Below are positions 1 to 64,000 of a DNA stretch of 64,000 bases, piece after piece; position 1 is the stretch's first letter; each line of letters starts with the position of its first letter. The translations under genes and the position numbers were made by a program. Origin of the DNA: Roseibium porphyridii (GTDB lineage: Bacteria > Pseudomonadota > Alphaproteobacteria > Rhizobiales > Stappiaceae). The notes beneath the pieces were generated by a model. The model ran no database searches. It was not told the origin of the DNA and worked only from the letters and a program-made list of their open reading frames with translations. The DNA lies in NCBI RefSeq assembly GCF_026191725.2, contig NZ_CP120863.1, positions 2,894,001 through 2,958,000 of the forward strand, in the 5' to 3' direction.

Positions 1-1
1 C

Positions 2-1249
2 GATTTTCTTCCGAGCCCGGTGGAAGTGCCTGCGATTAAAGGCATCGATCCCAAGAACGAAGAAGAAGTCGAGCGCAAATCATCTGATGAAGAGCCGCTT
101 GGTCTGCTGGCGTTCAAGATTGCAAACGATCCGTTTGTCGGTTCCTTGACGTTCTGCCGCATCTACTCTGGCGTTCTGAACAAGGGCACGTCTTTGCTCA
201 ACACGGTTAAAGACAAGCGTGAGCGCGTCGGCCGGATGATGCAGATGCACTCCAACTCCCGTGACGACATTGATGTGGCTTATGCAGGCGACATCGTGGC
301 GATTGCAGGTCTTAAGGACACCACGACAGGCGACACGCTTTGTGATCCGCTGAAGCCGGTGATCCTGGAGCGTATGGAGTTCCCTGAGCCGGTCATCGAG
401 ATCGCGGTTGAGCCGAAAACCAAAGGCGACCAGGAGAAAATGGGCCTTGCCCTGAACCGCCTGGCAGCTGAAGACCCGTCCTTCCGCGTCAAGACTGACG
501 AAGAATCCGGTCAGACAATCATCGCCGGTATGGGCGAGTTGCACCTGGACATCATCGTTGATCGCATGAAGCGCGAATTCAAGGTTGAAGCCAACATCGG
601 TGCTCCGCAGGTTGCTTACCGTGAAACCATCACCAAACAGGCTGATGTGGATTACACCCACAAGAAGCAGTCCGGTGGTTCCGGCCAGTTCGCTCGCATC
701 AAGCTCACCATTGAGCCGTCCGAGCCGAATGAAGGTTATGTCTTCGAGAGCTCCGTCGTCGGCGGTAACGTTCCGAAGGAATACATCCCGGGTGTTACCA
801 AAGGTATTGAGAGCGTGATGTCTTCCGGCCCGCTGGCAGGCTTCCCGATGCTCGACATCAAGGCAACTCTCACCGACGGTGCATACCACGACGTTGACTC
901 CTCTGTGCTCGCATTCGAAATCGCCGGCCGTGCCGGTTTCCGCGAAGCGATCCAGAAGGCCGGCCCGAAATTGCTGGAGCCGATCATGAAAGTCGAGGTT
1001 GTCACTCCGGAAGACTACATGGGTGACGTGATAGGTGACCTGAACTCCCGCCGCGGCCAGATCGCAGGTACGGAGAACAGGGGCGTTGTCACTGTCATCA
1101 CCGCAATGGTTCCGCTGGCTAACATGTTTGGCTATGTGAACAACTTGCGTTCCATGTCTCAAGGCCGCGCCCAGTACTCGATGGTGTTCGATCACTACGA
1201 GCAGGTGCCGCAGGCTGTCGCCGAAGAGGTTCAGGCGAAATACGCCTGA
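2..1249 (+). CDS. fusA: Elongation factor G, 3' part (5' end outside window)
   Basis: GTPase that moves tRNA and mRNA through the ribosome after peptide bond formation and helps recycle ribosomes with RRF. The reading frame is open from the first base, so the G domain is missing here. What remains starts in the linker after it ([14 protein letters not shown]) and covers domains II to V, including [15 protein letters not shown] and the C-terminal [11 protein letters not shown] and [19 protein letters not shown] blocks typical of EF-G. It is the first gene of the str part of the ribosomal block, with tuf starting 46 nt downstream. About 415 of the usual ~690 residues are present. The truncation is only the window edge. 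Confidence 0.97.
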
Positions 1250-1295
1250 TCCCAGCCTCTTAACGTCAAAAGAAATAGAGAAACGGAGTAATCCG

Positions 1296-2486
1296 ATGGC
1301 GAAGGAAAAATTTGAGCGCAACAAGCCGCACGTTAACATTGGCACGATTGGCCACGTTGACCATGGCAAGACGACGCTGACCGCTGCGATCACCATGACG
1401 CTTGCAGAAGCAGGTGGTGCCGAAGCAAAAGCTTATGACGAGATTGACGGTGCGCCTGAAGAGAAGGCTCGCGGTATCACGATCTCCACGGCTCACGTTG
1501 AGTATGAGACGGACGCCCGTCACTACGCCCACGTTGACTGCCCTGGTCACGCCGATTACGTGAAGAACATGATCACCGGTGCTGCTCAGATGGATGGCGG
1601 TATCCTGGTTGTGTCTTCCGCAGACGGCCCGATGCCGCAGACCCGCGAGCACATTCTGCTTGCCCGTCAGGTTGGCGTTCCGGCTCTTGTTGTTTTCATG
1701 AACAAGGTTGACCAGGTCGACGACGAAGAGCTTCTTGAGCTTGTCGAGATGGAAATCCGTGAGCTTCTGTCTTCCTACGAGTTCCCGGGCGACGACATTC
1801 CGATCGTCAAGGGTTCCGCGCTTGCAGCTGTTGAGAACCGCGATGCGGCGATTGGCCGTGACGCGATCCGTGAGCTGATGAATCAGGTTGACGAATACAT
1901 CCCGACGCCAGAGCGTCCGAAGGATCAGCCGTTCCTGATGCCGATCGAAGACGTGTTCTCGATCTCCGGCCGCGGTACTGTTGTGACCGGTCGTGTTGAG
2001 CGTGGCGTGATCAACGTGGGTGAAGAAGTCGAGATCGTCGGCATCAAGGACACCCAGAAGACGACGGTTACCGGCGTTGAAATGTTCCGCAAGCTGCTGG
2101 ACAGCGGTGAAGCCGGCGACAACATCGGTGCACTGATCCGCGGTGTTGGCCGTGAAGACGTTGAGCGTGGCCAGGTTCTTTGTAAGCCGGGTTCTGTTAC
2201 CCCGCACACGAAGTTCAAGGCAGAAGCCTACATTCTGACGAAGGAAGAGGGTGGCCGTCATACGCCGTTCTTCACCAACTACCGTCCTCAGTTCTACTTC
2301 CGTACGACTGATGTGACCGGTGTTGTTTCCCTTCCGGAAGGCACTGAAATGGTTATGCCTGGCGACAACGTTTCCGTTGACGTTGAGCTGATCGTGCCGA
2401 TCGCCATGGAAGAAGGCCTGCGCTTCGCGATCCGCGAAGGTGGCCGTACCGTCGGCGCAGGCGTCGTCGCTTCAATCATCGAATAG
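1296..2486 (+). CDS. tuf: Elongation factor Tu
   Basis: GTPase that delivers aminoacyl-tRNA to the ribosomal A site. The 396-residue product is full length. It shows the P-loop GHVDHGKT (residues 19-26), the switch [18 protein letters not shown] for guanine recognition, and the C-terminal β-barrels with [13 protein letters not shown]. The start is set by GGAG at 1285-1288, 7 nt before the ATG. It lies between fusA and rpsJ, the conserved str/S10 junction. Alphaproteobacteria often carry a second tuf near the secE-nusG region; only one copy is in this window. Confidence 0.99.
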
Positions 2487-2494
2487 TCGACAGC

Positions 2495-2535
2495 CGGGCC
2501 TGCCGGCGCTTCAAACCGAAACGCGGGCAGGCCCG
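2495..2535 (+). terminator. Hairpin between tuf and rpsJ (attenuator or partial terminator candidate)
   Basis: A perfect 10-bp inverted repeat, CGGGCCTGCC (2495-2504) and GGCAGGCCCG (2526-2535), encloses a 21-nt loop in the 72-nt gap between tuf and rpsJ. It is GC rich but followed by CAGTCTTATT rather than a U tract, so complete termination is unlikely. It could attenuate, stabilise mRNA ends or regulate the S10 operon. Confidence 0.5.
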
Positions 2536-2558
2536 CAGTCTTATTGGGAACAATAACA

Positions 2559-2867
2559 ATGAACGGTCAGAATATCCGGATCCGCCTCAAGGCGTTTGAC
2601 CACCGTATTCTGGACGCCTCCACTAAGGAGATCGTCAATACGGCCAAGCGGACCGGTGCTCAGGTACGGGGTCCCGTACCGCTGCCGACGCGGATCGAGA
2701 AGTACACTGTGCTTCGCGGACCGCACATCGATAAGAAAAGCCGCGATCAGTTCGAGATGCGTACACACAAGCGCCTCCTCGACATCGTTGATCCGACGCC
2801 CCAGACGGTGGACGCGCTGATGAAGCTCGACCTTGCCGCTGGTGTCGACGTCGAGATCAAGCTTTAA
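2559..2867 (+). CDS. rpsJ: 30S ribosomal protein S10
   Basis: Small-subunit head protein, also the NusE component of transcription antitermination complexes. The 102 residues begin [18 protein letters not shown] and match the usual ~102-103 length. An upstream in-frame TTG at 2544 would add five residues (MGTIT) that are not part of the family, so the ATG at 2559 is preferred; the weak GGGA at 2546-2549 sits 9 nt before it. It opens the S10 operon, with rplC 23 nt downstream. Confidence 0.98.
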
Positions 2868-2890
2868 GCCGGGTCGAAGGGGACACATCC

Positions 2891-3601
2891 ATGCGTTCTG
2901 GAGTGATCGCTCAGAAAGTGGGCATGACCCGCATCTACAACGATGCAGGCGAGCATGTTCCGGTCACGGTTTTGCGGCTGGAAAACTGCCAGGTGGTAGC
3001 CCACCGGACTGAAGAAAAGAATGGTTACACTGCGCTGCAACTTGGCGCTGGTACCCGTAAGGTTAAAAACACGCCGAAGGCTCTGCGCGGTCATTTTGCC
3101 GTCGCCAAAGTCGAGCCGAAGCGGACTGTCGCTGAATTCCGCGTTTCCGCGGACAACATGATCGACGTCGGCGCTGAGCTGACTGCCAATCACTATGTTG
3201 AAGGCCAGTTCGTTGATGTGACCGGCACTTCCATCGGTAAAGGTTTTGCCGGTGCGATGAAGCGTCACAACTTCGGTGGTGGCCGTGCAACACACGGTAA
3301 CTCGATCTCGCACCGCTCACACGGTTCTACCGGTCAGTGTCAGGATCCGGGCCGCGTGTTCAAGGGCAAGAAAATGGCCGGTCATATGGGCGACGCCCGC
3401 GTGACCACGCAGAACCTGAAGGTTGTGCGCACTGATGTTGAGCGTGGCTTGATCATGGTCGAGGGTTCTGTTCCGGGCGCCAAAGGCGGCTGGATCCTGG
3501 TCCGCGACGCGGTCAAAAAGGCGCTGCCGGAAAATGTTCCGGTTCCGGGTGCTTTCAAAGCAACCGAAGCGACTGAAGCTGCCGGGAAGGAGAGTGAGTG
3601 A
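2891..3601 (+). CDS. rplC: 50S ribosomal protein L3
   Basis: Early-assembling large-subunit protein near the peptidyl transferase centre. The 236 residues start [18 protein letters not shown] and contain the long central loop with [20 protein letters not shown], whose Gln ([15 protein letters not shown]) is the site methylated by PrmB in other bacteria. A good AAGGGG Shine-Dalgarno precedes the ATG. The stop overlaps the rplD start by one base (TGATG), pointing to translational coupling. The C-terminal Ala/Glu-rich tail ([12 protein letters not shown]) is slightly longer than in E. coli, as is common in alphaproteobacteria. Confidence 0.98.
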
Positions 3602-4221
3602 TGGAACTCCAGGTCAAGACCCTCGCAGGTGGGGCGGCCGGTTCGATCACGGTGTCTGACGAGATCTTCGGTCTCGAGCCGCGCACCGATTTGATCCACC
3701 GTGTGGTGCGTTGGCAGCTGGCGAAACGCCAGACCGGCACCCACAAGGCGCTGAAGCGCGCAGAGATTTCCGGCTCGACGAAGAAATTCGTCCGTCAGAA
3801 AGGCTCCGGCGGTGCTCGCCACGGTAACAAGAAGGCTCCGCAGTTCCGCGGTGGTGGCAAGGCCTTTGGCCCGGTTGTTCGCGACCACAGCCACGAATTG
3901 CCGAAAAAGGTTCGTGTGCTCGGTTTGAAGCATGCCCTGTCGGCAAAAGCGAAAACTGAGAGCATTGTCGTTGTTGAAGACGCCAAGGCTGCCGAAGCCA
4001 AGACCAAGGCCCTTAAGGACCAGCTGAACAAGCTTGGCCTGACGAGCGCTCTGGTTATCGACGGTGCCGAAGTCGACAACAACTTTGCGCTGGCCTCACG
4101 CAACATTCCACATGTGGATGTGCTGCCGGTTCAGGGCATCAACGTTTACGACATCCTGCGTGCCAACACTCTGGTGTTGACCAAGGCTGCGGTGTCTGCA
4201 CTTGAGGAGCGCTTCAAATGA
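3601..4221 (+). CDS. rplD: 50S ribosomal protein L4
   Basis: Large-subunit protein lining the exit tunnel; in gammaproteobacteria it also represses the S10 operon, which is not established for this lineage. The 206 residues begin [16 protein letters not shown]. They include the tunnel loop [24 protein letters not shown]. The ATG at 3601 shares its A with the rplC stop; a GTG three bases upstream is also in frame, but the ATG has the better context. The last four bases (ATGA) overlap the start of rplW. Confidence 0.98.
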
Positions 4222-4511
4222 GCAAACTTCCTCACTACGACAAGATCGTCGGCCCGGTAATCACCGAAAAGTCGACGATGGCTTCTGAAGAGAACAAGGT
4301 TGTCTTCAAAGTTGCCAACGATGCAACGAAGCCGGAAATCAAGGCCGCAGTCGAAGCGCTGTTCGGTGTCAAGGTCACGGCAGTGAACACTCTCGTCCGT
4401 AAGGGCAAGGTCAAGCGCTTCCGCGGACGTCTTGGCCGTCAGTCTGACTTCAAGAAGGCCGTCGTTACGCTGCAGGAAGGTCACGCAATCGACGTGACCA
4501 CCGGGCTCTAA
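4218..4511 (+). CDS. rplW: 50S ribosomal protein L23
   Basis: Binds 23S rRNA at the tunnel exit and docks trigger factor and SRP. The 97 residues have the family core ([13 protein letters not shown] near the N terminus; [19 protein letters not shown]). It starts inside the rplD stop (4-nt ATGA overlap), so it is translationally coupled to L4. rplB follows 18 nt downstream. Confidence 0.98.
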
Positions 4512-4529
4512 GACGGGGACTTAAGAAAA

Positions 4530-5363
4530 ATGGCACTTAAGACATTCAACCCGACGTCCCCAGGCCGCCGTCAGCTTGTACAGGTTGACCGCTCTGGTCT
4601 GTGGAAAGGCAAGCCGGTCAAGACTTTGACCGAAGGCCTGTCCAAGAAGGGTGGTCGTAACAACACCGGTCGCCTGACGTCACCGAACCGCGGTGGCGGT
4701 CACAAACGGTCCTACCGTCTTGTGGACTTCAAGCGCCGCAAGTGGGACGTACCGGCAACGGTCGAGCGTCTGGAATACGATCCGAACCGGACCGCATTCA
4801 TCGCTCTTATCCGCTACGAAGACGGTGAGTTGAGCTACATCCTGGCGCCCCAGCGTCTGGCCGTTGGCGACACTGTTTCTGCTGGTGAAAACGTCGACGT
4901 CAAGCCGGGCAACGCAGCACCGCTGTCGCGTATCCCGGTTGGTACGATCGTACACAACATCGAACTGAAGCCGGGCAAAGGTGCCCAGATCGCCCGCTCC
5001 GCCGGCGCGTTCGTTCAGATCGTTGGCCGTGACCAGGGCTACACAACGCTGCGCCTTATGTCTGGCGAGCAGCGCCGTGTGCTCGGCACATGCATGGCTA
5101 CGATTGGCGCTGTGTCCAACCCGGACCATGCCAACGTAAACCTCGGCAAAGCAGGCCGTTCCCGCTGGCTTGGCATTCGTCCGCATACGCGTGGTGTTGC
5201 CATGAACCCGATCGACCACCCGCACGGTGGTGGTGAAGGCCGGACCTCAGGCGGTCGTCATCCGGTTACTCCTTGGGGTAAACCGACCAAAGGTAAGCGC
5301 ACCCGGCGTAACAAGCAGACCGATAAGTTTATCGTCCGCAGCCGTCACGCGCGTAAGAAGTAA
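4530..5363 (+). CDS. rplB: 50S ribosomal protein L2
   Basis: Highly conserved large-subunit protein needed for subunit association and peptidyl transfer. The 277 residues show an SH3-like/OB core and the signature near the C terminus, [15 protein letters not shown], containing the invariant histidine region. Length matches the usual 273-278. It is co-directional in the S10 operon, 12 nt before rpsS. Confidence 0.99.
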
Positions 5364-5375
5364 AGGACAAGGATC

Positions 5376-5654
5376 GTGGCACGTTCGATCTGGAAAGGTC
5401 CGTTTGTCGACGGGTATCTGCTGAAGAAAGCTGACAAGGTTCGCGAATCCGGCCGGAACGAGGTCATCAAGACCTGGAGCCGCCGCTCAACGATCCTGCC
5501 GCAGTTCGTCGGTTTGACCTTCGGCGTCTACAACGGTCAAAAGCACGTTCCGGTGCTGGTGTCTGAAGAGATGATTGGTCACAAGTTCGGTGAATTTTCG
5601 CCGAGCCGGACCTACTACGGACACGGCGCCGACAAGAAGGCAAAGAGGAAGTAA
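5376..5654 (+). CDS. rpsS: 30S ribosomal protein S19
   Basis: Small-subunit head protein in a complex with S13 near the A-site tRNA. The 92 residues begin [19 protein letters not shown], exactly the family start, and the start codon is GTG with AAGGA 8 nt upstream. The C terminus keeps [15 protein letters not shown]. rplV begins 2 nt after the stop. Confidence 0.98.
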
Positions 5655-5656
5655 CG

Positions 5657-6037
5657 ATGGGCAAGCCGAAGCGTGAGCGGACGCTCGCTGACAACGAGGC
5701 TCGGGCAATGACCCGCATGCTGCGCATTTCTCCGCGCAAGCTGAACCTCGTTGCGGCTGCTATCCGCGGCAAAAAGGTCGGCTCCGCCATTGCGGACCTG
5801 ACATTCTCCCGCAAGCGCATTGCGCAGGACGTCAAGAAAACTCTGATGTCTGCCGTTGCAAACGCGGAAAACAATCATGACCTGGACATCGACAACCTGG
5901 TGGTTGCCGAGGCTCATGTTGGCAAGGCATTTGTCATCAAGCGCTTCCAGGCCCGTGCACGCGGACGCGTCGGCCGGATCGAGAAGCCTTTCTCGAACCT
6001 GACCATCGTTGTGCGCGAAGTTGAGGAGACTGCCTGA
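5657..6037 (+). CDS. rplV: 50S ribosomal protein L22
   Basis: Tunnel-lining large-subunit protein; its β-hairpin contributes to macrolide response and nascent-chain stalling. The 126 residues contain [20 protein letters not shown] and the C-terminal hairpin region [20 protein letters not shown]. The last base of the TGA stop is the first base of the rpsC start. Confidence 0.98.
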
Positions 6038-6765
6038 TGGGACATAAAGTAAATCCGATCGGCATGCGCCTTGGGATCAACCGCACCTGGGATTCCCGCT
6101 GGTTCGCGAACAAGAACGAATATGGCGATCTTCTTCATGAAGATTTCCGCATCCGTGAGTTCCTGTTGAAGGAGCTCAAGCAGGCGGCCGTTTCCAAAGT
6201 GGTTATCGAGCGCCCGCACAAAAAATGCCGTGTTTCCATTCACTCCGGTCGTCCGGGTGTGGTTATCGGTAAAAAGGGTGCCGATATCGAGCGTCTTCGC
6301 AAGAAGATTGCCGACATCACCAATTCGGAAGTGCACATCAACATTGTTGAAGTTCGCAAGCCGGAAATCGACGCGACCCTTGTTGCCGCTTCGATCGCTC
6401 AGCAGCTGGAACGCCGTGTTGCCTTCCGCCGCGCCATGAAGCGGGCTGTTCAGTCCGCCATGCGTCTCGGCGCCCAAGGCATCCGGATCAACTGCGGCGG
6501 ACGTCTCGGTGGCGCAGAAATCGCTCGTATCGAATGGTACCGTGAAGGCCGCGTGCCGCTCCACACTCTGCGTGCTGACATCGATTACGGTGTTGCCAGC
6601 GCTCACACGGCTTACGGCGTGTGCGGTGTGAAGGTCTGGATCTTCAAGGGTGAAATTCTGGAACACGATCCCATGGCGTCTGAACGCCGTGCGAGCGCTG
6701 TGACAGACGGAAACCAGGGTGATCGCGGCGGACGCCGGGATCGGGGCCGCGAGCGCGCAGCTTAA
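6037..6765 (+). CDS. rpsC: 30S ribosomal protein S3
   Basis: Forms the mRNA entry site and part of the ribosomal helicase. The 242 residues start [18 protein letters not shown]. There is a KH domain with the GxxG loop ([13 protein letters not shown], around residues 74-86) and the S3 C-terminal domain. The tail is charged ([14 protein letters not shown]), as usual in alphaproteobacteria. It overlaps rplV by one base and is 47 nt from rplP. Confidence 0.98.
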
Positions 6766-6812
6766 TTCAAGCTGCCTGCCGCTCGTAAGATAAGAAAGAC
6801 GAGAGAAGAACG

Positions 6813-7226
6813 ATGCTGCAACCGAAGCGCACAAAGTTCCGCAAGCAGCACAAAGGCCGCATTCACGGCTTGTCGAAGGGAGGCACCGACCTCAACTTCG
6901 GCGCATTCGGTCTGAAGGCTTTGGAGCCAGAGCGTGTTACTGCACGTCAGATCGAAGCGGCCCGTCGTGCTATGACCCGCCACATGAAACGTGCGGGTCG
7001 TGTTTGGATCCGTATCTTCCCGGACGTTCCGGTTTCTTCGAAGCCTGCTGAAGTCCGTATGGGTAAGGGTAAGGGTTCTCCGGATTACTGGGCTTGCCGC
7101 GTCAAGCCTGGCCGGATCATGTTCGAAATTGACGGTGTGCCGGAAGACATTGCGCGTGAAGCGATGCGTCTTGCTGCTGCCAAACTGCCGATCAAATGCC
7201 GTTTCGTTCAGCGTATCGGCGAGTAA
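6813..7226 (+). CDS. rplP: 50S ribosomal protein L16
   Basis: Large-subunit protein at the A-site tRNA elbow. The 137 residues begin [19 protein letters not shown] and include the conserved [20 protein letters not shown] segment. The length is standard. A GAGAGAAGAACG leader provides the ribosome-binding site. rpmC follows 21 nt downstream. Confidence 0.98.
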
Positions 7227-7247
7227 GGCAGTCGAGGAGTTAATGCC

Positions 7248-7448
7248 ATGAAGGCGACCGAAGTACGGGCGAAAACCGTTGATGAGCTCCGCACGGAACT
7301 CGAAGGTCTGAAGAAAGAGCAGTTCAATCTGCGTTTTCAGAAGGCAACGGGTCAGCTTGAAAACACAGCGCGCGTCCGGCAGATCCGCCGCGACATCGCG
7401 CGTATCCAGACGATCATGCGCGAAAAGCGCGTGACGGCGAACGCTTAA
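7248..7448 (+). CDS. rpmC: 50S ribosomal protein L29
   Basis: Small tunnel-exit protein next to L23. The 66-residue two-helix protein has the family pattern: [20 protein letters not shown] followed by [18 protein letters not shown]. It sits in the invariant rplP-rpmC-rpsQ order, 10 nt before rpsQ. Confidence 0.97.
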
Positions 7449-7458
7449 GGAGACGGCA

Positions 7459-7689
7459 ATGCCAAAGCGTATCTTGCAGGGCACCGTTGTCGGCGACGCC
7501 AATGACAAGACGGTGACGGTGAACGTGGAGCGTCGCTTCACACACCCGCTGCTGAAGAAGACTGTGCGCCGGACTAAAAAGTACCGCGCACACGACGAAA
7601 GCAATCAATACAAGATTGGCGACTCTGTTCAGATCGAAGAGTGCGCGCCGATCTCGAAAAACAAACGTTGGACTGTGGTCACTCAGTGA
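7459..7689 (+). CDS. rpsQ: 30S ribosomal protein S17
   Basis: OB-fold protein that binds the 5' domain of 16S rRNA. The 76 residues show the typical start [19 protein letters not shown] and the signature [25 protein letters not shown] just upstream is a strong ribosome-binding site. It is the last gene of the classical S10 set; 67 nt then separate it from rplN, with a short GGCGCT/AGCGCC hairpin in the gap. Confidence 0.98.
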
Positions 7690-7756
7690 CCACGCTCCGA
7701 TCAAGTGAGCATCAGGCGCTTAACCGAGCGCCAATAGAAGAACAAGGCAGCCAGTC

Positions 7757-8125
7757 ATGATTCAGATGCAAACAAACCTCGACGTCGCCGATAATTCCGG
7801 CGCGCGTCGTGTCATGTGCATCAAAGTGCTCGGCGGCTCCAAGCGTAAATATGCCCAGGTCGGCGACATTATCGTCGTCTCCGTCAAAGAGGCTATTCCG
7901 CGGGGCCGCGTTAAGAAGGGCGACGTGATGAAGGCTGTCGTCGTGCGCACGGCAAAGGATATCCGCCGTCCCGATGGCAGCGTGATCCGGTTCGACCGCA
8001 ATGCGGCCGTGCTGGTCAACAACAATAAGGAGCCGGTCGGCACCCGTATCTTTGGTCCGGTGCCGCGCGAACTCCGTGCAAAAAACCATATGAAAATCAT
8101 TTCGCTCGCGCCGGAGGTGCTCTGA
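7757..8125 (+). CDS. rplN: 50S ribosomal protein L14
   Basis: First gene of the spc part. L14 lies at the subunit interface and is the target of the RsfS silencing factor. The 122 residues start [19 protein letters not shown] and carry the classic [20 protein letters not shown] block. The stop overlaps rplX by one base. No clear new promoter is visible in the 67-nt gap upstream, so read-through from the S10 genes is likely. Confidence 0.98.
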
Positions 8126-8442
8126 TGGCTGCGAAAATTAAAAAAGGCGACACGGTGGTTGTACTGACCGGCCGTGACAAGGGTAAGTCCGGCGAAGTCA
8201 TCCAGATGCTGACCGCCGATAACAAGGCCCTGGTCCGTGGCATCAACATGGTTCGCCGCCACCAGAAGCAGACCCAGACCCAGGAAGCTGGCATCGTTGC
8301 TAAGGAAGCACCGATCCATCTCTCCAACGTCTCCCTGGTCGATCCTAAGGACGGCAAGGCGACTCGCGTCGGCTTCAAAGTGCAGGACGATGGCACCAAG
8401 GTTCGTGTGGCCAAGCGTTCGGGAGACCTGATCGATGGCTGA
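8125..8442 (+). CDS. rplX: 50S ribosomal protein L24
   Basis: Early assembly protein with a KOW motif ([20 protein letters not shown], residues 5-24). The 105 residues match the family. Both ends are coupled: one-base overlap with rplN upstream and an eight-base overlap with rplE downstream. Confidence 0.98.
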
Positions 8443-8992
8443 GTCCACTAATGTGCCGCGTCTTCGGACGCATTACGATGAAGTCGTGCGCAAGCAGCTT
8501 CTGGAACAGTTCCAGTACAAGAACGTTATGCAGGTTCCGCAGCTGGAAAAAATCGTCCTGAACATCGGTGTCGGTGAGGCGGTTGGCGATTCCAAGAAAG
8601 CGCGCATCGCAGCAGAAGACCTGGCAGCAATCGCCGGTCAGAAGCCGGTCATCACCAAGGCTAAGAAATCCATCGCAACCTTCAAGGTTCGTGAAGGCAT
8701 GCCACTTGGTGCCAAGGTGACCCTGCGCCGCCAGCAGATGTACGAGTTCATGGACCGTCTGATCACCATCGCGCTGCCGCGCGTTCGTGACTTCCGTGGT
8801 CTGAACTCGAAAAGCTTCGACGGTCGCGGCAACTATGCCATGGGCATCAAAGAACACATCGTGTTCCCGGAAATCGAGTACGACAAGGTCGACCAGATCT
8901 GGGGCATGGACGTGATCGTTTGCACAACGGCATCGACGGATGACGAGGCGCGCGAGCTTCTGCGCGCGTTCAACTTCCCGTTCACGAAGTAA
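8435..8992 (+). CDS. rplE: 50S ribosomal protein L5
   Basis: Binds 5S rRNA in the central protuberance. The 185 residues contain [18 protein letters not shown] and the conserved [20 protein letters not shown]. The ATG lies eight bases inside the end of rplX, indicating translational coupling. rpsN begins 21 nt after the stop. Confidence 0.98.
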
Positions 8993-9013
8993 CGGGCAAG
9001 GAAGGGAACGACG

Positions 9014-9319
9014 ATGGCGAAGAAAAGCGCAATCGAGAAAAACAAGCGCCGCGAGAAGCTTGTCAAGAAATACGCTGAGAAGCGCACCGCTCTGAAGGCA
9101 ATGGCCAAAGATGAAAGCCTGTCCCTGGAAGAGCGTTACAACGCCCGCCTGAAGCTGGCAAAACTGCCGCGGAATTCCGCGCCGAACCGTGTTCGCAATC
9201 GCTGCGAAGTGTCCGGCCGTCCGCGCGGTTTTTACCGCAAGCTGAAGATGTCGCGTATTGCGCTTCGTGAACTGGGTTCTCTGGGTAAAATCCCGGGCCT
9301 GGTCAAGTCGAGCTGGTAA
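9014..9319 (+). CDS. rpsN: 30S ribosomal protein S14 (zinc-free type)
   Basis: Small-subunit head protein. The 101-residue long form lacks the CxxC...CxxC zinc-binding pairs of the short S14 type, and ends with the signature [20 protein letters not shown]. Such forms do not depend on zinc. Position between rplE and rpsH is conserved. Confidence 0.98.
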
Positions 9320-9331
9320 GGAGAAACTCCG

Positions 9332-9730
9332 ATGGCAATTTCTGATCCGTTGGGGGATATGCTGACCCGCATCCGCAACGCGCAATTGCGCCGCAAGAGC
9401 AAGGTCAGTTCACCAAAATCCAAATTGCGTGCACACGTACTTGATGTGCTCGCAAAAGAGGGTTACATCCGTGGCTACACTTCGGTTGACTATGAGGGCG
9501 GTAAGTCCGAGTTGGAAATCGAATTGAAGTATTTCGACGGTGAACCGGTTATTCGCACGATTGAACGTGTGTCCAAGCCGGGCCGCCGCGTTTACTCCTC
9601 GGTGAAAAACATCCCGCATGTCTCTAATGGCCTGGGTGTGTCGATCATTTCGACGCCACGCGGTGTCATGAGCGACCATCAGGCGCGGGAAGAAAATGTA
9701 GGTGGTGAGGTTCTTTGCCGCGTCTTCTGA
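9332..9730 (+). CDS. rpsH: 30S ribosomal protein S8
   Basis: Central-domain 16S rRNA binding protein, the spc autoregulator in E. coli. The 132 residues start [18 protein letters not shown] and end with the signature [23 protein letters not shown] before CRVF. AAGGAGAAACTCCG supplies the ribosome-binding site. rplF starts 41 nt downstream. Confidence 0.98.
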
Positions 9731-9771
9731 GGCGGCATTCTCACTGTTAAAACAACGACAAGGTTGGTCAT

Positions 9772-10305
9772 ATGTCTCGTATTGGCAAAAAGCCAGTCCC
9801 CGTGCCAAGCGGGGTAACGGCATCGATCGACGGTCAGACGGTTACGATCAAAGGCCCGAAAGGCGAAAAGTCTTTCTTGCTCAATGATCTTGTTCTGGCC
9901 GAAATGACGGATGACGGGATCAAAATCGATCCGCGTAACAACACCAAGCCGGCTCGCTCCATGTGGGGTATGAGCCGTACCATGGTGTCGAACCTGATTA
10001 CCGGTGTAACCGATGGTTTCAAAAAGGACCTCGCGATTACTGGTGTCGGTTACCGTGCACAGGTCCAGGGTCAAAACCTTCAGCTGGCGCTCGGTTTCTC
10101 GCATGACGTCGTCTATCCGATCCCGGAAGGCATCGATATTAAGTGCCCGAAACCGACGGAAATCAGCATCACCGGAACCGACAAGCAACGTGTCGGCCAG
10201 GTGGCAGCCGAAATCCGTGAATTCCGCCCGCCGGAGCCGTATAAAGGCAAAGGCGTACGTTATGCAGACGAATTTATCGTCCGCAAAGAAGGCAAGAAGA
10301 AGTAA
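9772..10305 (+). CDS. rplF: 50S ribosomal protein L6
   Basis: Two-domain large-subunit protein near the sarcin-ricin loop. The 177 residues begin [15 protein letters not shown] and contain the C-terminal signature [16 protein letters not shown]. The length is standard, and rplR follows 12 nt downstream. Confidence 0.98.
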
Positions 10306-10317
10306 CGGACCTGGATC

Positions 10318-10680
10318 ATGGCGAACAGCAAACAAGCTTTCGAGCGCCGCCGCGATCGCGTGCGTCGTTCGATCAGGAAAGCCGCCGGCGGACGTCCGCG
10401 CCTTTCCATCTTCCGCTCGTCGAAGCAGATCTACGCCCAGATCATTGACGATGCGAAGGGGCACACGATTGCCTCTGCTTCAACGATCGAAACAGATCTC
10501 AAGGGCAGCCTGAAAACGGGCGCCGATGTTGCAGCAGCTGCTGCTGTCGGCAAGCTTGTAGCCGAGCGCGCAGTTGCCGCTGGCATCAAGCAGGTCGTGT
10601 TCGACCGAGGTGGGTACATGTATCATGGGCGCGTCAAAGCGCTTGCTGATGCAGCCCGCGAAGGTGGACTTGAATTCTGA
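10318..10680 (+). CDS. rplR: 50S ribosomal protein L18
   Basis: 5S rRNA-binding protein of the central protuberance. The 120 residues show [19 protein letters not shown] and the C-terminal [21 protein letters not shown] 6-bp GC hairpin (AGCGCC/GGCGCT, about 10683-10698) sits in the 41-nt gap before rpsE. Confidence 0.98.
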
Positions 10681-10721
10681 CCAGCGCCCGTTGGCGCTCT
10701 TAAGAACGGAAGACGTATAAA

Positions 10722-11288
10722 ATGGCGAGACATGAAAATCGCGATCGCGACGAGCGAGACAGCGAATTCGTCGACAAGCTCGTTCACATCAACCGCGTTG
10801 CCAAAGTGGTCAAGGGTGGCCGCCGTTTCGGCTTCGCCGCTCTGGTAGTGGTTGGTGATCAGAAGGGCCGTGTCGGCTTCGGTCATGGCAAGGCACGTGA
10901 AGTGCCGGAAGCCATCCGGAAAGCAACTGAAGCTGCAAAGCGCACAATGATCCGTGTGCCGCTTCGCGAAGGCCGGACCCTTCATCACGATGTGGAAGGC
11001 CGTCACGGTGCGGGCAAGGTTCTGCTGCGTGCAGCTCCGGCTGGTACGGGTATCATTGCAGGTGGTCCAATGCGTGCCGTCTTTGAAACGCTTGGCGTTC
11101 AGGACGTTGTGGCAAAGTCGCTGGGAACATCCAACCCTTACAACATGGTTCGTGCAACATTCGCTGCACTGACCAAAGAAGACAGCCCGCGCTCCGTCGC
11201 AGCTCGCCGAGGCCTGAAGGTCTCTGTGCTGCAGTCGCGGCGTCGTGACAACAACGATGAGGCGGCTCCGGCTGCCGCTGAGGCTTGA
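10722..11288 (+). CDS. rpsE: 30S ribosomal protein S5
   Basis: Contributes to the mRNA entry tunnel and decoding fidelity. The 188 residues contain the dsRBD-like N-terminal domain ([20 protein letters not shown] and [19 protein letters not shown]) and the C-terminal S5 fold ([19 protein letters not shown]). The tail is Ala/Glu rich. It sits 41 nt from rpmD. Confidence 0.98.
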
Positions 11289-11329
11289 CCTTAGCGGCTC
11301 GGGTCCCCAGCTGAAAGAGGGTAGGTTCC

Positions 11330-11527
11330 ATGGCGAACACCGAAAAGACTGTTACGGTCGAACAGATCGGCAGCCCGCTGCGCCGTCCTAAGGACCAGCG
11401 CGCGACGCTTGTCGGTCTTGGCCTGAACAAGATGCACCGCCGTTCCACGCTGAAGGATACTCCGGAAGTGCGCGGCATGATCAATAAGGTCCAGCATCTC
11501 GTTCGCGTCGTCGAAGACAACGCGTAA
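11330..11527 (+). CDS. rpmD: 50S ribosomal protein L30
   Basis: Small large-subunit protein of 65 residues with the typical [20 protein letters not shown] start and a C-terminal [14 protein letters not shown]. It lies in the invariant rpsE-rpmD-rplO order with a 22-nt gap to rplO. Confidence 0.97.
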
Positions 11528-11549
11528 GAACGGGGTGAGGAGAGAGAAC

Positions 11550-12017
11550 ATGAAGCTCAACGAACTTCGTGATAACGAAGGCGCAACACCAGAGCGCACC
11601 CGCGTTGGACGCGGTATCGGTTCTGGCAAGGGCAAGACCGGTGGCCGTGGTGTCAAAGGTCAGAAGTCCCGTTCCGGCGTCGCTATCAAAGGCTTTGAAG
11701 GCGGTCAGATGCCGCTTCACCGCCGTTTGCCGAAACGCGGCTTCACGAACATTTTTGCCAAGGACTTCAATACTGTGTCCGTCGGCCGTGTTCAGAAGGC
11801 GATTGATGCCGGCAAATTGAATGCATCCGAAACCGTGACGGTTGAAGCCCTGAAGGCTGCCGGCGTCGTCAAACGGATCCGTGATGGCGTGCGCATCGTT
11901 GCAAACGGTGAACTCACTGCTGCAGTGACATTTGAAGTGGCTGGTGCCTCCAAGGGTGCTGTGGCTGCAATCGAAAAAGCGGGCGGCAAGATTGCCGTTC
12001 AGGGAGCTCAGGCTTAA
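11550..12017 (+). CDS. rplO: 50S ribosomal protein L15
   Basis: Late-assembling large-subunit protein. The 155 residues start [20 protein letters not shown]. The Gly-rich N-terminal arm ([20 protein letters not shown]) and the [18 protein letters not shown] signature are present. The ATG at 11550 follows GAGGAGAGAGAAC; the in-frame GTG at 11535 would add non-conserved residues and overlaps the Shine-Dalgarno. Confidence 0.98.
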
Positions 12018-12066
12018 CAGCCTGGGCTTTTCCCATTTTTGGGCAAGCATCTGACCGGAGTAGGGC

Positions 12067-13398
12067 ATGGCATCGGCCGCCGAGCAACTGGCGTCAAATC
12101 TAAATTTCTCAGCTTTCGCCAAGGCTGAAGAACTCAAAAAGCGCATCTGGTTCACGCTAGGGGCGCTTTTGGTTTATCGACTGGGCACTTACATTCCGAT
12201 GCCCGGCATCAATCCGGAAGCCTTTGCGCAGGCCTTTGATCAGGCGCAGCAAGGCATTATCGGCATGTTCAACATGTTCGCCGGTGGTGCGGTCGAGCGG
12301 ATGGCGATCTTCGCCCTCGGCATCATGCCGTATATTTCCGCCTCCATTATCATGCAGCTGATGACGACGGTCGTTCCGACCCTTGAGCAGCTGAAAAAGG
12401 AAGGCGAACAGGGCCGCAAGGTCATCAACCAGTACACCAGGTACGGAACCGTCATTCTGGCGGCGTTCCAGGCCTACGGCATTGCTGTCGGGCTTGAAGG
12501 CGCAACCAATGTTGTTACCGATCCGGGCTGGTTCTTCCGTGCATCCACCGTAATCACGCTTGTCGGCGGCACCATGTTCCTGATGTGGCTTGGCGAACAG
12601 ATCACGTCGCGCGGCATCGGCAACGGTATTTCGCTGATCATCTTTGCCGGCATTGTCGCCGGTCTGCCTTCAGCAGTGGTTCAGACGCTTGAACTTGGTC
12701 GTCAGGGCTCCCTGGCAACCGGTATCATTCTGGCAGTCATCATCCTCGCTGTTGTGGTTATCGCGTTCATCGTGTTCATGGAGCGTGCTCAGCGCCGCCT
12801 TCTGATCCAGTATCCGAAGCGGCAGATGGGCAACCGCATGTTCGAGGGCAACACCTCGTTCCTGCCATTGAAGCTGAACACCGCTGGTGTCATTCCGCCG
12901 ATCTTCGCGTCGTCACTTCTGCTCGTGCCGGCGACGCTTTCCGGTTTTGGGCAAGGTAGCGGCAACGAGTGGCTGACATACATCACAGCGGCACTTGGAC
13001 ACGGGCAGCCGCTGTTCATGGTGTTCTATGCCGCCATGATCATTTTCTTCTGTTTCTTCTATACGGCGATCGTGTTCAACCCGAGTGATACGGCCGACAA
13101 TCTGAAGAAACACGGCGGTTTCATCCCTGGCATTCGTCCTGGTGAACGCACTGCGCAATATATCGACCATGTGCTGACGCGCATTACGGTTGTCGGTGCG
13201 CTTTACATCACCGTCGTTTGTCTATTACCCGAATTCCTAATATCGGCCACTGGCGTTCCGTTTTACTTCGGGGGCACCTCTTTGCTAATTGTGGTTAGCG
13301 TGACAATGGATACCGTATCGCAGATCCAGGGCCACTTGCTTGCACACCAGTACGAGGGGCTCGTGAAAAAAGCGAAACTCAGGGGGAAACGTCGATGA
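12067..13398 (+). CDS. secY: Protein translocase subunit SecY
   Basis: Channel-forming inner-membrane subunit of the SecYEG translocon. The 443 residues have ten predicted hydrophobic segments. Diagnostic parts are the first TM and plug area ([20 protein letters not shown]), the second segment ([15 protein letters not shown]), the TM7 to TM8 loop ([18 protein letters not shown]) and the C-terminal basic tail ([12 protein letters not shown]). It follows rplO after 49 nt and overlaps adk by four bases. Confidence 0.98.
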
Positions 13399-13991
13399 GG
13401 CTAATTCTGGTAGGACCGCCAGGAGCGGGGAAGGGAACGCAGGCCATTCGGCTTGTTGAAAAATACGGCATTCCGCAGCTCTCCACGGGAGACATGCTAC
13501 GGGCCGCCGTTGCCGCCCAGACCCCGGTCGGCCTCAAAGCCAAGGAAGTGATGGATTCCGGCGGGCTCGTCTCTGATGAGATCGTCGTCGGAATTATCCG
13601 CGACCGGATCGCAGAAGACGATGCAAAGAATGGTTTCATTCTTGACGGCTTCCCGCGCACCGTTGCCCAGGCTGAGGCACTGGACGAAATGCTCGAGGCC
13701 GGTAGCTACAAAGTAGATGCCGTCGTTGAGCTGCGTGTCGACCAGACCAAACTCGTTGATCGTATCGTGAAGCGGGCTGAAGATGCCAAAGCAGCCGGTG
13801 AGCCGGTTCGCAAGGATGACGACCCGATCGTCTTCAAGCAAAGGCTCGAAGCATATAACCGCGATACCGCAGTTGTTGTCCCTTATTACGAGAAGACCGG
13901 CCTGCTTCATGTCATCGATGGAATGCAATCCATTGAAGAAGTTGCAGGGTCTATAGATTCCGTACTTCAAGGTCTTGACGAAAGGGTTTAG
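13395..13991 (+). CDS. adk: Adenylate kinase (short, LID-reduced form)
   Basis: Cytosolic nucleotide kinase interconverting ATP + AMP with 2 ADP. The 198 residues show the P-loop [10 protein letters not shown] (residues 7-16), the AMP-binding block [12 protein letters not shown], the [13 protein letters not shown] motif and a short LID without the Cys4 zinc site, as usual for alphaproteobacterial Adk. It starts inside the secY stop codon (ATGA), so the two are coupled. A 180-nt structured gap follows before rpsM. Confidence 0.97.
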
Positions 13992-14025
13992 AGCCGGTAA
14001 ACGACGCGCTCTACCTTACAGTTAA

Positions 14026-14154
14026 GCCGGTTCCATGGATGTGGGACCGGCATTCTCTGTGCCGGGACCATCCCGGCATTTTCACACCCGCAAGGGCCGG
14101 ACTCCACCGGACGCGGGCACTACCCACTGCGGGCAGAAACTCCGGTTCTGCCGC
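14026..14154 (+). promoter_or_regulatory. Structured leader upstream of rpsM (alpha-operon leader candidate)
   Basis: The 180-nt gap between adk and rpsM can fold into successive GC-rich hairpins: GCCGGTTCC with GGGACCGGC (14026-14034/14043-14051), TGCCGGGA with TCCCGGCA (14060-14067/14071-14078, followed by TTTTC), a CCCGC/GCGGG element around 14086-14116, and GCGG-CAGAA with TTCTGCCGC (about 14129-14154, one bulged G). The last ends 8 nt before the GGAG ribosome-binding site of rpsM. The second hairpin could act as an intrinsic terminator or attenuator. A regulatory role is inference. Confidence 0.5.
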
Positions 14155-14171
14155 ATAACATGGAGACCAAC

Positions 14172-14540
14172 GTGGCACGTATTGCTGGCGTTAACATCCC
14201 GACGAACAAGCGCGTTGTCATCGCGCTTCAGTACATTCACGGCATTGGCAAGAAATTTGCCCAGGAAATCGTTGAAAAGAACAACATCGACGCTTCCCGC
14301 CGTGTGAATGAGCTTTCCGACGCAGAAGTTCTGCAGATCCGCGAAACCATCGACCGTGACTATATGGTTGAGGGTGATCTTCGCCGTGATACGGCAATGA
14401 ACATCAAGCGTTTGATGGATCTTGGCTGCTACCGCGGCCTGCGTCACCGCCGCGGCCTGCCGGTTCGTGGTCAGCGGACGCATACTAACGCACGTACTCG
14501 CAAGGGTCCGGCGAAACCGATCGCAGGTAAGAAGAAATAA
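14172..14540 (+). CDS. rpsM: 30S ribosomal protein S13
   Basis: Head protein contacting P-site tRNA and the subunit bridge. With the GTG start at 14172 the product is 122 residues, [20 protein letters not shown], the exact family N terminus; GGAG (14162-14165) lies 6 nt upstream. An in-frame ATG at 14160 would add four residues and has no ribosome-binding site. The C terminus has the conserved [18 protein letters not shown]. It opens the alpha part of the ribosomal block. Confidence 0.97.
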
Positions 14541-14611
14541 TCATCATTCCGCGATTGGTGGTGGAGCTGCCGGCATTACGGCAGTGACGAGATCAAAACA
14601 AGGATAACAAA

Positions 14612-15001
14612 ATGGCTAAAGACACGACGCGCGTGCGTCGCCGCGAACGCAAGAACATTTCGTCTGGCGTTGCGCATGTGAATTCGACATTCAACAACAC
14701 GATGATCACGATCACGGACGCTCAGGGCAATGCAATTTCCTGGTCTTCCGCTGGTGCGCTTGGCTTCAAGGGCTCTCGTAAGTCCACGCCGTATGCGGCT
14801 CAGGTTGCTGCTGAAGATGCTGCGAAGAAAGCTGCCGAACACGGCATGCGCACTCTCGAAGTTGAAGTGCGCGGTCCGGGTTCCGGCCGTGAATCTGCGC
14901 TTCGGGCACTGCAGGCCGCCGGTTTCCTGATCACGTCCATCCGCGACGTGACGCCGATACCGCACAACGGCTGTCGTCCGCGCAAGCGCCGCCGCGTCTA
15001 A
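14612..15001 (+). CDS. rpsK: 30S ribosomal protein S11
   Basis: Platform protein of the 30S subunit at the mRNA exit. The 129 residues show [20 protein letters not shown] and the signature [20 protein letters not shown]. The C terminus ends with the usual [18 protein letters not shown]. 71 nt after rpsM, 89 nt before rpoA. Confidence 0.98.
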
Positions 15002-15090
15002 GGCTTATTCAGTCTTAGGTACCTGTTTCTCCAAATGGCAAAGAATAGCCTGGCCGCAGAGCCGGGCGGGATAGCCGAAGGGACGCAAAC

Positions 15091-16113
15091 GTGACCATTC
15101 AAAAAAATTGGCAGGAACTGATCAAGCCGACCAAACTCGAGATCAAGCCGGGTGATGACCCGCGCTTCTTGGCAACGGTTGTTGCCGAGCCGCTCGAGCG
15201 TGGCTACGGCTTGACACTGGGCAACGCCCTGCGCCGCATTCTTCTGTCCTCCCTGCAAGGGGCGGCGGTAACCGCGGTTCAGATCGATGGCGTTCTGCAT
15301 GAGTTCTCGTCGATCCCGGGTGTCCGGGAAGATGTCACCGACATCGTGCTCAACATCAAGGAAATCGCCATTCGCATGGAAGGCGAAGGACCCAAGCGCA
15401 TGGTTGTGCGCAAGCAGGGACCAGGTGTTGTGACGGCCGGTGATATCCAGACAGTCGGCGACGTGGAAGTGCTCAACCCGGAACTGGTTCTCTGCACACT
15501 CGACGAAGGCGCTGAAATCCGCATGGAATTCACCGTCAACACCGGTAAAGGCTACCATTCTTCTGATCGCAACCGGCCGGAAGATGCTCCGATCGGGTTG
15601 ATTCCGGTCGACAGTCTTTACTCACCGGTCAAGAAGGTCTCCTACAAGGTGGAAAACACCCGTGAAGGCCAGGTTCTTGACTATGACAAGCTGACCCTGA
15701 CCATTGAAACCGATGGTTCCGTCAAGCCGGATGATGCCGTGGCTTTCGCAGCGCGCATTCTGCAGGATCAGCTTTCCATCTTCGTCAATTTCGAAGAGCC
15801 GCAACGCGAAGTCGCCGAGGACACTGTTCCGGAACTGGCTTTCAACCCGGCGCTTTTGAAGAAAGTCGACGAGCTGGAACTGTCTGTCCGGTCTGCAAAC
15901 TGCCTGAAGAACGACAATATCGTGTATATTGGCGATCTCATTCAGAAGACCGAAGCGGAAATGCTGCGGACGCCGAATTTCGGCCGCAAGTCGCTCAACG
16001 AAATCAAAGAAGTTCTCGCTCAGATGGGCCTCCATCTCGGCATGGAAGTCGCCAACTGGCCGCCTGAGAACATCGATGATCTCGCCAAGCGCTACGAAGA
16101 CCATCAGTATTAA
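15091..16113 (+). CDS. rpoA: RNA polymerase alpha subunit
   Basis: Scaffold subunit of RNA polymerase; its C-terminal domain contacts UP elements and activators. The 340 residues begin [17 protein letters not shown] from a GTG codon with GAAGGGA upstream. The N-terminal dimerisation domain has [16 protein letters not shown]; the C-terminal domain (about 255-330) has [20 protein letters not shown] and [16 protein letters not shown]. The stop codon is embedded in an 18-bp perfect palindrome. Confidence 0.99.
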
Positions 16114-16129
16114 GGACGCATGCGTCCTT
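16112..16129 (+). promoter_or_regulatory. 18-bp perfect palindrome at the rpoA stop
   Basis: AAGGACGCATGCGTCCTT is fully self-complementary and overlaps the last two bases of the rpoA stop codon. As RNA it would form a short, near loop-free hairpin, or a larger-loop version, 70 nt upstream of rplQ. It may influence rpoA-rplQ coupling or mRNA processing; no U tract follows, so it is not a standard terminator. Confidence 0.45.
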
Positions 16130-16198
16130 TAGGGAACCACCGGGCAAGTGCTCTTGAAGGAAACAGAGCAGACTTCCCGATAGAAAAAGGAGAGGGCC

Positions 16199-16624
16199 AT
16201 GCGCCACGGTAAAGCCGGCCGCAAGCTCAATCGGACTTCTAGCCACCGCAAGGCTATGTTCGCAAACATGGCAGCGTCGCTGATCAAGCACGAGCAGATC
16301 GTCACGACCCTGCCCAAGGCCAAAGAAATGAAGCCGATCATCGACAAGCTCATCACTTTGGGCAAACGCGGTGATCTTCATGCACGCCGCCAGGCTATCT
16401 CGCAGATCCGCGATACAGCCATGGTTGCCAAGCTGTTTGACACGCTTGGCGAGCGTTACAAGGAACGCAACGGGGGGTATTCCCGCGTTCTGAAAGCCGG
16501 TTTCCGCTATGGTGACAATGCTCCGATGGCAGTCATCGAGCTCGTCGACCGGGATCCGGAAGCGCGCGGCGCAGACGATCGCGCTCGTGTTGAAGCAGAA
16601 GAAGCGGCTGAAAACGCAGCGTAA
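16199..16624 (+). CDS. rplQ: 50S ribosomal protein L17
   Basis: Tunnel-exit large-subunit protein, last gene of the alpha operon. The 141 residues begin [20 protein letters not shown] and have the family core; a roughly 25-residue acidic/Ala-rich tail ([20 protein letters not shown]) extends beyond the E. coli form, as in related alphaproteobacteria. AAAGGAGAGGGCC supplies the ribosome-binding site. A strong terminator follows. Confidence 0.98.
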
Positions 16625-16650
16625 GTTCGGTTTTCATAGCGAATACTGAA

Positions 16651-16677
16651 AGGCGGGCATTGGCTCGCCTTTTTGTT
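16651..16677 (+). terminator. Rho-independent terminator after rplQ
   Basis: Stem AGGCGGGC / GCTCGCCT with an ATTG loop (16651-16670, one G-U pair), immediately followed by TTTTGTTT. It lies 26 nt after the rplQ stop and ends the ribosomal block. Confidence 0.9.
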
Positions 16678-16809
16678 TGAAATAAACTTCTTCAAATACT
16701 TTTCTGCTGCCTGCAAATAGTATGATTGCCGATTATCAATGATTTAAGAAACTCGAGCCTATCTTTTCCCAGCCTCCTGGAGATGGATTCGGGGCTGGGG
16801 AGAATTATT

Positions 16810-18987
16810 GTGATCGGCAACAAGAAATCGGGATCGAAGAAGGCCGGGCCTTCTCTTCGTCTTTCCTTTGTTATTCCTGCTTTGATGATCGTGATCACGG
16901 TCGCTGCCTGTGCAGCAGTCGGTGTGATTGGTTACATGACAGGCAAAGACGGTTTGCAGAAAGCAGCCGAAGCTGAGCTTGGTATGGTCATCACAGCCAG
17001 GTCGGCACTGCTTGACGCAAAGCTGGATACCGTCGAGGCGGAAATTGTCAATCTTGCCTCCAGCGTGGCTGACCCGATCAGCAATCTGGGCAATGCGACC
17101 ATGAACCTGGACAAGGAAAAGGCAGAAATTCTAAGCCTTTTCCACGCTCCACAGTCACCTGAAGAACGTGCTCAGCTGACAGGTGCCGAACAAAAGACCA
17201 TGTACGCCTGGCGCCACTCGGAAGCGCATCCGGCCTTTTATAATGTCTGGAAAAACGGCGGATATGCAGATGTCTACCTGATAGATCCTGCGGGCCTAAT
17301 TCTTTACTCTGTCACCAAAGGGGATGAATTCCTCTCAAAGCTTGGTGAAGGAAGTGCTGCCGACGGAACCGGTCTTGAAGCTGTCTTCAATGCTGCAAAA
17401 GAGCTGGAAGAAGGCAAGGTCGCTGCGACAGGGTTTGAAGCTTACGGCCCTGGTGGTGGTGAGGGAACGCTGTTCCTTGCTTCTCCGGTCTATATGAATT
17501 CCTTTGGTTCCGTTAGCCTGAATGGTGTGGCTGTTGTCCGTTTGAACACCAAGTTTTTGAACAAGGTCGTTGCGGGACGTGAGGATCTTGGTGAAACAGG
17601 CCAAGTTTACGTCATCGATCAAGATGGTCTGGTTCTCAGTGACATGCCACTTGCCGGTTCACAGACCGCTTTGACCGCAACTGTAGATGCTGCTCCGGCA
17701 CGCGAAGCGGCAAACGGTGCGGAAGCAGCGGATATCGTTATCGGTGCTGATGGTGTTGCAGACCTCATGGTCGCACGCCCGCTCTCCTTCCAAGGACAGA
17801 ACTGGGCGATTGTTGCTGAAAAGAGCGTTGAAGAGACGCTTTCGGCAGTTACCAACATGCGCGATCAGATGTTTATCTGGTCCTTGGGGACCATTGCGGT
17901 TGCCGCTGTCATCGCACTGTTCTTCTCTCGCTCGATCACTGGACCGTTGACCACACTGGTCGGCGCTCTCAATGCAATTGCCTCAGGTGATCTTGGCGCT
18001 GAAATCAAGGCAGCGAAACGCAAGGACGAAATTGGCGATATCGGCCGTGCCGTTCTGCAAATCCGCCAGAACGCGGCAGATGAAAATGAGCGCAGGGCTG
18101 CAGAAGAGGCCGACGAAGCGCAACGCCAAGCAGCACAACGGCAGGAAATGCTGGCAAGCCTTGCTGGTGATTTCGAAGCGACTGTCGGCACGGTGGTCGA
18201 CAAGGTCGCGCGGTCTGCATCGAAGCTGCGTGAAAGCGCTAACAACATGCGCAGCATGACAGATAGTGCCGGTGAAACCTCCACCAATGCTGCGGAGATG
18301 TCTGAAGGTACGCTTGCCGAAGTGGAATCGATTGCAGCTGCTTCCGATCAGCTTTCCAGTTCGATCCAGGAGATCTCTACGCTGATTGAACGTTCGTCCG
18401 GCGTGGCAGCTGAAGCGACAAAGCGGGCGGAAACAACCAACGAGACCGTCAAGTCGCTTGCTGAAGCAGCCAACCGGATCGGTGAAGTGGTCACGCTTAT
18501 CTCCGACATTGCAGACCAAACCAACCTGCTGGCTCTGAATGCGACCATCGAAGCGGCACGTGCCGGTGAGGCGGGCAAGGGCTTTGCGGTGGTTGCATCC
18601 GAAGTCAAGGACCTTGCCGCACAGACAGGCAAGGCGACTGGTGAAATCCAGCAGCAGATCGATGCGATCCGCGGAGCGACGGATGATGCGGTTGGAGCAA
18701 TCGGTGACATTCAAAAAACGATTGATGATATCACGCAATCGGTCAGTGAAGTTGCCGCTGCGGTGACCGAGCAAAGCTATGCGACGCAGGGCATTGCGGA
18801 GAATACGCAACGTGCAGCTGGTGGAACATCCAAGGTGGTTGAGGACATTCGGAACGTTGCCTCACTTTCCAACGACACCAACATGGCCGCTCAGAACTTC
18901 ACGGATGAAGCTGGAGATATGGCATCGGAGGCTGAGCAGCTGGACACCGAAGTCCGCAGCTTCCTCGATCAGGTCCGCTCTGCCTGA
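16810..18987 (+). CDS. Methyl-accepting chemotaxis protein with periplasmic Cache-type sensor
   Basis: Transmembrane chemoreceptor feeding the CheA/CheW array. From the GTG at 16810 (GGGGAG 7 nt upstream) the product is 725 residues. TM1 lies near residues 17-42 (LSFVIPALMIVITVAACAA), a long periplasmic sensor with PAS/Cache-like β-strand patterns (GQVYVIDQDGLVLSDMP, WAIVAEKSVEETL) ends at TM2 near 360-380, a HAMP domain follows (SITGPLTTLVGALNAIASGD), and the signal hairpin carries the tip DQTNLLALNATIEAARAGE. Alternative starts are ATG 16783 or TTG 16726. The ligand cannot be read from sequence. It is a lone gene, with no che genes nearby. Confidence 0.93.
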   Translation: MIGNKKSGSKKAGPSLRLSFVIPALMIVITVAACAAVGVIGYMTGKDGLQKAAEAELGMVITARSALLDAKLDTVEAEIVNLASSVADPISNLGNATMNLDKEKAEILSLFHAPQSPEERAQLTGAEQKTMYAWRHSEAHPAFYNVWKNGGYADVYLIDPAGLILYSVTKGDEFLSKLGEGSAADGTGLEAVFNAAKELEEGKVAATGFEAYGPGGGEGTLFLASPVYMNSFGSVSLNGVAVVRLNTKFLNKVVAGREDLGETGQVYVIDQDGLVLSDMPLAGSQTALTATVDAAPAREAANGAEAADIVIGADGVADLMVARPLSFQGQNWAIVAEKSVEETLSAVTNMRDQMFIWSLGTIAVAAVIALFFSRSITGPLTTLVGALNAIASGDLGAEIKAAKRKDEIGDIGRAVLQIRQNAADENERRAAEEADEAQRQAAQRQEMLASLAGDFEATVGTVVDKVARSASKLRESANNMRSMTDSAGETSTNAAEMSEGTLAEVESIAAASDQLSSSIQEISTLIERSSGVAAEATKRAETTNETVKSLAEAANRIGEVVTLISDIADQTNLLALNATIEAARAGEAGKGFAVVASEVKDLAAQTGKATGEIQQQIDAIRGATDDAVGAIGDIQKTIDDITQSVSEVAAAVTEQSYATQGIAENTQRAAGGTSKVVEDIRNVASLSNDTNMAAQNFTDEAGDMASEAEQLDTEVRSFLDQVRSA

Positions 18988-19010
18988 TCAAACACTGTAT
19001 TTTGATCGAA

Positions 19011-19036
19011 AGCCGCCGGATTTCCGGCGGCTTTTT
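19011..19036 (+). terminator. Rho-independent terminator after the chemoreceptor gene
   Basis: AGCCGCCGGA (19011-19020) pairs perfectly with TCCGGCGGCT (19023-19032), followed by a U tract (CTTTTTGCTTTT). It sits about 25 nt after the stop codon. Confidence 0.9.
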
Positions 19037-19116
19037 GCTTTTGTATTTGCCTCCATTCCACCCTATCTGCCATGTATCGGCATTCAACCTTTTGAGATTC
19101 GAAACGAGGGCATGGC

Positions 19117-20577
19117 ATGCGCCTGGCACAAACCGGTAAAACGACAAAACTGCTGTGCTTAGTTCTGACGGGGGTTTTGGGCCTTTGGTCGGCAAACGCA
19201 TTTGCCCAGACAGCACAGCCAACACCCACCGACCTCAGGCTGGTTCCTCAAAGCGAAACACAAATAAAGCTGTCCTTCGCGCCGATTGTGAAAAACGTCG
19301 CTCCGGCCGTCGTCAACGTCTATGCCAGTCGCAAGGTCGTGCAGCGGCAACGAGTATCGCCGTTTTTTGATGATCCTTTCTTCAGGCGATTTTTCGGCCA
19401 GCCAGGAGGCGGTGGCTTTGACCGTCCGCGCGAGCGGGTGGAATCCTCCCTTGGCTCCGGCGTGATCATCAGCCAAGACGGCACCGTCATCACCAATCAT
19501 CACGTCATCAAGGATGCGGATGAAGTCCGTGTCGCGCTGAGTGACAGGCGTGAATTTGATGCAGAAATCGTTTTGCTGGATGAGCGAACCGATCTTGCCG
19601 TATTGAAGATCAAGGGTGAGGGGCCGTTTGATCATACGACTTTTGCAGAGTCCGACAGTCTCGAGGTCGGAGACATTGTGCTTGCCATCGGCAATCCGTT
19701 CGGTGTCGGTCAGACTGTGACCCAGGGCATTGTGTCCGCGACGGCCCGGACTCAGGTTGGTGTCACTGATTTCCAGTTTTTCATTCAGACGGACGCCGCG
19801 ATCAATCCGGGCAATTCCGGCGGAGCTCTCGTGGACATGGAGGGGAAACTCGTCGGGATCAACACGGCGATTTTCTCTCGTTCTGGTGGTTCCAACGGCA
19901 TTGGTTTTGCCATCCCCGCCCATATGGCGCGGTTTGTAGCGCGGGCGGCTGACCAGGGAGGCAAGGTTCAAAGGCCCTGGCTCGGCGCGACCGTACAGCT
20001 GGTCAATTCAGAGATTGCAGAAGCACTGTCACTCGATCGTCCGCGCGGGGTTTTGGTGACCGCCGTTTTCGACGGGTCACCTGCACAGGATGCCGGGCTG
20101 AAAGTGAGTGATCTCGTTGTTGCTATCGGCGGCAAGGAAGTAACCGATCCGAACTCCTTCGGCTATCGGTTTGCGACCAAGATGATCGGCGATGACACCG
20201 AGTTCAAGATCATCCGTGACGGCAAGGAAATTGCCTTGCCCATTTCCCTGGTGCCGGCCCCGGAGACAGTGCCGCGGGATACGCGAGAGCTTGTTGAGTT
20301 TTCACCGTTCGAAGGGGCAACAGTCATGAACCTTTCTCCGGCCGTATCGACAGAAATCGGTCTGGAAGGGGTATTTGAAGGCGTTGTGATCACAGCGGTG
20401 CGGCGCGGCAGCACGGCAAATCAGGTGGGCTTGCGTCCCGGCGATGTCGTGCGTGGTATTAATGAGCAGGTTGTCGAAAGCACCAGGATGCTTGAAACGG
20501 TGACCAAGACACCTCCGCGTGTCTGGCGGCTTGAGATCGAACGCGATGGCAAGGTGTCCCAGCTTATCTTGAGGTAG
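19117..20577 (+). CDS. Periplasmic HtrA/DegP-family serine protease (Do-like)
   Basis: Envelope quality-control protease and chaperone. The 486 residues begin with a Sec signal peptide (cleavage expected after AFA, residue 30). The trypsin-like domain holds the triad His129 (TNHHV), Asp159 (DERTDLAVLKIKG) and Ser234 (NPGNSGGALVD). Two PDZ domains follow (about 280-370 and 395-485); the first has RPWLGATVQ and GVLVTAVFDGSPAQDAGL, the second GVVITAVRRGSTANQVGLRPGD. A Gly/Phe-rich LA-loop region (FFRRFFGQPGGGGFDRP) is typical of DegP/DegQ/MucD. rarA follows after 8 nt, a common alphaproteobacterial pair. Which Do paralog this is cannot be settled here. Confidence 0.95.
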   Translation: MRLAQTGKTTKLLCLVLTGVLGLWSANAFAQTAQPTPTDLRLVPQSETQIKLSFAPIVKNVAPAVVNVYASRKVVQRQRVSPFFDDPFFRRFFGQPGGGGFDRPRERVESSLGSGVIISQDGTVITNHHVIKDADEVRVALSDRREFDAEIVLLDERTDLAVLKIKGEGPFDHTTFAESDSLEVGDIVLAIGNPFGVGQTVTQGIVSATARTQVGVTDFQFFIQTDAAINPGNSGGALVDMEGKLVGINTAIFSRSGGSNGIGFAIPAHMARFVARAADQGGKVQRPWLGATVQLVNSEIAEALSLDRPRGVLVTAVFDGSPAQDAGLKVSDLVVAIGGKEVTDPNSFGYRFATKMIGDDTEFKIIRDGKEIALPISLVPAPETVPRDTRELVEFSPFEGATVMNLSPAVSTEIGLEGVFEGVVITAVRRGSTANQVGLRPGDVVRGINEQVVESTRMLETVTKTPPRVWRLEIERDGKVSQLILR

Positions 20578-20585
20578 ACGTCCCT

Positions 20586-21890
20586 TTGAGCGATCTGTTC
20601 GAAGCTTCGGGTCTGGCACAGTCCGGCCCTCGGCCTTTGGCCGACAGAATGCGTCCGGCAAAGCTGGCTGATGTTGTTGGCCAGGATCACTTGCTGGGCC
20701 CTGAGGGCACATTGTCCAGGATGCTCAAGACGCGCACGCTTGGATCACTGATTTTCTGGGGGCCGCCAGGGACTGGCAAAACCACAATCGCGCGCCTTTT
20801 GGCCAATGAGACAGATCTGGCGTTTGAGCAGATCTCAGCCATTTTCTCCGGCGTTTCTGAACTGAAGAAAGTCTTCGAGGCCGCGAGGGCGCGGCGCATG
20901 GGCGGACGCGCCACGCTTTTGTTCGTGGACGAGATCCATCGTTTCAATCGTGCCCAACAGGACAGTTTTCTGCCTGTCATGGAAGACGGCACGATCACAC
21001 TGGTCGGAGCCACCACCGAGAACCCGTCATTTGAATTGAATGCAGCGCTTCTGTCGCGCTCGCATGTCATGACGTTTCAGTCCCTGTCAGGCGATGCAAT
21101 TGAAAAACTTCTGCTCAGGGCGGAGGAGACTGAAGAACGGGCTCTGCCGCTTGATGCCGAAGCACGGCAAGTGCTTATCCGCATGGCGGATGGTGATGGC
21201 CGTTCCGCACTGACCCTTGCTGAAGATGTCTGGCGGGCTGCCGACATAGATGAAGTTTTCGACGCAGAGCGCTTGCAGCAGATCGTGCAACGGCGCGCTC
21301 CGATCTATGACAAGAGCGCGGATGGTCACTACAACCTCATCTCGGCGCTCCACAAGTCGGTACGCGGTTCCGATCCGGACGCCTCGCTTTACTGGTTCTG
21401 CCGCATGCTCGATGGTGGCGAAGATCCCATGTATCTCGCCCGACGTTTGATCCGCATGGCTGTAGAGGACATCGGTCTTGCAGACCCCAATGCGCTGGTA
21501 CAGGCGAATGCGGCTCGCGACGCCTATCAGATGCTGGGGTCTCCCGAAGGCGAGCTGGCCCTCGCACAGGCGGTCATTTACCTGGCGACGGCACCTAAGT
21601 CGAACGGCGCTTATGTCGCGTACAAAGCTGCAATGCGTTCAGCCAAGTCCAGCGGTTCGCTGCTTCCGCCCAAACACATCCTCAATGCACCCACAAAGCT
21701 GATGAAGGAAGAAGGCTACGGAGCAGGGTACAGCTATGACCACGACGCCCCTGACGGGTTTTCCGGCCAGGACTATTTTCCAGAAAACCTGGGTCGTGAG
21801 ACCTACTACGACCCGCCGCAGCGTGGATTTGAACGTGAGCTCAAAAAGCGGTTGGAGTATTGGGACAAGCTGAGAAAAGAACGTAGCTGA
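20586..21890 (+). CDS. rarA: Replication-associated recombination ATPase RarA (MgsA)
   Basis: AAA+ ATPase related to clamp-loader subunits that acts at stalled forks and interacts with SSB. The 434 residues begin at TTG, with GAGGT 10 nt upstream; the early block PLADRMRPAKLADVVGQDHL is conserved in the family and supports this start over the ATG 20 codons in. Walker A is GPPGTGKTT (59-67), Walker B LLFVDEIHRFNRAQQD, sensor 1 LVGATTENPSFELN. The C-terminal tetramerisation domain includes SLYWFCRMLDGGEDPMYLAR. It lies 8 nt after the HtrA gene and converges on the adenylate cyclase. Confidence 0.96.
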   Translation: MSDLFEASGLAQSGPRPLADRMRPAKLADVVGQDHLLGPEGTLSRMLKTRTLGSLIFWGPPGTGKTTIARLLANETDLAFEQISAIFSGVSELKKVFEAARARRMGGRATLLFVDEIHRFNRAQQDSFLPVMEDGTITLVGATTENPSFELNAALLSRSHVMTFQSLSGDAIEKLLLRAEETEERALPLDAEARQVLIRMADGDGRSALTLAEDVWRAADIDEVFDAERLQQIVQRRAPIYDKSADGHYNLISALHKSVRGSDPDASLYWFCRMLDGGEDPMYLARRLIRMAVEDIGLADPNALVQANAARDAYQMLGSPEGELALAQAVIYLATAPKSNGAYVAYKAAMRSAKSSGSLLPPKHILNAPTKLMKEEGYGAGYSYDHDAPDGFSGQDYFPENLGRETYYDPPQRGFERELKKRLEYWDKLRKERS

Positions 21891-21916
21891 ATTGCCGAAC
21901 TTTGCGGCGGGCCGGT

Positions 21917-22933
21917 TCAGTCGCCAGGCGACTTAAGCCGATCCAATGCGCTTTGCAGAGATTTGATCAGTTGTTCCCGCTCGCCGGCTTCCAACTCTTC
22001 CGGCAGATCAAATGCGAGCTCATTCAGCTTTTCAGACACTTTCGATAGATCTGCGCCGAGCGTATCAGACGATTTGTCTTTCAATCCCACTACCTGGAAA
22101 GTGTTCACGGGGTAGGCGATGCCTTTGACCGTGACGTCGCCGTTTCCGGTGCAGGCGACATGCTGTTTCACCTGCGAGTAGGTTTCAAAGGATATCAGGA
22201 TCGAGCCAGGGTCAGACAGGGCTTCCAGTCTCGATGCGATGTTCACGCCTCTGCCTATGATCGTATAGTCCAGTCGATCATCACTGCCGAAGTTGCCGAC
22301 GGTACAATAGTCGGTATGGATGCCCATCCGGCATTTGAGCGGATTGGATATTCCTGCCTGCCGCCAGACGTCCTGCAGCTCCGACATGCGTTCACGCATC
22401 TCAATTGCCATTTTCACGCAGGCGAGCGCGTCTTCCGTCACACCACGTGTTTCCGGATCACCGAAGAAGATAACGATGGCATCGCCGACATATTTGTCGA
22501 TCGTCGCGCCATGCTTCAACGCAATCCTGGACATCTCGGTCAGGTATTGATTGAGGACGCTTGTGAGCTCTTCGCTCTCCAATCGGTCGGCGGTCTCGGT
22601 AAAGTCTGCGATGTCCGAGAAAAAGACAGTCAGTTTCTTGCGAGTGGAGGCAATCTTGACTTCCTGTCGGCCCTCGAAGATGGACTGATAGACCTGTGGA
22701 GACAAATATTTTGCCAGCTGCCTGGAGAGATCCTCAAGTTTTTCGGACTGCTCGGAAAGCTGATCTTCAATAGCCTCGCTATGTTCGATCGTCGCTTCAT
22801 AAAGAACGCGAAGGTCTTCCAGTTCAGCACGCAGATCCTTGTTTTCCTCTTCGAATGAGCGAAGGGGAGCGTCCTCTATTTCGTTCTTGATGCTGGACGA
22901 GGGCTGCGTTTCTTTTTCCAAGCTGAGTGCCAT
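21917..22933 (-). CDS. Class III adenylate cyclase, soluble, with N-terminal coiled coil
   Basis: Makes cAMP from ATP in the cytosol (inferred from the catalytic residues). The 338 residues start with a likely coiled coil (about 25-75), then the cyclase homology domain (about 98-270). The metal-binding Asp107 (FFSDIADFT) and Asp151 (YVGDAIVIFFGD) are present, as are the purine-selecting Lys147 and the transition-state pair in NIASRLE. The second specificity position is Thr224 (DYTIIG), the Lys/Thr pair of class IIIb enzymes, a group that includes bicarbonate-stimulated cyclases. No PAS, GAF, HAMP or membrane segment is visible. It is a monocistronic gene convergent with rarA. Confidence 0.92.
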   Translation of the reverse strand: MALSLEKETQPSSSIKNEIEDAPLRSFEEENKDLRAELEDLRVLYEATIEHSEAIEDQLSEQSEKLEDLSRQLAKYLSPQVYQSIFEGRQEVKIASTRKKLTVFFSDIADFTETADRLESEELTSVLNQYLTEMSRIALKHGATIDKYVGDAIVIFFGDPETRGVTEDALACVKMAIEMRERMSELQDVWRQAGISNPLKCRMGIHTDYCTVGNFGSDDRLDYTIIGRGVNIASRLEALSDPGSILISFETYSQVKQHVACTGNGDVTVKGIAYPVNTFQVVGLKDKSSDTLGADLSKVSEKLNELAFDLPEELEAGEREQLIKSLQSALDRLKSPGD

Positions 22934-23248
22934 TTTGATCGAGTGGACGGAAGTCTCTGTTGATGCCGTTTAGCCTGCCGCCCAAGAATCACCTTCGACG
23001 GATGCTTTATCTTAGCGCAAGAGGCCTTCAGCTCGCGCGAAAAAGTGCAGTGCAGCTTTCCAGTATAAGGAGCGATGTCAAATCTTGATCACGCACGGAA
23101 CGCCCAGACGTGAGAAGGCATGATCACATTGTAATGGCGCAGCTCTTCGGTATGGCGGTGCGATCGCCACATAAACATTTGAAACCTTTTACTGTGTTAG
23201 ACTCGCGAATGGTTCGTTGAGTCCCAAACCGGAAGCCGGCGGCAGCCC
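22934..23248. other. Intergenic region between divergent cyclase and patatin-like genes
   Basis: About 315 bp between two divergently transcribed genes. It should hold both promoters, but no confident -35/-10 pair, hairpin or RNA gene can be picked out by eye. Short frames here have no convincing ribosome-binding site. Confidence 0.4.
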
Positions 23249-25639
23249 ATGAAGGAAATCGAACTCAGATTGGCGCTTGTGCTCTATGGGGGCGTGTCCC
23301 TGGCCATCTATATGCACGGCGTGAGCCGTGAAGTTTTGAACCTGGTACGCGCTTCGAACTTCCGGTTGGATCGCAATGCTGGCAAGACTGCCGAGAACCA
23401 ACCTTCAGAACTGTCTCCGGTTCAAACCGCATTTCGTGACCTTCTCGATCTAATTTCTTCTGTTGCCGACATCAGAGTTGTTGTTGATGCAATCGCAGGC
23501 GCTTCGGCTGGTGGTGTCAACGGTATCATGCTGGCGCGCGCCATCGCCCACGACCTGCCGCTCGACAGCCATAGTGAGATGTGGCTTCAAAATGCTGACG
23601 TTACGCGGCTGGCAAGGCCCCAGTCCGGTCTTTCACGCTATCTGAAGCTTTCGGTTTCACCGGTTTTGGACCGTCTCATCTCTTCTAGACTGAACAAACA
23701 GATCGAGAGTGCAGAGACACGCGAGAAACTGCGCCAATTCATGCAGTCGCGCTGGTTTTCGCCGCCGTTTTCGGGCGAACGCTTTATCGGCTGGATGCTG
23801 GATGCATGCCGAAAAATGGAAAACGGGGAAAGCACTGGCCGGTCGCTGATACCACGCGGGCAAACACTCGACCTATTCGTCACCATTACAGATTACAACG
23901 GCATGAAGCGCCGGATCCATCTGGATGACCCCGCTTTTGTGGAAGAGTGGGATCATCGCCGAATCTTAAACTTTCATGCAGTTCACCGGGCACCAGGTTT
24001 TGTCGACAGTCAATTCGACACAGATAACATCCCGGACATTGTCTTTGCTGCACGCGCAACCTCTTCTTTCCCGGGAGCCTTTCCTCCGGCGACAGTTGCG
24101 GAGATGGAAAGGGTGCTTTCAAGGAAGGAGCTGGCCTGGAACAATCGAGATTCGTTTCTGGCCCAGGGCCTCGATCTTAGATCCGAAACTTTCGGCAATC
24201 ACTGCTTCGTCGACGGCAGTGTTGTCATGAACAAGCCGTTTGCTCCCGTGATTGACGTTATTCAGAGACGGCCGGCCGCGCGCGAAGTTGCTCGGCGTTT
24301 GATTTATGTCGATCCAGCACCGGTGGAACCGCAAGAAGCGGGCAGCGGTCCTGTCGAGTTGCCGGGATTTTTTCGGGTTATTCTGGCATCGCTTGCGCAT
24401 ATTCCTCGAAATGAGCCGATTGGCGATGACCTGCGTGAACTGGAACAGAACAACAGGCGAAGCCGGTGGCTATCACAGCTGATCGATGCAGCGGGACCCA
24501 TGGTGGAGCAGGCGGTTTCGGGACTGCTGCCAAAGCGGCGCAAGGTGAGCGCTGCGTTGCTGGCCAAGTGCCGCCAGGATGCGACAGTAGCTGCCTTCCA
24601 GCAGGCAGGCTTTGCTTTCCTGAACTATCAGTCGCTGAAACTTCATGCTCTTGCCGAGCGGATTGCCGGTCTTGCAGCGCTGTTGAATGAAGACGAGGGC
24701 GCACGGGCGCAGGAAGAGGCCATGCTGGGCCTGTTTGCAAACCACTTCACGGATCTCACGAAAAACAGCAAGGATGTACTTGGCCGCACCGACCCGGAGA
24801 TTGTTGGACTGCTGCGTGGTCTTGACGTTGATTATCGGGTGAGGCGGTTGCGTTTCGTCATTCGCAAGCTCAACGGGTTTTACCACTATGAGCCCGACAG
24901 CGGGTTGCCGCCGCCAGATACAGCCGCGCTCGATCGCCTGAAAGGTTTGCTGTACGAGCAAATCGACCATTTGGGCTGGCGCTGGACCCGTCGATTTTTT
25001 GGTGGCAGAAGCCAGTCAATAACGCGGGAATTCGTTCAGGATGTTTCAGTTGGTGCATCCACTGCGGGCGATCATGTCGCAACTCTCCTGGACAGCCTGA
25101 TCGGCATGATGGGACTTGCTGATCTCGACCGGTTACAGGACGAATTGTTTGCTGAAACGGCACTTGAGCTGCTCGACAAGGAACGGCATGCGACCCTGAT
25201 GCGAGCCTATATTGGCTTTGCGTTTTATGACCTCATTACATTTCCAGTCCTGCAAAGAAACGATTTTTCCGAAGTCACTGAGATATTGGTCGACCGGATC
25301 AGCCCACGGGACGCGACAAGCCTTTTCACGCAAGGGTTTGACCTGAAAGGCAAGCAACTCAATACCTTTGGTGCCTTCTTCAATAGAGGCTGGCGGGAAC
25401 ATGATTATCTGTGGGGGCGCTTGAACGCCGCCGACAGGCTGGTGAGCATTGTCTTGTCCGCTGCTCATGAGGGCACTTTGCCGCAGCCGCAGGTCAATCA
25501 GGCTCGCGCGCGTATCTTTTTGGCCGTTTTGGAAGAAGAGCGCGGAAAACTCACTGAAATACCTGATGAAATTGACCGTATCGACGCTTTGGTCAGATCC
25601 ATTTATCCCGACTTTGCGCATGTTGAAGAGGAAGTCTAG
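23249..25639 (+). CDS. Large patatin-like phospholipase-family protein (DUF3376 type)
   Basis: Predicted serine lipid acyl hydrolase. The 796 residues lack a signal peptide. The N-terminal patatin domain (about 5-345) has the oxyanion-hole region VLYGGVSLAIYMHG, the nucleophile elbow GASAGG with Ser86, and the catalytic Asp322 in FVDGSVVMNKP, so the Ser-Asp dyad is intact. The long C-terminal half has no familiar motif; it fits the patatin-related family with a DUF3376 C-terminal domain. The three fatty-acid-hydroxylase genes begin 99 nt downstream on the same strand, suggesting a lipid context. Substrate unknown. Confidence 0.88.
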   Translation: MKEIELRLALVLYGGVSLAIYMHGVSREVLNLVRASNFRLDRNAGKTAENQPSELSPVQTAFRDLLDLISSVADIRVVVDAIAGASAGGVNGIMLARAIAHDLPLDSHSEMWLQNADVTRLARPQSGLSRYLKLSVSPVLDRLISSRLNKQIESAETREKLRQFMQSRWFSPPFSGERFIGWMLDACRKMENGESTGRSLIPRGQTLDLFVTITDYNGMKRRIHLDDPAFVEEWDHRRILNFHAVHRAPGFVDSQFDTDNIPDIVFAARATSSFPGAFPPATVAEMERVLSRKELAWNNRDSFLAQGLDLRSETFGNHCFVDGSVVMNKPFAPVIDVIQRRPAAREVARRLIYVDPAPVEPQEAGSGPVELPGFFRVILASLAHIPRNEPIGDDLRELEQNNRRSRWLSQLIDAAGPMVEQAVSGLLPKRRKVSAALLAKCRQDATVAAFQQAGFAFLNYQSLKLHALAERIAGLAALLNEDEGARAQEEAMLGLFANHFTDLTKNSKDVLGRTDPEIVGLLRGLDVDYRVRRLRFVIRKLNGFYHYEPDSGLPPPDTAALDRLKGLLYEQIDHLGWRWTRRFFGGRSQSITREFVQDVSVGASTAGDHVATLLDSLIGMMGLADLDRLQDELFAETALELLDKERHATLMRAYIGFAFYDLITFPVLQRNDFSEVTEILVDRISPRDATSLFTQGFDLKGKQLNTFGAFFNRGWREHDYLWGRLNAADRLVSIVLSAAHEGTLPQPQVNQARARIFLAVLEEERGKLTEIPDEIDRIDALVRSIYPDFAHVEEEV

Positions 25640-25738
25640 GCGTATCTGTCCATAAAATCTGACCGTGTTTTCTTGACGCGGCGTTTCAACTTTCGCTACG
25701 CACTGCTATAGCGAAGGCCTCACGGATGGATATTTTTT

Positions 25739-26521
25739 ATGAGCTTCGTAACAGACACGTTTGGAACTGGGATTGGCGCGCTGGTGGCGATGTTTGCCGG
25801 ATTGTATCTGGCGAGCCTTGTTGTGCTGTTCGCGACCGGTCTTACCATGACGGCGCTCAACAGCAGGCATCCCGACCGCAAGATTCAAAAACGTCAGCCG
25901 ACCCATGATGCGATCCGCGATATCAAGTCGTCGACAGTCCAGCTTCTGATAACCAGTTGCTGTCTTTCCATCGGTCTTTATTTCCAGATGCGCGGATGGA
26001 CGCTTTTTGCTCCGGTGGCCCTGTCCTGGTGGTCTGTACCGTTGTTCTTTGTACTTTCTCTGATGCTGCACGACACCTGGTTCTACTGGGGCCATCGGAT
26101 CCTTCATACAAAGCTCTTCTATCGGTTCCACAAGCCGCACCACATGACCGTGACGCCTACGGTCTGGTCAAATGACGCAGGTTCCAGCGTCGACACGCTT
26201 TTTGCCCATTCCTACTATGCACTGGTGCTTCTCGTCGTGCCGATGCCACCGCTTGTCTTCCTGGGCCATCGGTTGTTCGATCAGGTGTCTGCCGCTATTG
26301 GCCATTGCGGATATGAGCATTTCGCAAGCCCGAGCGCCCGCAAACCCTGGCCGCTGCTATGCACGCTCTATCACGATCAGCATCATCAGTATTTTGTCTA
26401 CAATTACGCTAACTACTTCTCGTTCTGGGATCGGATGTGTGGAACTATTCATCCGACCTACGATGAGCGTGTTGAGGGGTTCGAGGCGCTTTATGCCGGC
26501 AAGCAGGATCAATCCCAATGA
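25739..26521 (+). CDS. Sterol desaturase / fatty acid hydroxylase family protein, copy 1 of 3
   Basis: Integral membrane di-iron oxygenase. The 260 residues have 4 to 5 hydrophobic segments and the full histidine set: HRILH (119-123), HKPHH (131-135) and HDQHH (212-216), plus the late FSFWDRMCGT signature. It overlaps the next paralog by four bases (ATGA), so copies 1 and 2 are translationally coupled. The substrate is not evident; bacterial members hydroxylate or desaturate lipids, carotenoids or sterol-like molecules. Confidence 0.9.
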   Translation: MSFVTDTFGTGIGALVAMFAGLYLASLVVLFATGLTMTALNSRHPDRKIQKRQPTHDAIRDIKSSTVQLLITSCCLSIGLYFQMRGWTLFAPVALSWWSVPLFFVLSLMLHDTWFYWGHRILHTKLFYRFHKPHHMTVTPTVWSNDAGSSVDTLFAHSYYALVLLVVPMPPLVFLGHRLFDQVSAAIGHCGYEHFASPSARKPWPLLCTLYHDQHHQYFVYNYANYFSFWDRMCGTIHPTYDERVEGFEALYAGKQDQSQ

Positions 26522-27297
26522 CGCTCCTGCTTGAGTACATCACCGTTTTTGCAGTCATCTACGCGGTTATGGTGGCTGTCTACTTTGCGACTGGTTTCGC
26601 CTTAATGGCGATCAACGCCCGTTACCCCGATAGACGAATTCAAAAACACCGCGACGGATTGAAACGCCAGGCAGAAGAAATTCGCTCCTCGATGAAGGCG
26701 CTTGCAACGTCCTCTGTCTTGATGTCTGCCGGATACTTTGCCCAGACACAGGGTTGGACCCTGTTTGAGCCCCTGGCGCTTTCCTGGTGGTCGTTCCCGC
26801 TGATGTTTGCCGTCTGTTTCGTGCTGTTCGATGCCTGGTTTTACTGGGGGCACAGGCTGTTGCATGTTCCTGCGCTCTATAAATTCCACGTCCCACACCA
26901 TCGCTCGATAGCCCCAACAGCCTGGAGCAATGATAGCTCCACATTCGTGGACACGCTCATTGAGCATTTCTTCTATTTCATTGTGTGGTTCGTGCTGCCG
27001 GTTCCGGCACTGAGTGTTTTTGCGCTGCGCCTTTTCGACCAGATTTCGGGCATGGTCGGACATTCCGGGTTCGAGTATTTTGCGTCCAAGTCATCGCGCT
27101 ACCCGTCACCACTGATTTGTACGACCTTCCATGATCTGCATCATTCGCAGTTTCACTATAACTACGGTAACTTCTTCTCATTCTGGGATCGCGTGTGTGG
27201 AACAGTTCATCCGAAATACGATGAACTTGTGCGCTCGATGGAAGAAACCGGAGAGATCCCGGATACTGAAGAAACCAAAGTCAAGGCAACCGGGTAA
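26518..27297 (+). CDS. Sterol desaturase / fatty acid hydroxylase family protein, copy 2 of 3
   Basis: Paralog of its two neighbours, with the same architecture over 259 residues. Iron-ligand boxes are HRLLH (112-116), HVPHH (124-128) and HDLHH (205-209), with FSFWDRVCGT near the C terminus. The shared N-terminal block (YFATGFALMAINARYPDRRI) is also present in copies 1 and 3, showing duplication of the whole gene. Its start overlaps the stop of copy 1; copy 3 starts 57 nt downstream. Confidence 0.9.
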   Translation: MTLLLEYITVFAVIYAVMVAVYFATGFALMAINARYPDRRIQKHRDGLKRQAEEIRSSMKALATSSVLMSAGYFAQTQGWTLFEPLALSWWSFPLMFAVCFVLFDAWFYWGHRLLHVPALYKFHVPHHRSIAPTAWSNDSSTFVDTLIEHFFYFIVWFVLPVPALSVFALRLFDQISGMVGHSGFEYFASKSSRYPSPLICTTFHDLHHSQFHYNYGNFFSFWDRVCGTVHPKYDELVRSMEETGEIPDTEETKVKATG

Positions 27298-27354
27298 GCC
27301 CGCACACTAGATCAGCTGTGTCAGCCAACCGACAAACTGGATGTAATAGACGAT

Positions 27355-28143
27355 ATGCTCGATCAAGCGTTGACAGTTTTGCTTGAATTTCTGCCGATCT
27401 ACGCGGCTTGTTATGCCATCAATGTGTTTTTGTATTTCGCCACTGGCTGGGTACTGGTTCAAATCCAGAACCGTCACCCGGAGCGCCGGATTCAACAGAA
27501 CCGGCGCGGTGAGAAACGCATGTGGAAGGAAATTCGCGCCAGCGTCTCTTCTCTGACCGTGACTGCTGGGTGCCTTGCCGGCGGAATTTTCCTGTCAATG
27601 AAAGGCTGGACGCTGGTCGCTCCGCTGGAGCTGACCTGGTGGTCCGCTATCTTGATGTTCGTCGTCTCCATTATCGCCTTTGACACCTGGTTCTATTGGG
27701 GCCACAGGCTGATGCATACCAAGTGGCTCTACCGTTTCCACGCCGAACATCACCGTTCGGTCGCCCCGACAGTCTGGAGCACCTATTCCGATGACCTGGT
27801 CGATGCCTTCGTCATGCAGAGTTACTATTTGTGGGCTGTCATCTTTCTGCCGATCCCGATACCTGTTCTGATCGTTCACAGGCTTTGGGATCACTTCAAC
27901 GGTACGATCGGCCACTCGGGTTTCGAGTTTTGGGCATCACCCATGTCCCGCATGCCATCGCCGATGGTTTGCGTCACCTTCCACGATCAGCATCATTCTC
28001 GCTTCAAATACAATTTCGCCAATTTCTTTTCTTTCTGGGACCGGGTCTGCGGAACCATCGACCCCAAATATGATGATCAGGTCAAGATTTTTGAAAGGCT
28101 TGGGCAGGAAGGCGAGCAAAAACCGGTGACCCCGGGCGAATAG
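27355..28143 (+). CDS. Sterol desaturase / fatty acid hydroxylase family protein, copy 3 of 3
   Basis: Third tandem paralog, 262 residues. Histidine boxes are HRLMH (117-121), HAEHH (129-133) and HDQHH (210-214); FSFWDRVCGT is again present. All ligand positions are kept, so none of the three looks decayed. The pairwise divergence seen by eye is substantial, which argues for separate substrates or an old duplication rather than a recent one. Confidence 0.9.
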   Translation: MLDQALTVLLEFLPIYAACYAINVFLYFATGWVLVQIQNRHPERRIQQNRRGEKRMWKEIRASVSSLTVTAGCLAGGIFLSMKGWTLVAPLELTWWSAILMFVVSIIAFDTWFYWGHRLMHTKWLYRFHAEHHRSVAPTVWSTYSDDLVDAFVMQSYYLWAVIFLPIPIPVLIVHRLWDHFNGTIGHSGFEFWASPMSRMPSPMVCVTFHDQHHSRFKYNFANFFSFWDRVCGTIDPKYDDQVKIFERLGQEGEQKPVTPGE

Positions 28144-28286
28144 CCGATTGTTTGACGACCCAGAGTTCAGCGGCATTGACGCGTACGGGCTCATTCAGGT
28201 CCGGGCATTTATGTGCTAAACGCAAGAAAACCGTTCTCTGCCAGTTAAGGCAAGGCAGGAAAGACACGTTCGCTGGGGCAAAAGAA

Positions 28287-28670
28287 TTGAAACATCTTCT
28301 TCTGGTTATGCTCGGCGGCGGACTTGGGGCGGGAGGACGCCACCTCGTGTCGCTCCTGACGCTGCGTCTCTTCGGACCGGGTTTTCCTGTCGGCACCCTG
28401 ACCGTAAATGTTGTCGGATCGCTGGCAATGGGGCTCCTCATTGGATGGTTGGTCAAGCACGATACCGCCAATATCCAAACGCTTCGGTATTTCTTCGCAA
28501 CAGGCGTTCTTGGCGGCTTTACAACGTTTTCTGCCTTTTCCCTTGATACCTCAGTCCTTTGGGAACGGGGAGACACCCTCCTGGCACTTGTCTACATCCT
28601 CGGCTCTGTTGTCCTTTCCATTGGTGCAGTCTTCGCCGGTCTGATGTTCATGCGCCAATTTGGATCCTAA
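28287..28670 (+). CDS. crcB: Fluoride ion channel CrcB/Fluc
   Basis: Small four-helix membrane protein that forms dual-topology dimers exporting fluoride. From the TTG at 28287 the product is 127 residues, the usual length, beginning MKHLLLVMLGGGLGAGGRHL. The family signatures GTLTVNVVGSLAMGLL and ATGVLGGFTTFSAFSLD are present. An ATG seven codons later is an alternative, and longer in-frame starts would add about 45 non-conserved residues. No fluoride riboswitch consensus is visible upstream. The RluC-type gene lies 118 nt downstream. Confidence 0.92.
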   Translation: MKHLLLVMLGGGLGAGGRHLVSLLTLRLFGPGFPVGTLTVNVVGSLAMGLLIGWLVKHDTANIQTLRYFFATGVLGGFTTFSAFSLDTSVLWERGDTLLALVYILGSVVLSIGAVFAGLMFMRQFGS

Positions 28671-28788
28671 GGTTTTTCTTCCTTTTGGTGCCGATTCCGC
28701 CTATACGCACCGGAACGAATTTTCGTCCGCTTGCTGAAGGACGAGACCGCGCGGGCTCTGAAAGCACGCCGCTGACCTTGAGAACAAA

Positions 28789-29808
28789 ATGTCCGCAATT
28801 GAACAAAAACAAGTGACCGCAGATGAAGCGGGCATGCGCCTCGACCGTTGGTTCAAATTCCATTATCCGGGACTGGGCTTTGGCCGCCTGCAAAAGCTGC
28901 TGCGCACCGGTCAGGTGCGTCTCGACGGCAAGCGTGCGGAAGCCAGTACGCGAATAGCCAAAGGCCAAACCGTTCGCATTCCACCACTTGGTGTCGAATT
29001 GCCTGCCAACGACAAGAAGAACGCAAAGCCGAAGTCGACGAAGCTGATCGCAGATGATCGCAAGGCCATCGAGGACATGCTTCTTTTTGAGGACAATCAG
29101 GTCATGGTCCTCAACAAACCGGCTGGCCTGGCCGTTCAAGGTGGCTCCGGTCTGAAACGGCACCTGGATGGCATGCTGGACGCCTTCACGGACCGCAAAG
29201 GCAACAAGCCACGGCTTGTGCACCGTTTGGATCGGGAAACGTCCGGAATTATTCTTGTGGCTCGCACCCGGCAAGCGGCGCAGGAGCTTACCAAGGCCTT
29301 CCGGCATCGGAACACCCGCAAGATCTATTGGACCATGCTGGCCGGTGTACCAAAGCCGCGTCAGGGCCGCATCTCAACCTTTCTGGCGCGTAGCGAAGGT
29401 GAGGAGCGCATGCAGGTCGTTCGGCAGGGAGAAGACGACGCCCAACATGCGGTGTCGCTCTATTCCGTGTTTGAGCAATCGGCGCAGAAACTGTCCTGGG
29501 TCACCATGAAGCCTGTGACAGGTCGAACCCATCAGCTGCGGGCACATGCTGCTCACATCGGTCATCCGATCATTGGTGACGACAAGTATTTCAACATCGA
29601 GAACTGGGAACTGCCCGGCGGTATCCAGAACCGGCTTCACCTGTTGGCCCGCAGGATCGTCATTCCGCATCCTTCCGGGCACGGTACGATTGACGTATCT
29701 GCGCCATTGCCGGCCCATATGCAACAAACCTGGAACCTTTTGGGTTTTGATGCAACGGACTATGATCCGGAAGCAGACGATCCGGACGAAAGCACTATCA
29801 AGCGCTGA
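28789..29808 (+). CDS. RluC/RluD-type ribosomal large subunit pseudouridine synthase
   Basis: Converts uridines of 23S rRNA to pseudouridine. The 339 residues have an N-terminal S4 RNA-binding domain (about 15-70, LDRWFKFHYPGLGFGRLQKL) and the RluA-family catalytic domain with HRLDRETSG (145-153), Asp148 being the nucleophile. MKPVTGRTHQLRAHAAHIGH follows further down. RluC (U955/2504/2580 in E. coli) is the closest type by style, but site specificity cannot be read from sequence. It ends convergently with the kinase gene. Confidence 0.93.
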   Translation: MSAIEQKQVTADEAGMRLDRWFKFHYPGLGFGRLQKLLRTGQVRLDGKRAEASTRIAKGQTVRIPPLGVELPANDKKNAKPKSTKLIADDRKAIEDMLLFEDNQVMVLNKPAGLAVQGGSGLKRHLDGMLDAFTDRKGNKPRLVHRLDRETSGIILVARTRQAAQELTKAFRHRNTRKIYWTMLAGVPKPRQGRISTFLARSEGEERMQVVRQGEDDAQHAVSLYSVFEQSAQKLSWVTMKPVTGRTHQLRAHAAHIGHPIIGDDKYFNIENWELPGGIQNRLHLLARRIVIPHPSGHGTIDVSAPLPAHMQQTWNLLGFDATDYDPEADDPDESTIKR

Positions 29809-29832
29809 CAGAAGCTAGGTGGGCCAAGAGTC

Positions 29833-30324
29833 TCACCCTGCCGGGTGAATTTCCAACTCAAAGTCCTCGTCTGGCTGCGGAGGCTGGAAGTAGTTGGTGA
29901 CCTTGTCGAAGACGTCTTCACTTACCGAAAACTCGTGCGTTCCCGATGCGTTGCGCGCCTTCAGGCGTGTCTTGCAGACTTGATCAGGAACGTCGAAATA
30001 GTACAACTTGTGATGACAGCCTGCCGCTTCGAACAGATGTCTCATCCACAGTCTCTGTTCCCGGGTATTGGCCGGAAAATCGAGCACGACAGAAAGGCCT
30101 GACTTGAGAAGCTCGACGATATGGGGCGCGATTGTCTGCTTCAAACGTCCGGAACACCGTGCATAGTCGGCAATGTTGACCAGCTCGCCTTCGTAAAGAC
30201 CCGACAACCAGAGATCCTCGCTGATCAGAACTGTACTCGGATTGGCCGACAAGGTCTTTGCAAAGGTTGATTTTCCGGAAGCTATCTTTCCGCAGAGCAT
30301 ATGCAGCGTTGTTTCAACAGGCAT
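29833..30324 (-). CDS. P-loop (AAA_33 / zeta-toxin-like) kinase
   Basis: Small ATP-binding protein of unknown substrate. The 163 residues have a Walker A GKIASGKST (12-20), a DxxL element after ISEDLWLSGLY, the block VVLDFPANTREQRLWM in the Walker B-like strand position, and a lid-like RLKARN segment. This pattern fits small predicted kinases that phosphorylate small molecules. It is not obviously a toxin, since no antitoxin gene is adjacent. The TM microprotein gene starts about 220 nt upstream on the same strand. Confidence 0.8.
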   Translation of the reverse strand: MPVETTLHMLCGKIASGKSTFAKTLSANPSTVLISEDLWLSGLYEGELVNIADYARCSGRLKQTIAPHIVELLKSGLSVVLDFPANTREQRLWMRHLFEAAGCHHKLYYFDVPDQVCKTRLKARNASGTHEFSVSEDVFDKVTNYFQPPQPDEDFELEIHPAG

Positions 30325-30378
30325 GGGCTGTCCCAGCGTTCCTCAAAGCGTATTGACTTCCTGACTGCCGTTTTCGGA

Positions 30379-30549
30379 TCAGAGCCCCTGAAACAATGCG
30401 CTCAAAATAACGGATGCCACCGTGACTGCCACAACACCGGCAACCAGTTTCCAGGCATCGGAACGCTTTTTGAGACCGGGCCAGCCAAGCGGCTTTATCA
30501 CCTGGATTGCAGCAATCAGGATCAAAAACAGCGCAAGTATTTTTGTCAC
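30379..30549 (-). CDS. 56-residue two-segment membrane microprotein
   Basis: Short frame not reported by length-limited ORF calling. It starts GTG with GGAG 7 nt upstream. The product is MTKILALFLILIAAIQVIKP followed by LGWPGLKKRSDAWKLVAGVV and a second hydrophobic stretch to AVTVASVILSALFQGL. The layout is a hydrophobic helix, a short basic loop (KKRSD) and a second helix. It resembles small uncharacterised membrane proteins I associate with Hyphomicrobiales, but I give no function. It sits between the kinase and L,D-transpeptidase-like genes, all on the minus strand. Confidence 0.65.
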   Translation of the reverse strand: MTKILALFLILIAAIQVIKPLGWPGLKKRSDAWKLVAGVVAVTVASVILSALFQGL

Positions 30550-30622
30550 GGGAGGCTCCTGGCCAGACGGGAGTGGCTATCCCCTAGGGCATAGCCAATC
30601 GGAAAGACACTCGCAAGAGATC

Positions 30623-31858
30623 TCAAGCGCCGCTTTGCCTCTGAAGTTTCGCCATATAGGTCGGCAGCTTGTTCATGGATGGAACAACGATCAGAGTTTT
30701 GACCTTACCGCTCTTATAGGCTCGCAGAAACTTGTTGTAATCCTTGAAGGCGACACAGCCATGAGACCCGATGCTGTTCCTCAGAAGGCGAGTATGGGTC
30801 AGCATACCGTCCCGGCCTTTCATGGCCGCCTTGTCGAGCGGCAGCATGCGGATTGCCTCAACACCGTGAAAACGTCGTTCCCGCATGCGCAACTTGTAGA
30901 CATTCGGGGGTGTCGGCCCAAGGTTCTTTACATAGGCGTATTTGGGATTGTCCATGCGATGGCCAATTCCGGAATGAGCTTCGAGCTTGGTGCCATCGGG
31001 CATATGAACCGTTGCGGCGCTGATATCGTAAACGGCGATGCCGCTTCCACGACCAGGCAAACCACCCCTTGAGCCGTTGAATAGTTTACCTATCCCGCTG
31101 AAAACGCCTGCTTCTTCATTCTCGGGATTGCCAGGTGCCGCATATGCAAGGGCGGGTGCACCATTGCGCGGTTTCACGCTTTCGTTTGCTGGCGTGCGAG
31201 AAGCCGGCTTCGCGCGTCGCGGCGGATCAGGCTTTACTGTTGGAGCAGGAGGCAGGATTGCTCCAGGCTTGAAATGAGAAGGTGCGGCAAGCGAGGCGAC
31301 GACGCTGACGGGTGTCTCGGCGCTTGCAGTTACCGAAGCCCTTGCCAGAGTGCCAACGCTTTGGTCCGCTGCGACTAAAACAGTCGGTTCAGGCAAAGCT
31401 TCTGCCAGTTGAGACGCCTTTTGAGCGACCAGAAGACTGCGTGCCAGCTTCATGTGCGCGAGCTTTGCAGCCAATGCTTTCTTGGCGGCTTTTTTTGCGG
31501 ACGCTTCACGTGCGGCAGCGACATCGAAAGCGGCCATTGCTGTCGATACAGGGCTCGTTCTGGCCTTCGCCGTCAGAGCAACTCCGACAGTTGTCCGATC
31601 TGAAGTCGTTGAGGCTGGGCGCTGAGCGCCATTTGTCAAAGCGCCATAACTTGAATGTTGCGTGGAGGTCGGGACGCCAACGAAGTCAAGGAATCTGGAA
31701 AATTGAGTGGGTGCCGCGGTCGAGTTCAAAATTGCGACAACTGCAGCAAAACCGGCAAACAGCAGCGTTGCTCCGCCAAGTACGGTCAATGATACCCGCT
31801 GATTTGCGAAAGGTGTCAGGCGCCCACCGCCGCTGATGCGTTGTTTGTTCCGAGGCAT
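30623..31858 (-). CDS. Membrane-anchored DUF2778 (Tlde1-type L,D-transpeptidase-like) protein
   Basis: Predicted periplasmic peptidoglycan-modifying enzyme. The 411 residues start with a basic cytoplasmic tip and one TM segment (about 22-44), then a long low-complexity Ala/Pro/Lys linker (about 50-265). The compact C-terminal domain follows (about 270-411), with GIAVYDISAATVHMPDGTKL, GPTPPNVYKLR and the catalytic-type motif GSHGCVAFKDY (Cys368). DUF2778 proteins include Tlde1-type toxins with L,D-carboxypeptidase or exchange activity. This one is anchored and has no immunity gene or secretion genes nearby, so a housekeeping or envelope role is more likely. That is inference. Confidence 0.82.
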   Translation of the reverse strand: MPRNKQRISGGGRLTPFANQRVSLTVLGGATLLFAGFAAVVAILNSTAAPTQFSRFLDFVGVPTSTQHSSYGALTNGAQRPASTTSDRTTVGVALTAKARTSPVSTAMAAFDVAAAREASAKKAAKKALAAKLAHMKLARSLLVAQKASQLAEALPEPTVLVAADQSVGTLARASVTASAETPVSVVASLAAPSHFKPGAILPPAPTVKPDPPRRAKPASRTPANESVKPRNGAPALAYAAPGNPENEEAGVFSGIGKLFNGSRGGLPGRGSGIAVYDISAATVHMPDGTKLEAHSGIGHRMDNPKYAYVKNLGPTPPNVYKLRMRERRFHGVEAIRMLPLDKAAMKGRDGMLTHTRLLRNSIGSHGCVAFKDYNKFLRAYKSGKVKTLIVVPSMNKLPTYMAKLQRQSGA

Positions 31859-32275
31859 TCAGACAAAACCACTCTCGTTCGCGCAGCTCTATCAAACTGC
31901 GTCCCAAAATCCGTGTTCTTTGGTGACAAATCTGCCCCAAATAATCATGCCCACCCGCGCTGACGATTATTGCCGTTCATGGTAACCAGGGCGTTTAGAA
32001 ACGTGGTTAACTGAAGGTTAAGCGCGACTGGGTGTGCGATAACCAAGATAAAGAGGCAATTTTCAGGCGCCTGGCTAAATTATGCGATATCCAAAGCAAG
32101 AAGTTAAAAGGAAGGGTGCTAGGGCAGCTTTTGCCGATCAGTATTTTTGCCAGGCTGGATTGAGCACCGGTGCTGCTCTTGACCCAAAAGCCAAAACGCT
32201 GCACATGCGGGGGAGGCTATCTATCTTCGATTTCCGGTTCGCTACGGAACCGGCAACCCTTCGTTCAGGGACCTT
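31859..32275. other. 417-bp intergenic region
   Basis: Separates the divergent L,D-transpeptidase-like gene from the HAD gene. It contains the perfect 7-bp hairpin CCGGTTC/GAACCGG (32234-32253, loop GCTACG) 22 nt before the HAD start, which could be a leader structure. Two short frames (about 65 codons) on opposite strands have no supporting ribosome-binding site or family resemblance. The remainder shows nothing recognisable. Confidence 0.4.
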
Positions 32276-32956
32276 ATGTATCTGATCCTTTTTGATGTCG
32301 ACGGCACCCTGGTGGACAGTCAAAACACCATCTTTCATGGACTACAGGTAGGCTTCGCTGCAGTTGACCTTCCCATGCCCGATCGAAAGACGGCCTTGTC
32401 AATTGTCGGGCGATCGCTTGAAGAGGCGTTTCTGGATCTGGTCGGCAAGACACATGCGGACAAGGTTCCCGACATGGCAGCCGCATACAGAGAGTCGAAA
32501 GTTTCAAGGCGCCGCCAGGGGCTGGATCTTGATCCGCTATATCCCGGAGCCCGCAAGGCGATTGATCAGCTTCATGCGCGTGAAGATATTTTGCTCGGTA
32601 TTGCCACAGGCAAGGCGATGCGGGGCGTTCGGCATATGTTTGACAGTCATGACCTTCACGGACGGTTTGTGACGATCCAGACTGCGGACACATCTCCGTC
32701 AAAACCGCATCCGGACATGGTGCTTCGAGCTATTTCTGAAACAGGAGTTGAGCCTGAAAACACCGTCATGCTTGGAGATACCGGATTTGACATGACCATG
32801 GCCAAGTCTGCCGGCGCGCATGCCATTGGCGTCACCTGGGGTTATCACGATCATTCCCGCCTCGTCAAAGAGGGTGCAGATCAAATAATCCAGAGCTTCG
32901 AAGACCTCGAATCCGCCGTGTCAAACGTTATGAAAATTCACAAGGAAACAATGTGA
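32276..32956 (+). CDS. HAD-superfamily phosphatase, phosphoglycolate-phosphatase-like
   Basis: Cytosolic hydrolase with a helical cap (subfamily IA). The 226 residues have motif I FDVDGTLVDS (Asp7 nucleophile, Asp9 acid), motif II in GIATGKA, a Lys in SPSKPHPDM and motif IV GDTGFDMTMAKSAGA. The substrate is not evident. In many alphaproteobacteria such a gene lies next to the ATP12 gene, and here the two share one base (TGATG), so they are translationally coupled. Confidence 0.9.
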   Translation: MYLILFDVDGTLVDSQNTIFHGLQVGFAAVDLPMPDRKTALSIVGRSLEEAFLDLVGKTHADKVPDMAAAYRESKVSRRRQGLDLDPLYPGARKAIDQLHAREDILLGIATGKAMRGVRHMFDSHDLHGRFVTIQTADTSPSKPHPDMVLRAISETGVEPENTVMLGDTGFDMTMAKSAGAHAIGVTWGYHDHSRLVKEGADQIIQSFEDLESAVSNVMKIHKETM

Positions 32957-33729
32957 TGCGCGACTTTCTTGAGACCTTGCAGGAAGAGGCGATCAAAGAC
33001 CCTGAGCAGCGTGCACGTGAACTCTCCAAGCGCGAGTTGCCCAAGCGGTTTTACCAAGACGCAAAACACATAGCGGGTGATAACGGATTTGAAATTCACC
33101 TCGATGGCCGCCCGGTCAAAACACCGGGGCGAGAAACACTCGTATTGCCGTCAAATGCCCTTGGCGCGGCTGTTGCCGCTGAATGGAACGCCCAGGAAAA
33201 GGAAATCAATCCCGCGAACATGCCGCTGACGCGAATTGCCAATTCGGCGCAAGACGCAGTGAGTGTCCGGTTTGGGGAAGTTGCTGATGATATCACCCGC
33301 TTTGCAGGCAATGATGCGCTCTGTTATCGGGCAGACGATCCCGAAAGCCTTGTAGAAACTCAGAGGGCTGTCTGGGATCCGGTCGTGGATTGGGCAGGAG
33401 GTCTTCTGGGTGGCAGGTTTGTCCTGATTGAAGGTATTATTCACGCCCCACAAGCTGATGATCTGCTTGCGGCATATCGCAATCACATTGCCGCCGTAAC
33501 ACCCTTACAGCTTGCCGCCCTTCACACCATCACCAGTGTAACAGGATCCGCATTGCTGGCACTTGCACTGAAAGAGGGGCAACTCGATGCAGAAAGCGCC
33601 TGGACCGCAGCGCATGTGGAAGAAGACTTCAACATTGAGCGCTGGGGAGAGGACGCGGAAGCTGCGCAAATCCGGGCATACAAACGAGCAGAGTTTGACG
33701 CCGCCGTTTTGGTCCTTACCGAAGGCTGA
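32956..33729 (+). CDS. ATP12-family F1-ATPase assembly chaperone
   Basis: Chaperone for the F1 alpha subunit in mitochondria and, by homology, in alphaproteobacteria. The 257 residues contain KRFYQDAKHIAGDNGFEIHLDGRPVKTPG and AAEWNAQEKEINPANMPLTR, the family hallmarks. The C-terminal helical part has SVTGSALLALALKEG and AAHVEEDFNIERWGEDAEA. The ATG at 32956 overlaps the HAD stop by one base; the GTG one codon upstream is less likely. No atp genes are in the window. Confidence 0.93.
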   Translation: MRDFLETLQEEAIKDPEQRARELSKRELPKRFYQDAKHIAGDNGFEIHLDGRPVKTPGRETLVLPSNALGAAVAAEWNAQEKEINPANMPLTRIANSAQDAVSVRFGEVADDITRFAGNDALCYRADDPESLVETQRAVWDPVVDWAGGLLGGRFVLIEGIIHAPQADDLLAAYRNHIAAVTPLQLAALHTITSVTGSALLALALKEGQLDAESAWTAAHVEEDFNIERWGEDAEAAQIRAYKRAEFDAAVLVLTEG

Positions 33730-33733
33730 ATTC

Positions 33734-35158
33734 TCAGCCCAGATAAAATGTCGTTGCCATAAGAAAGAAGATCAACACCCCCAGAACATCATTCGATGAG
33801 GTGATGAAGACACCGATTGCCATGGCGGGATCGATGCCGATCTTGTCCAGCACAATCGGAACTGTCGCGCCGACCATTGCAGCAAGTGTGGTTACGCACA
33901 AAAGCGAAAGCGATGTGGCGAGCGCTAGCCGCACCGGTTCTTCAAGTGGAACAATCATTGATGCGCCCAGGACAAGACAGCCGAGCAACGTTCCGGCAAT
34001 GGCGCCGTTGAAAAGCGCTGCGACAAGTTCTTTCATGAGGCGAAAGAAGATGTCGCCGGACCAGAGTGCTCCGGTGGCGATGCCTTGAACGGCAACTGCC
34101 GATGCCTGAAGACCGGCATTTCCGGCCATGGACATGGTCACGGGGATAAAAGCTGCAAGAATGGCCGCTTCCGCGAGTTGATCTTCATACGAGCCGACAA
34201 CGGTTGCCGCAACGCTCGCGCCAACTAATCCGGCAAGAAGCCAGGGCAGGCGGCCCTTGACGATCCTCAAAACGGTATCATCCGAGCGGGCTTCGCCAGA
34301 AACACCACTCATGAGCAGCATGTCCTCGTTGGCTTCATCCGCTGCAATCCGGGTCAGCTGTTTCGGCGTGATACGGCCAATCAGTTGCCCATCCCCGGAC
34401 ACCACTGGAACGGTGCGCATGTCGCGTTTGCGCGCAAGTCGGAGGACTTCCTCCTGGTCCGTGTCGGCCGAAACGGCGATCACGTCCTTGTTCATGATTT
34501 TCTTAAGCTGCGTGTCGTTGGGTGCCAGTAAAAGCTTGCCAACCTCCACAGTTCCGGTCAGACGGCCTTTGGCGTCTGTGACATAAACCGTGAACACTTT
34601 TCGTATTCTGCTTGCTTCTGCTTGCATCTGGGCGACGGCATCGCCTGCGGTGCACTCCTCGGGCAGAGCAACAAATTTCCTCGCCATCACACGCCCGGCC
34701 GTGTCGTCGGCATAAGATCCGCGCGTCCCGATATCTTCGATGTCGGGCAATCGTGCGATCAGCTGTTCAGCAGCGTCATCGGGAAATTCGTTGAGAATTT
34801 CCACCGCGTCTTCCGGATCAAGCCCGGCAAGAATGTCGCGAAACTGTTCAAGCGTGCTTTCCTCCATCAATATGGAGCGAAACTCAGGACGCAGCTCTGC
34901 AACGACCTTGATTGAGGGATTGGCCGGCAGCCATTGAAAGAGTTTTCGGGCGTGTTTCAACCGGAGGCGAACCAGCAGCTGCATTACGTCGAGTGGGTCC
35001 CATTTCTTCAGGAGATCCACCAGTTGATTTCGCTCGCCGGCTCTGATCATGTCACGCACCGCTCTCAGAGCGCCGTCGTTTTCCTCAAGCGGCTCTTGAG
35101 CCGGTTCCCTTGTCCAGGAAACAGGTTTGAGATCCGATGTGGCGCTGGCATTGCTCAT
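33734..35158 (-). CDS. mgtE: MgtE-type magnesium transporter (first of two)
   Basis: Homodimeric Mg2+ channel of the inner membrane gated by cytosolic Mg2+. The 474 residues show the superhelical N domain (about 30-160, including LLKKWDPLDVMQLLVRLR and LDPEDAVEILNEFPDD), two CBS domains (about 165-285) and five TM helices (about 305-474). Pore motifs are MAGNAGLQASAVAVQG and GIDPAMAIGVFITSSNDVLG; the pore Asp is kept although the usual TTxTD reads SSND. A second mgtE lies at 60341-61756. It is the last of a run of minus-strand genes, convergent with the ATP12 gene. Confidence 0.95.
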   Translation of the reverse strand: MSNASATSDLKPVSWTREPAQEPLEENDGALRAVRDMIRAGERNQLVDLLKKWDPLDVMQLLVRLRLKHARKLFQWLPANPSIKVVAELRPEFRSILMEESTLEQFRDILAGLDPEDAVEILNEFPDDAAEQLIARLPDIEDIGTRGSYADDTAGRVMARKFVALPEECTAGDAVAQMQAEASRIRKVFTVYVTDAKGRLTGTVEVGKLLLAPNDTQLKKIMNKDVIAVSADTDQEEVLRLARKRDMRTVPVVSGDGQLIGRITPKQLTRIAADEANEDMLLMSGVSGEARSDDTVLRIVKGRLPWLLAGLVGASVAATVVGSYEDQLAEAAILAAFIPVTMSMAGNAGLQASAVAVQGIATGALWSGDIFFRLMKELVAALFNGAIAGTLLGCLVLGASMIVPLEEPVRLALATSLSLLCVTTLAAMVGATVPIVLDKIGIDPAMAIGVFITSSNDVLGVLIFFLMATTFYLG

Positions 35159-35233
35159 GGACGTGAACTCCGGAGTTGTCCGGTTCGCATCTACTGCGGA
35201 TTTGTGACGTCAGCCTGACAGGCTGTAGTGAGG

Positions 35234-35965
35234 CTAGACCTCAAACTCATCGATATCGCCGAATGCTTCCCGTAACTTGTCCGACCAGCTTTGTGAAAGC
35301 TTCCGGAAATATGGGTCATTCTGTTCGATCCGAACCTGACGCTCGGTTGAGAAGGTATCGGTATTGTAGAGAAGCATGTCGATCGGCATGCCGACAGACA
35401 GGTTGGACCGCAAGGTCGAATCGAAAGACAGAAGGACCAGCTTTGCCGCTTCACCCAGGCGCATGTCCGAACGGGTCACCCGGTCAAGAATGGGCTTTCC
35501 ATACTTATGCTCGCCGATCTGCAAAAACGGCGTGTCCTCGGAGACTTCGATAAAGTTTCCGGCAGCATAGACCTGGAACATGCGCGGCTCTTCACCCCTG
35601 ATCTGTCCACCGAGGATGAAGGTGACAAAAAAGCTTTCAGCACTGGTCGCCAGCGCTTCGCCATCGATTTCCTTGACTTCACGCACGGCACTGCCGACCA
35701 GGCGTGCAACCTGAAACATCGTCTTGGCCGTCATGAGCGTGGCACGGTCGTCTTCAACAGACGTGATGTGTTCGCTCAACAGTGAAACGACGGCCTGGGT
35801 AATGGCCAGATTGCCAGCCGACAACAACGTGATGACGCGTTCGTTGGGTTCTTCCCAAGTGTGCAGTTTCTTGAACGTGGCAATGTTGTCGACACCGGCA
35901 TTGGTCCGCGTGTCCGCTGCGAACAGCAACCCCCGGTCCAATTTCAACCCGACACAATAGGTCAT
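35234..35965 (-). CDS. Anbu proteasome-type peptidase (COG3484)
   Basis: Member of the ancestral β-subunit (Anbu) family of Ntn hydrolases related to HslV and the 20S proteasome. From the ATG at 35965 the product is 243 residues starting MTYCVGLKLDRGLLFAADTR, placing Thr2 as the N-terminal nucleophile after Met removal; an upstream in-frame ATG at 35989 would bury it. Other hallmarks are TNAGVDNIATFKKLH and the Lys-containing core. Known Anbu proteins assemble into open rings or spirals and their substrate is unsettled. It is the last of four tightly spaced minus-strand genes (ATP-grasp, alpha-E, transglutaminase, Anbu). Confidence 0.94.
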   Translation of the reverse strand: MTYCVGLKLDRGLLFAADTRTNAGVDNIATFKKLHTWEEPNERVITLLSAGNLAITQAVVSLLSEHITSVEDDRATLMTAKTMFQVARLVGSAVREVKEIDGEALATSAESFFVTFILGGQIRGEEPRMFQVYAAGNFIEVSEDTPFLQIGEHKYGKPILDRVTRSDMRLGEAAKLVLLSFDSTLRSNLSVGMPIDMLLYNTDTFSTERQVRIEQNDPYFRKLSQSWSDKLREAFGDIDEFEV

Positions 35966-36033
35966 TTCAAAGCCCCGCCCATGCTTCAATGCCGGGCGTC
36001 GAAGGCTCGGCTCAAGTCTTTGCCTTATGACAG

Positions 36034-36852
36034 CTATTGCTGCTGTTGCAAAGCAGCCTGTGCGACATCCACTTCTACTTGAAGGTTTTCCTCAAGACCG
36101 CCGAAACGAAGTCCTTTGATGGGGGCCGCAGAGCGAGAATCGAGCCCGGTCGTCAGGCGAACGTAGCGGTCGGTCGGACACATGGCATTGGATATGTCGA
36201 ATCCGGTCCATCCCAATCCATTGATCAGAACCTCCGCCCACGCATGGTGCGCCTCCGAAGCCTGTTCTTCTTCCAGTAGCAAATATCCCGACACGTATCT
36301 GGCTGGAATGCCGATCGAGCGGGCGGCAGCTATGAAGATATGCGCATGATCCTGGCAGACCCCTTCGCCAGCGGCCAAAGCAGCCGTGGCGGAGGCGTGG
36401 GTCTCGGTCACGCCGATCTTATAGTCCACCTTGTCTCGTATGGCATGCATCAGCGCGTGAAAGCCGGCGATCTTGTCGTGGCTTTCGGCAAGTGTCGCGA
36501 GCTTGCGGATCGCCTGATTTGTCTGGGTCAGCGGTGTCACGCGCGTATAGAGGCGGGTCGGAGCGCCGGCATCCGGTTCGTGACCGATGACGCCGTTGGT
36601 GTCGACTGTGTCGACGGTGCCCGACGCCGTAATCTCAACCGTTTCAACCAGCTCGCTTCTGGAGACCATATGCACACGGTTCTCGAAGGCGTCCTTGTAA
36701 GTGGTGGCACGCTCAATGCCGGGAGCATCGATGGACCATTCCACGATCGTCTGTGACGGTCCATCTTCCGGTGTCAGCCTGAGTTGCTGCATGGCATTGG
36801 CCAGCGGCGTGTCGTAGCGGTATCGAGTCGTGTGTCGGACAGTCAGTCTCAT
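36034..36852 (-). CDS. Transglutaminase-like cysteine protease-fold protein (Anbu operon)
   Basis: Papain-fold transglutaminase-superfamily enzyme. The 272 residues have the N-terminal β-domain (Bact_transglu_N, about 1-90, beginning MRLTVRHTTRYRYD) and a catalytic core with Cys166 (GEGVCQDHAHIF), His203 (HHAWAEV) and Asp219 (GFDISN), all intact. Bacterial members can act as proteases or amide-cleaving and cross-linking enzymes. It sits 21 nt after the alpha-E gene and 68 nt before the Anbu gene, the conserved order for this locus. Confidence 0.93.
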   Translation of the reverse strand: MRLTVRHTTRYRYDTPLANAMQQLRLTPEDGPSQTIVEWSIDAPGIERATTYKDAFENRVHMVSRSELVETVEITASGTVDTVDTNGVIGHEPDAGAPTRLYTRVTPLTQTNQAIRKLATLAESHDKIAGFHALMHAIRDKVDYKIGVTETHASATAALAAGEGVCQDHAHIFIAAARSIGIPARYVSGYLLLEEEQASEAHHAWAEVLINGLGWTGFDISNAMCPTDRYVRLTTGLDSRSAAPIKGLRFGGLEENLQVEVDVAQAALQQQQ

Positions 36853-36873
36853 GGGGTCGGTCCGGGGCTCAGG

Positions 36874-37824
36874 TCAGGCAAAATTGTAGTCTTCGGAAAG
36901 CTGTTGGGCGAACTGATTGTTCTTGCCGATGAAGTCTGTGAGGAATTCATGGAGGCCTTCCTGATAGATTTCCCGCATTTGCTTTTGCCTCAGTTCTTTT
37001 GCGATGTCTGTGGCAAGCTGAAGGCTCGGCTCGCTTGAGCCATAGAATTGTTCAAGGTCTTCCGCAGTATCGCTGATCCAGTCATAGCAGTGCGCAAGAG
37101 ACCGCGGCATCTCTTTCCTGAGCACAAGAAACTCTGCGATGTTGAACGCCTTCAGGTGGGCATTTGAATAGGCGAAACGATAACTTCTGCGACCGGAAAG
37201 TGCCCTGAGGATCGCTGACCATTGGAAACGGTCCGTGGAACCGTCTTCGATGATGTCGTTGTCGGGCAGAAGCACCCAATACTGTGTGTTCAAGATGCGG
37301 GCCGTATTGTCGGCGCGCTCCACAAAATTGCCCATCTGGCTGAAGCAATAACCGTCATCCCGCAGGACGGTGTTCAGAAACGCTCCGCGGCAAAGATGTT
37401 CGCGTTGGATGACCCAGGCCAGGAAATCTGGAAGTTTTTCCTGTGTGATCGATTGTGGATTGACTTCGGCAAACTCGATCCAGGTTGTGTTGATCGCCTC
37501 CCAAAGCTCAGTCGTGATGCTGGTGCGCACCGCGCGGGCATTGTTGCGCGCATGCTCCAGACTGTTTCTGACACTTGCCGGATTGTCTTTGGAAAAGATC
37601 AGGTAATTGGTGACATTGCGAAGAGCCAGTTCGTCGTATTTGGCTTGAAAACCGCTTTCACAACCGGCACAAGTCAGCGCAAAAGTCCAGTGTGTGCCGT
37701 GCTCCTGACCCATGTGAGACATGATGGCGCCGCGGTAGCCTACTTCCAGCAGGCGCGTGACGTTCAGGGCGCGCTCCTGATAGCGCGACATCCAAAACAG
37801 CGAAGAGGCGGTTCTTCCGAGCAT
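36874..37824 (-). CDS. Alpha-E domain protein (Anbu operon)
   Basis: Helical protein of unknown biochemical function. The 316 residues start with the diagnostic LGRTASSLFWMSRYQERALN; further conserved parts are NTVLRDDGYCFSQMGNFVER and ADNTARILNTQYW. The family is named for a conserved Glu-rich helical fold and almost always accompanies circularly permuted ATP-grasp and transglutaminase genes. The ATG directly abuts the stop of the ATP-grasp gene (TAGATG), implying translational coupling. Confidence 0.92.
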   Translation of the reverse strand: MLGRTASSLFWMSRYQERALNVTRLLEVGYRGAIMSHMGQEHGTHWTFALTCAGCESGFQAKYDELALRNVTNYLIFSKDNPASVRNSLEHARNNARAVRTSITTELWEAINTTWIEFAEVNPQSITQEKLPDFLAWVIQREHLCRGAFLNTVLRDDGYCFSQMGNFVERADNTARILNTQYWVLLPDNDIIEDGSTDRFQWSAILRALSGRRSYRFAYSNAHLKAFNIAEFLVLRKEMPRSLAHCYDWISDTAEDLEQFYGSSEPSLQLATDIAKELRQKQMREIYQEGLHEFLTDFIGKNNQFAQQLSEDYNFA

Positions 37825-39249
37825 CTAGTCCTCAAGTACCCAGGTGTCTTTGGTGCCGCCGCCCTGGCTGGAGTTCACGACGAGTGATCCCCTTTTCAGC
37901 GCAACTCGGGTCAGGCCGCCAGGCGTAATGCGAACCCGGTCTCCGATCAGGACAAACGGGCGAAGGTCTACATGGCGCGGGGCAACACCCGATGCCACGT
38001 GTGTCGGACAGGCCGACAGGGCCAAGGTAGGCTGTGCGATATAGTTGGTTGGATTGGATTCCAGAACCTTTCGGAATTCAGCAATTTCCCGCTTCGACGC
38101 AGTTGGACCTATCAGCATTCCGTAGCCACCAGATCCGTGGACTTCCTTCACCACAATCTCTTCAAGGTTGTCCAAGACATAGGCAAGATCGTCAGGGCGG
38201 GAACAGTTCCAGGTCGGCACGTTGTTCAGTATGGGTTTTTGACCTGTATAGAACTCGATGATGTCGGGGACATAGGCATAGATCGCCTTGTCATCTGCGA
38301 TACCCGTTCCAGGCGCGTTGCAGATCGTGACGTTGCCGGCACGATAGGCGTCAAACAATCCCGGCACGCCGAGCATGCTGTCCGGATTGAAGGTGAGGGG
38401 GTCCAGAAACGCATCGTCAATGCGCCGGTAAATAACATCGACCTGTTTCGGTTGACGCGTCGTACGCATGAACACTTTGCCTGCGTCGACAAATAGATCC
38501 CGGCCTTCAACCAGTTCAACGCCCATTGAGTCGGCCAAAAAGGCGTGCTCGAAATAGGCAGAGTTATAAATGCCGGGCGTCAGGACGACCACGGTCTGGG
38601 TTGATTTGGACAGGTCCGGAGCAACGCTTTCCAAGGTGAGGCGAAGGCTTTCGGGATATTGCTCGACCGGGGCGACGCGATGCATCTGGAAGAGCTCTGG
38701 AAACAGGCGCATCATGGTTTCCCGGTTCTCCATCATGTAGGAGACACCGGAAGGGGTGCGGGTATTGTCTTCAAGAACATAGAACTCGTTCTCAGACACC
38801 CTTACGAGGTCGGTACCGATGATATGCGCATAAACTTTGCGTGCAGGTGTGAACCCGGCCATTTCCGGGAGAAAAGCCTCGTTCTGCAAAATCAGATCGG
38901 CAGGTATTCTGCCGGCCCTCAAGATTTCCTGGCGGTGATAAATATCATGCATGAACGCATTCAGCGCCCGCACACGCTGGTCAATGCCGGCTGACAAGCG
39001 GCGCCATTCCCCGGCCGATATCACTCGGGGGATCGGATCGAAGGGAATCAGGCGTTCGGTTGCCTCTTCGGCGCCATAGACCGCAAAGGTGATGCCGAGA
39101 CGTCTGAAGATCGTTTCTGCATCTCGGCTCTTTTTGGAAAGGAAGTTGGCGGGCTTGTCTTCAAGCCATTTTGAGAGCCTGGCATACGGAGTGCGCGAGT
39201 TCCCGGTCTCGTCGAGCATTTCATTGAAGAAAGTGCGAGCGTCCGCCAT
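37825..39249 (-). CDS. Circularly permuted ATP-grasp amidoligase-like protein (Anbu operon)
   Basis: Predicted ATP-dependent carboxylate-amine or peptide ligase. The 474 residues begin MADARTFFNEMLDETGNSR. The circularly permuted ATP-grasp core shows RALNAFMHDIYHRQEIL, YVLEDNTRTPSGVSYMMENR, ICNAPGTGIADDKAIYAYVP and the Gly-rich nucleotide loop VVKEVHGSGGYGMLIGP. The start has an excellent GGGGAGG. It is the first of four overlapping or closely spaced genes; comparative genomics groups have proposed a peptide synthesis or tagging function for such loci, without biochemical proof that I know of. Confidence 0.93.
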   Translation of the reverse strand: MADARTFFNEMLDETGNSRTPYARLSKWLEDKPANFLSKKSRDAETIFRRLGITFAVYGAEEATERLIPFDPIPRVISAGEWRRLSAGIDQRVRALNAFMHDIYHRQEILRAGRIPADLILQNEAFLPEMAGFTPARKVYAHIIGTDLVRVSENEFYVLEDNTRTPSGVSYMMENRETMMRLFPELFQMHRVAPVEQYPESLRLTLESVAPDLSKSTQTVVVLTPGIYNSAYFEHAFLADSMGVELVEGRDLFVDAGKVFMRTTRQPKQVDVIYRRIDDAFLDPLTFNPDSMLGVPGLFDAYRAGNVTICNAPGTGIADDKAIYAYVPDIIEFYTGQKPILNNVPTWNCSRPDDLAYVLDNLEEIVVKEVHGSGGYGMLIGPTASKREIAEFRKVLESNPTNYIAQPTLALSACPTHVASGVAPRHVDLRPFVLIGDRVRITPGGLTRVALKRGSLVVNSSQGGGTKDTWVLED

Positions 39250-39359
39250 TGCCTCCCCTTTGCGTGTGCTTCGTTGTTAAGCAATCATTGCAAATTTCTG
39301 AAGGCTGTCAAAGTACAAACTGGCGGCGCTCTTGCTCACTCTTTAGGCAATCTTACGCA

Positions 39360-40361
39360 TTAGTCTCTAAAGGAAGTCGTTCCATCCACCTTTGTAAACC
39401 GTCCCTTGCCGTCAACATGCACGGTCATGGTGTCGTCTGCTGACCAGTAGGGATAGTTCGTGAATTTGAAGATACGCGGGTAGATGGTGAGCTTACCGTT
39501 TTTCGCGACCTCCTTGGTATTGGAGACTGTCAGCATGCCAGCTTCGCTGCGTCCTGCGGGCTGCAGCTGACTGAGGTTGATGCCGGGCTGTTCATTGCGG
39601 TTGAAGCTCTGATAGAGCTCTCCGCCATAGACTGCACAGTCAATATGCAGTCTGCTGCGACCGATCCGTGGCCCGGAAGACGTTGGTGTCCACTTGATGT
39701 TGCCGTCGATCCCCCATTCGTCCACGCCAAAGCCAAGATGAATTGTTGTGCCGTCTTTGACCGGGATGTTCTTCATTCGCATGTAAACGTTGCCGGATCG
39801 GTTCTCGACCGAATATTCCGGCGAAATATAGTTCCAACCTATTTCACCGTCGAGCACGTGCAGTTTCTGCCATTCATAAAAGATCCCGGCACCGATGGAG
39901 GCAGATATTGGTGTGGGCAGAAGATTGAATTGTCGTCCCTGCTGAACAACGCCGAGGTCGCCAACAATGTACTGGGCAAGGCGTTTTCCTGATTCATGCA
40001 ACGCCCATTCACCGGTTTGCTTGCCCGCAGCTTTCATAACTTCCTTGAAAACACTTGCGCCGGATTTGACAACCGCATCCGCATCACCGCCAAAGGACAG
40101 TTCCCAGTCGAGCCCGGAAGATGTAATGCCGTCCATCTCTCTTGCCGTTCTGCAGCCCGTGACAAGAAGAATCGCCATGGCGGTGCCGGCCTCCGCCATC
40201 AAGCCGGCGCGCTTGCCGGTCACCAGAACCTGTATGGGTAATTTCTTCGATCCCATATTCCAGAGATCGAACTGAAAAACACTTCCTCCAGCGAGTATCG
40301 AACCAGAGAAACCGCCGCCTAAAATGGCAATCCATGTTGTTTCGGGACTGTATAAAGTCAT
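39360..40361 (-). CDS. Unknown protein with glycine-rich hydrophobic N terminus
   Basis: I do not recognise this gene. From the ATG at 40361 (GGGAG 8 nt upstream) the product is 333 residues; a longer frame starting at 40424 would add 21 residues. It opens with a Gly-rich hydrophobic stretch (TWIAILGGGFSGSILAGG), a second hydrophobic stretch around AEAGTAMAILLVTGC, then a soluble region rich in β-type sequence (GFGVDEWGIDGNIKW; MTVHVDGKGRFTKVDG). The Gly-rich patches are reminiscent of membrane-associated or lipid-modified surface proteins. It ends 110 nt before the ATP-grasp gene on the same strand, so it may or may not belong to the Anbu operon. Confidence 0.75.
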   Translation of the reverse strand: MTLYSPETTWIAILGGGFSGSILAGGSVFQFDLWNMGSKKLPIQVLVTGKRAGLMAEAGTAMAILLVTGCRTAREMDGITSSGLDWELSFGGDADAVVKSGASVFKEVMKAAGKQTGEWALHESGKRLAQYIVGDLGVVQQGRQFNLLPTPISASIGAGIFYEWQKLHVLDGEIGWNYISPEYSVENRSGNVYMRMKNIPVKDGTTIHLGFGVDEWGIDGNIKWTPTSSGPRIGRSRLHIDCAVYGGELYQSFNRNEQPGINLSQLQPAGRSEAGMLTVSNTKEVAKNGKLTIYPRIFKFTNYPYWSADDTMTVHVDGKGRFTKVDGTTSFRD

Positions 40362-40509
40362 CGCAAATGCTCCCAGCCGGCTTGCAGTATTAAGCCATAA
40401 AAATGCATTTTTATTGCAGGGCAAAATCCCTTCAGTGCCCGGACTCAGGTCAAAGGGAGCCCGTTCACAATCACCGAATTTAGTATGAAATAACGTTAGG
40501 GGATGTGTC

Positions 40510-40526
40510 GCAAATCATATTTTTGC
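40510..40526. promoter_or_regulatory. Inverted repeat GCAAA-N7-TTTGC upstream of pccB
   Basis: Dyad 106 nt before the pccB start, in the intergenic region shared with the unknown minus-strand gene. A similar short dyad, GCAAATTGC (43423-43431), lies upstream of pccA. The repeat could be a shared operator; no regulator gene is adjacent and the match to the known short-chain acyl-CoA regulator motif is not in the right orientation. Confidence 0.3.
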
Positions 40527-40632
40527 CGTTTTGTATGAGGCGTAGGCGTACTTCCCCATAATCCCATGTGCTGACTATGCTGCGACTGGGGGGCATGTTA
40601 GAGCCTCAGCTGACGTATCTTGGGAGGACCGG

Positions 40633-42165
40633 ATGAAAGAAGTTCTGGCCGAATTGGAAACCCGCCGGGAAACTGCCCGGCTTGGTGGCGGGCAGCGTCG
40701 CATCGACGCGCAGCACTCAAAAGGCAAGCTGACGGCGCGTGAGCGGATCGAGATCCTGTTGGACGAAGGCTCGTTTGAAGAGTTTGACATGTTCAAGCAG
40801 CATCGGTGCACCGATTTCGGCATGGAAGAACAGCACATACCCGGCGATGGCGTTGTGACCGGTTGGGGCACAGTCAACGGCCGAACAGTTTATGTGTTTT
40901 CAAAGGATTTCACGGTTTTTGGTGGCTCCTTGTCGGAAGCACACGCTGAAAAAATCACCAAGCTGCAGGATATGGCGCTTCAAAATCGCGCGCCTGTCAT
41001 TGGTCTTTTCGATGCTGGTGGTGCCCGTATTCAGGAAGGTGTCGCTGCGCTGGGCGGATACGGTGAGGTGTTCAAACGCAATGTGCTGGCCTCGGGTGTT
41101 ATTCCGCAGATTTCGTTGATCATGGGTCCTTGCGCCGGTGGTGACGTTTATTGTCCGGCCATGACCGACTTTATCTTCATGGTCAGAGACACGTCCTATA
41201 TGTTCGTTACCGGGCCCGATGTTGTGAAGACGGTTACCAACGAGACAGTGACCGCAGAAGAACTTGGTGGCGCGTCGATCCACACGACAAAGTCTTCCAT
41301 CGCGGACGGGGCGTTCGACAATGATGTCGAGGCCCTGGATGAAATGCGGCGTCTCATCGACTTTCTGCCGATGAACAATCAGGCCGATTTGCCTGAACTG
41401 ACGAATTACGACGACCCGGATCGTATCGACAACAGCCTGGATACGCTAATTCCGGACAATCCGAACAAGCCTTACGACATGAAGGAACTCGTTCTTAAAA
41501 CAGTTGATGAGGGCGACTTCTACGAGCTGCAAGGCAGTTTTGCAGGGAACATCATCACCGGGCTCGGCCGGATCGAGGGGCGGACAGTCGGCATCATAGC
41601 CAACCAGCCGATGGTGCTCGCTGGGGTTCTGGATTCCGATGCCAGCCGCAAGGCCGCAAGATTTGTGCGTTTTTGCGACTGTTTCGGTATTCCGATCGTA
41701 ACCTTTGTCGATGTGCCCGGCTTCTTGCCAGGGACGTCGCAGGAATATGGTGGCCTCATCAAGCACGGTGCGAAATTGCTGTTTGCCTACACGGAAGCAA
41801 CTGTGCCGAAAGTGACCGTGATTACGCGCAAGGCCTACGGTGGTGCATATGACGTCATGAGTTCCAAGCATATCGGTGGCGACATCAATTATGCCTGGCC
41901 ATCAGCCGAAATTGCCGTCATGGGAGCAAAAGGTGCGGTTGAGATCCTGTATCGATCCGAACTTGGCGATGCTGACAAGATTGCCCAGCGCACCAAGGAC
42001 TATGAAGACAGGTTTGCAAACCCGTTTGTTGCTGCGGAACGCGGTTATATTGACGACGTCATCCGACCTCATTCAACACGGCGCAGGGTTGCCAAAGCGC
42101 TTGCCTTGCTGCGGTCGAAGAATGTCGAAATGCCGTGGAAGAAGCACGACAACATTCCGCTTTGA
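40633..42165 (+). CDS. pccB: Propionyl-CoA carboxylase beta (carboxyltransferase) subunit
   Basis: Transfers carboxyl from carboxybiotin to propionyl-CoA, giving methylmalonyl-CoA, with the pccA product. The 510 residues show the crotonase-like carboxyltransferase halves: [20 protein letters not shown], the oxyanion Gly-rich block [19 protein letters not shown], and in the second half [19 protein letters not shown] and [26 protein letters not shown] precedes the ATG. pccA is 1.4 kb downstream with two unrelated minus-strand genes between. A bidirectional terminator follows. Confidence 0.96.
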
Positions 42166-42194
42166 GCAGAACCGAAATGCTTGGTTTCCAAATG

Positions 42195-42222
42195 AAAAAG
42201 GGCCGATTTTTCGGCCCTTTTT
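42195..42222. terminator. Bidirectional Rho-independent terminator (pccB / secreted protein gene)
   Basis: Perfect 12-bp stem AAAAAGGGCCGA (42195-42206) with TCGGCCCTTTTT (42211-42222) and a TTTT loop. The A and T tracts make it functional in both directions, serving pccB from the left and the minus-strand gene ending at 42241 from the right. Confidence 0.93.
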
Positions 42223-42240
42223 GGTGTCTGGTACTGAAGA

Positions 42241-42552
42241 TCAGTTCCAGCGGTTAAAGCCGCGTCCGAACAGAGGTTCTTTACACTGATAAGCCACCGG
42301 GCATTTGCGGTTGTCGCGTGTCGGACCGTACTGCACGAACAGTTCCTGGTTCCAATCGCAATAGCTTCTGTTGGAAACAAACATGGAATAGGTGTGCTGG
42401 CCTGTCGTGAAGACGACGGCACCGTGCCGGACTACCATGTTCTGTGCTTGTGCGCAGGTCATTTGACGAAGGTCCGGGCGTGCCTCGGCGGCAGTAGCCA
42501 TGCAAAAACCGGCAAGAGCGAGCGTAGCGCTAAAGAGTTTGCCTTTGTGCAT
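42241..42552 (-). CDS. Small secreted cysteine-containing protein
   Basis: Not assigned to a named family. The 103 residues have a Sec signal peptide (MHKGKLFSATLALAGFCMAT, likely cleaved after the AEA near residue 24) and a mature domain of about 80 residues with four cysteines in pattern C-A-Q-A-Q...C-D-W...C-P-V...C-K, so two disulfides are possible. The block RHGAVVFTTGQHTYSMFVSN is reminiscent of short uncharacterised exported proteins of Hyphomicrobiales. A ribosome-binding AAGGAGATATCG precedes the start. Confidence 0.75.
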   Translation of the reverse strand: MHKGKLFSATLALAGFCMATAAEARPDLRQMTCAQAQNMVVRHGAVVFTTGQHTYSMFVSNRSYCDWNQELFVQYGPTRDNRKCPVAYQCKEPLFGRGFNRWN

Positions 42553-42886
42553 CGATATCTCCTTGCGATGCCGGTGAACTTTGTTGAGTTTGAAATCCGG
42601 CGACTAGCAATAGTTCAAAGTGAGACTCTTGACCTTACCCTAAGGTAAGAACTTAGCGAAGTCTGTACCAATCTGTGGTGCGGAGATGTGACGTCGGACA
42701 CTTAAAGACAGCTTAGCTCCCAAATTTTGTGAGCTTGCCTTTTTGGAGAGTCGAAAGCTTAGGGAGCTGCCCGTACTTGACCGGGGGAGGCAGTCCCAAG
42801 TCACAGGCTCAATTGGTGGTTCGCCTGTGTGCCTGAATCGCATGTGTTAGAAAACTAACGTTAAGGGACTGATATCCGGAAATTGC
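42553..42886. other. 334-bp intergenic region
   Basis: Lies between two minus-strand small secreted protein genes. It should hold the promoter of the 42241-42552 gene. Nothing else is recognised: no hairpin with a U tract, no RNA gene and no frame with a supported start. Confidence 0.4.
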
Positions 42887-43357
42887 TCAGGAATGTATTT
42901 TCCCGAAGTCTGTCGGACAGACAGGGCCCGGGAGGATCTGTTTGACACCTTTGAGCGAAAATCCTGCATACCGATTGTCTTCGAATTTGACAGCCAATGT
43001 GGTTGCCGCGCGCAAGCGGTGCCAGACATAGCTGAAACTGTCAGAGCAGGTCGCGCAGTCGCTGCCGATATAACCTTGTTTGTTCACAGGCAGATCAAGA
43101 ATTTCCTGGTCAATAATCAGTTTGATGTGGCTGCTTGGCGCCGGAGTTTGTCCATCAATCTCGATGTGGAGAACAGTTCCGTTGACCTTGCGGTCCGGAT
43201 GGCACCAGATGACGAAATTCGCACCAACATTGTTTGTGGTCCAGTAACGGGTGAAACCGTCGACGTCGCCTCGGCTCCACTTGGCGAACGTTTCTGCGTT
43301 CGCGGTGTGAGACAACAAACTGACTGCAACAAGTGCAAAAGCAAAAAGCTTTGCCAT
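42887..43357 (-). CDS. Secreted protein of unknown function
   Basis: From the ATG at 43357 (GGAGGAGAACTC directly upstream) the product is 156 residues with a signal peptide (MAKLFAFALVAVSLLSHTAN, cleaved near ANA). The mature part is mainly β-type with Cys pairs (IWCHPDRK; CATCSDSFSYVWHRL), a pattern of secreted stress- or surface-related proteins. I do not recognise the family. A longer start at 43375 is possible but has no ribosome-binding site. Confidence 0.72.
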   Translation of the reverse strand: MAKLFAFALVAVSLLSHTANAETFAKWSRGDVDGFTRYWTTNNVGANFVIWCHPDRKVNGTVLHIEIDGQTPAPSSHIKLIIDQEILDLPVNKQGYIGSDCATCSDSFSYVWHRLRAATTLAVKFEDNRYAGFSLKGVKQILPGPVCPTDFGKIHS

Positions 43358-43607
43358 GAGTTCTCCTCCAAGCATCAGTATTTACTGCAGTAGTTTTCTT
43401 AAGATTGAGATAAAGACCGTTCGCAAATTGCTGCCGGAACTGGCAGAAATGCATCACATTTCGGTCAAGTGCATCCCGTTTGTAGCTCAGCTGCCAGAGG
43501 GAGTGCGTAGCAAGGTGTCCGCAATACTCCTCTCGCCCTTTGGATAAGTTGCGCAGGGCAGTGGGCCAGCCTACAACTCTGGAAACGATCCAGCTGGGTG
43601 GAATTCA

Positions 43608-45620
43608 ATGTTCTCGAAAATTCTTGTCGCCAACCGGGGCGAGATCGCTTGCCGGGTTATCAAGACGGCACGTCGCATGGGCATCAAGACGGTCGCTGTC
43701 TATTCAGACGCGGACCGGGACGCGTTGCATGTAGAGATGGCTGACGAGGCAGTTCATATCGGACCGGCAGCAGCTGCTGAATCCTATCTGGTGGCCGACA
43801 GGATCATCTCCGCCTGCAAGGAAACCGGTGCCGAGGCGGTTCACCCTGGCTATGGGTTTTTGTCCGAACGTGCGAGCTTTCCAGCAGCACTGGCCAAAGA
43901 AGGGATCGTCTGGATCGGGCCGAACTCGCGTGCAATCGAGGCGATGGGCGACAAGATCGAGTCCAAAAAGTTCGCAAACGATGCCAAGGTCAGCACGGTT
44001 CCCGGGTATCTGGGTGTCATTGAATCTGCAGATCAGGCCGTAGAGATAGCAGGTGACATCGGCTACCCGGTGATGATCAAGGCCTCCGCCGGCGGTGGCG
44101 GCAAAGGAATGCGTATCGCTTGGAATGCGGAAGAGGCCAGGGACGGTTACACCCGTTCCAAGTCCGAAGCTGCATCGTCATTCGGCGACGATCGCGTCTT
44201 TATCGAAAAGTTCATCGAAAACCCGCGTCACATTGAAATTCAGGTGCTTGGTGACAAGCACGGAAACGCGATTTACCTGGGAGAGCGCGAATGCTCGATC
44301 CAGCGCCGTAATCAGAAAGTCATTGAAGAAGCTCCGTCGCCGCTGCTGGATGAGGAAACGCGCCGCAAGATGGGCGAGCAAGCCGTCGCACTTGCGAATG
44401 CCGTCGATTACGACAGTGCAGGAACGGTCGAGTTCGTTGCCGGTCAGGACAAGAGTTTTTACTTTCTGGAGATGAACACCCGTCTTCAGGTGGAGCACCC
44501 GGTCACAGAACTGATCACGGGCGTTGACCTTGTCGAGCAGATGATCCGCGTTGCAGCGGGTGAAAAACTGTCGCTCGCTCAGGATGATGTGAAGTTGAAC
44601 GGCTGGTCGGTCGAAAGCCGGATCTATGCGGAAGATCCATATAGGAACTTTCTGCCGTCGATCGGACGTCTGGTCCGTTATCAGCCACCAGAAGAGGCCT
44701 CTTCAGACGGTTCGACGATCCGGAACGACACCGGCGTTGTCGAAGGGTCGGAGATCTCCATGTTCTACGATCCCATGATTGCCAAGCTGATCACCCACGC
44801 TCCGACTCGTGAGCAGGCAATCGATGCTATGAGCACAGCGCTTGATGCGTTTTATGTTGATGGGATCCAGCACAACGTTCCATTCCTGACCGCGTTGATG
44901 AACCATCCGCGTTGGCGTTCCGGGGAATTGGCAACAAGTTTTATTGCCGACGAATACCCGGACGGTTTCTCACCTGCCGTTCCAGATGAAGCAGCATATT
45001 CTGTGCTGGCGGCAGTTGCCCTTTCCATGGGAGCCTTGGAACGCGAACGTCTGGACCATCTGCCAGGCCGCTTGCGTCCTCATTCGGGCGCTATTCGGGA
45101 GGACTGGGTTGTTCGGCTCGACAAGACTTATGTGCCGATACGTCTTGCTGCAGGTTATCCCGGGACACCAGTCGAACTCGATGTTGCCGTCGGCGATGGT
45201 CCTGTGATGAATGTTGAATCGGATTGGGTACCTGGTGACCCGCTCTGGTCAGGCAAAGTCGGCGATCAGCCGGTGACAGTGCAGATCCGCAAGGTAACTG
45301 GTGGCCATCGACTCGACTGGCAAGGGTATTCGGTCGTTGCGAAAGTTATGACCCCAAGGGTTGCTGAACTTGACGAACTGATGCCTGAAAAGCTGCCGCC
45401 GGACACATCCAAGATGTTGTTGTGTCCAATGCCGGGGCTCGTCGTATCGATTGCCGTTGACGAAGGGCAGGAGGTGAAGGCTGGTGAACAGCTTGCCGTT
45501 GTCGAAGCCATGAAAATGGAGAATGTCCTGAGAGCAGAGCGGGACTGCACGGTTTCTGCCATCAAGGCAGCACCAGGTGACAGCCTTGCAGTAGACGCGG
45601 TGATCATGGAGTTCTCGTGA
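43608..45620 (+). CDS. pccA: Propionyl-CoA carboxylase alpha (biotin carboxylase) subunit
   Basis: ATP-dependent carboxylation of biotin and carrier of the biotinyl group. The 670 residues have the biotin carboxylase N-terminal domain (KILVANRGEIACRVIKTARR), the ATP-grasp with ASAGGGGKGMRIAWN and the ERECSIQRRNQKVIEEAPS block, a C-terminal carboxylase segment with MNTRLQVEHPVTE, a PCC-specific linker domain, and the biotinyl domain with VVEAMKMEN, Lys636 being the biotin site. Together with pccB it feeds propionyl-CoA into the methylmalonyl-CoA route; no mutase gene is in the window. Confidence 0.96.
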   Translation: MFSKILVANRGEIACRVIKTARRMGIKTVAVYSDADRDALHVEMADEAVHIGPAAAAESYLVADRIISACKETGAEAVHPGYGFLSERASFPAALAKEGIVWIGPNSRAIEAMGDKIESKKFANDAKVSTVPGYLGVIESADQAVEIAGDIGYPVMIKASAGGGGKGMRIAWNAEEARDGYTRSKSEAASSFGDDRVFIEKFIENPRHIEIQVLGDKHGNAIYLGERECSIQRRNQKVIEEAPSPLLDEETRRKMGEQAVALANAVDYDSAGTVEFVAGQDKSFYFLEMNTRLQVEHPVTELITGVDLVEQMIRVAAGEKLSLAQDDVKLNGWSVESRIYAEDPYRNFLPSIGRLVRYQPPEEASSDGSTIRNDTGVVEGSEISMFYDPMIAKLITHAPTREQAIDAMSTALDAFYVDGIQHNVPFLTALMNHPRWRSGELATSFIADEYPDGFSPAVPDEAAYSVLAAVALSMGALERERLDHLPGRLRPHSGAIREDWVVRLDKTYVPIRLAAGYPGTPVELDVAVGDGPVMNVESDWVPGDPLWSGKVGDQPVTVQIRKVTGGHRLDWQGYSVVAKVMTPRVAELDELMPEKLPPDTSKMLLCPMPGLVVSIAVDEGQEVKAGEQLAVVEAMKMENVLRAERDCTVSAIKAAPGDSLAVDAVIMEFS

Positions 45621-45664
45621 TTTGAGGTTTGATTGACACTGTGAGCGGACAAACGCTAGTGCTG

Positions 45665-45692
45665 CGGCCCATGATGTCTTCGTCATGGGCCG
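45665..45692 (+). terminator. Hairpin terminator candidate after pccA
   Basis: CGGCCCATGA (45665-45674) pairs perfectly with TCATGGGCCG (45683-45692) across an 8-nt loop. The flank TATTGATTCT is only moderately U rich. It lies between pccA and the HAD gene. Confidence 0.55.
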
Positions 45693-45718
45693 TATTGATT
45701 CTCTAACAGGAAAACCGG

Positions 45719-46384
45719 ATGTCCGTTACAACCGTTTTGTTTGATCTGGATGGCACGCTTACTGACCCTTTTGAGGGCATTACCCGTTCAATCCAGCAAG
45801 CTCTTGATAAGATGTCATCGAAGGTTCCGGATGCAAAAGATCTTCATTGGTGTATCGGACCCTCGCTCTGGGACAGTTTCCGCGTTCTTCTGGACACCGA
45901 TGACAAGGCCGAGTTGGACCGGGCCGTTGCCTTTTATAGAGAGCGTTTCACCGACGTTGGTCTCTACGAGAATACCTTGATCGAGGGGATACCTCAGACT
46001 TTGAGTGACTTGCGGTCTTTGGGATTTGAATTGCATGTCTGCACGTCCAAACCTCACGCTTATGCCGGCAAGATCGTCGAACATTTCGAACTGATGCCGT
46101 ATTTCGGCAAGGTGTACGGTTCAGAACTTGACGGCAAACGTTCGGCAAAAGCCGACCTTATCTCTTACATTCTCGACGAAGAGGGCATTACGTCAACGCA
46201 AGTCGTCATGATTGGTGACCGCGAACACGATCTGATTGGTGCAAAGGCGAATGGTGTCGAAAGCATCGGAGTACTTTGGGGCTACGGCAGCCATGATGAG
46301 CTCCACAAGGAAGACCCGGTACTGATTGCTCGTCAGCCTTCTGAGATTGTCCAGTATCTTGAGAGCAAATTCTCCCGAGCGTGA
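45719..46384 (+). CDS. HAD-superfamily phosphatase, Gph-like
   Basis: Subfamily IA hydrolase resembling phosphoglycolate phosphatase. The 221 residues have motif I FDLDGTLTDPFEGI (Asp9/Asp11), motif II in VCTSKPHAYAGKIVE and motif IV IGDREHDLIGAKANG with the cap domain between. It differs clearly from the HAD gene at 32276. Role could be metabolite repair; substrate unknown. Confidence 0.9.
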   Translation: MSVTTVLFDLDGTLTDPFEGITRSIQQALDKMSSKVPDAKDLHWCIGPSLWDSFRVLLDTDDKAELDRAVAFYRERFTDVGLYENTLIEGIPQTLSDLRSLGFELHVCTSKPHAYAGKIVEHFELMPYFGKVYGSELDGKRSAKADLISYILDEEGITSTQVVMIGDREHDLIGAKANGVESIGVLWGYGSHDELHKEDPVLIARQPSEIVQYLESKFSRA

Positions 46385-46425
46385 AGCTCTCATTGCCGCT
46401 AGACCAGAACGGAAGGTTCACGGCT

Positions 46426-46447
46426 TTTCAGTAACACTGAAATTTTG
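46426..46447 (+). terminator. Weak terminator candidate after the HAD gene
   Basis: TTTCAGT / ACTGAAA stem (46426-46442) with an AAC loop and a short TTTT. It would separate the HAD transcript from the riboswitch-controlled gene, but the stem is short and AT rich. Confidence 0.4.
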
Positions 46448-46502
46448 ACCACGAAAACGTTGCCAAGAACAAGCGCAACCGTTAGACAGTGGTGCAGAGA
46501 AC

Positions 46503-46643
46503 AGTTCTCGGGGCGGGGTGCAATTCCCCACCGGCGGTATCAGGGAAACCTGGAGCCCGCGAGCGCCTTGCAACGTTTGTTTCAAGGGTCAGCAGATCCG
46601 GTGAGAAGCCGGAGCCGACGGTTACAGTCCGGATGAGAGAGAA
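46503..46643 (+). promoter_or_regulatory. FMN riboswitch (RFN element)
   Basis: Contains the conserved core of the FMN aptamer: TTCTCGGGGCGGGGTG, CAATTCCCCACCGGCGGT, AGCCCGCGAGCGCC, GTCAGCAGATCCGGTGAGA, AGCCGGAGCCGACGGTTACA and GTCCGGATGAGAGAGAA. It lies about 90 nt before the start of the transporter gene, so FMN binding probably represses its expression. An insertion (ATCAGGGAAACCTGG) forms its own short hairpin in one aptamer arm. Confidence 0.94.
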
Positions 46644-46730
46644 CTTGGACGCGGGTCTAACAGCAAGGCCTGCGGACGCGTGTCTTTTGAGACTGTTCTG
46701 GAATGGACGAACCGGACAGGATCAAACGAA

Positions 46731-47636
46731 ATGACTTCACCTTCTCGCGGAGCCTTCTCAGGCCCCTTGTTTGCCGCGCTTGCGATGGTCGGCGCGGGGG
46801 CATGCTTTGCCTTGGTCAATGGGGCTCTGCAGGCCTCGACAATGCAATTGGGCGTCCCGTCAACTTCGGCGGCCTTCTGGCAATATGCCCTTGGATTGCT
46901 CATCGCCTTGCCATGGGTTCTCCGGCGGGGCCTGTCTTCCCTGAAAACGCGTCAACTCGGTTGGCATCTGATGCGGGCCGCACTGGCTGTCGTCGGCATC
47001 CAGTTGTGGGTGGCGGGCCTTGCAAGAGTGGAAATCTGGCAAGCGATTGCTCTTGTTATGACGTCTCCGTTTTTCGTTATCATCGGCGCGAAGCTGTTTT
47101 TCTCCGAGAAAGTGGGCGTTGTCCGCTGGCTTGCGACCGTTGCCGGTTTTTCAGGCGGTATGATTATCCTCCAGCCGTGGACTGAGGCGTTTCATTGGGG
47201 GGCTGTCCTGCCTGTTGCTGCCGCAGCCTTCTGGGCTGGTACATCTCTCGTGACCAAAAAGCTGACAGCGACCGAAAGAGCAGATTCCATTACGGTTTAT
47301 CTGCTGCTGTTGCTGACACCGGTCAATGCTCTGCTTGCTCTTGGTGATGGCGGAATTGTGCCTTCAGGCAATGCCCTTTGGTTGCTGATCGGCGCTGGTG
47401 TCCTGACAGTCGTTGCCAACTACCTGCTGACGCTCGCCTATAAAAATGCCGACGCAACGTTTGTGCAGCCCTTTGACCATTTGAAACTGCCACTCAACAT
47501 TGCCGTTGGGTTCCTGGCTTTTGGGTTTGCGCCTTCCGGGGCTTTCTGGCCGGGTGCACTGGTCATTGTGGGGGCATCGCTACTTGTCATGCTGGATGAA
47601 CAAAAGCGAAGCACGGCCATATCCCGAACGGCTTGA
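46731..47636 (+). CDS. ribN: RibN-type riboflavin transporter (EamA/DMT superfamily)
   Basis: Inner-membrane drug/metabolite transporter protein with about ten predicted helices. From the ATG at 46731 the product is 301 residues, beginning MTSPSRGAFSGPLFAALAMV; the longer frame starting 46680 adds 17 polar residues inside the riboswitch expression platform. Each half shows the EamA repeat. The FMN riboswitch directly upstream is the strongest argument for flavin transport, since alphaproteobacterial RibN proteins have this arrangement. Substrate assignment is therefore context-based. Confidence 0.85.
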   Translation: MTSPSRGAFSGPLFAALAMVGAGACFALVNGALQASTMQLGVPSTSAAFWQYALGLLIALPWVLRRGLSSLKTRQLGWHLMRAALAVVGIQLWVAGLARVEIWQAIALVMTSPFFVIIGAKLFFSEKVGVVRWLATVAGFSGGMIILQPWTEAFHWGAVLPVAAAAFWAGTSLVTKKLTATERADSITVYLLLLLTPVNALLALGDGGIVPSGNALWLLIGAGVLTVVANYLLTLAYKNADATFVQPFDHLKLPLNIAVGFLAFGFAPSGAFWPGALVIVGASLLVMLDEQKRSTAISRTA

Positions 47637-47639
47637 GGC

Positions 47640-47661
47640 TAGGCACGTTTATAGGTGCCTA
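47640..47661. terminator. Hairpin between convergent ribN and GGDEF-EAL genes
   Basis: TAGGCAC / GTGCCTA, 7 bp, 8-nt loop, in the 54-nt convergent gap. No clear U tract; modest support as a terminator. Confidence 0.35.
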
Positions 47662-47690
47662 ATGAGTGTCTTTGAGAATGAAGCGGTTTT

Positions 47691-49322
47691 TTAACCTGCC
47701 GCGGCTGGGCGATGACCCAGTCCTTGTGTTGGCCATCTCGCACTGCGTGCTTGTTCCGATTGGAGCAGCTCTTCAAAGGCGGTTTCCTCGATCGGGCGGG
47801 AAAAATAGTATCCTTGAAGCAGTGAACAGCCTTGTTCTCTGAGAATTTCCGCGTGCTGACTGGTTTCAACACCCTCTGCGACCACTTCTATGGATAGGGT
47901 GTGAGCGATATCGAGAATGCTCGCGACAAGGCTTCGTGCCTGCTCGGACTCAACAACGGGTGCCGTCAGGTTTCTGTCGATTTTCAGTCGGCGTGGTTTC
48001 ATTTCCAAAAGGCTCAGGATCGATGCGCGGCCAGACCCGAAATCATCAATCTCAACTTCAACGCCAAGTCCCTCCAGGGCATCAAGATTGTATTTCGAAA
48101 CATCGTCAAGCTCTTCGAACGTCACCGCCTCGCTTATCTCGAAGATGATCGTATTCGGTTGAACACCGGCGGCTTGAACGGTGCTTAGGAAACTTGGCGA
48201 CTTGAGGCGCTCCGCAGAGATATTGACCGAAATGCGCGGCGGGTTTTGCAGCATCCGTTCCCAGGTCTTTCTCTTCTTTACTGCTTCTTCGAACATGGCC
48301 TGGTCGATATCGGCAAGCACACCAAGAGTTTGCGCCAGCTCCATGAACATGGCAGGTGGAAGCACACCGCGCGTTGGGTGTTTCCAGCGCACAAGGGCTT
48401 CTGCGCCAACGATTTTTTGCGTCGAAGAGTCTACCAGCGGTTGGTAGACGGGAAAGAACTCCTTCCGTGCGATGGCGCGCAGAAGATCGTTGGAGAGGAC
48501 CGTGTTCCTTTCGAAGTCGGAACGGAAAGTGGGTTCAAACACTTCGATCCGGTTTCGTCCGCCGACTTTGGCTCTATGGAGCGCGATATCGGCGTTCATG
48601 AGCAGCGTTTCAGGATCAGTGTTATTGGTGAGCGAAGCGCTGTGGTGAACGGCCACACCAATGCTGACACCAATCGTGCATTCGGTACTTTGGTGAATGA
48701 AGGATCTATTGAGGATTGTTGCAAGCCTTTTGGCGATCGCCTGGGCGTCTGCTTCTTGTGCCACGTCTGCCGCGACTACAAATTCATCTCCACCGATGCG
48801 CGCGACAAGCCAGTCCTTCGAAGCGTTTTCAGCAAGCAGCTGCGCGATTTGTTTGAGGATGTAGTCACCGAAAGCAGGTCCCAACCTGTCATTGACCTGC
48901 TTGAAGCGATCCAGATCCACTTGAATGAGCGCAATCGGAAGGTTCGATCTTAATTGTGAATTCAAACGTTTCCGGAGCGTGTCGAAGAAGAAGAGACGGT
49001 TCGGCAGTCCGGTCAGCAAATCTGTCTGTGCAAGATGCCTCAACTCGGCTTCTGCAGTTACCCGTCGTCTGATTTCCTTTTTCAGGTCTCGTACGCGCCG
49101 GAAAGCGAAGACCAGCAAGATTACTGGAGATGCAAACAGCGCTGTTATTATCTCATCCAGTTCGTAGTCTTCATGTGCGCGTGAAAAATCATAGATCCGC
49201 TCGAATGCATCCAACTCCGCAAGAATGAGGGTCAATGCTGCAAGTCCAACAAGTGTTATTGCGACTTCCGGCAACAGTCTTTTGCGTTTTTTGGACGCGA
49301 AGGCAAGTGATTTGAACGGCAT
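47691..49322 (-). CDS. Membrane GGDEF-EAL protein (c-di-GMP turnover)
   Basis: Bifunctional-type cyclic-di-GMP enzyme. The 543 residues have two TM helices in the first 75 (AITLVGLAALTLILAEL; ITALFASPVILLVFAF) with a short loop between, a GGDEF domain with RIGGDEF (177-181 core) and an EAL domain with GAEALVRW (308-310), NISAERL, FEISEA, IDDFGSG (426-431), K447 and VAEGVET. Key residues of both domains are present, so synthase and phosphodiesterase activities are possible. No periplasmic sensor is visible. Its upstream region is very AT rich. Confidence 0.93.
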   Translation of the reverse strand: MPFKSLAFASKKRKRLLPEVAITLVGLAALTLILAELDAFERIYDFSRAHEDYELDEIITALFASPVILLVFAFRRVRDLKKEIRRRVTAEAELRHLAQTDLLTGLPNRLFFFDTLRKRLNSQLRSNLPIALIQVDLDRFKQVNDRLGPAFGDYILKQIAQLLAENASKDWLVARIGGDEFVVAADVAQEADAQAIAKRLATILNRSFIHQSTECTIGVSIGVAVHHSASLTNNTDPETLLMNADIALHRAKVGGRNRIEVFEPTFRSDFERNTVLSNDLLRAIARKEFFPVYQPLVDSSTQKIVGAEALVRWKHPTRGVLPPAMFMELAQTLGVLADIDQAMFEEAVKKRKTWERMLQNPPRISVNISAERLKSPSFLSTVQAAGVQPNTIIFEISEAVTFEELDDVSKYNLDALEGLGVEVEIDDFGSGRASILSLLEMKPRRLKIDRNLTAPVVESEQARSLVASILDIAHTLSIEVVAEGVETSQHAEILREQGCSLLQGYYFSRPIEETAFEELLQSEQARSARWPTQGLGHRPAAAG

Positions 49323-49650
49323 TTGGAAGGACTCGACTAGAGTTACTGCACTGCAAATCTTATTGGCAAATGTTACTAAATTATTAGTTGTGTTGTTTGA
49401 AATTACAAATTGATCAAGTTTTCTGTTTTATTTGTTTTTATTGGACGAGTTATGATGAATTATTTGTTTAGGTTGAACTAGATACAACCTTTGTTCAATT
49501 TAAAGTGGTGGGCACTTTCATTCAATTAAACCTGTTTCAATCGCTCGCTTCCCAATCGACGCCTTTGGATTGCGCCTGAAGACCGCGATCCTTCAGTGGA
49601 ACCACCGCCATGATTGTGCTTCATTCAAGTGCGGATGAGATGAGGTTTGA
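49323..49650. other. AT-rich intergenic region upstream of the GGDEF-EAL gene
   Basis: About 328 bp; the part from 49340 to 49540 is much richer in A/T than the surrounding genes. It contains AGGTTG-N9-CAACCT (49470-49490) and the linked TTGAAC/GTTCAA dyad (49473-49498). No gene or RNA is apparent. Such AT-rich promoters are typical targets of nucleoid-associated silencers such as MucR in this group; that is inference. Confidence 0.45.
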
Positions 49651-49938
49651 ATGACGAGTGATCCACTGACCGTTCATGTACTGGTCGAGGGAAGGGTGCA
49701 AGGTGTCGGCTATCGGGCATGGTGTGCAGCCGAGGCTGAGCGACGTCAGCTTTCCGGTTGGGTTCGAAACTTGAAAACAGGCTCTGTGGAAGCCGTTTTC
49801 TCAGGTCCTTCGGATATGGTCGTCGATATGATGGATGCGATTTGGAAAGGTCCGTCATTTGCGCGCGTTCGTTCCGTGAAGGATCTTGAGCCTGTCAGCC
49901 CCTGTAGTGGCGACTTTGAAATGCGTGACACTGCCTAA
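49651..49938 (+). CDS. acyP: Acylphosphatase
   Basis: Small enzyme hydrolysing acyl phosphates, of about 95 residues. Catalytic Arg22 lies in EGRVQGVGYRAW and Asn40 in GWVRNLKTGSVEAVF, both in the family's usual positions. It is an isolated gene 217 nt before the sulfolipid operon. The physiological substrate is unknown. Confidence 0.93.
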   Translation: MTSDPLTVHVLVEGRVQGVGYRAWCAAEAERRQLSGWVRNLKTGSVEAVFSGPSDMVVDMMDAIWKGPSFARVRSVKDLEPVSPCSGDFEMRDTA

Positions 49939-50100
49939 CCACAGCTGAACCTATTGCGCATGTCACCCGGAACCGCTTTCGGCGTTCGTCCAGACCAGCC
50001 AAAAACGAGAAACGCTTCAGGCTGCGGTATTGTGTATCAATCTGAAAAATCATCGTTGAATTGTCACGGAATCATCGCAATGATCTGGTCACTCATATAG

Positions 50101-50136
50101 CACAATTTGAGTGAAGCACGCCTGTGCCAAATTGTG
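50101..50136. promoter_or_regulatory. 9-bp inverted repeat upstream of sqdB
   Basis: CACAATTTG (50101-50109) and CAAATTGTG (50128-50136) with an 18-nt spacer, ending 20 nt before the GTG start of sqdB. It could be a protein-binding dyad or an mRNA hairpin in the leader. No clear PhoB box is seen although sulfolipid genes are often phosphate regulated. Confidence 0.4.
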
Positions 50137-50155
50137 TAACTCGGGGAGATGACTT

Positions 50156-51376
50156 GTGAAAATTGCGATACTTGGCGGTGACGGTTTTGTCGGCTGGCCT
50201 ACATCTTTGCATTTGTCGGACAAGGGCCATGAGGTTCACATTGTCGACAATCTCAGCCGGCGCTGGATCGATGCGGAGTTGGGCGTACAGTCATTGACGC
50301 CAATGGATTCCATTCAGGAACGAACGCGCATCTGGAAACAGGAAACCGGCAACACCATCAATTTTCATCTGATAGATATTGCCGAAGACTATGAGGTCTT
50401 CAAGGGCTGGCTTGCGGACAATCGGCCTGATGCAATCATCCATTTCGCCGAACAACGCGCCGCGCCCTATTCGATGAAATCTGATCAGCACAAGAATTAC
50501 ACGGTCAACAACAACGTCAACGCCACTCATCACCTGCTCAACGCCATGGTGGAGCTGGGACTGGACGCGCATCTCATTCATCTCGGCACGATGGGGGTTT
50601 ACGGCTATTCCAACGTGGGAGCTGCCATCCCTGAAGGGTATCTTGCCGTTGATGTGGACACCCTTGCAGGACACAAGGCAAACCAGGAAATCCTCTATCC
50701 GGCAAATCCGGGCTCCATCTATCACATGACCAAGTGTCTGGATCAGCTGCTCTTCCAGTTCTATGCAAAGAACGATGGGATGAGGATCACCGATCTGCAT
50801 CAGGGGATCGTCTGGGGCACTCACACGCAGCAGACATTGCGCCACAAACAGCTGATCAACCGGTTCGACTACGATGGTGACTACGGCACTGTCCTGAACA
50901 GGTTTCTGATCCAGGCCGCTATTGGTTATCCGCTCACGGTTCATGGGACGGGCGGACAGACAAGGGCCTTCATTCACATACAAGATTCAGTGCGTTGCAT
51001 CGAACTGGCCCTCAAGAACCCGCCCATACGCGGCGACCGGGTGAAGGTTTTCAACCAGATGACCGAGACCCACCGTGTGCGTGATCTTGCTGAAATGATT
51101 TCGCGTCAAACAGGCGCCAAGGTTGCCTATCTGCCCAATCCACGCAAGGAAGCGGCAGAAAACGATCTTGTTGTCGAGAACAAGCAGTTTCTCGAGTTGG
51201 GCCTCGATCCGATTACCCTAGAAGAGGGGCTGCTTGGTGAAGTCGTTGATGTCGCCAAAGCCTACGCTTACCGGGTTGACCGGAGCCGAGTGCCTGCCGT
51301 CTCGGCCTGGACGAAGGAAATTGCCGATGAAATCGAGCATGATCCTGAGCATCCTCGGCTGAAGTCCGTTTCCTGA
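50156..51376 (+). CDS. sqdB: UDP-sulfoquinovose synthase
   Basis: Makes UDP-sulfoquinovose from UDP-glucose and sulfite, the committed step of sulfoquinovosyl diacylglycerol synthesis. The 406 residues start from GTG with GGGGAG upstream. The Rossmann motif GGDGFVGWPTSLHLS (7-21) is the SqdB signature; Thr145 (LGTMGVYG), Tyr189 and Lys193 (YHMTK) form the catalytic set. WGTHTQQTLRHKQLINRFDYDGDYGTVLNR contains further family-specific blocks. First gene of sqdB-sqdD-sqdC. Confidence 0.96.
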   Translation: MKIAILGGDGFVGWPTSLHLSDKGHEVHIVDNLSRRWIDAELGVQSLTPMDSIQERTRIWKQETGNTINFHLIDIAEDYEVFKGWLADNRPDAIIHFAEQRAAPYSMKSDQHKNYTVNNNVNATHHLLNAMVELGLDAHLIHLGTMGVYGYSNVGAAIPEGYLAVDVDTLAGHKANQEILYPANPGSIYHMTKCLDQLLFQFYAKNDGMRITDLHQGIVWGTHTQQTLRHKQLINRFDYDGDYGTVLNRFLIQAAIGYPLTVHGTGGQTRAFIHIQDSVRCIELALKNPPIRGDRVKVFNQMTETHRVRDLAEMISRQTGAKVAYLPNPRKEAAENDLVVENKQFLELGLDPITLEEGLLGEVVDVAKAYAYRVDRSRVPAVSAWTKEIADEIEHDPEHPRLKSVS

Positions 51377-51384
51377 TTGTACCG

Positions 51385-52239
51385 ATGGACAGTGCTCCTA
51401 CGTTCGATCGAGCGCCCTCAGCCAGAGTTGCCTATGTCACATTGGTGACCAATCAGGACTATGTTCTGGGAGCGAGAGCCCTGTTGCGCTCGCTTCGAAG
51501 AACCGGGACAGAAGCCGACCTGGTGGTGCTTCATACACCGGGTGTCGAGGAAGCTGATCTCACCCCGCTTGAAAGCTTCATGCCAAGGTTTGGTCGCTGT
51601 GAAAGACTTGCAACCTCTGCAGCCTTCAATGAACGCCACGAAAGAGGGAGGTTGCACAAGGCGGCACCATTTTCAAAAGGCGGCAAACCACTTTTTCATA
51701 CGCCGCTGGACAATTTCGTCAAACTGCGGCTCTGGCAACTGCGCGACTATGAAAGGGTCGTCTTCATTGATGCCGATGCGTTGGTTCTGAAGAATTGTGA
51801 CAAGCTGTTTGAGTATCCTGAGTTTTGCGCAGCGCCGAATGTCTATGAAGGCCTTGCAGATTTTCATCGTCTCAACAGCGGTGTTTTCACGGCCAGACCG
51901 AGCGATGCGACCTTTTCTGCAATGGCAACTGCGCTGGATCAGCCGGACGTGTTTTGGCGGCGGACTGACCAGACTTTCCTGGAAAGCTATTTTCCCAACT
52001 GGCACGGCCTGCCTGTGTTCTACAATATGCTGCAATATGTCTGGTTCAATCTGCCAGAACTGTGGGATTGGAACCAAATTCACGTTCTGCACTACCAGTA
52101 TGAAAAACCGTGGCAAACTGATCATCCCAAGGCTGAGTTGTTGCGTCCGCTTGTTGATCTGTGGCAGGCCTTTGCGAGCGGGACGGGAATGCCGGAAGAC
52201 ATCGGGTGTTTGCCCGGGCCTGCGGTCCTTGCAACCTGA
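51385..52239 (+). CDS. sqdD: Sulfolipid glycosyltransferase SqdD-like (GT8 family)
   Basis: Predicted to transfer sulfoquinovose from UDP-sulfoquinovose onto the lipid acceptor. The 284 residues resemble glycogenin-type GT8 enzymes: VTNQDYVLGARALLRSLR at the N terminus, the metal-binding DAD (129-131, VVFIDADALVL) and HRLNSGVFTARP. It starts 8 nt after sqdB and 12 nt before sqdC, in the same order as the known alphaproteobacterial sqdBDC cluster. Naming rests on this context. Confidence 0.85.
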   Translation: MDSAPTFDRAPSARVAYVTLVTNQDYVLGARALLRSLRRTGTEADLVVLHTPGVEEADLTPLESFMPRFGRCERLATSAAFNERHERGRLHKAAPFSKGGKPLFHTPLDNFVKLRLWQLRDYERVVFIDADALVLKNCDKLFEYPEFCAAPNVYEGLADFHRLNSGVFTARPSDATFSAMATALDQPDVFWRRTDQTFLESYFPNWHGLPVFYNMLQYVWFNLPELWDWNQIHVLHYQYEKPWQTDHPKAELLRPLVDLWQAFASGTGMPEDIGCLPGPAVLAT

Positions 52240-52251
52240 CAGGCTGTTTGA

Positions 52252-53118
52252 ATGCACGTTCTGATAACCGGTGGAAGCGGTCTGGTCGGCCGTTTTATCG
52301 CTGATCGCCTTCACCGTGATGGGCACCAGCTGACAGCGCTGGGTCGCCAGCCGCTTGACTGGCTAAAAGCAGGTTACCAGTCCTGGAACCTTTCAGACAC
52401 GCAAGTTGACGTTCCCCAAGCCGATGTGCTGATCCATTGCGCCTTGTCGCATATACCCGGCAAGTACAGGGACGGCGAGGGAGACGATCCGCACGGCTTC
52501 ATCGAACGCAATGCGGAAGGAACCGTGCGCCTGATGGAAAGATCTAAGGCTGCTGGAGTTGCTCATTTTGTGTTCTTGTCAAGCAGGGCCGTTTACTCCG
52601 AGGTCAACAATTGGGCCGTGCTCAGCGAAACGGCGGAGACAGACCCGAACACATTGTATGGCCAGGTGAAACTGGTATGTGAACAGGCACTTCAGTCTTT
52701 GTGCGATGACCGTTTCAAAGGTACATCCTTGCGAGCGACCGGCGTTTACGGGACGGCGCCTGGAACCCAAGAACATAAATGGTCTGATCTGTTCGCTGCG
52801 TTTGAACGTGGCGAAAGCATCGACCCAAGGCTTGGGACGGAAGTCCATGGTGAAGATCTTGCTGATGCGGTTGCCAGAATTCTTGACAATGCGTCTCAAA
52901 GAAATGCGCCCTTTGAAGTTTTCAATGTTTCCGATCTTCTGCTCGACCGTCAGGACCTCATCAAACTCTATGCCGAGCACAGGGGATTAAGTGGGGCAGC
53001 GTTGCCGCAGCGCGCTGACGGATCCGTTGGCGTGATGGAGCCTGGCAAGCTGAAAGCGCTCGGATGGGCACCGGGCGGCAAGGAGCGCCTTCAGGCGTTT
53101 ATCGGATCGCTCAACTGA
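52252..53118 (+). CDS. sqdC: SqdC-like NAD(P)-dependent epimerase/reductase
   Basis: Extended short-chain dehydrogenase/epimerase fold protein, 288 residues. The Rossmann motif GGSGLVG (7-13), the SSRAVYS strand and the YxxxK pair (LYGQVK) are visible. In purple bacteria loss of SqdC changes sulfolipid processing, its exact reaction being unresolved. It ends 20 nt from the convergent lipB gene. Operon position supports the name; sequence alone would give only NAD-dependent epimerase. Confidence 0.8.
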   Translation: MHVLITGGSGLVGRFIADRLHRDGHQLTALGRQPLDWLKAGYQSWNLSDTQVDVPQADVLIHCALSHIPGKYRDGEGDDPHGFIERNAEGTVRLMERSKAAGVAHFVFLSSRAVYSEVNNWAVLSETAETDPNTLYGQVKLVCEQALQSLCDDRFKGTSLRATGVYGTAPGTQEHKWSDLFAAFERGESIDPRLGTEVHGEDLADAVARILDNASQRNAPFEVFNVSDLLLDRQDLIKLYAEHRGLSGAALPQRADGSVGVMEPGKLKALGWAPGGKERLQAFIGSLN

Positions 53119-53138
53119 AGGTTTTCAAGGCTGCACGG

Positions 53139-53840
53139 CTATCTGGTGTCACCGAAGATCTTTTCAAATTCCGCCCGCAACACGCTGTCATTTTCTGCAA
53201 GGCCGACGGGAATACCCAGGTCTACTAGGCTGGTGACGCCGTGCTCCTCCACGCCGCAGGGAATGATGCCGGAAAAGTGCTCCAGGTCCGGTTCGACGTT
53301 GAAGCTGATGCCGTGAAAGGTCACCCATTTTCGCACGCGAATACCAATGGCCGCGATCTTGTCCTCGACCTGCGCGCCACGGTCTGGCCGGCGCACCCAG
53401 ACGCCGACCCGGTCTTCGCGCCGCTCGCCGCGAATATGATAGTGCCACAGGCTGTTGATCAGCCAGGCTTCCAAGGCCGCAACAAAGGCTCTGACGTCCT
53501 GTTGACGTCTTTTCAGGTCCAACATGACATAGGCAACCCGTTGGCCGGGCCCGTGATATGTGTGCTGGCCACCACGGCCGGTGCGGTAAACAGGAAACCG
53601 ATCGGGAGAAACGAGATCGCTGTCGTCCGCGCTGGTTCCGGCAGTGTAAAGCGGAGGGTGTTCCAGCAGCCATACTTGTTCGGGTGCGTCGCCTGAAATG
53701 ATTCTCTCAACGCGTTCGTTCATCGCGGCGAGCGCGGTCTCGTAGTCGACGAGCTTGTCCGAGATTGTCCATTCGACGGGTGCTGAGCCCGATTCTGGCA
53801 GAAATTTCAATGCGAGGCTGTCGCGGTCGGCAGGTGACAT
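53139..53840 (-). CDS. lipB: Octanoyltransferase LipB
   Basis: Transfers octanoyl from acyl carrier protein to lipoyl domains of dehydrogenase complexes. The 233 residues contain [20 protein letters not shown], the catalytic Lys161 ([19 protein letters not shown]) and Cys195 ([15 protein letters not shown]). It converges on sqdC and is divergent from the FliN-like gene. lipA is not in the window. Confidence 0.95.
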
Positions 53841-53927
53841 GTGGATGACACTTCTTTGTTTTTTGAGCTGGCTGGCCGTGCCGTGGTATGGTTAAGCGCT
53901 GGCGGCGTTCGCCCTATTTAAGGATCG

Positions 53928-54203
53928 ATGTGTCTGATGACCACCTTTGATGAGATCAAAGTCGATATATCTGTTGTTCTCGGCGAGTCCGAGATGCCTG
54001 TCCATCAGCTGTTGCGCATGGGCCGTGGCGCGGTCATCGATCTCGACGTTGCAGAAGATGACGACGTCAAGATTTACGCCAACAACACGCTTGTCGCCAA
54101 GGGGCAGGTGGTGCTTTTGGGCGAAAGGATCGGGATCTCCATCACCGAGGTTCTGATGCGTCCGCCTGAAGTCCGTCCCATGAGGACCGACGGTCCGCTC
54201 TAG
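53928..54203 (+). CDS. Stand-alone FliN/SpoA-domain protein
   Basis: A 91-residue protein that is essentially one SpoA (surface presentation of antigens) domain, the C-terminal domain of flagellar switch proteins: ISVVLGESEMPVHQLLRMGR, GAVIDLDVAEDDDVKIYANN and LVAKGQVVLLGERIGISITE. The true flagellar FliN is larger and lies in flagellar operons, whereas no motility genes are near. An alternative start is ATG 53937. It lies between lipB and tRNA-Leu, divergent from lipB. Function may be switch-related or structural; unproven. Confidence 0.85.
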   Translation: MCLMTTFDEIKVDISVVLGESEMPVHQLLRMGRGAVIDLDVAEDDDVKIYANNTLVAKGQVVLLGERIGISITEVLMRPPEVRPMRTDGPL

Positions 54204-54333
54204 GCTTCCGGACGGGCCTCAAGAATATTTCCATGCCCTTGTGAATTAATGTCACTTCGGCCCTTGCGCCCCCAAAGCCCTTTTGCTACATGGAGCGCCT
54301 CGACGCTGACAGGCGCCGAAAACAATCGAATAT

Positions 54334-54420
54334 GCGGTCGTGGCGGAATTGGTAGACGCGCAGCGTTGAGGTCGCTGTGGGGTAAAACCCGTGGAAGTTC
54401 GAGTCTTCTCGACCGCACCA
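54334..54420 (+). tRNA. tRNA-Leu (anticodon GAG)
   Basis: Complete 87-nt class II tRNA. Acceptor stem GCGGTCG / CGACCGC, discriminator A and encoded CCA. D arm with GGCGGAATTGGTAGACGC, anticodon loop TTGAGGT giving anticodon GAG (CUC/CUU codons), variable arm TGGGGTAAAACCCGTG and T arm with GTTCGAGTCTTCTC. Confidence 0.97.
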
Positions 54421-54449
54421 AAGACAATCAGACTACTGATTGATGAATA

Positions 54450-54473
54450 GGCGTCCTTCGGGGCGCCTTTTTG
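54450..54473 (+). terminator. Rho-independent terminator after tRNA-Leu
   Basis: AGGCGTCC / GGGGCGCCT-type stem (8 bp with one G-U) closed by a stable UUCG tetraloop (54450-54469) and followed by TTTTTGG. It lies 29 nt after the tRNA 3' end. Confidence 0.93.
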
Positions 54474-54883
54474 GTTTGTGTGCCGGTTGCAGGCAAGGCG
54501 CACGCCATTTTCAGACCGGGTCTCTCAAAAGCATTGTTCAGACATTTGCCAGTCAATGTGTGACGGTTGGTGAAGCACAGCCGTTGCGATGGAGTGAACA
54601 AGGTTTTGAATGACGCCAGCGCGCGAGCAGGTTTCTCGGAACCGCCGATTGATGGGATCTCAGCGGAAACTTCTGTGTTCTCGGTCATGCCTTGAAAACA
54701 TGCCATCTCTCTCAACCAATCTGCGGCACGAGTACCCAATTTGATTTGCACGCATTGGCGTGAATGTTCGGAAGCCAGAATGATCTGAAAACCTTCTTTT
54801 TATGAAAAAGGATTATAATATCGATTTTTTTGAATTCCTTGCTAAAATACCGTAATAATGGTTTCGGTACCAGGGAGGATTTC
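54474..54883. other. 410-bp intergenic region downstream of tRNA-Leu
   Basis: No integrase, no repeat of the tRNA 3' end and no supported gene. Two minus-strand frames (about 107 and 86 codons) overlap the region or the terminator and look spurious. The last 80 bp become AT rich (AAAAAGGATTATAATATCG, then a T run), as expected for the promoter of the TRAP transporter genes. Confidence 0.45.
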
Positions 54884-55816
54884 ATGATCAAATCACTGAA
54901 GACATTCGTGGCTGTTGCCGCGGTTTCGCTGATCAGTTCTGCAGCGGTTGCGGAAGAGTTGCGCATTGGCACTGCGTCGCTGGGTGGCGCGTTTTACCCC
55001 ATGGGACAAAGCATCTCCAATGTCGTCAACAAGCATGCGGGCGAGGGGATTTCGATGGTTCCGATCGTGACCGGCGGTTCGGTGCAGAACCCCAATCTGA
55101 TCGCTTCGGGTGAGGTCGAGATTGCTATCACGAACAACAATCTTGCGGTGCTTGCGACAAAAGGGGCTGGACCTTACAAGGCGGCAGGACCAATAGATAT
55201 TGGCGCGGTGGCTGCACTCCATCCGTCCGTGTTGCACATGATGGTACTTGCCGACAGCGACATCCAGACGCTTGAGGACCTGAAGGGCAAGCGCGTTGCA
55301 GTTGGTCCGGCCGGGGGCGGGACGCTAGGATTTGTGAACTTTCTGTTCCCGCTGCATGGCATGTCCATCGATGACATCACGCCCAGCTTCGTCTCCTATT
55401 CTGACGGCTTCAGCCAGCTCACCGATGGCACGGTGGATGCCACGCTGGCACTTTCCGGATTTCCGGCAGGCGCGGTGATGCAGGCAACAGCTGGCGCAGA
55501 TCTCCGGTTCATTTCTTTCTCTGAAGGAATGCTGGACAAGGCGCTTGAAGCAAATGGAGCATTTGTTGCTGTTGAAGTGCCAGCCGATGTTTATGGCACA
55601 GCTGAGCCTGGCACTGTGATCGGGGTGAACAACATGCTGATTGCCCCCAATGACATGGATGCTGCGACCGTTCAGGCAGTGACCTCGGCAATTTTCGAGA
55701 ACCTTGATGAACTGAAAGCAGAAAACGCCAACGCGCGTCAGATCGATCCGGCGATGTCGTTGAACCTGGCGATCCCGCTGCATCCGGGCGCCAAGGCGTA
55801 TTTCGACAGCAAGTAG
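54884..55816 (+). CDS. TAXI-family TRAP transporter solute-binding protein
   Basis: Periplasmic binding protein of a tripartite ATP-independent transporter. From the ATG at 54884 (GGGAGG 6 nt upstream) the product is 310 residues with a signal peptide cleaved after AVA (residue 23). Mature start EELRIGTASLGGAFYPMGQSI is diagnostic for the TAXI type (TRAP-associated extracytoplasmic immunogenic), followed by EIAITNNNLAVLATKG and KRVAVGPAGGGTLGF. The ligand is unknown; characterised TAXI proteins bind small carboxylates such as glutamate or 2-oxoglutarate. The fused permease gene follows after 51 nt. Confidence 0.93.
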   Translation: MIKSLKTFVAVAAVSLISSAAVAEELRIGTASLGGAFYPMGQSISNVVNKHAGEGISMVPIVTGGSVQNPNLIASGEVEIAITNNNLAVLATKGAGPYKAAGPIDIGAVAALHPSVLHMMVLADSDIQTLEDLKGKRVAVGPAGGGTLGFVNFLFPLHGMSIDDITPSFVSYSDGFSQLTDGTVDATLALSGFPAGAVMQATAGADLRFISFSEGMLDKALEANGAFVAVEVPADVYGTAEPGTVIGVNNMLIAPNDMDAATVQAVTSAIFENLDELKAENANARQIDPAMSLNLAIPLHPGAKAYFDSK

Positions 55817-55867
55817 TCACCCACCGATGGTTGGGGGGATGCGCCCCCAACCGGTCAGGATCCAGCT

Positions 55868-57757
55868 TTGACTTGGCTATCCCGCTATTTGACCGTGCAA
55901 AACGGCGTCTTTGCCGCTGGCTTTGCGCTTGGCGCTTATCATCTACTCGTCGTGTCGGGCGTGATTGCAATCTCGACCATGCCGATGCGCGTGACGCATG
56001 TGATGCTTGCGCTTTCACTGTTGTTCGTCATCAAACCGGCGAGCCAGAAACTGGCAGGAACAAAGGTCAATGCCGTCTTGACCGTCCTGTTGGTTGCTGC
56101 GGCGGTCGGGGCAAGCGTTTGGATGTTGATGCGCTGGAAAGCGATTGCGTTCAGTGGTGGAATAACCACCGACACCGATTTTGCTGCCGGTGTCGTGCTT
56201 TTGATCATCGTCTTTGAGGCTGCCCGGCGCGGGATCGGGCTGATCCTGGCCGCAATCACATTCGTTTTCTTTCTCTACCCTTTTGCCGCGCCTTATTTAC
56301 CGGGAGTGCTGGAAGGACGTGGCTCAACGTTGGAACGGATCGTTGTAGTCCTGACGACAGATACTGCCGGTATTTATGGTATTCCGGTCGGTGTGGCCGC
56401 GACCTATATCATCGTCTTCACGATATTTGGGGCGCTCCTGTCGAATTTTGGCGCGGGCGACTTCTTCTTTCAATTGTCGGTGCGCAGCACGCGCGGCCTT
56501 CGAGCTGCGTCCGCCAAAGCTGCTGTTTTGTTCTCGACGCTTATCGGCATGGTCAGCGGGTCGGCTGCGGGCAATGTTGCGGTTACGGGAACCGTGACGA
56601 TCCCGATCATGAAGCGCGAAGGCTATGCGCCTCATCAGGCTGCCTCGATCGAAGCTGTTGCCTCTACAGGGGGGCAGATCATGCCACCGGTGATGGGAGC
56701 GGCGGCGTTCATCATGGCCGAGATCGTGGGCGTGCCATACACCTCTGTGATGGCAGCTGCGATCTTGCCGGCACTTTTGTTCTTTGGATCAGCCTTCGTG
56801 GTCGTTCACCTGCAGGCGATAAAATCCGGGATCGCGCCGAACACGAGCACAACAACAAGCGAAGAGCCGCTATCGAGGGCGTTGCTGAAGGGAGCGCCGT
56901 TCATAGCGGCCTTTGGCACGCTGATCACGATGATGCTGATGGGTTATTCGCCGTTCATGGCCTCTCTCTGGGCGATGCTGGTCCTGATTGTCGGTGACGT
57001 CGTTCGCAATCGTAAAATCGACATGGAATTTGCCTGGAAAATCGTCACTTCCATTTCCGAAGGCGCACGCTCGGTGGTCACTATTTCAGCCGCCTGTGCA
57101 GCCGCGGGGATCATTGCCGGTGTCCTTGGTGTGACAGGGCTTGGATCGAAGATCGCCACGCTGATCGATCTGGCTTCCGGCGGTTATCTTCTTCTGGCGT
57201 TGTTCTTCACCATGGTGACGTCCATCATTCTCGGGATGGGGTTGCCGACCACGGCGGCTTACCTGATCCTGGCAACAGTTGTCGCGCCAGCCCTTGTGAA
57301 ACTGGGCGTGCCCGTCCTCACAGCGCATTTCTTTGTGTTTTACTATGGATGCATCTCAACCATTACACCGCCTGTGGCCCTTGCTTCCTATGTGGCAGGA
57401 GGCATTGCCGGAGCAGATGTCAACAAGGTTGGCTGGACTGCGGCAAGCTACGCGGCGACCTCCTTTGTTCTGCCGTTTGCGTTTGTTTATGGCCCCGGGC
57501 TTTTGATGAACGCGTCCTTGGTTGCCAATGCAGCCGCAGTCGTCACTGCTGCAATCGGCACCTTCGCTATTGCGGTTGCCATCATTGGAACACTCAGCCG
57601 GCCATTGTCAGCATCAGCTCGCGCTTTGGCCGCTGCTGCAGGACTCTGCCTTTTGTTCCAGGGGTGGCTCAGCGCAGTCATCGGAATTCTATTGTTCCTT
57701 GCGGTTGTCGCAATAGACCGCACTCAATCTGCAACCTCAAATCCAAAGAGAACCTGA
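55868..57757 (+). CDS. Fused TRAP permease (DctQ-DctM type)
   Basis: Membrane unit of the TAXI-TRAP transporter, 629 residues with about 16 predicted helices. The DctQ-like part is N-terminal; the DctM-like part carries SGSAAGNVAVTGTVTIPIMK, STGGQIMPPVMGAAAFIMAE and GMGLPTTAAYLILATVVAPA. Start is TTG with CAGGA 7 nt upstream; no better ATG exists near. Fusion of the two subunits is usual for TAXI systems. Overlaps the cupin gene by one base (TGATG). Confidence 0.92.
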   Translation: MTWLSRYLTVQNGVFAAGFALGAYHLLVVSGVIAISTMPMRVTHVMLALSLLFVIKPASQKLAGTKVNAVLTVLLVAAAVGASVWMLMRWKAIAFSGGITTDTDFAAGVVLLIIVFEAARRGIGLILAAITFVFFLYPFAAPYLPGVLEGRGSTLERIVVVLTTDTAGIYGIPVGVAATYIIVFTIFGALLSNFGAGDFFFQLSVRSTRGLRAASAKAAVLFSTLIGMVSGSAAGNVAVTGTVTIPIMKREGYAPHQAASIEAVASTGGQIMPPVMGAAAFIMAEIVGVPYTSVMAAAILPALLFFGSAFVVVHLQAIKSGIAPNTSTTTSEEPLSRALLKGAPFIAAFGTLITMMLMGYSPFMASLWAMLVLIVGDVVRNRKIDMEFAWKIVTSISEGARSVVTISAACAAAGIIAGVLGVTGLGSKIATLIDLASGGYLLLALFFTMVTSIILGMGLPTTAAYLILATVVAPALVKLGVPVLTAHFFVFYYGCISTITPPVALASYVAGGIAGADVNKVGWTAASYAATSFVLPFAFVYGPGLLMNASLVANAAAVVTAAIGTFAIAVAIIGTLSRPLSASARALAAAAGLCLLFQGWLSAVIGILLFLAVVAIDRTQSATSNPKRT

Positions 57758-58338
57758 TGCAGCACAGAGAGTTTCGGCGCGTTGTCACCGGACATGATGC
57801 CAACGGCATCGCCATTATCGAGAGCGATGAGATCGCAACCCAGGTCCTTGAGCGGCCAAACCGCCCGGGTGTACGTCTCACAAATTTCTGGCTGACCGAT
57901 CAGACCCCGGCCGAGTATGACGGACCGACCGAGACATGCACGGGACCGTTCATTTTGCATCCTCCCAAGGATGGCACGGTTTTTCGCTGTGTCGAATTCA
58001 TGCCGGAAGACCCTGAGGTGATGGCAAAGCTCTCTAGCGAGGATGGTGCTGCTGCCTTTGCTGAGATGGGGGCGGGTGCCAATGTCGTGCAAGGAGGGCG
58101 TCATCCATGGATGCACCGCACCGATTCAGTGGACTATGGGATCGTTCTGTCCGGTGAGATCTGGATGTTGATGGATGAAGAAAAAGAGGATGTTCATCTC
58201 AAGGCCGGTGATGTGGTTGTGCAACGTGGAACCAATCACGCCTGGGCGAACCGCGGCACGGAACCGTGCACGATCATGTTCATCCTGATCGATGGTGTCG
58301 CAAAGGCCGGTGAAGGAAAGGGTATTCCGCCACGCTGA
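57757..58338 (+). CDS. Cupin-domain protein coupled to the TRAP transporter
   Basis: The 193 residues have a C-terminal single cupin barrel (about 115-185): HRTDSVDYGIVLSGEIWMLM, then VHLKAGDVVVQRGTNHAWAN. Motif 1 has only one of the usual metal ligands (HR...VDYGIVLSGE), motif 2 ends in NHAWANRG. Its ATG shares a base with the permease stop, so the two are translationally coupled. The reaction is unknown; such cupins often act on, or sense, the transported acid. The upstream larger frame in the same register lies inside the permease gene and is not real. Confidence 0.88.
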   Translation: MQHREFRRVVTGHDANGIAIIESDEIATQVLERPNRPGVRLTNFWLTDQTPAEYDGPTETCTGPFILHPPKDGTVFRCVEFMPEDPEVMAKLSSEDGAAAFAEMGAGANVVQGGRHPWMHRTDSVDYGIVLSGEIWMLMDEEKEDVHLKAGDVVVQRGTNHAWANRGTEPCTIMFILIDGVAKAGEGKGIPPR

Positions 58339-58592
58339 CGGCATGAAAGGGGCGGCTTTCCTCTGTGCAGTGCCAACCTGCGCTCGGAAGTTCCCCTGAA
58401 GGACATTTGTGCGGGTCAACGCAATTGAGCAAGCTGAGACCTCCACCGGAGTGCAGTCCTGCGGCGAAAGACCGGCAAGGGCGAGCTCAAAAACACGCGT
58501 CAGTTCGATAGAAATGCGATCAAAAGATTCACGTTGTGAAAAGGACTGCCCGCTTATGGCATAAGAAGGGCCATGACAATGAGGTGTGTTCT

Positions 58593-59006
58593 GTGGGCAA
58601 GAAATTGAAACGGAGGCAGTCGCTGGATGAAATCCTGGCGTCATGTTCCGATACGCTTTTCCCCGCCGAGCTTGGCGTTGCGCCCGTGACGGTCGATAGC
58701 CGCGATGCCGATGGGGATACGCCTCTTCATGTGTTGGCTCGACGTGGCAACAACTATGGCATTGAAAGGCTGATTGAGGCAGGCGCTGACGTCAATGCGG
58801 TCGGAGACATGTCGGAGACGCCGCTCCATATCGCCTTGCATAAGAGAAACATTGTTGCGGTTGAGCTGCTTCTCAATGCAGGCGCAGGTGTCTCGTTGGT
58901 CTCGGAATTCGGCCAATCACCACAGAATATCGCAAATGATCTCGGCAGTGAGTTTAGAGCCTTGCTGAGGCGAAAAGCCGGAGCCAAGCCTGCCTACCAG
59001 GAGTGA
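58593..59006 (+). CDS. Small ankyrin-repeat protein
   Basis: Predicted cytosolic protein of 137 residues with two to three ankyrin repeats (about 45-110): DGDTPLHVLARRGNNYGIER, EAGADVNAVGDMSETPLHIA and VAVELLLNAGAGVSLV. The GTG at 58593 has GAGG 8 nt upstream; alternatives are GTG 58584 and 58536. No partner gene is identifiable; ankyrins are protein-binding scaffolds. Confidence 0.78.
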   Translation: MGKKLKRRQSLDEILASCSDTLFPAELGVAPVTVDSRDADGDTPLHVLARRGNNYGIERLIEAGADVNAVGDMSETPLHIALHKRNIVAVELLLNAGAGVSLVSEFGQSPQNIANDLGSEFRALLRRKAGAKPAYQE

Positions 59007-59202
59007 CAAGTTTTTGGTCCTGATGTGATGCCGCGCTTTGCCGTCAATGTGAACGGGTTGTCTGCCTTCAAAGACGCATTGTGGCGAACGACCATCGCAG
59101 CTACATTCTTGCCCGGTTTTGGTGACAGGCTTGCTCGTGTCGAGCTTCTCTCTTCACTGGGCCGTCAAGGTCACTTAAAAAACACTTTTTTAGGAGGCCG
59201 TT

Positions 59203-59781
59203 ATGTTCAAATCTGTTTCTGGAACAGTTCTTTCGCTTATTGTTGCTGTTTCCTCATTAGCCTTCTCCACGCATGTTGGTGCCGAGACAAAGACGATAGC
59301 ACCCAGCGCCGTTTCAGGCATGGTGACCGCTCCCGTTGACGGCGACATTTATCGCTACAAGGCGGTGCTGGCAGACAGTGAAGAGGGAGCTGATCTCTAC
59401 ATATTTACGGATGCGGGAGACGGGTGGACACAGAACGTCTATGCAAAGGACATTGTCTGGCGGGGTGGTATCGGCCAAGAACCCTGGATCGAGGCGACTG
59501 AGAAAGGCGCTCTCAAGGTCTATTCGGAGAACATTTCAATAGGGCGCAATCGTTGGGAACAGATCCTGACCATAGTCTATCGCAAGGGTCGGTTTCTGGT
59601 CGCCGGATACACCTATACCTATTACGATACGCTTGATCCGGACAGTAACGGCATTTGCGATGTCAATTTGCTGACCGGCAAAGGCGAGCTGAATGACAAG
59701 ACCTTTCGAACGAGTTTGAAAGCGCTGCCGGTTGGGGAGTGGACAATGGATACCCGTCCGTCCGAATGCGATGAAAACTAA
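59203..59781 (+). CDS. Secreted protein of unknown function
   Basis: The 192 residues have a signal peptide (MFKSVSGTVLSLIVAVSSLA, cleaved near VGA/E at residue 27-28) and a β-rich mature part with GDGWTQNVYAKDIVWRGGIG and GRFLVAGYTYTYYDTLDPDS. Two Cys (CDVN and RPSECDEN) could form a disulfide. TTAGGAGGCCGTT gives an excellent ribosome-binding site. I do not recognise the family. Confidence 0.78.
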   Translation: MFKSVSGTVLSLIVAVSSLAFSTHVGAETKTIAPSAVSGMVTAPVDGDIYRYKAVLADSEEGADLYIFTDAGDGWTQNVYAKDIVWRGGIGQEPWIEATEKGALKVYSENISIGRNRWEQILTIVYRKGRFLVAGYTYTYYDTLDPDSNGICDVNLLTGKGELNDKTFRTSLKALPVGEWTMDTRPSECDEN

Positions 59782-59836
59782 GCTTGGGTGTCCAACCACA
59801 TTCCCAGCTCCATTGCCTTTGAAAGAAGAAGCTTAA

Positions 59837-60160
59837 ATGCACTCAAAGCGGATGCGGCGATCTCTGGCACTTTGCCTGGTCTTGCTGACAGGCCTCGCGG
59901 AAGGATCAACAGCGATTGCTCAAAGCCTCTCGACCAATCCAGGGCGTTTCGGTGCGATGACGTGTCAGCAGCTCTGGTATGTGGAGCAGGAAGTTCTGGC
60001 TGAAGGGCGTGTGTGTTTGAAAACGGAAAGGGCGCGACGCGCATTCAGTCGGGCAGAGCGTTGTATTTCAGATGATGAAGACATTTTGCCGACAAGGGCG
60101 CGAGGTTATCTGGAGACCCTCAGAGAGGTTGCGAGAGGCAAGAACTGCCGTGGCTTTTAA
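59837..60160 (+). CDS. Small secreted YARHG-like protein
   Basis: The 107 residues have a signal peptide (cleaved near AIA/Q, residue 28) and a compact C-terminal module MTCQQLWYVEQEVLAEGRVC followed by LKTERARRAFSRAERC. This resembles a YARHG-type module (extracellular, often peptidoglycan-associated), though the key YARHG tyrosines are changed. Confidence in the family is low, but the gene structure is good. Confidence 0.68.
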   Translation: MHSKRMRRSLALCLVLLTGLAEGSTAIAQSLSTNPGRFGAMTCQQLWYVEQEVLAEGRVCLKTERARRAFSRAERCISDDEDILPTRARGYLETLREVARGKNCRGF

Positions 60161-60340
60161 GGCTGTTAAGACCTGCTGCTGAAAATGTCTTTTCTCGCCG
60201 AGCGGCCTGGGAAGTTCTATCCAAGTCTGTGGACCGGCTGAGTTTTTGCGGTAGCGCTTTGTGCCGTCTGACGCTAGTTCTTGACGACAGTGCGGCGCTG
60301 GGCGTTGCGGGCAGTTCGTCTGAGGAGTGGGAGGCGCCGG

Positions 60341-61756
60341 ATGAGTGAAGCAGCTGAGCTTGACGTTCGAACCACGCCCGATCCTGTCATTCCCGTTCGC
60401 GACGAGGAAGAACGCCTCAATCCTGACTTCATCGTTGCTGTCGAAGCCGCCATCAAGGCGCATGATACGTATGGACTGAGACAGCTTGCAGGCGACTTGC
60501 ACGAGGCCGATACAGGCGACCTGCTTGAGACGCTGAACGGCGATGACCGTGCGGAATTCATTCAACTGCTCGGAGATGAATTCGACTATACGGCACTGAC
60601 CGAGACCGACGAGGCCGTGCGCCTGCAAGTGTTGGAAGATCTGCCGCACGAGGTTATCGCAGAAGGTCTGGAAGATCTCGATTCAGACGATGCCGTCTAC
60701 ATTCTGGAAGACCTCGATGAGGACGACCAGGCGGCAATTCTGGAAGAGCTGCCATACGCCGACAGAGCCCAGCTGAAAAAGGCGCTTGATTATCCCGAAG
60801 ACAGTGCCGGACGGCGCATGCAGAGCGAATTCATCGCGGTGGCGCAGTTCTGGACCGTCGGTCAGACCATCGACTACATGCGCGAAGCCCGGGACCTTCC
60901 AGACAGCTTTTATGAAATCTATGTCGTTGATCCAGCGTTCAAAATGCTTGGGTCAGTTCACCTGGACAAGATCCTGCGGACCAAGCGGGCGCGGAAGGTG
61001 ACGGAGATCATGGAAGAGAGTCGCCAGGCGGTTCTTGCGACCGAGGATCAGGAGGAAGTTGCCAGGCGCTTTGAGCGCTACAATCTAGTTTCCTCGGCAG
61101 TTGTGGATGAAAATGACCGTCTGGTCGGCGTGCTGACGGTTGATGACATTGTCGACGTCATTCAGGAGGAGGCAGAAGAAGACCTTCGAGCGCTGGCGGG
61201 TGTTGGCGATGAGGAAATCTCAGATGATGTGGTCACCATTGCGCGCTCGCGTCTCGCCTGGCTGGTTGTCAATCTTGGAACCGCGGTTCTGGCATCTGTG
61301 GTGATCGCACTGTTTGAAGAGACGATCGAAGCCATGGTTGCTCTTGCCGTTCTGATGCCCATTGTGGCGTCCATGGGTGGGAATGCCGGAACGCAAACCA
61401 TGACCGTTGCAGTGCGCGGTATTGCCACTCAGGAGCTCAGCGCCCGAAATCTTCTCCGCGTTCTCAATCGTGAAATCCTTGTGAGCGCAGTCAATGGATT
61501 GGCATTGGCTGTGCTTATCGGTATCACAGCCTGGCTCTGGTTTGCCAGTCCAGGTCTGGGGATCGTGATCGCCGGCGCAATCATCATAAACATGTTGTTT
61601 GCCGGACTTTCCGGCCTGTTGATCCCGATTGTACTCGATCGGATGAATGTCGACCCCGCAATTGCATCGAGCGTGTTCGTCACCACCGTGACGGACGTTG
61701 TTGGCTTCTTTGCTTTTCTCGGGATTGCAGCGCTGTGGTTCGGGCTGCCGCTTTAG
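60341..61756 (+). CDS. mgtE: MgtE-type magnesium transporter (second copy)
   Basis: Paralog of the gene at 33734-35158. From the ATG at 60341 (GGAGG 6 nt upstream) the product is 471 residues. The N domain (about 25-155) includes LEDLDSDDAVYILEDLDEDD, CBS domains follow (about 160-285, with DQEEVARRFERYNLVSSAVV) and five TM helices (about 315-471). The canonical pore signature VDPAIASSVFVTTVTDVVGF and MGGNAGTQTMTVAVRG are fully kept. The frame upstream to 60281 adds 20 residues with no ribosome-binding site. Confidence 0.95.
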   Translation: MSEAAELDVRTTPDPVIPVRDEEERLNPDFIVAVEAAIKAHDTYGLRQLAGDLHEADTGDLLETLNGDDRAEFIQLLGDEFDYTALTETDEAVRLQVLEDLPHEVIAEGLEDLDSDDAVYILEDLDEDDQAAILEELPYADRAQLKKALDYPEDSAGRRMQSEFIAVAQFWTVGQTIDYMREARDLPDSFYEIYVVDPAFKMLGSVHLDKILRTKRARKVTEIMEESRQAVLATEDQEEVARRFERYNLVSSAVVDENDRLVGVLTVDDIVDVIQEEAEEDLRALAGVGDEEISDDVVTIARSRLAWLVVNLGTAVLASVVIALFEETIEAMVALAVLMPIVASMGGNAGTQTMTVAVRGIATQELSARNLLRVLNREILVSAVNGLALAVLIGITAWLWFASPGLGIVIAGAIIINMLFAGLSGLLIPIVLDRMNVDPAIASSVFVTTVTDVVGFFAFLGIAALWFGLPL

Positions 61757-61796
61757 CCTTCCGTCATGCTGTTTAATAGGGATAGCGATCGGCGGA

Positions 61797-61826
61797 AAAG
61801 GCTGCGTTCGTTCGAGCGCAGCCTTT
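61797..61826. terminator. Terminator between convergent mgtE and DUF1330 genes
   Basis: AAAGGCTGCG (61797-61806) and CGCAGCCTTT (61817-61826), a perfect 10-bp stem with a 10-nt loop. The CTCTCTCTC flank on the right is pyrimidine rich, and the complementary strand ends with TTTT. It probably serves both genes. Confidence 0.7.
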
Positions 61827-61831
61827 CTCTC

Positions 61832-62272
61832 TCAGTCACCGCATACCAGGACTTTCTGGCGTTCGCAGGCGGCCGTGCGGTGGTGAAATGCGCCGCGATA
61901 GGTTTCGTCGGAATAGAGCGCGATCAACGCATCGAGGTTCGGATAGGACCCGATGGCGATCAGGTCCCAGTCTTCGTCTTCACCCATGAACATTCCCTGA
62001 TAGGGGCCAACGTATAGGAAGTTCCCGCCAGCTCGCTCCATGGCCGGCATGCTGACAGAAGCATAGTCTGAAAAGGCCTCCTGACCGGTCGACCCGGTTT
62101 GGCCCTCGGAATATTCGGCTTTGGGCCGTAATTTGAAGAAGTTGATCAGGGTGACGGGGTGATCGGCTGGCCTATCCAGGAGTTGAGACCATTGGTTTTC
62201 GGTTGGGCAAGCACCGTCGCTGCCCGATCCATACCAGGACGTGAATTGAGTTACCTGTTGGTTGACGTTCAT
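61832..62272 (-). CDS. DUF1330-family protein
   Basis: Small ferredoxin-like-fold protein, 146 residues from the ATG at 62272 with GGAGATT 7 nt upstream; the longer frame would add ten residues with no ribosome-binding site. Diagnostic parts are FFKLRPKAEYSEG, GGNFLYVGPYQGMFMG, WDLIAIGSYPNLDALIALYS and the C-terminal HHRTAACERQKVLVC. Family function is undefined. It is divergent from a TetR gene with shared operator boxes, suggesting it is the repressor target. Confidence 0.85.
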   Translation of the reverse strand: MNVNQQVTQFTSWYGSGSDGACPTENQWSQLLDRPADHPVTLINFFKLRPKAEYSEGQTGSTGQEAFSDYASVSMPAMERAGGNFLYVGPYQGMFMGEDEDWDLIAIGSYPNLDALIALYSDETYRGAFHHRTAACERQKVLVCGD

Positions 62273-62285
62273 GTGCAATCTCCAT

Positions 62286-62328
62286 AACTTTACATGTGTC
62301 AAATTGCAGGAAACTTTACACGTGTCAA
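62286..62328. promoter_or_regulatory. Tandem operator boxes between DUF1330 and tetR genes
   Basis: Two near-identical 17-mers, AACTTTACATGTGTCAA (62286-62302) and AACTTTACACGTGTCAA (62312-62328), differing at one base and spaced 26 bp start to start. Each contains a palindromic core (ACATGT; ACACGTGT). They lie between the two divergent genes and overlap the TetR start region, the expected position for an autoregulated TetR operator. On the minus strand each box also contains TTGACA, a possible -35. Confidence 0.72.
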
Positions 62329-62927
62329 GTCAATCTAGGGTGCAGAGAACCCGCACTGAAATTCTCGACAGCGCCTGGACTCTGATTTCAGAAAGGGGGG
62401 CAGAGGTCTCGATTGCTGAAATAGCGAAGGCTTCAGACATCAGCCGTCAATCCGTCTACGACCACTTCGGCTCAAGAGGTGGGTTGATCCTGGCATTGGT
62501 GCGCAGGGCTGACGAGCGGCTTGATATCGAAGCGAAATTGTTTTCTGCGTTCAAGACAGCGGACCCTGAAGAACGCCTGAAGGCAACCATCAGTGTCTGG
62601 ATCCAGTTTGTTCAGGAAATATTTCCCGTTGCGACCGACCTGATACGCCTCAGAGCGACCGACGAAGACGCTTCTCTTGCGTGGGAGGACCGGATGTCGG
62701 AACTGCGCGAATGGCTGCTTGAACTCACGCGAACCCTGGAACAAGACAGGGCTTTGCAACCGACCTGGTCCGCCAAGGAAGCCTCAGAGTATTTGTGGGC
62801 GTCTTTCAGTGTTCAGATGTGGGGACTGCTGACGCAGGATTGCGGTTGGCAAAGGGGCGTTGCTCAAGACGTTCTGATGCGAACGATTTGTCAGGCCTTG
62901 TTGCGCCCGACAACAAGGCCTGTCTGA
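62322..62927 (+). CDS. TetR-family transcriptional regulator
   Basis: One-component repressor, 201 residues. The N-terminal helix-turn-helix (about 5-55) reads TRTEILDSAWTLISERGAEV and IAEIAKASDISRQSVYDHFG; the variable ligand domain follows. GTG 62322 is chosen with AGGAAA 9 nt upstream; an ATG at 62271 is an alternative that would overlap the operator boxes. The C terminus overlaps a 12-bp perfect hairpin. Confidence 0.87.
   Translation: MSSQSRVQRTRTEILDSAWTLISERGAEVSIAEIAKASDISRQSVYDHFGSRGGLILALVRRADERLDIEAKLFSAFKTADPEERLKATISVWIQFVQEIFPVATDLIRLRATDEDASLAWEDRMSELREWLLELTRTLEQDRALQPTWSAKEASEYLWASFSVQMWGLLTQDCGWQRGVAQDVLMRTICQALLRPTTRPV
62892..62922. terminator. Hairpin inside the 3' end of the tetR gene
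   Basis: CAGGCCTTGTTG (62892-62903) and CAACAAGGCCTG (62911-62922), perfect 12 bp, loop CGCCCGA. It lies inside the last codons of tetR, ending 5 nt before its stop. No U tract follows, so it may be a stability or Rho-dependent element for the convergent tetR and ohrR transcripts. Confidence 0.5.
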
Positions 62928-62956
62928 TATTCCGAGAGCAGACTTCCTGAAAGATG

Positions 62957-63685
62957 TCAGGAGTTTGTGTCATTGCCGCGCAAGTTGTCTCGTAGCCTCA
63001 TGATCCTGGACTGAAGATCTGCTATTTCTTCAAGATTCAAGCCTGTTGACGCGAAAATGCACGAACCGAAATGTTCGGTTTTTTTCTCAAGGGCGCGTCC
63101 CTTGCGCGTCAATTTCAGAATGACCTGACGTTCGTCCTTGACGTTGCGTGTCCGGGTGACCAGTCCCATGGCTTCAAGCCGTTTCAGCAGCGGGGTCAGC
63201 GTGTTGGTGTCAAGCTGAAGTTTAGCTGTGATGGCTCCGACCGGTACATTGTTGGTTTCCCAGAGCACCGTCATTGCAAGAAACTGCGGATATGTAAGTC
63301 CGATTTCCTTCAGCAGTGACTTGTAGACGCCGTGCATGGCGTGATTGGCCGAATAGAGCGCGAAGCAAATGTATTTGTCGAGCGTGATTGGGTCGCTTCC
63401 GATGGGATCGTTTGCGACAGGAGTCGGTTCGTCAGAAGTGTGCGGCAGGCCGTTGCTTCCGGCCGTTTCTTGCAGGTCGCGGGCCGGGGAGCTCTCGCTG
63501 TTTTCCTGCTGAGGCCCTGCAGACTTTTCCGCGATGTCTTCGCGTTTCTTTTTTGATTCTTTGGCGTTTTTCGGTTGCGCTTTTTTCTTGGAGGAAGGCG
63601 CTTTCTTTTTTGGTTTTTTGGTCTCTTCAGCTGCAGTCATTCCGATTGCATCCAGAAGAGACATCTGGTCGGTCGTTTCGTTCAT
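62957..63685 (-). CDS. ohrR: OhrR-like MarR-family peroxide regulator with long Lys-rich N-terminal extension
   Basis: Repressor of organic hydroperoxide resistance genes. From the ATG at 63685 the product is 242 residues. The C-terminal MarR domain has the hydroperoxide-sensing Cys107 (YICFALYSANHAM), GLTYPQFLAMTVLWETNNVP and the winged-helix block LLKRLEAMGLVTRTRNVKDERQ. Normal OhrR proteins are about 140-160 residues with the Cys near position 15-22; here about 85-90 extra residues precede it, rich in Lys/Ser/Glu (KKPKKKAPSSKKKAQPKN). No canonical ribosome-binding site precedes the ATG. The divergent ohr gene and the two operators support the assignment. Confidence 0.85.
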   Translation of the reverse strand: MNETTDQMSLLDAIGMTAAEETKKPKKKAPSSKKKAQPKNAKESKKKREDIAEKSAGPQQENSESSPARDLQETAGSNGLPHTSDEPTPVANDPIGSDPITLDKYICFALYSANHAMHGVYKSLLKEIGLTYPQFLAMTVLWETNNVPVGAITAKLQLDTNTLTPLLKRLEAMGLVTRTRNVKDERQVILKLTRKGRALEKKTEHFGSCIFASTGLNLEEIADLQSRIMRLRDNLRGNDTNS

Positions 63686-63696
63686 GTGCGGTTTAT

Positions 63697-63776
63697 AAAT
63701 CGTGCGCGATATGATCGCAAGCTGTTGACGACATGTGTCATTGCCTATATGTGCATAAATTATATCGTGCACGATA
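63697..63776. promoter_or_regulatory. Two OhrR-type operator dyads between ohrR and ohr
   Basis: A perfect 14-bp palindrome TATCGTGCACGATA (63763-63776) and a close relative AATCGTGCGCGATA (about 63698-63711) flank the divergent promoters. The distant site lies near the ohrR start; the nearer one lies about 55 nt before ohr. Two dyads fit autoregulation of ohrR with induction of ohr by organic hydroperoxides. Confidence 0.75.
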
Positions 63777-63828
63777 AAAACGTTTGCGATATTAATATTC
63801 AAGTCTTGCTAATCAAAGGTACGAGCAG

Positions 63829-64000
63829 ATGACAGTGGAAGTTCTCTATGAAACCAAAGCGCAGGCGACAGGCGGACGTGACGGATCCGCGAAGACCTTG
63901 AACGGGTCGTTCGAAGTCAAGCTTGCAACACCGAAGGAGCTTGGCGGTGCAGGGGGTGCGGGAAACAATCCTGAAGAACTTTTTGCCGCAGGCTACGCCG
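63829..64000 (+). CDS. ohr: Organic hydroperoxide resistance protein Ohr (5' part)
   Basis: Thiol-dependent peroxidase of the OsmC/Ohr family; the window ends in the gene. The 57 codons begin MTVEVLYETKAQATGGRDGS, then LGGAGGAGNNPEELFAAGYA. The Ohr signature NPEELFAAGYA(C) ends exactly where the sequence stops; the first catalytic Cys is the next expected codon. An in-frame AAGGTACGAGCAG supplies a fair ribosome-binding site. It is divergent from ohrR. Confidence 0.9.
   Translation, partial: MTVEVLYETKAQATGGRDGSAKTLNGSFEVKLATPKELGGAGGAGNNPEELFAAGYA

Follow-up and report, generated by a model that had tools for sequence, protein, structure and literature searches.

A canonical Anbu operon in Roseibium porphyridii and its possible role in making and breaking an amide bond

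Four intact open reading frames (ORFs) are listed on the minus strand of the window, a 64,000-nucleotide stretch of the Roseibium porphyridii genome, and all coordinates given below refer to that strand. They encode an ATP-grasp ligase, an Alpha-E protein, a transglutaminase-like protein (TG) and the proteasome-like peptidase Anbu, and all four pass the Pfam cut-offs (PF14403/PF04174, PF04168, PF01841+PF08379 and PF00227, respectively). The intergenic gaps are 0, 21 and 68 nt, counted with the Anbu ATG at 35965. The intact four-gene Anbu locus described in an earlier sequence-only reading is thus borne out in its coordinates, gaps and families. The combination, which that reading considered known from comparative genomics, is indeed the published Anbu operon (PMC5666114, PMC6376114), described by Valas and Bourne in 2008 and by Iyer et al. 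in 2009, as cited in both reports. The locus is a canonical operon of this published type, an ordinary example of a kind already known. It shares with the known operon the four families and the gene order, Anbu aligning with solved Anbu and the ATP-grasp with 3n6x, and no structural difference was found between the two; the window's own features are the Roseibium sequence and the flanks, with MgtE downstream.

The nearest relatives of the locus are found in Roseibium/Labrenzia. The complete co-directional order is present in 34 of 39 Anbu-centred loci taken from genome contigs, which argues that the four-gene arrangement is not due to chance. Three more (L014, L036 and L037) are truncated at a contig end and are consistent with the order, and the two exceptions have a divergent Anbu (L035) or Anbu and TG only (L040). 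A gene-order comparison was proposed with the original description; beyond these loci, 35 of the 65 Anbu neighbourhoods fetched from other genomes hold all four genes. The order of the window recurs in 34 of these 35, and 33 of the 34 are also co-directional. The dN/dS values of the operon genes against six related loci are 0.012–0.078, rough ratios with dS near saturation in five of the six comparisons and two TG values undefined, and they point to strong purifying selection. Two flanking genes were rejected as operon members: MgtE is co-directional downstream in most Roseibium/Labrenzia but not in Stappia or Pannonibacter loci, and a 354-aa gene was found in merely 7 of 39 loci, some of them short. 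ORF clustering of the first 43 loci (the later 60 being left out), inspected by eye, gave no recurrent neighbour hinting at a substrate, only transporters, general genes and shadow ORFs.

The first gene of the operon (37825–39249) encodes a free, circularly permuted ATP-grasp ligase of 474 residues, which matches PF14403 (E 9.1e-170), PF04174 (E 1.7e-152) and 3n6x (E 8.7e-198). The latter structure was named a putative glutathionylspermidine synthase by its depositors; the PDB profile search returned it plus one chance-level match, with no characterised glutathionylspermidine synthetase among them. All the residues expected in an active ligase are present: E160, D161, N162, K368, G374, G375, D428 and N459. 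The Glu160-Asp161-Asn162 codons (38764–38772) probably specify a metal site, although the division of individual residues between metal and ATP roles is a prediction from sequence. Lys368 and the Gly-rich loop (KEVHGSGGYGM) lie within codons 366–378 (38116–38154, VVKEVHGSGGYGM), followed by Asp428 (37966–37968) and Asn459 (37873–37875). These catalytic residues are retained in 76/76 free ATP-grasps, whether or not the genome has Anbu. The key residues are kept in none of 19 fused paralogues, where E160 and N162 are lost in 19/19, the loop region is degenerate, and Asp428 and Asn459 are both absent throughout (0/19).

A homologue from Y. bercovieri releases phosphate from ATP, which its authors could not distinguish from plain ATP hydrolysis (PMC6376114). 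This activity would suit a role for the ATP-grasp as an ATP-driven activator of Anbu, like HslU for HslV, instead of a ligase. However, Anbu neither changed nor stimulated it (PMC6376114), and 40 of the 115 genomes encoding the ATP-grasp have no Anbu, so we regard an activator as highly improbable.

The second gene (36874–37824) encodes the all-helical, 316-residue Alpha-E protein (PF04168, E 6.6e-82; model pLDDT 90.5). Its two halves, residues 12–88 and approximately 164–246, align with 96.9% probability, and the protein is an internal duplication of a half carrying an ER motif. Glu17-Arg18 of the first motif (codons 37771–37776) are present in 76/77 and 75/77 free rows, and Glu169-Arg170 of the second (37315–37320) in 77/77 and 75/77. 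TG (36034–36852, 272 residues; PF01841, E 1.5e-23; PF08379, E 4.8e-20) contains the triad Cys166/His203/Asp219, complete in 67 of 70 aligned rows. The catalytic Cys is missing in the other three, one of which sits within a full Anbu operon, and in 4 of 65 Anbu neighbourhoods no TG adjoins the ATP-grasp, Alpha-E and Anbu genes. TG is therefore not always retained.

Anbu, the last gene (35234–35965), encodes a proteasome-like Ntn-hydrolase of 243 residues from the ATG at 35965 (5nyj, E 3.2e-105; PF00227, E 1.6e-07). A longer alternative ORF (35234–35989) begins at a TTG. The ATG start gives a Met-Thr N-terminus, with the threonine nucleophile, Thr2 when Met1 is counted, at codon 35960–35962. From this start the protein matches a solved Anbu over its whole length (residues 1–243 against 1–244 of the 5nyj chain), the C-terminal extension thus being included, which agrees with the choice of Thr2 made previously; the TG triad and the Gly-rich loop were likewise correctly read as retained. 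The active-site residues are T2, D18, R20, K33 and G51 (numbered with Met1), a set present in 65/66 Anbu rows, the remaining row having Ser. The S1 pocket of the Anbu-1 type consists of T20, F30, T48, L52 and S55 (PMC5666114). The corresponding columns in the window read T-F-S-L-T, of Anbu-1 type with two conservative differences and not the Arg-Arg pocket of Anbu-2, whereas five other genomes show an Anbu-2-like I/V-A-x-R-R pocket. A match between S1 pocket and ATP-grasp class was considered and rejected. The Anbu-2-like pockets pair solely with the ATP-grasp class having Pro after Lys368 (5/5), and Phe is absent at position 30 in 18 of 20 Anbu proteins paired with that class against 8 of 45 of the other, but the Anbu tree contains only about five class changes, making this a weak, clade-level pattern; on the same tree one ATP-grasp class pairs with several separate Anbu lineages.

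Anbu is related to the proteasome, of which it is regarded as a possible ancestor, and one operon here houses two enzyme families able to form amide bonds. A pupylation-like system may thus be envisaged, in which the ligase set tags proteins and Anbu degrades them, and the multi-site split ring of Anbu is said to favour processivity (PMC5666114). Thr1 of P. aeruginosa Anbu reacts with epoxomicin (PMC5666114), but the published assays detected no peptidase activity and no cleavage of any tested protein or peptide (PMC5666114, PMC6376114), and a pull-down with the Y. bercovieri operon proteins yielded no specific interaction among them (PMC6376114). Moreover, no AAA+ unfoldase gene is present in the operon according to the ORFs and a Pfam search of the locus. 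The ATP-grasp occurs without Anbu in 40/115 genomes and the ATP-grasp/Alpha-E pair in 5/25, showing that a degradative end step is unnecessary for their retention. The earlier suggestion that Anbu degrades tagged proteins thus finds no positive evidence, and tagging for destruction appears rather improbable.

The dependence between the genes was followed in two samples, one with a single genome for each of 57 families in the class and one of 199 genomes from the phylum. At the family level, ATP-grasp and Alpha-E have an identical distribution, both being present in 25 genomes and absent from the rest; five of the 25 lack Anbu, and the free ATP-grasp is present in 20/20 Anbu carriers against 5/37 non-carriers. 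Across the phylum it is present in 75 of 76 Anbu carriers and 40 of 123 non-carriers (Fisher 7e-24, a statistic that ignores relatedness); the sole carrier in which no ATP-grasp was found is G143. Conversely, Anbu is missing from 40 of the 115 ATP-grasp genomes. The four genes are therefore not lost together as a unit; the co-loss check proposed in the sequence-only reading has an asymmetric outcome, with TG also absent at times. The occurrence of Anbu depends on the ATP-grasp, which is often found without it, and Anbu is accessory, or optional, to the ATP-grasp/Alpha-E pair.

Anbu stands alone in 17 of 65 neighbourhoods, as would be expected if it were an autonomous starvation protease sharing only its regulation with the ligase genes. 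Nitrogen limitation raises operon genes in P. putida (PMC7801951, PMC8050072), where sigma54/NtrC control is reported (PMC7801951, PMC8050072), as it is for a Burkholderia cluster (PMC5491218). The induction differs between the available data: the first column of one RNA-seq table gives 1.12-fold for Anbu and 11 to 15-fold for the other three genes (PMC7801951), while Anbu and the ATP-grasp are both raised, by log2 4.44 and 3.99, in the other study (PMC8050072). No such control is claimed for the present locus: a sigma54 scan upstream of the ATP-grasp gene, covering 120 nt in the window and 300 nt in each of 34 related loci (L036 excluded; no background), gave best consensus matches that vary in place and quality, with no site shared by Roseibium and its kin. 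Furthermore, 11 of 12 genomes with an unlinked Anbu carry an ATP-grasp elsewhere, against 40 of 123 non-carriers, although 6 of the 11 belong to one family. We consider an autonomous protease unlikely.

The same genome contains a second cluster (L047) composed of a TG fused to DUF2126, a fused ATP-grasp/Alpha-E and a TG. Both loci have the Alpha-E, transglutaminase-like and circularly permuted ATP-grasp families in common, but in L047 Anbu is absent, the fused ATP-grasp is depleted of the key residues and adjoins DUF2126 (PF09899), a predicted amidoligase. The fused paralogue is a natural counterpart, within one genome, against which the ligase site can be compared. In Burkholderia cenocepacia, a cluster controlled by NtrC has domain names related to those of L047, with the difference that DUF404/DUF407 and DUF403 are on separate genes (PMC5491218). 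A DUF2126 ligase adjoins Anbu in 8 of 65 neighbourhoods, in a few related genomes outside the class and all within one well-supported Anbu clade, which suggests that Anbu follows amidoligases of two kinds. Iyer et al. reportedly proposed in 2009 a peptide-tagging system of circularly permuted ATP-grasp, glutamine-synthetase-like ligase, Ntn-hydrolase peptidase and alpha-helical domain, so this link may already be in print. In a bolder and rather unlikely reading, Alpha-E would be a duplicated helical acceptor or carrier serving two amidoligases, the free ATP-grasp being active, the fused one a dead scaffold with DUF2126 ligating, and Anbu a dedicated amidase attachable to either; this would be one make-and-break amide system with exchangeable ligases, responding to nitrogen in Pseudomonas and Burkholderia at the least.

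We propose, with a probability of about one half, that the operon encodes a single ATP-driven pathway that makes and breaks an amide and in which the hydrolase Anbu is optional. ATP-driven activation of a carboxylate, with formation of an amide or peptide-like bond, would fall to the ATP-grasp and its partner Alpha-E; the TG cysteine enzyme would then transfer or cut that bond, and Anbu, as a threonine-nucleophile add-on, would hydrolyse the product. Glutathionylspermidine synthetase/amidase similarly combines an ATP-grasp ligase and a cysteine amidase acting on the same amide; it is not known to include a threonine hydrolase or Alpha-E. The analysis shows that the genes are intact and keep their catalytic residues, that ATP-grasp is paired with Alpha-E and that the occurrence of Anbu depends on the ATP-grasp; amide formation, the order of the steps and the substrate are deduced, and a small molecule or a peptide is as plausible a substrate as a protein.

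Retention of the residues in free copies, DUF2126 adjacency, the phosphate release in Y. bercovieri (PMC6376114) and the epoxomicin-reactive Thr1 (PMC5666114) also count for this amide pathway. Against it stand the TG gaps (four clusters, and 3/70 Cys-less rows), G143, the pull-down result and the indifference of ATP-grasp activity to Anbu (PMC6376114), the uneven P. putida induction (PMC7801951) and a stated preference for protein degradation over peptide synthesis (PMC5666114). Support for the pathway is tempered, and the alternatives rise slightly, because a single family accounts for 6 of the 11 unlinked cases and a single Anbu clade for all 8 with an adjacent DUF2126 ligase. A ligase working with hydrolases, as inferred in the sequence-only reading, is still the best interpretation; the four genes are not one co-lost unit, and the tag or peptide-synthesis idea was already published, according to PMC5666114 and PMC6376114, citing Iyer et al. 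2009. That no substrate or product is established agrees with a 2021 report in which Anbu function is still unassigned (PMC8665760), and no title among the matches listed from the open-licence PMC literature assigns a function to the operon.

The operon combines a likely ATP-driven maker of amide bonds with two members of amide-cutting families, including a relative of the proteasome, and comparison with related genomes hints at the dependences among its parts. Because Anbu almost never occurs without a free ATP-grasp retaining its catalytic residues in the genomes sampled, while the ATP-grasp is often found without Anbu, the first thing to look for is what the ATP-grasp/Alpha-E pair makes, and the second is the action of Anbu on that product.

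All four genes of the Anbu operon lie on the minus strand of the window: the ATP-grasp (37825–39249; Pfam CP_ATPgrasp_1/2), Alpha-E (36874–37824; Pfam Alpha-E), the transglutaminase-like enzyme (TG, 36034–36852; Pfam Bact_transglu_N and Transglut_core) and Anbu (35234–35965; Pfam Proteasome), separated by gaps of 0, 21 and 68 nt. Positions, strand and gaps agree with the sequence-only reading, and the catalytic residues it named were all found in the window proteins. Anbu aligns over its full length with solved Anbu structures (5nyj, E 3.2e-105), the ATP-grasp matches the solved 3n6x (E 8.7e-198), which carries the name “putative glutathionylspermidine synthase”, and the solved 3isr is a distant relative of TG (E 6.5e-12); single-sequence search returned no solved relative of Alpha-E. 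Related loci numbered 39; among them, the window Anbu shares 100% identity with its counterpart in Labrenzia sp. THAF82 and 79–98% with the remaining Roseibium- or Labrenzia-named entries. Of the 39, 34 have the full co-directional four-gene order and three (L014, L036, L037) end at contig edges and are consistent with it; in L035 Anbu is divergent from the rest, and L040, from a Synechococcus, has Anbu and TG only, profile searches included. The window locus is a typical member of the known system. Six comparisons gave dN/dS of 0.012–0.078 for the operon genes, ratios that are rough because two TG values were not computable and dS was near saturation in five comparisons.

The flanking MgtE gene and the gene of a 354-aa protein (39360–40424, minus strand, upstream of the ATP-grasp) are not conserved alongside the four-gene block in the 39 loci; the latter is present in only seven, and its protein matched neither Pfam nor NCBIfam at E 0.001. 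Elsewhere in the window, a 796-aa protein (23249–25639, plus strand) matches patatin and DUF3376, and an FMN riboswitch (46500–46648, plus strand; 118 bits against a gathering threshold of 66.2) is followed directly 3′ by an EamA-family transporter gene (PF00892, 46680–47636), an arrangement that we take to resemble RibN-type riboflavin transport.

Co-inheritance was followed in two samples. In the first, which took one genome from each of 57 families of the window's class, Alpha-E and CP-ATP-grasp are present in the identical 25, with 37 copies of each, every pair being fused or no more than about 0.5 kb apart. Anbu turned up in 20 genomes (15 strong matches and five weak, Anbu-2-like ones), all among these 25, and only 5 of the 37 Anbu-less genomes have an ATP-grasp, against 20/20 Anbu carriers (Fisher 4e-11). 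The phylum sample, 199 genomes searched for Anbu and ATP-grasp, contains them in 76 and 115 genomes, respectively; a free ATP-grasp, that is, an unfused copy, occurs in 75/76 Anbu carriers versus 40/123 others (Fisher 7e-24, uncorrected for relatedness). The two genes are no more than 10 kb apart in 64 Anbu genomes. Where Anbu is unlinked, the ATP-grasp is found elsewhere in the genome in 11 of 12 cases (p 9e-5), six of the 11 being from one family and some on draft contigs; only G143, which carries the Anbu gene of L171, had no ATP-grasp found anywhere in its genome, the sole such case among the 76. Because of these counts, we conclude that Anbu depends on ATP-grasp, whereas ATP-grasp does not depend on Anbu. 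Co-loss had been proposed as a test of the operon, and the counts answer it only in part: the four genes do not scatter independently, yet they are not lost as one block either.

Gene content was scored within 5 kb in 65 fetched Anbu neighbourhoods, which with the window represent 66 of the 91 Anbu genomes across the two samples. All four genes occur together in 35, ATP-grasp, Alpha-E and Anbu without TG in four, and Anbu with TG only in one. Anbu stands alone in 17, two of them doubtful: in G053 the rest of the set is about 8 kb away, and in G036 Anbu is at a contig end, with ATP-grasp and Alpha-E near another. In the remaining eight, all from outside the window's class, Anbu adjoins a TG gene fused to DUF2126, a putative amidoligase according to Pfam, and on the Anbu tree these proteins fall within a single well-supported clade. 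Five clusters of the phylum, also outside the class (L165, L167, L168, L173, L175), unite free ATP-grasp and Alpha-E, fused ATP-grasp/Alpha-E, DUF2126-TG, TG and Anbu.

Residues E160, D161, N162, K368, G374, G375, D428 and N459 are all kept in 76/76 free ATP-grasps (fetched proteins with a profile score above 400). Of 70 TG rows, counted from 80 bits upward and without the TG domains that are joined to DUF2126, 67 carry the full Cys/His/Asp triad; it is incomplete in L087, in L089 and in L076, the last of which sits in an operon with all four genes. In Anbu, T, D, R, K and G are all present in 65/66 rows. The exception, in genome G075 (L140, 7060–7791, plus strand), begins Met-Ser in place of Met-Thr, so Ser may be its nucleophile.

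The R. porphyridii genome has a second locus at about 1.275–1.282 Mb, encoding a 295-aa TG, an 801-aa fused ATP-grasp/Alpha-E and a TG fused to DUF2126. In 19 fused ATP-grasp/Alpha-E proteins (those above 780 aa, shorter or truncated ones being left out), E160, N162, D428 and N459 are each kept in 0/19, and because of this loss the fused ATP-grasp is probably not an active ligase. Their Alpha-E part keeps E17, R18 and E169 in 19/19 and R170 in 18/19; since these residues persist beside an ATP-grasp that has lost its own, Alpha-E may be retained for a role other than ATP-grasp catalysis. In the excerpts of PMC5491218, NtrC and sigma54 control a cluster in Burkholderia; it shares related domain names with the second locus, but its ATP-grasp and Alpha-E domains are on separate genes. 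Anbu-operon genes of P. putida are described as nitrogen-responsive in excerpts of PMC7801951 and PMC8050072, with Anbu nearly unchanged in the first column of one table; in the upstream regions of the Roseibium operon, no common sigma54 site was seen.

The predicted Alpha-E model is confident (pLDDT 90.5, pTM 0.89) and entirely helical. A match search with Alpha-E gave no hit that stood out from what helical bundles usually score. Residues 12–88 align with about 164–246 (96.9% probability, score 66.4; 40 column shuffles never exceeded 19.3, and the reversed half scored 15.2), and each half contains one ER motif, conserved in at least 75 of 77 rows. The two halves are homologous, and Alpha-E is an internal duplication.

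The Anbu operon is an already known system, described in the excerpted parts of PMC5666114 and PMC6376114, both of which refer to Iyer et al. 2009 for the hypothesis of a peptide or tag. Roseibium entries among the 120 best of 8000 scored matches already bear NCBI-sourced names such as “proteasome-type protease”. The earlier interpretation, in which ATP-grasp builds a peptide or amide tag, TG trims or attaches it and Anbu degrades tagged or modified proteins, is partly supported and was in outline already in print. We favour, with a probability of about 0.5, a make-and-break amide pathway: ATP-grasp and Alpha-E would form an amide bond, as suggested by the maintained catalytic residues of ATP-grasp and by the pairing of the two, and TG and Anbu would transfer or hydrolyse it, as suggested by family chemistry and by Anbu following two kinds of amidoligase. 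Protein tagging with degradation is less likely; within the excerpts, Anbu was inactive on the substrates tried (PMC5666114, PMC6376114) and specific interaction of the Y. bercovieri operon proteins was not detected (PMC6376114). Thr1 of P. aeruginosa Anbu is reactive with proteasome inhibitors according to the excerpt of PMC5666114. Given the dependence of Anbu on ATP-grasp, an autonomous protease is again a less likely account than the amide pathway. The same ranking holds for an ATP-driven activator: the Y. bercovieri ATP-grasp frees phosphate from ATP, a release that, in the part of PMC6376114 consulted, was not stimulated by Anbu, glutamine or glutamate. An excerpt of PMC8665760 gives Anbu no known function as of 2021, and the literature searched contained, among the matches listed, no later functional assignment for the operon. 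To this known system the present analysis adds, with no priority claimed, the asymmetric dependence between Anbu and ATP-grasp, the split of ATP-grasps into those with and those without the key residues, and the duplication within Alpha-E.
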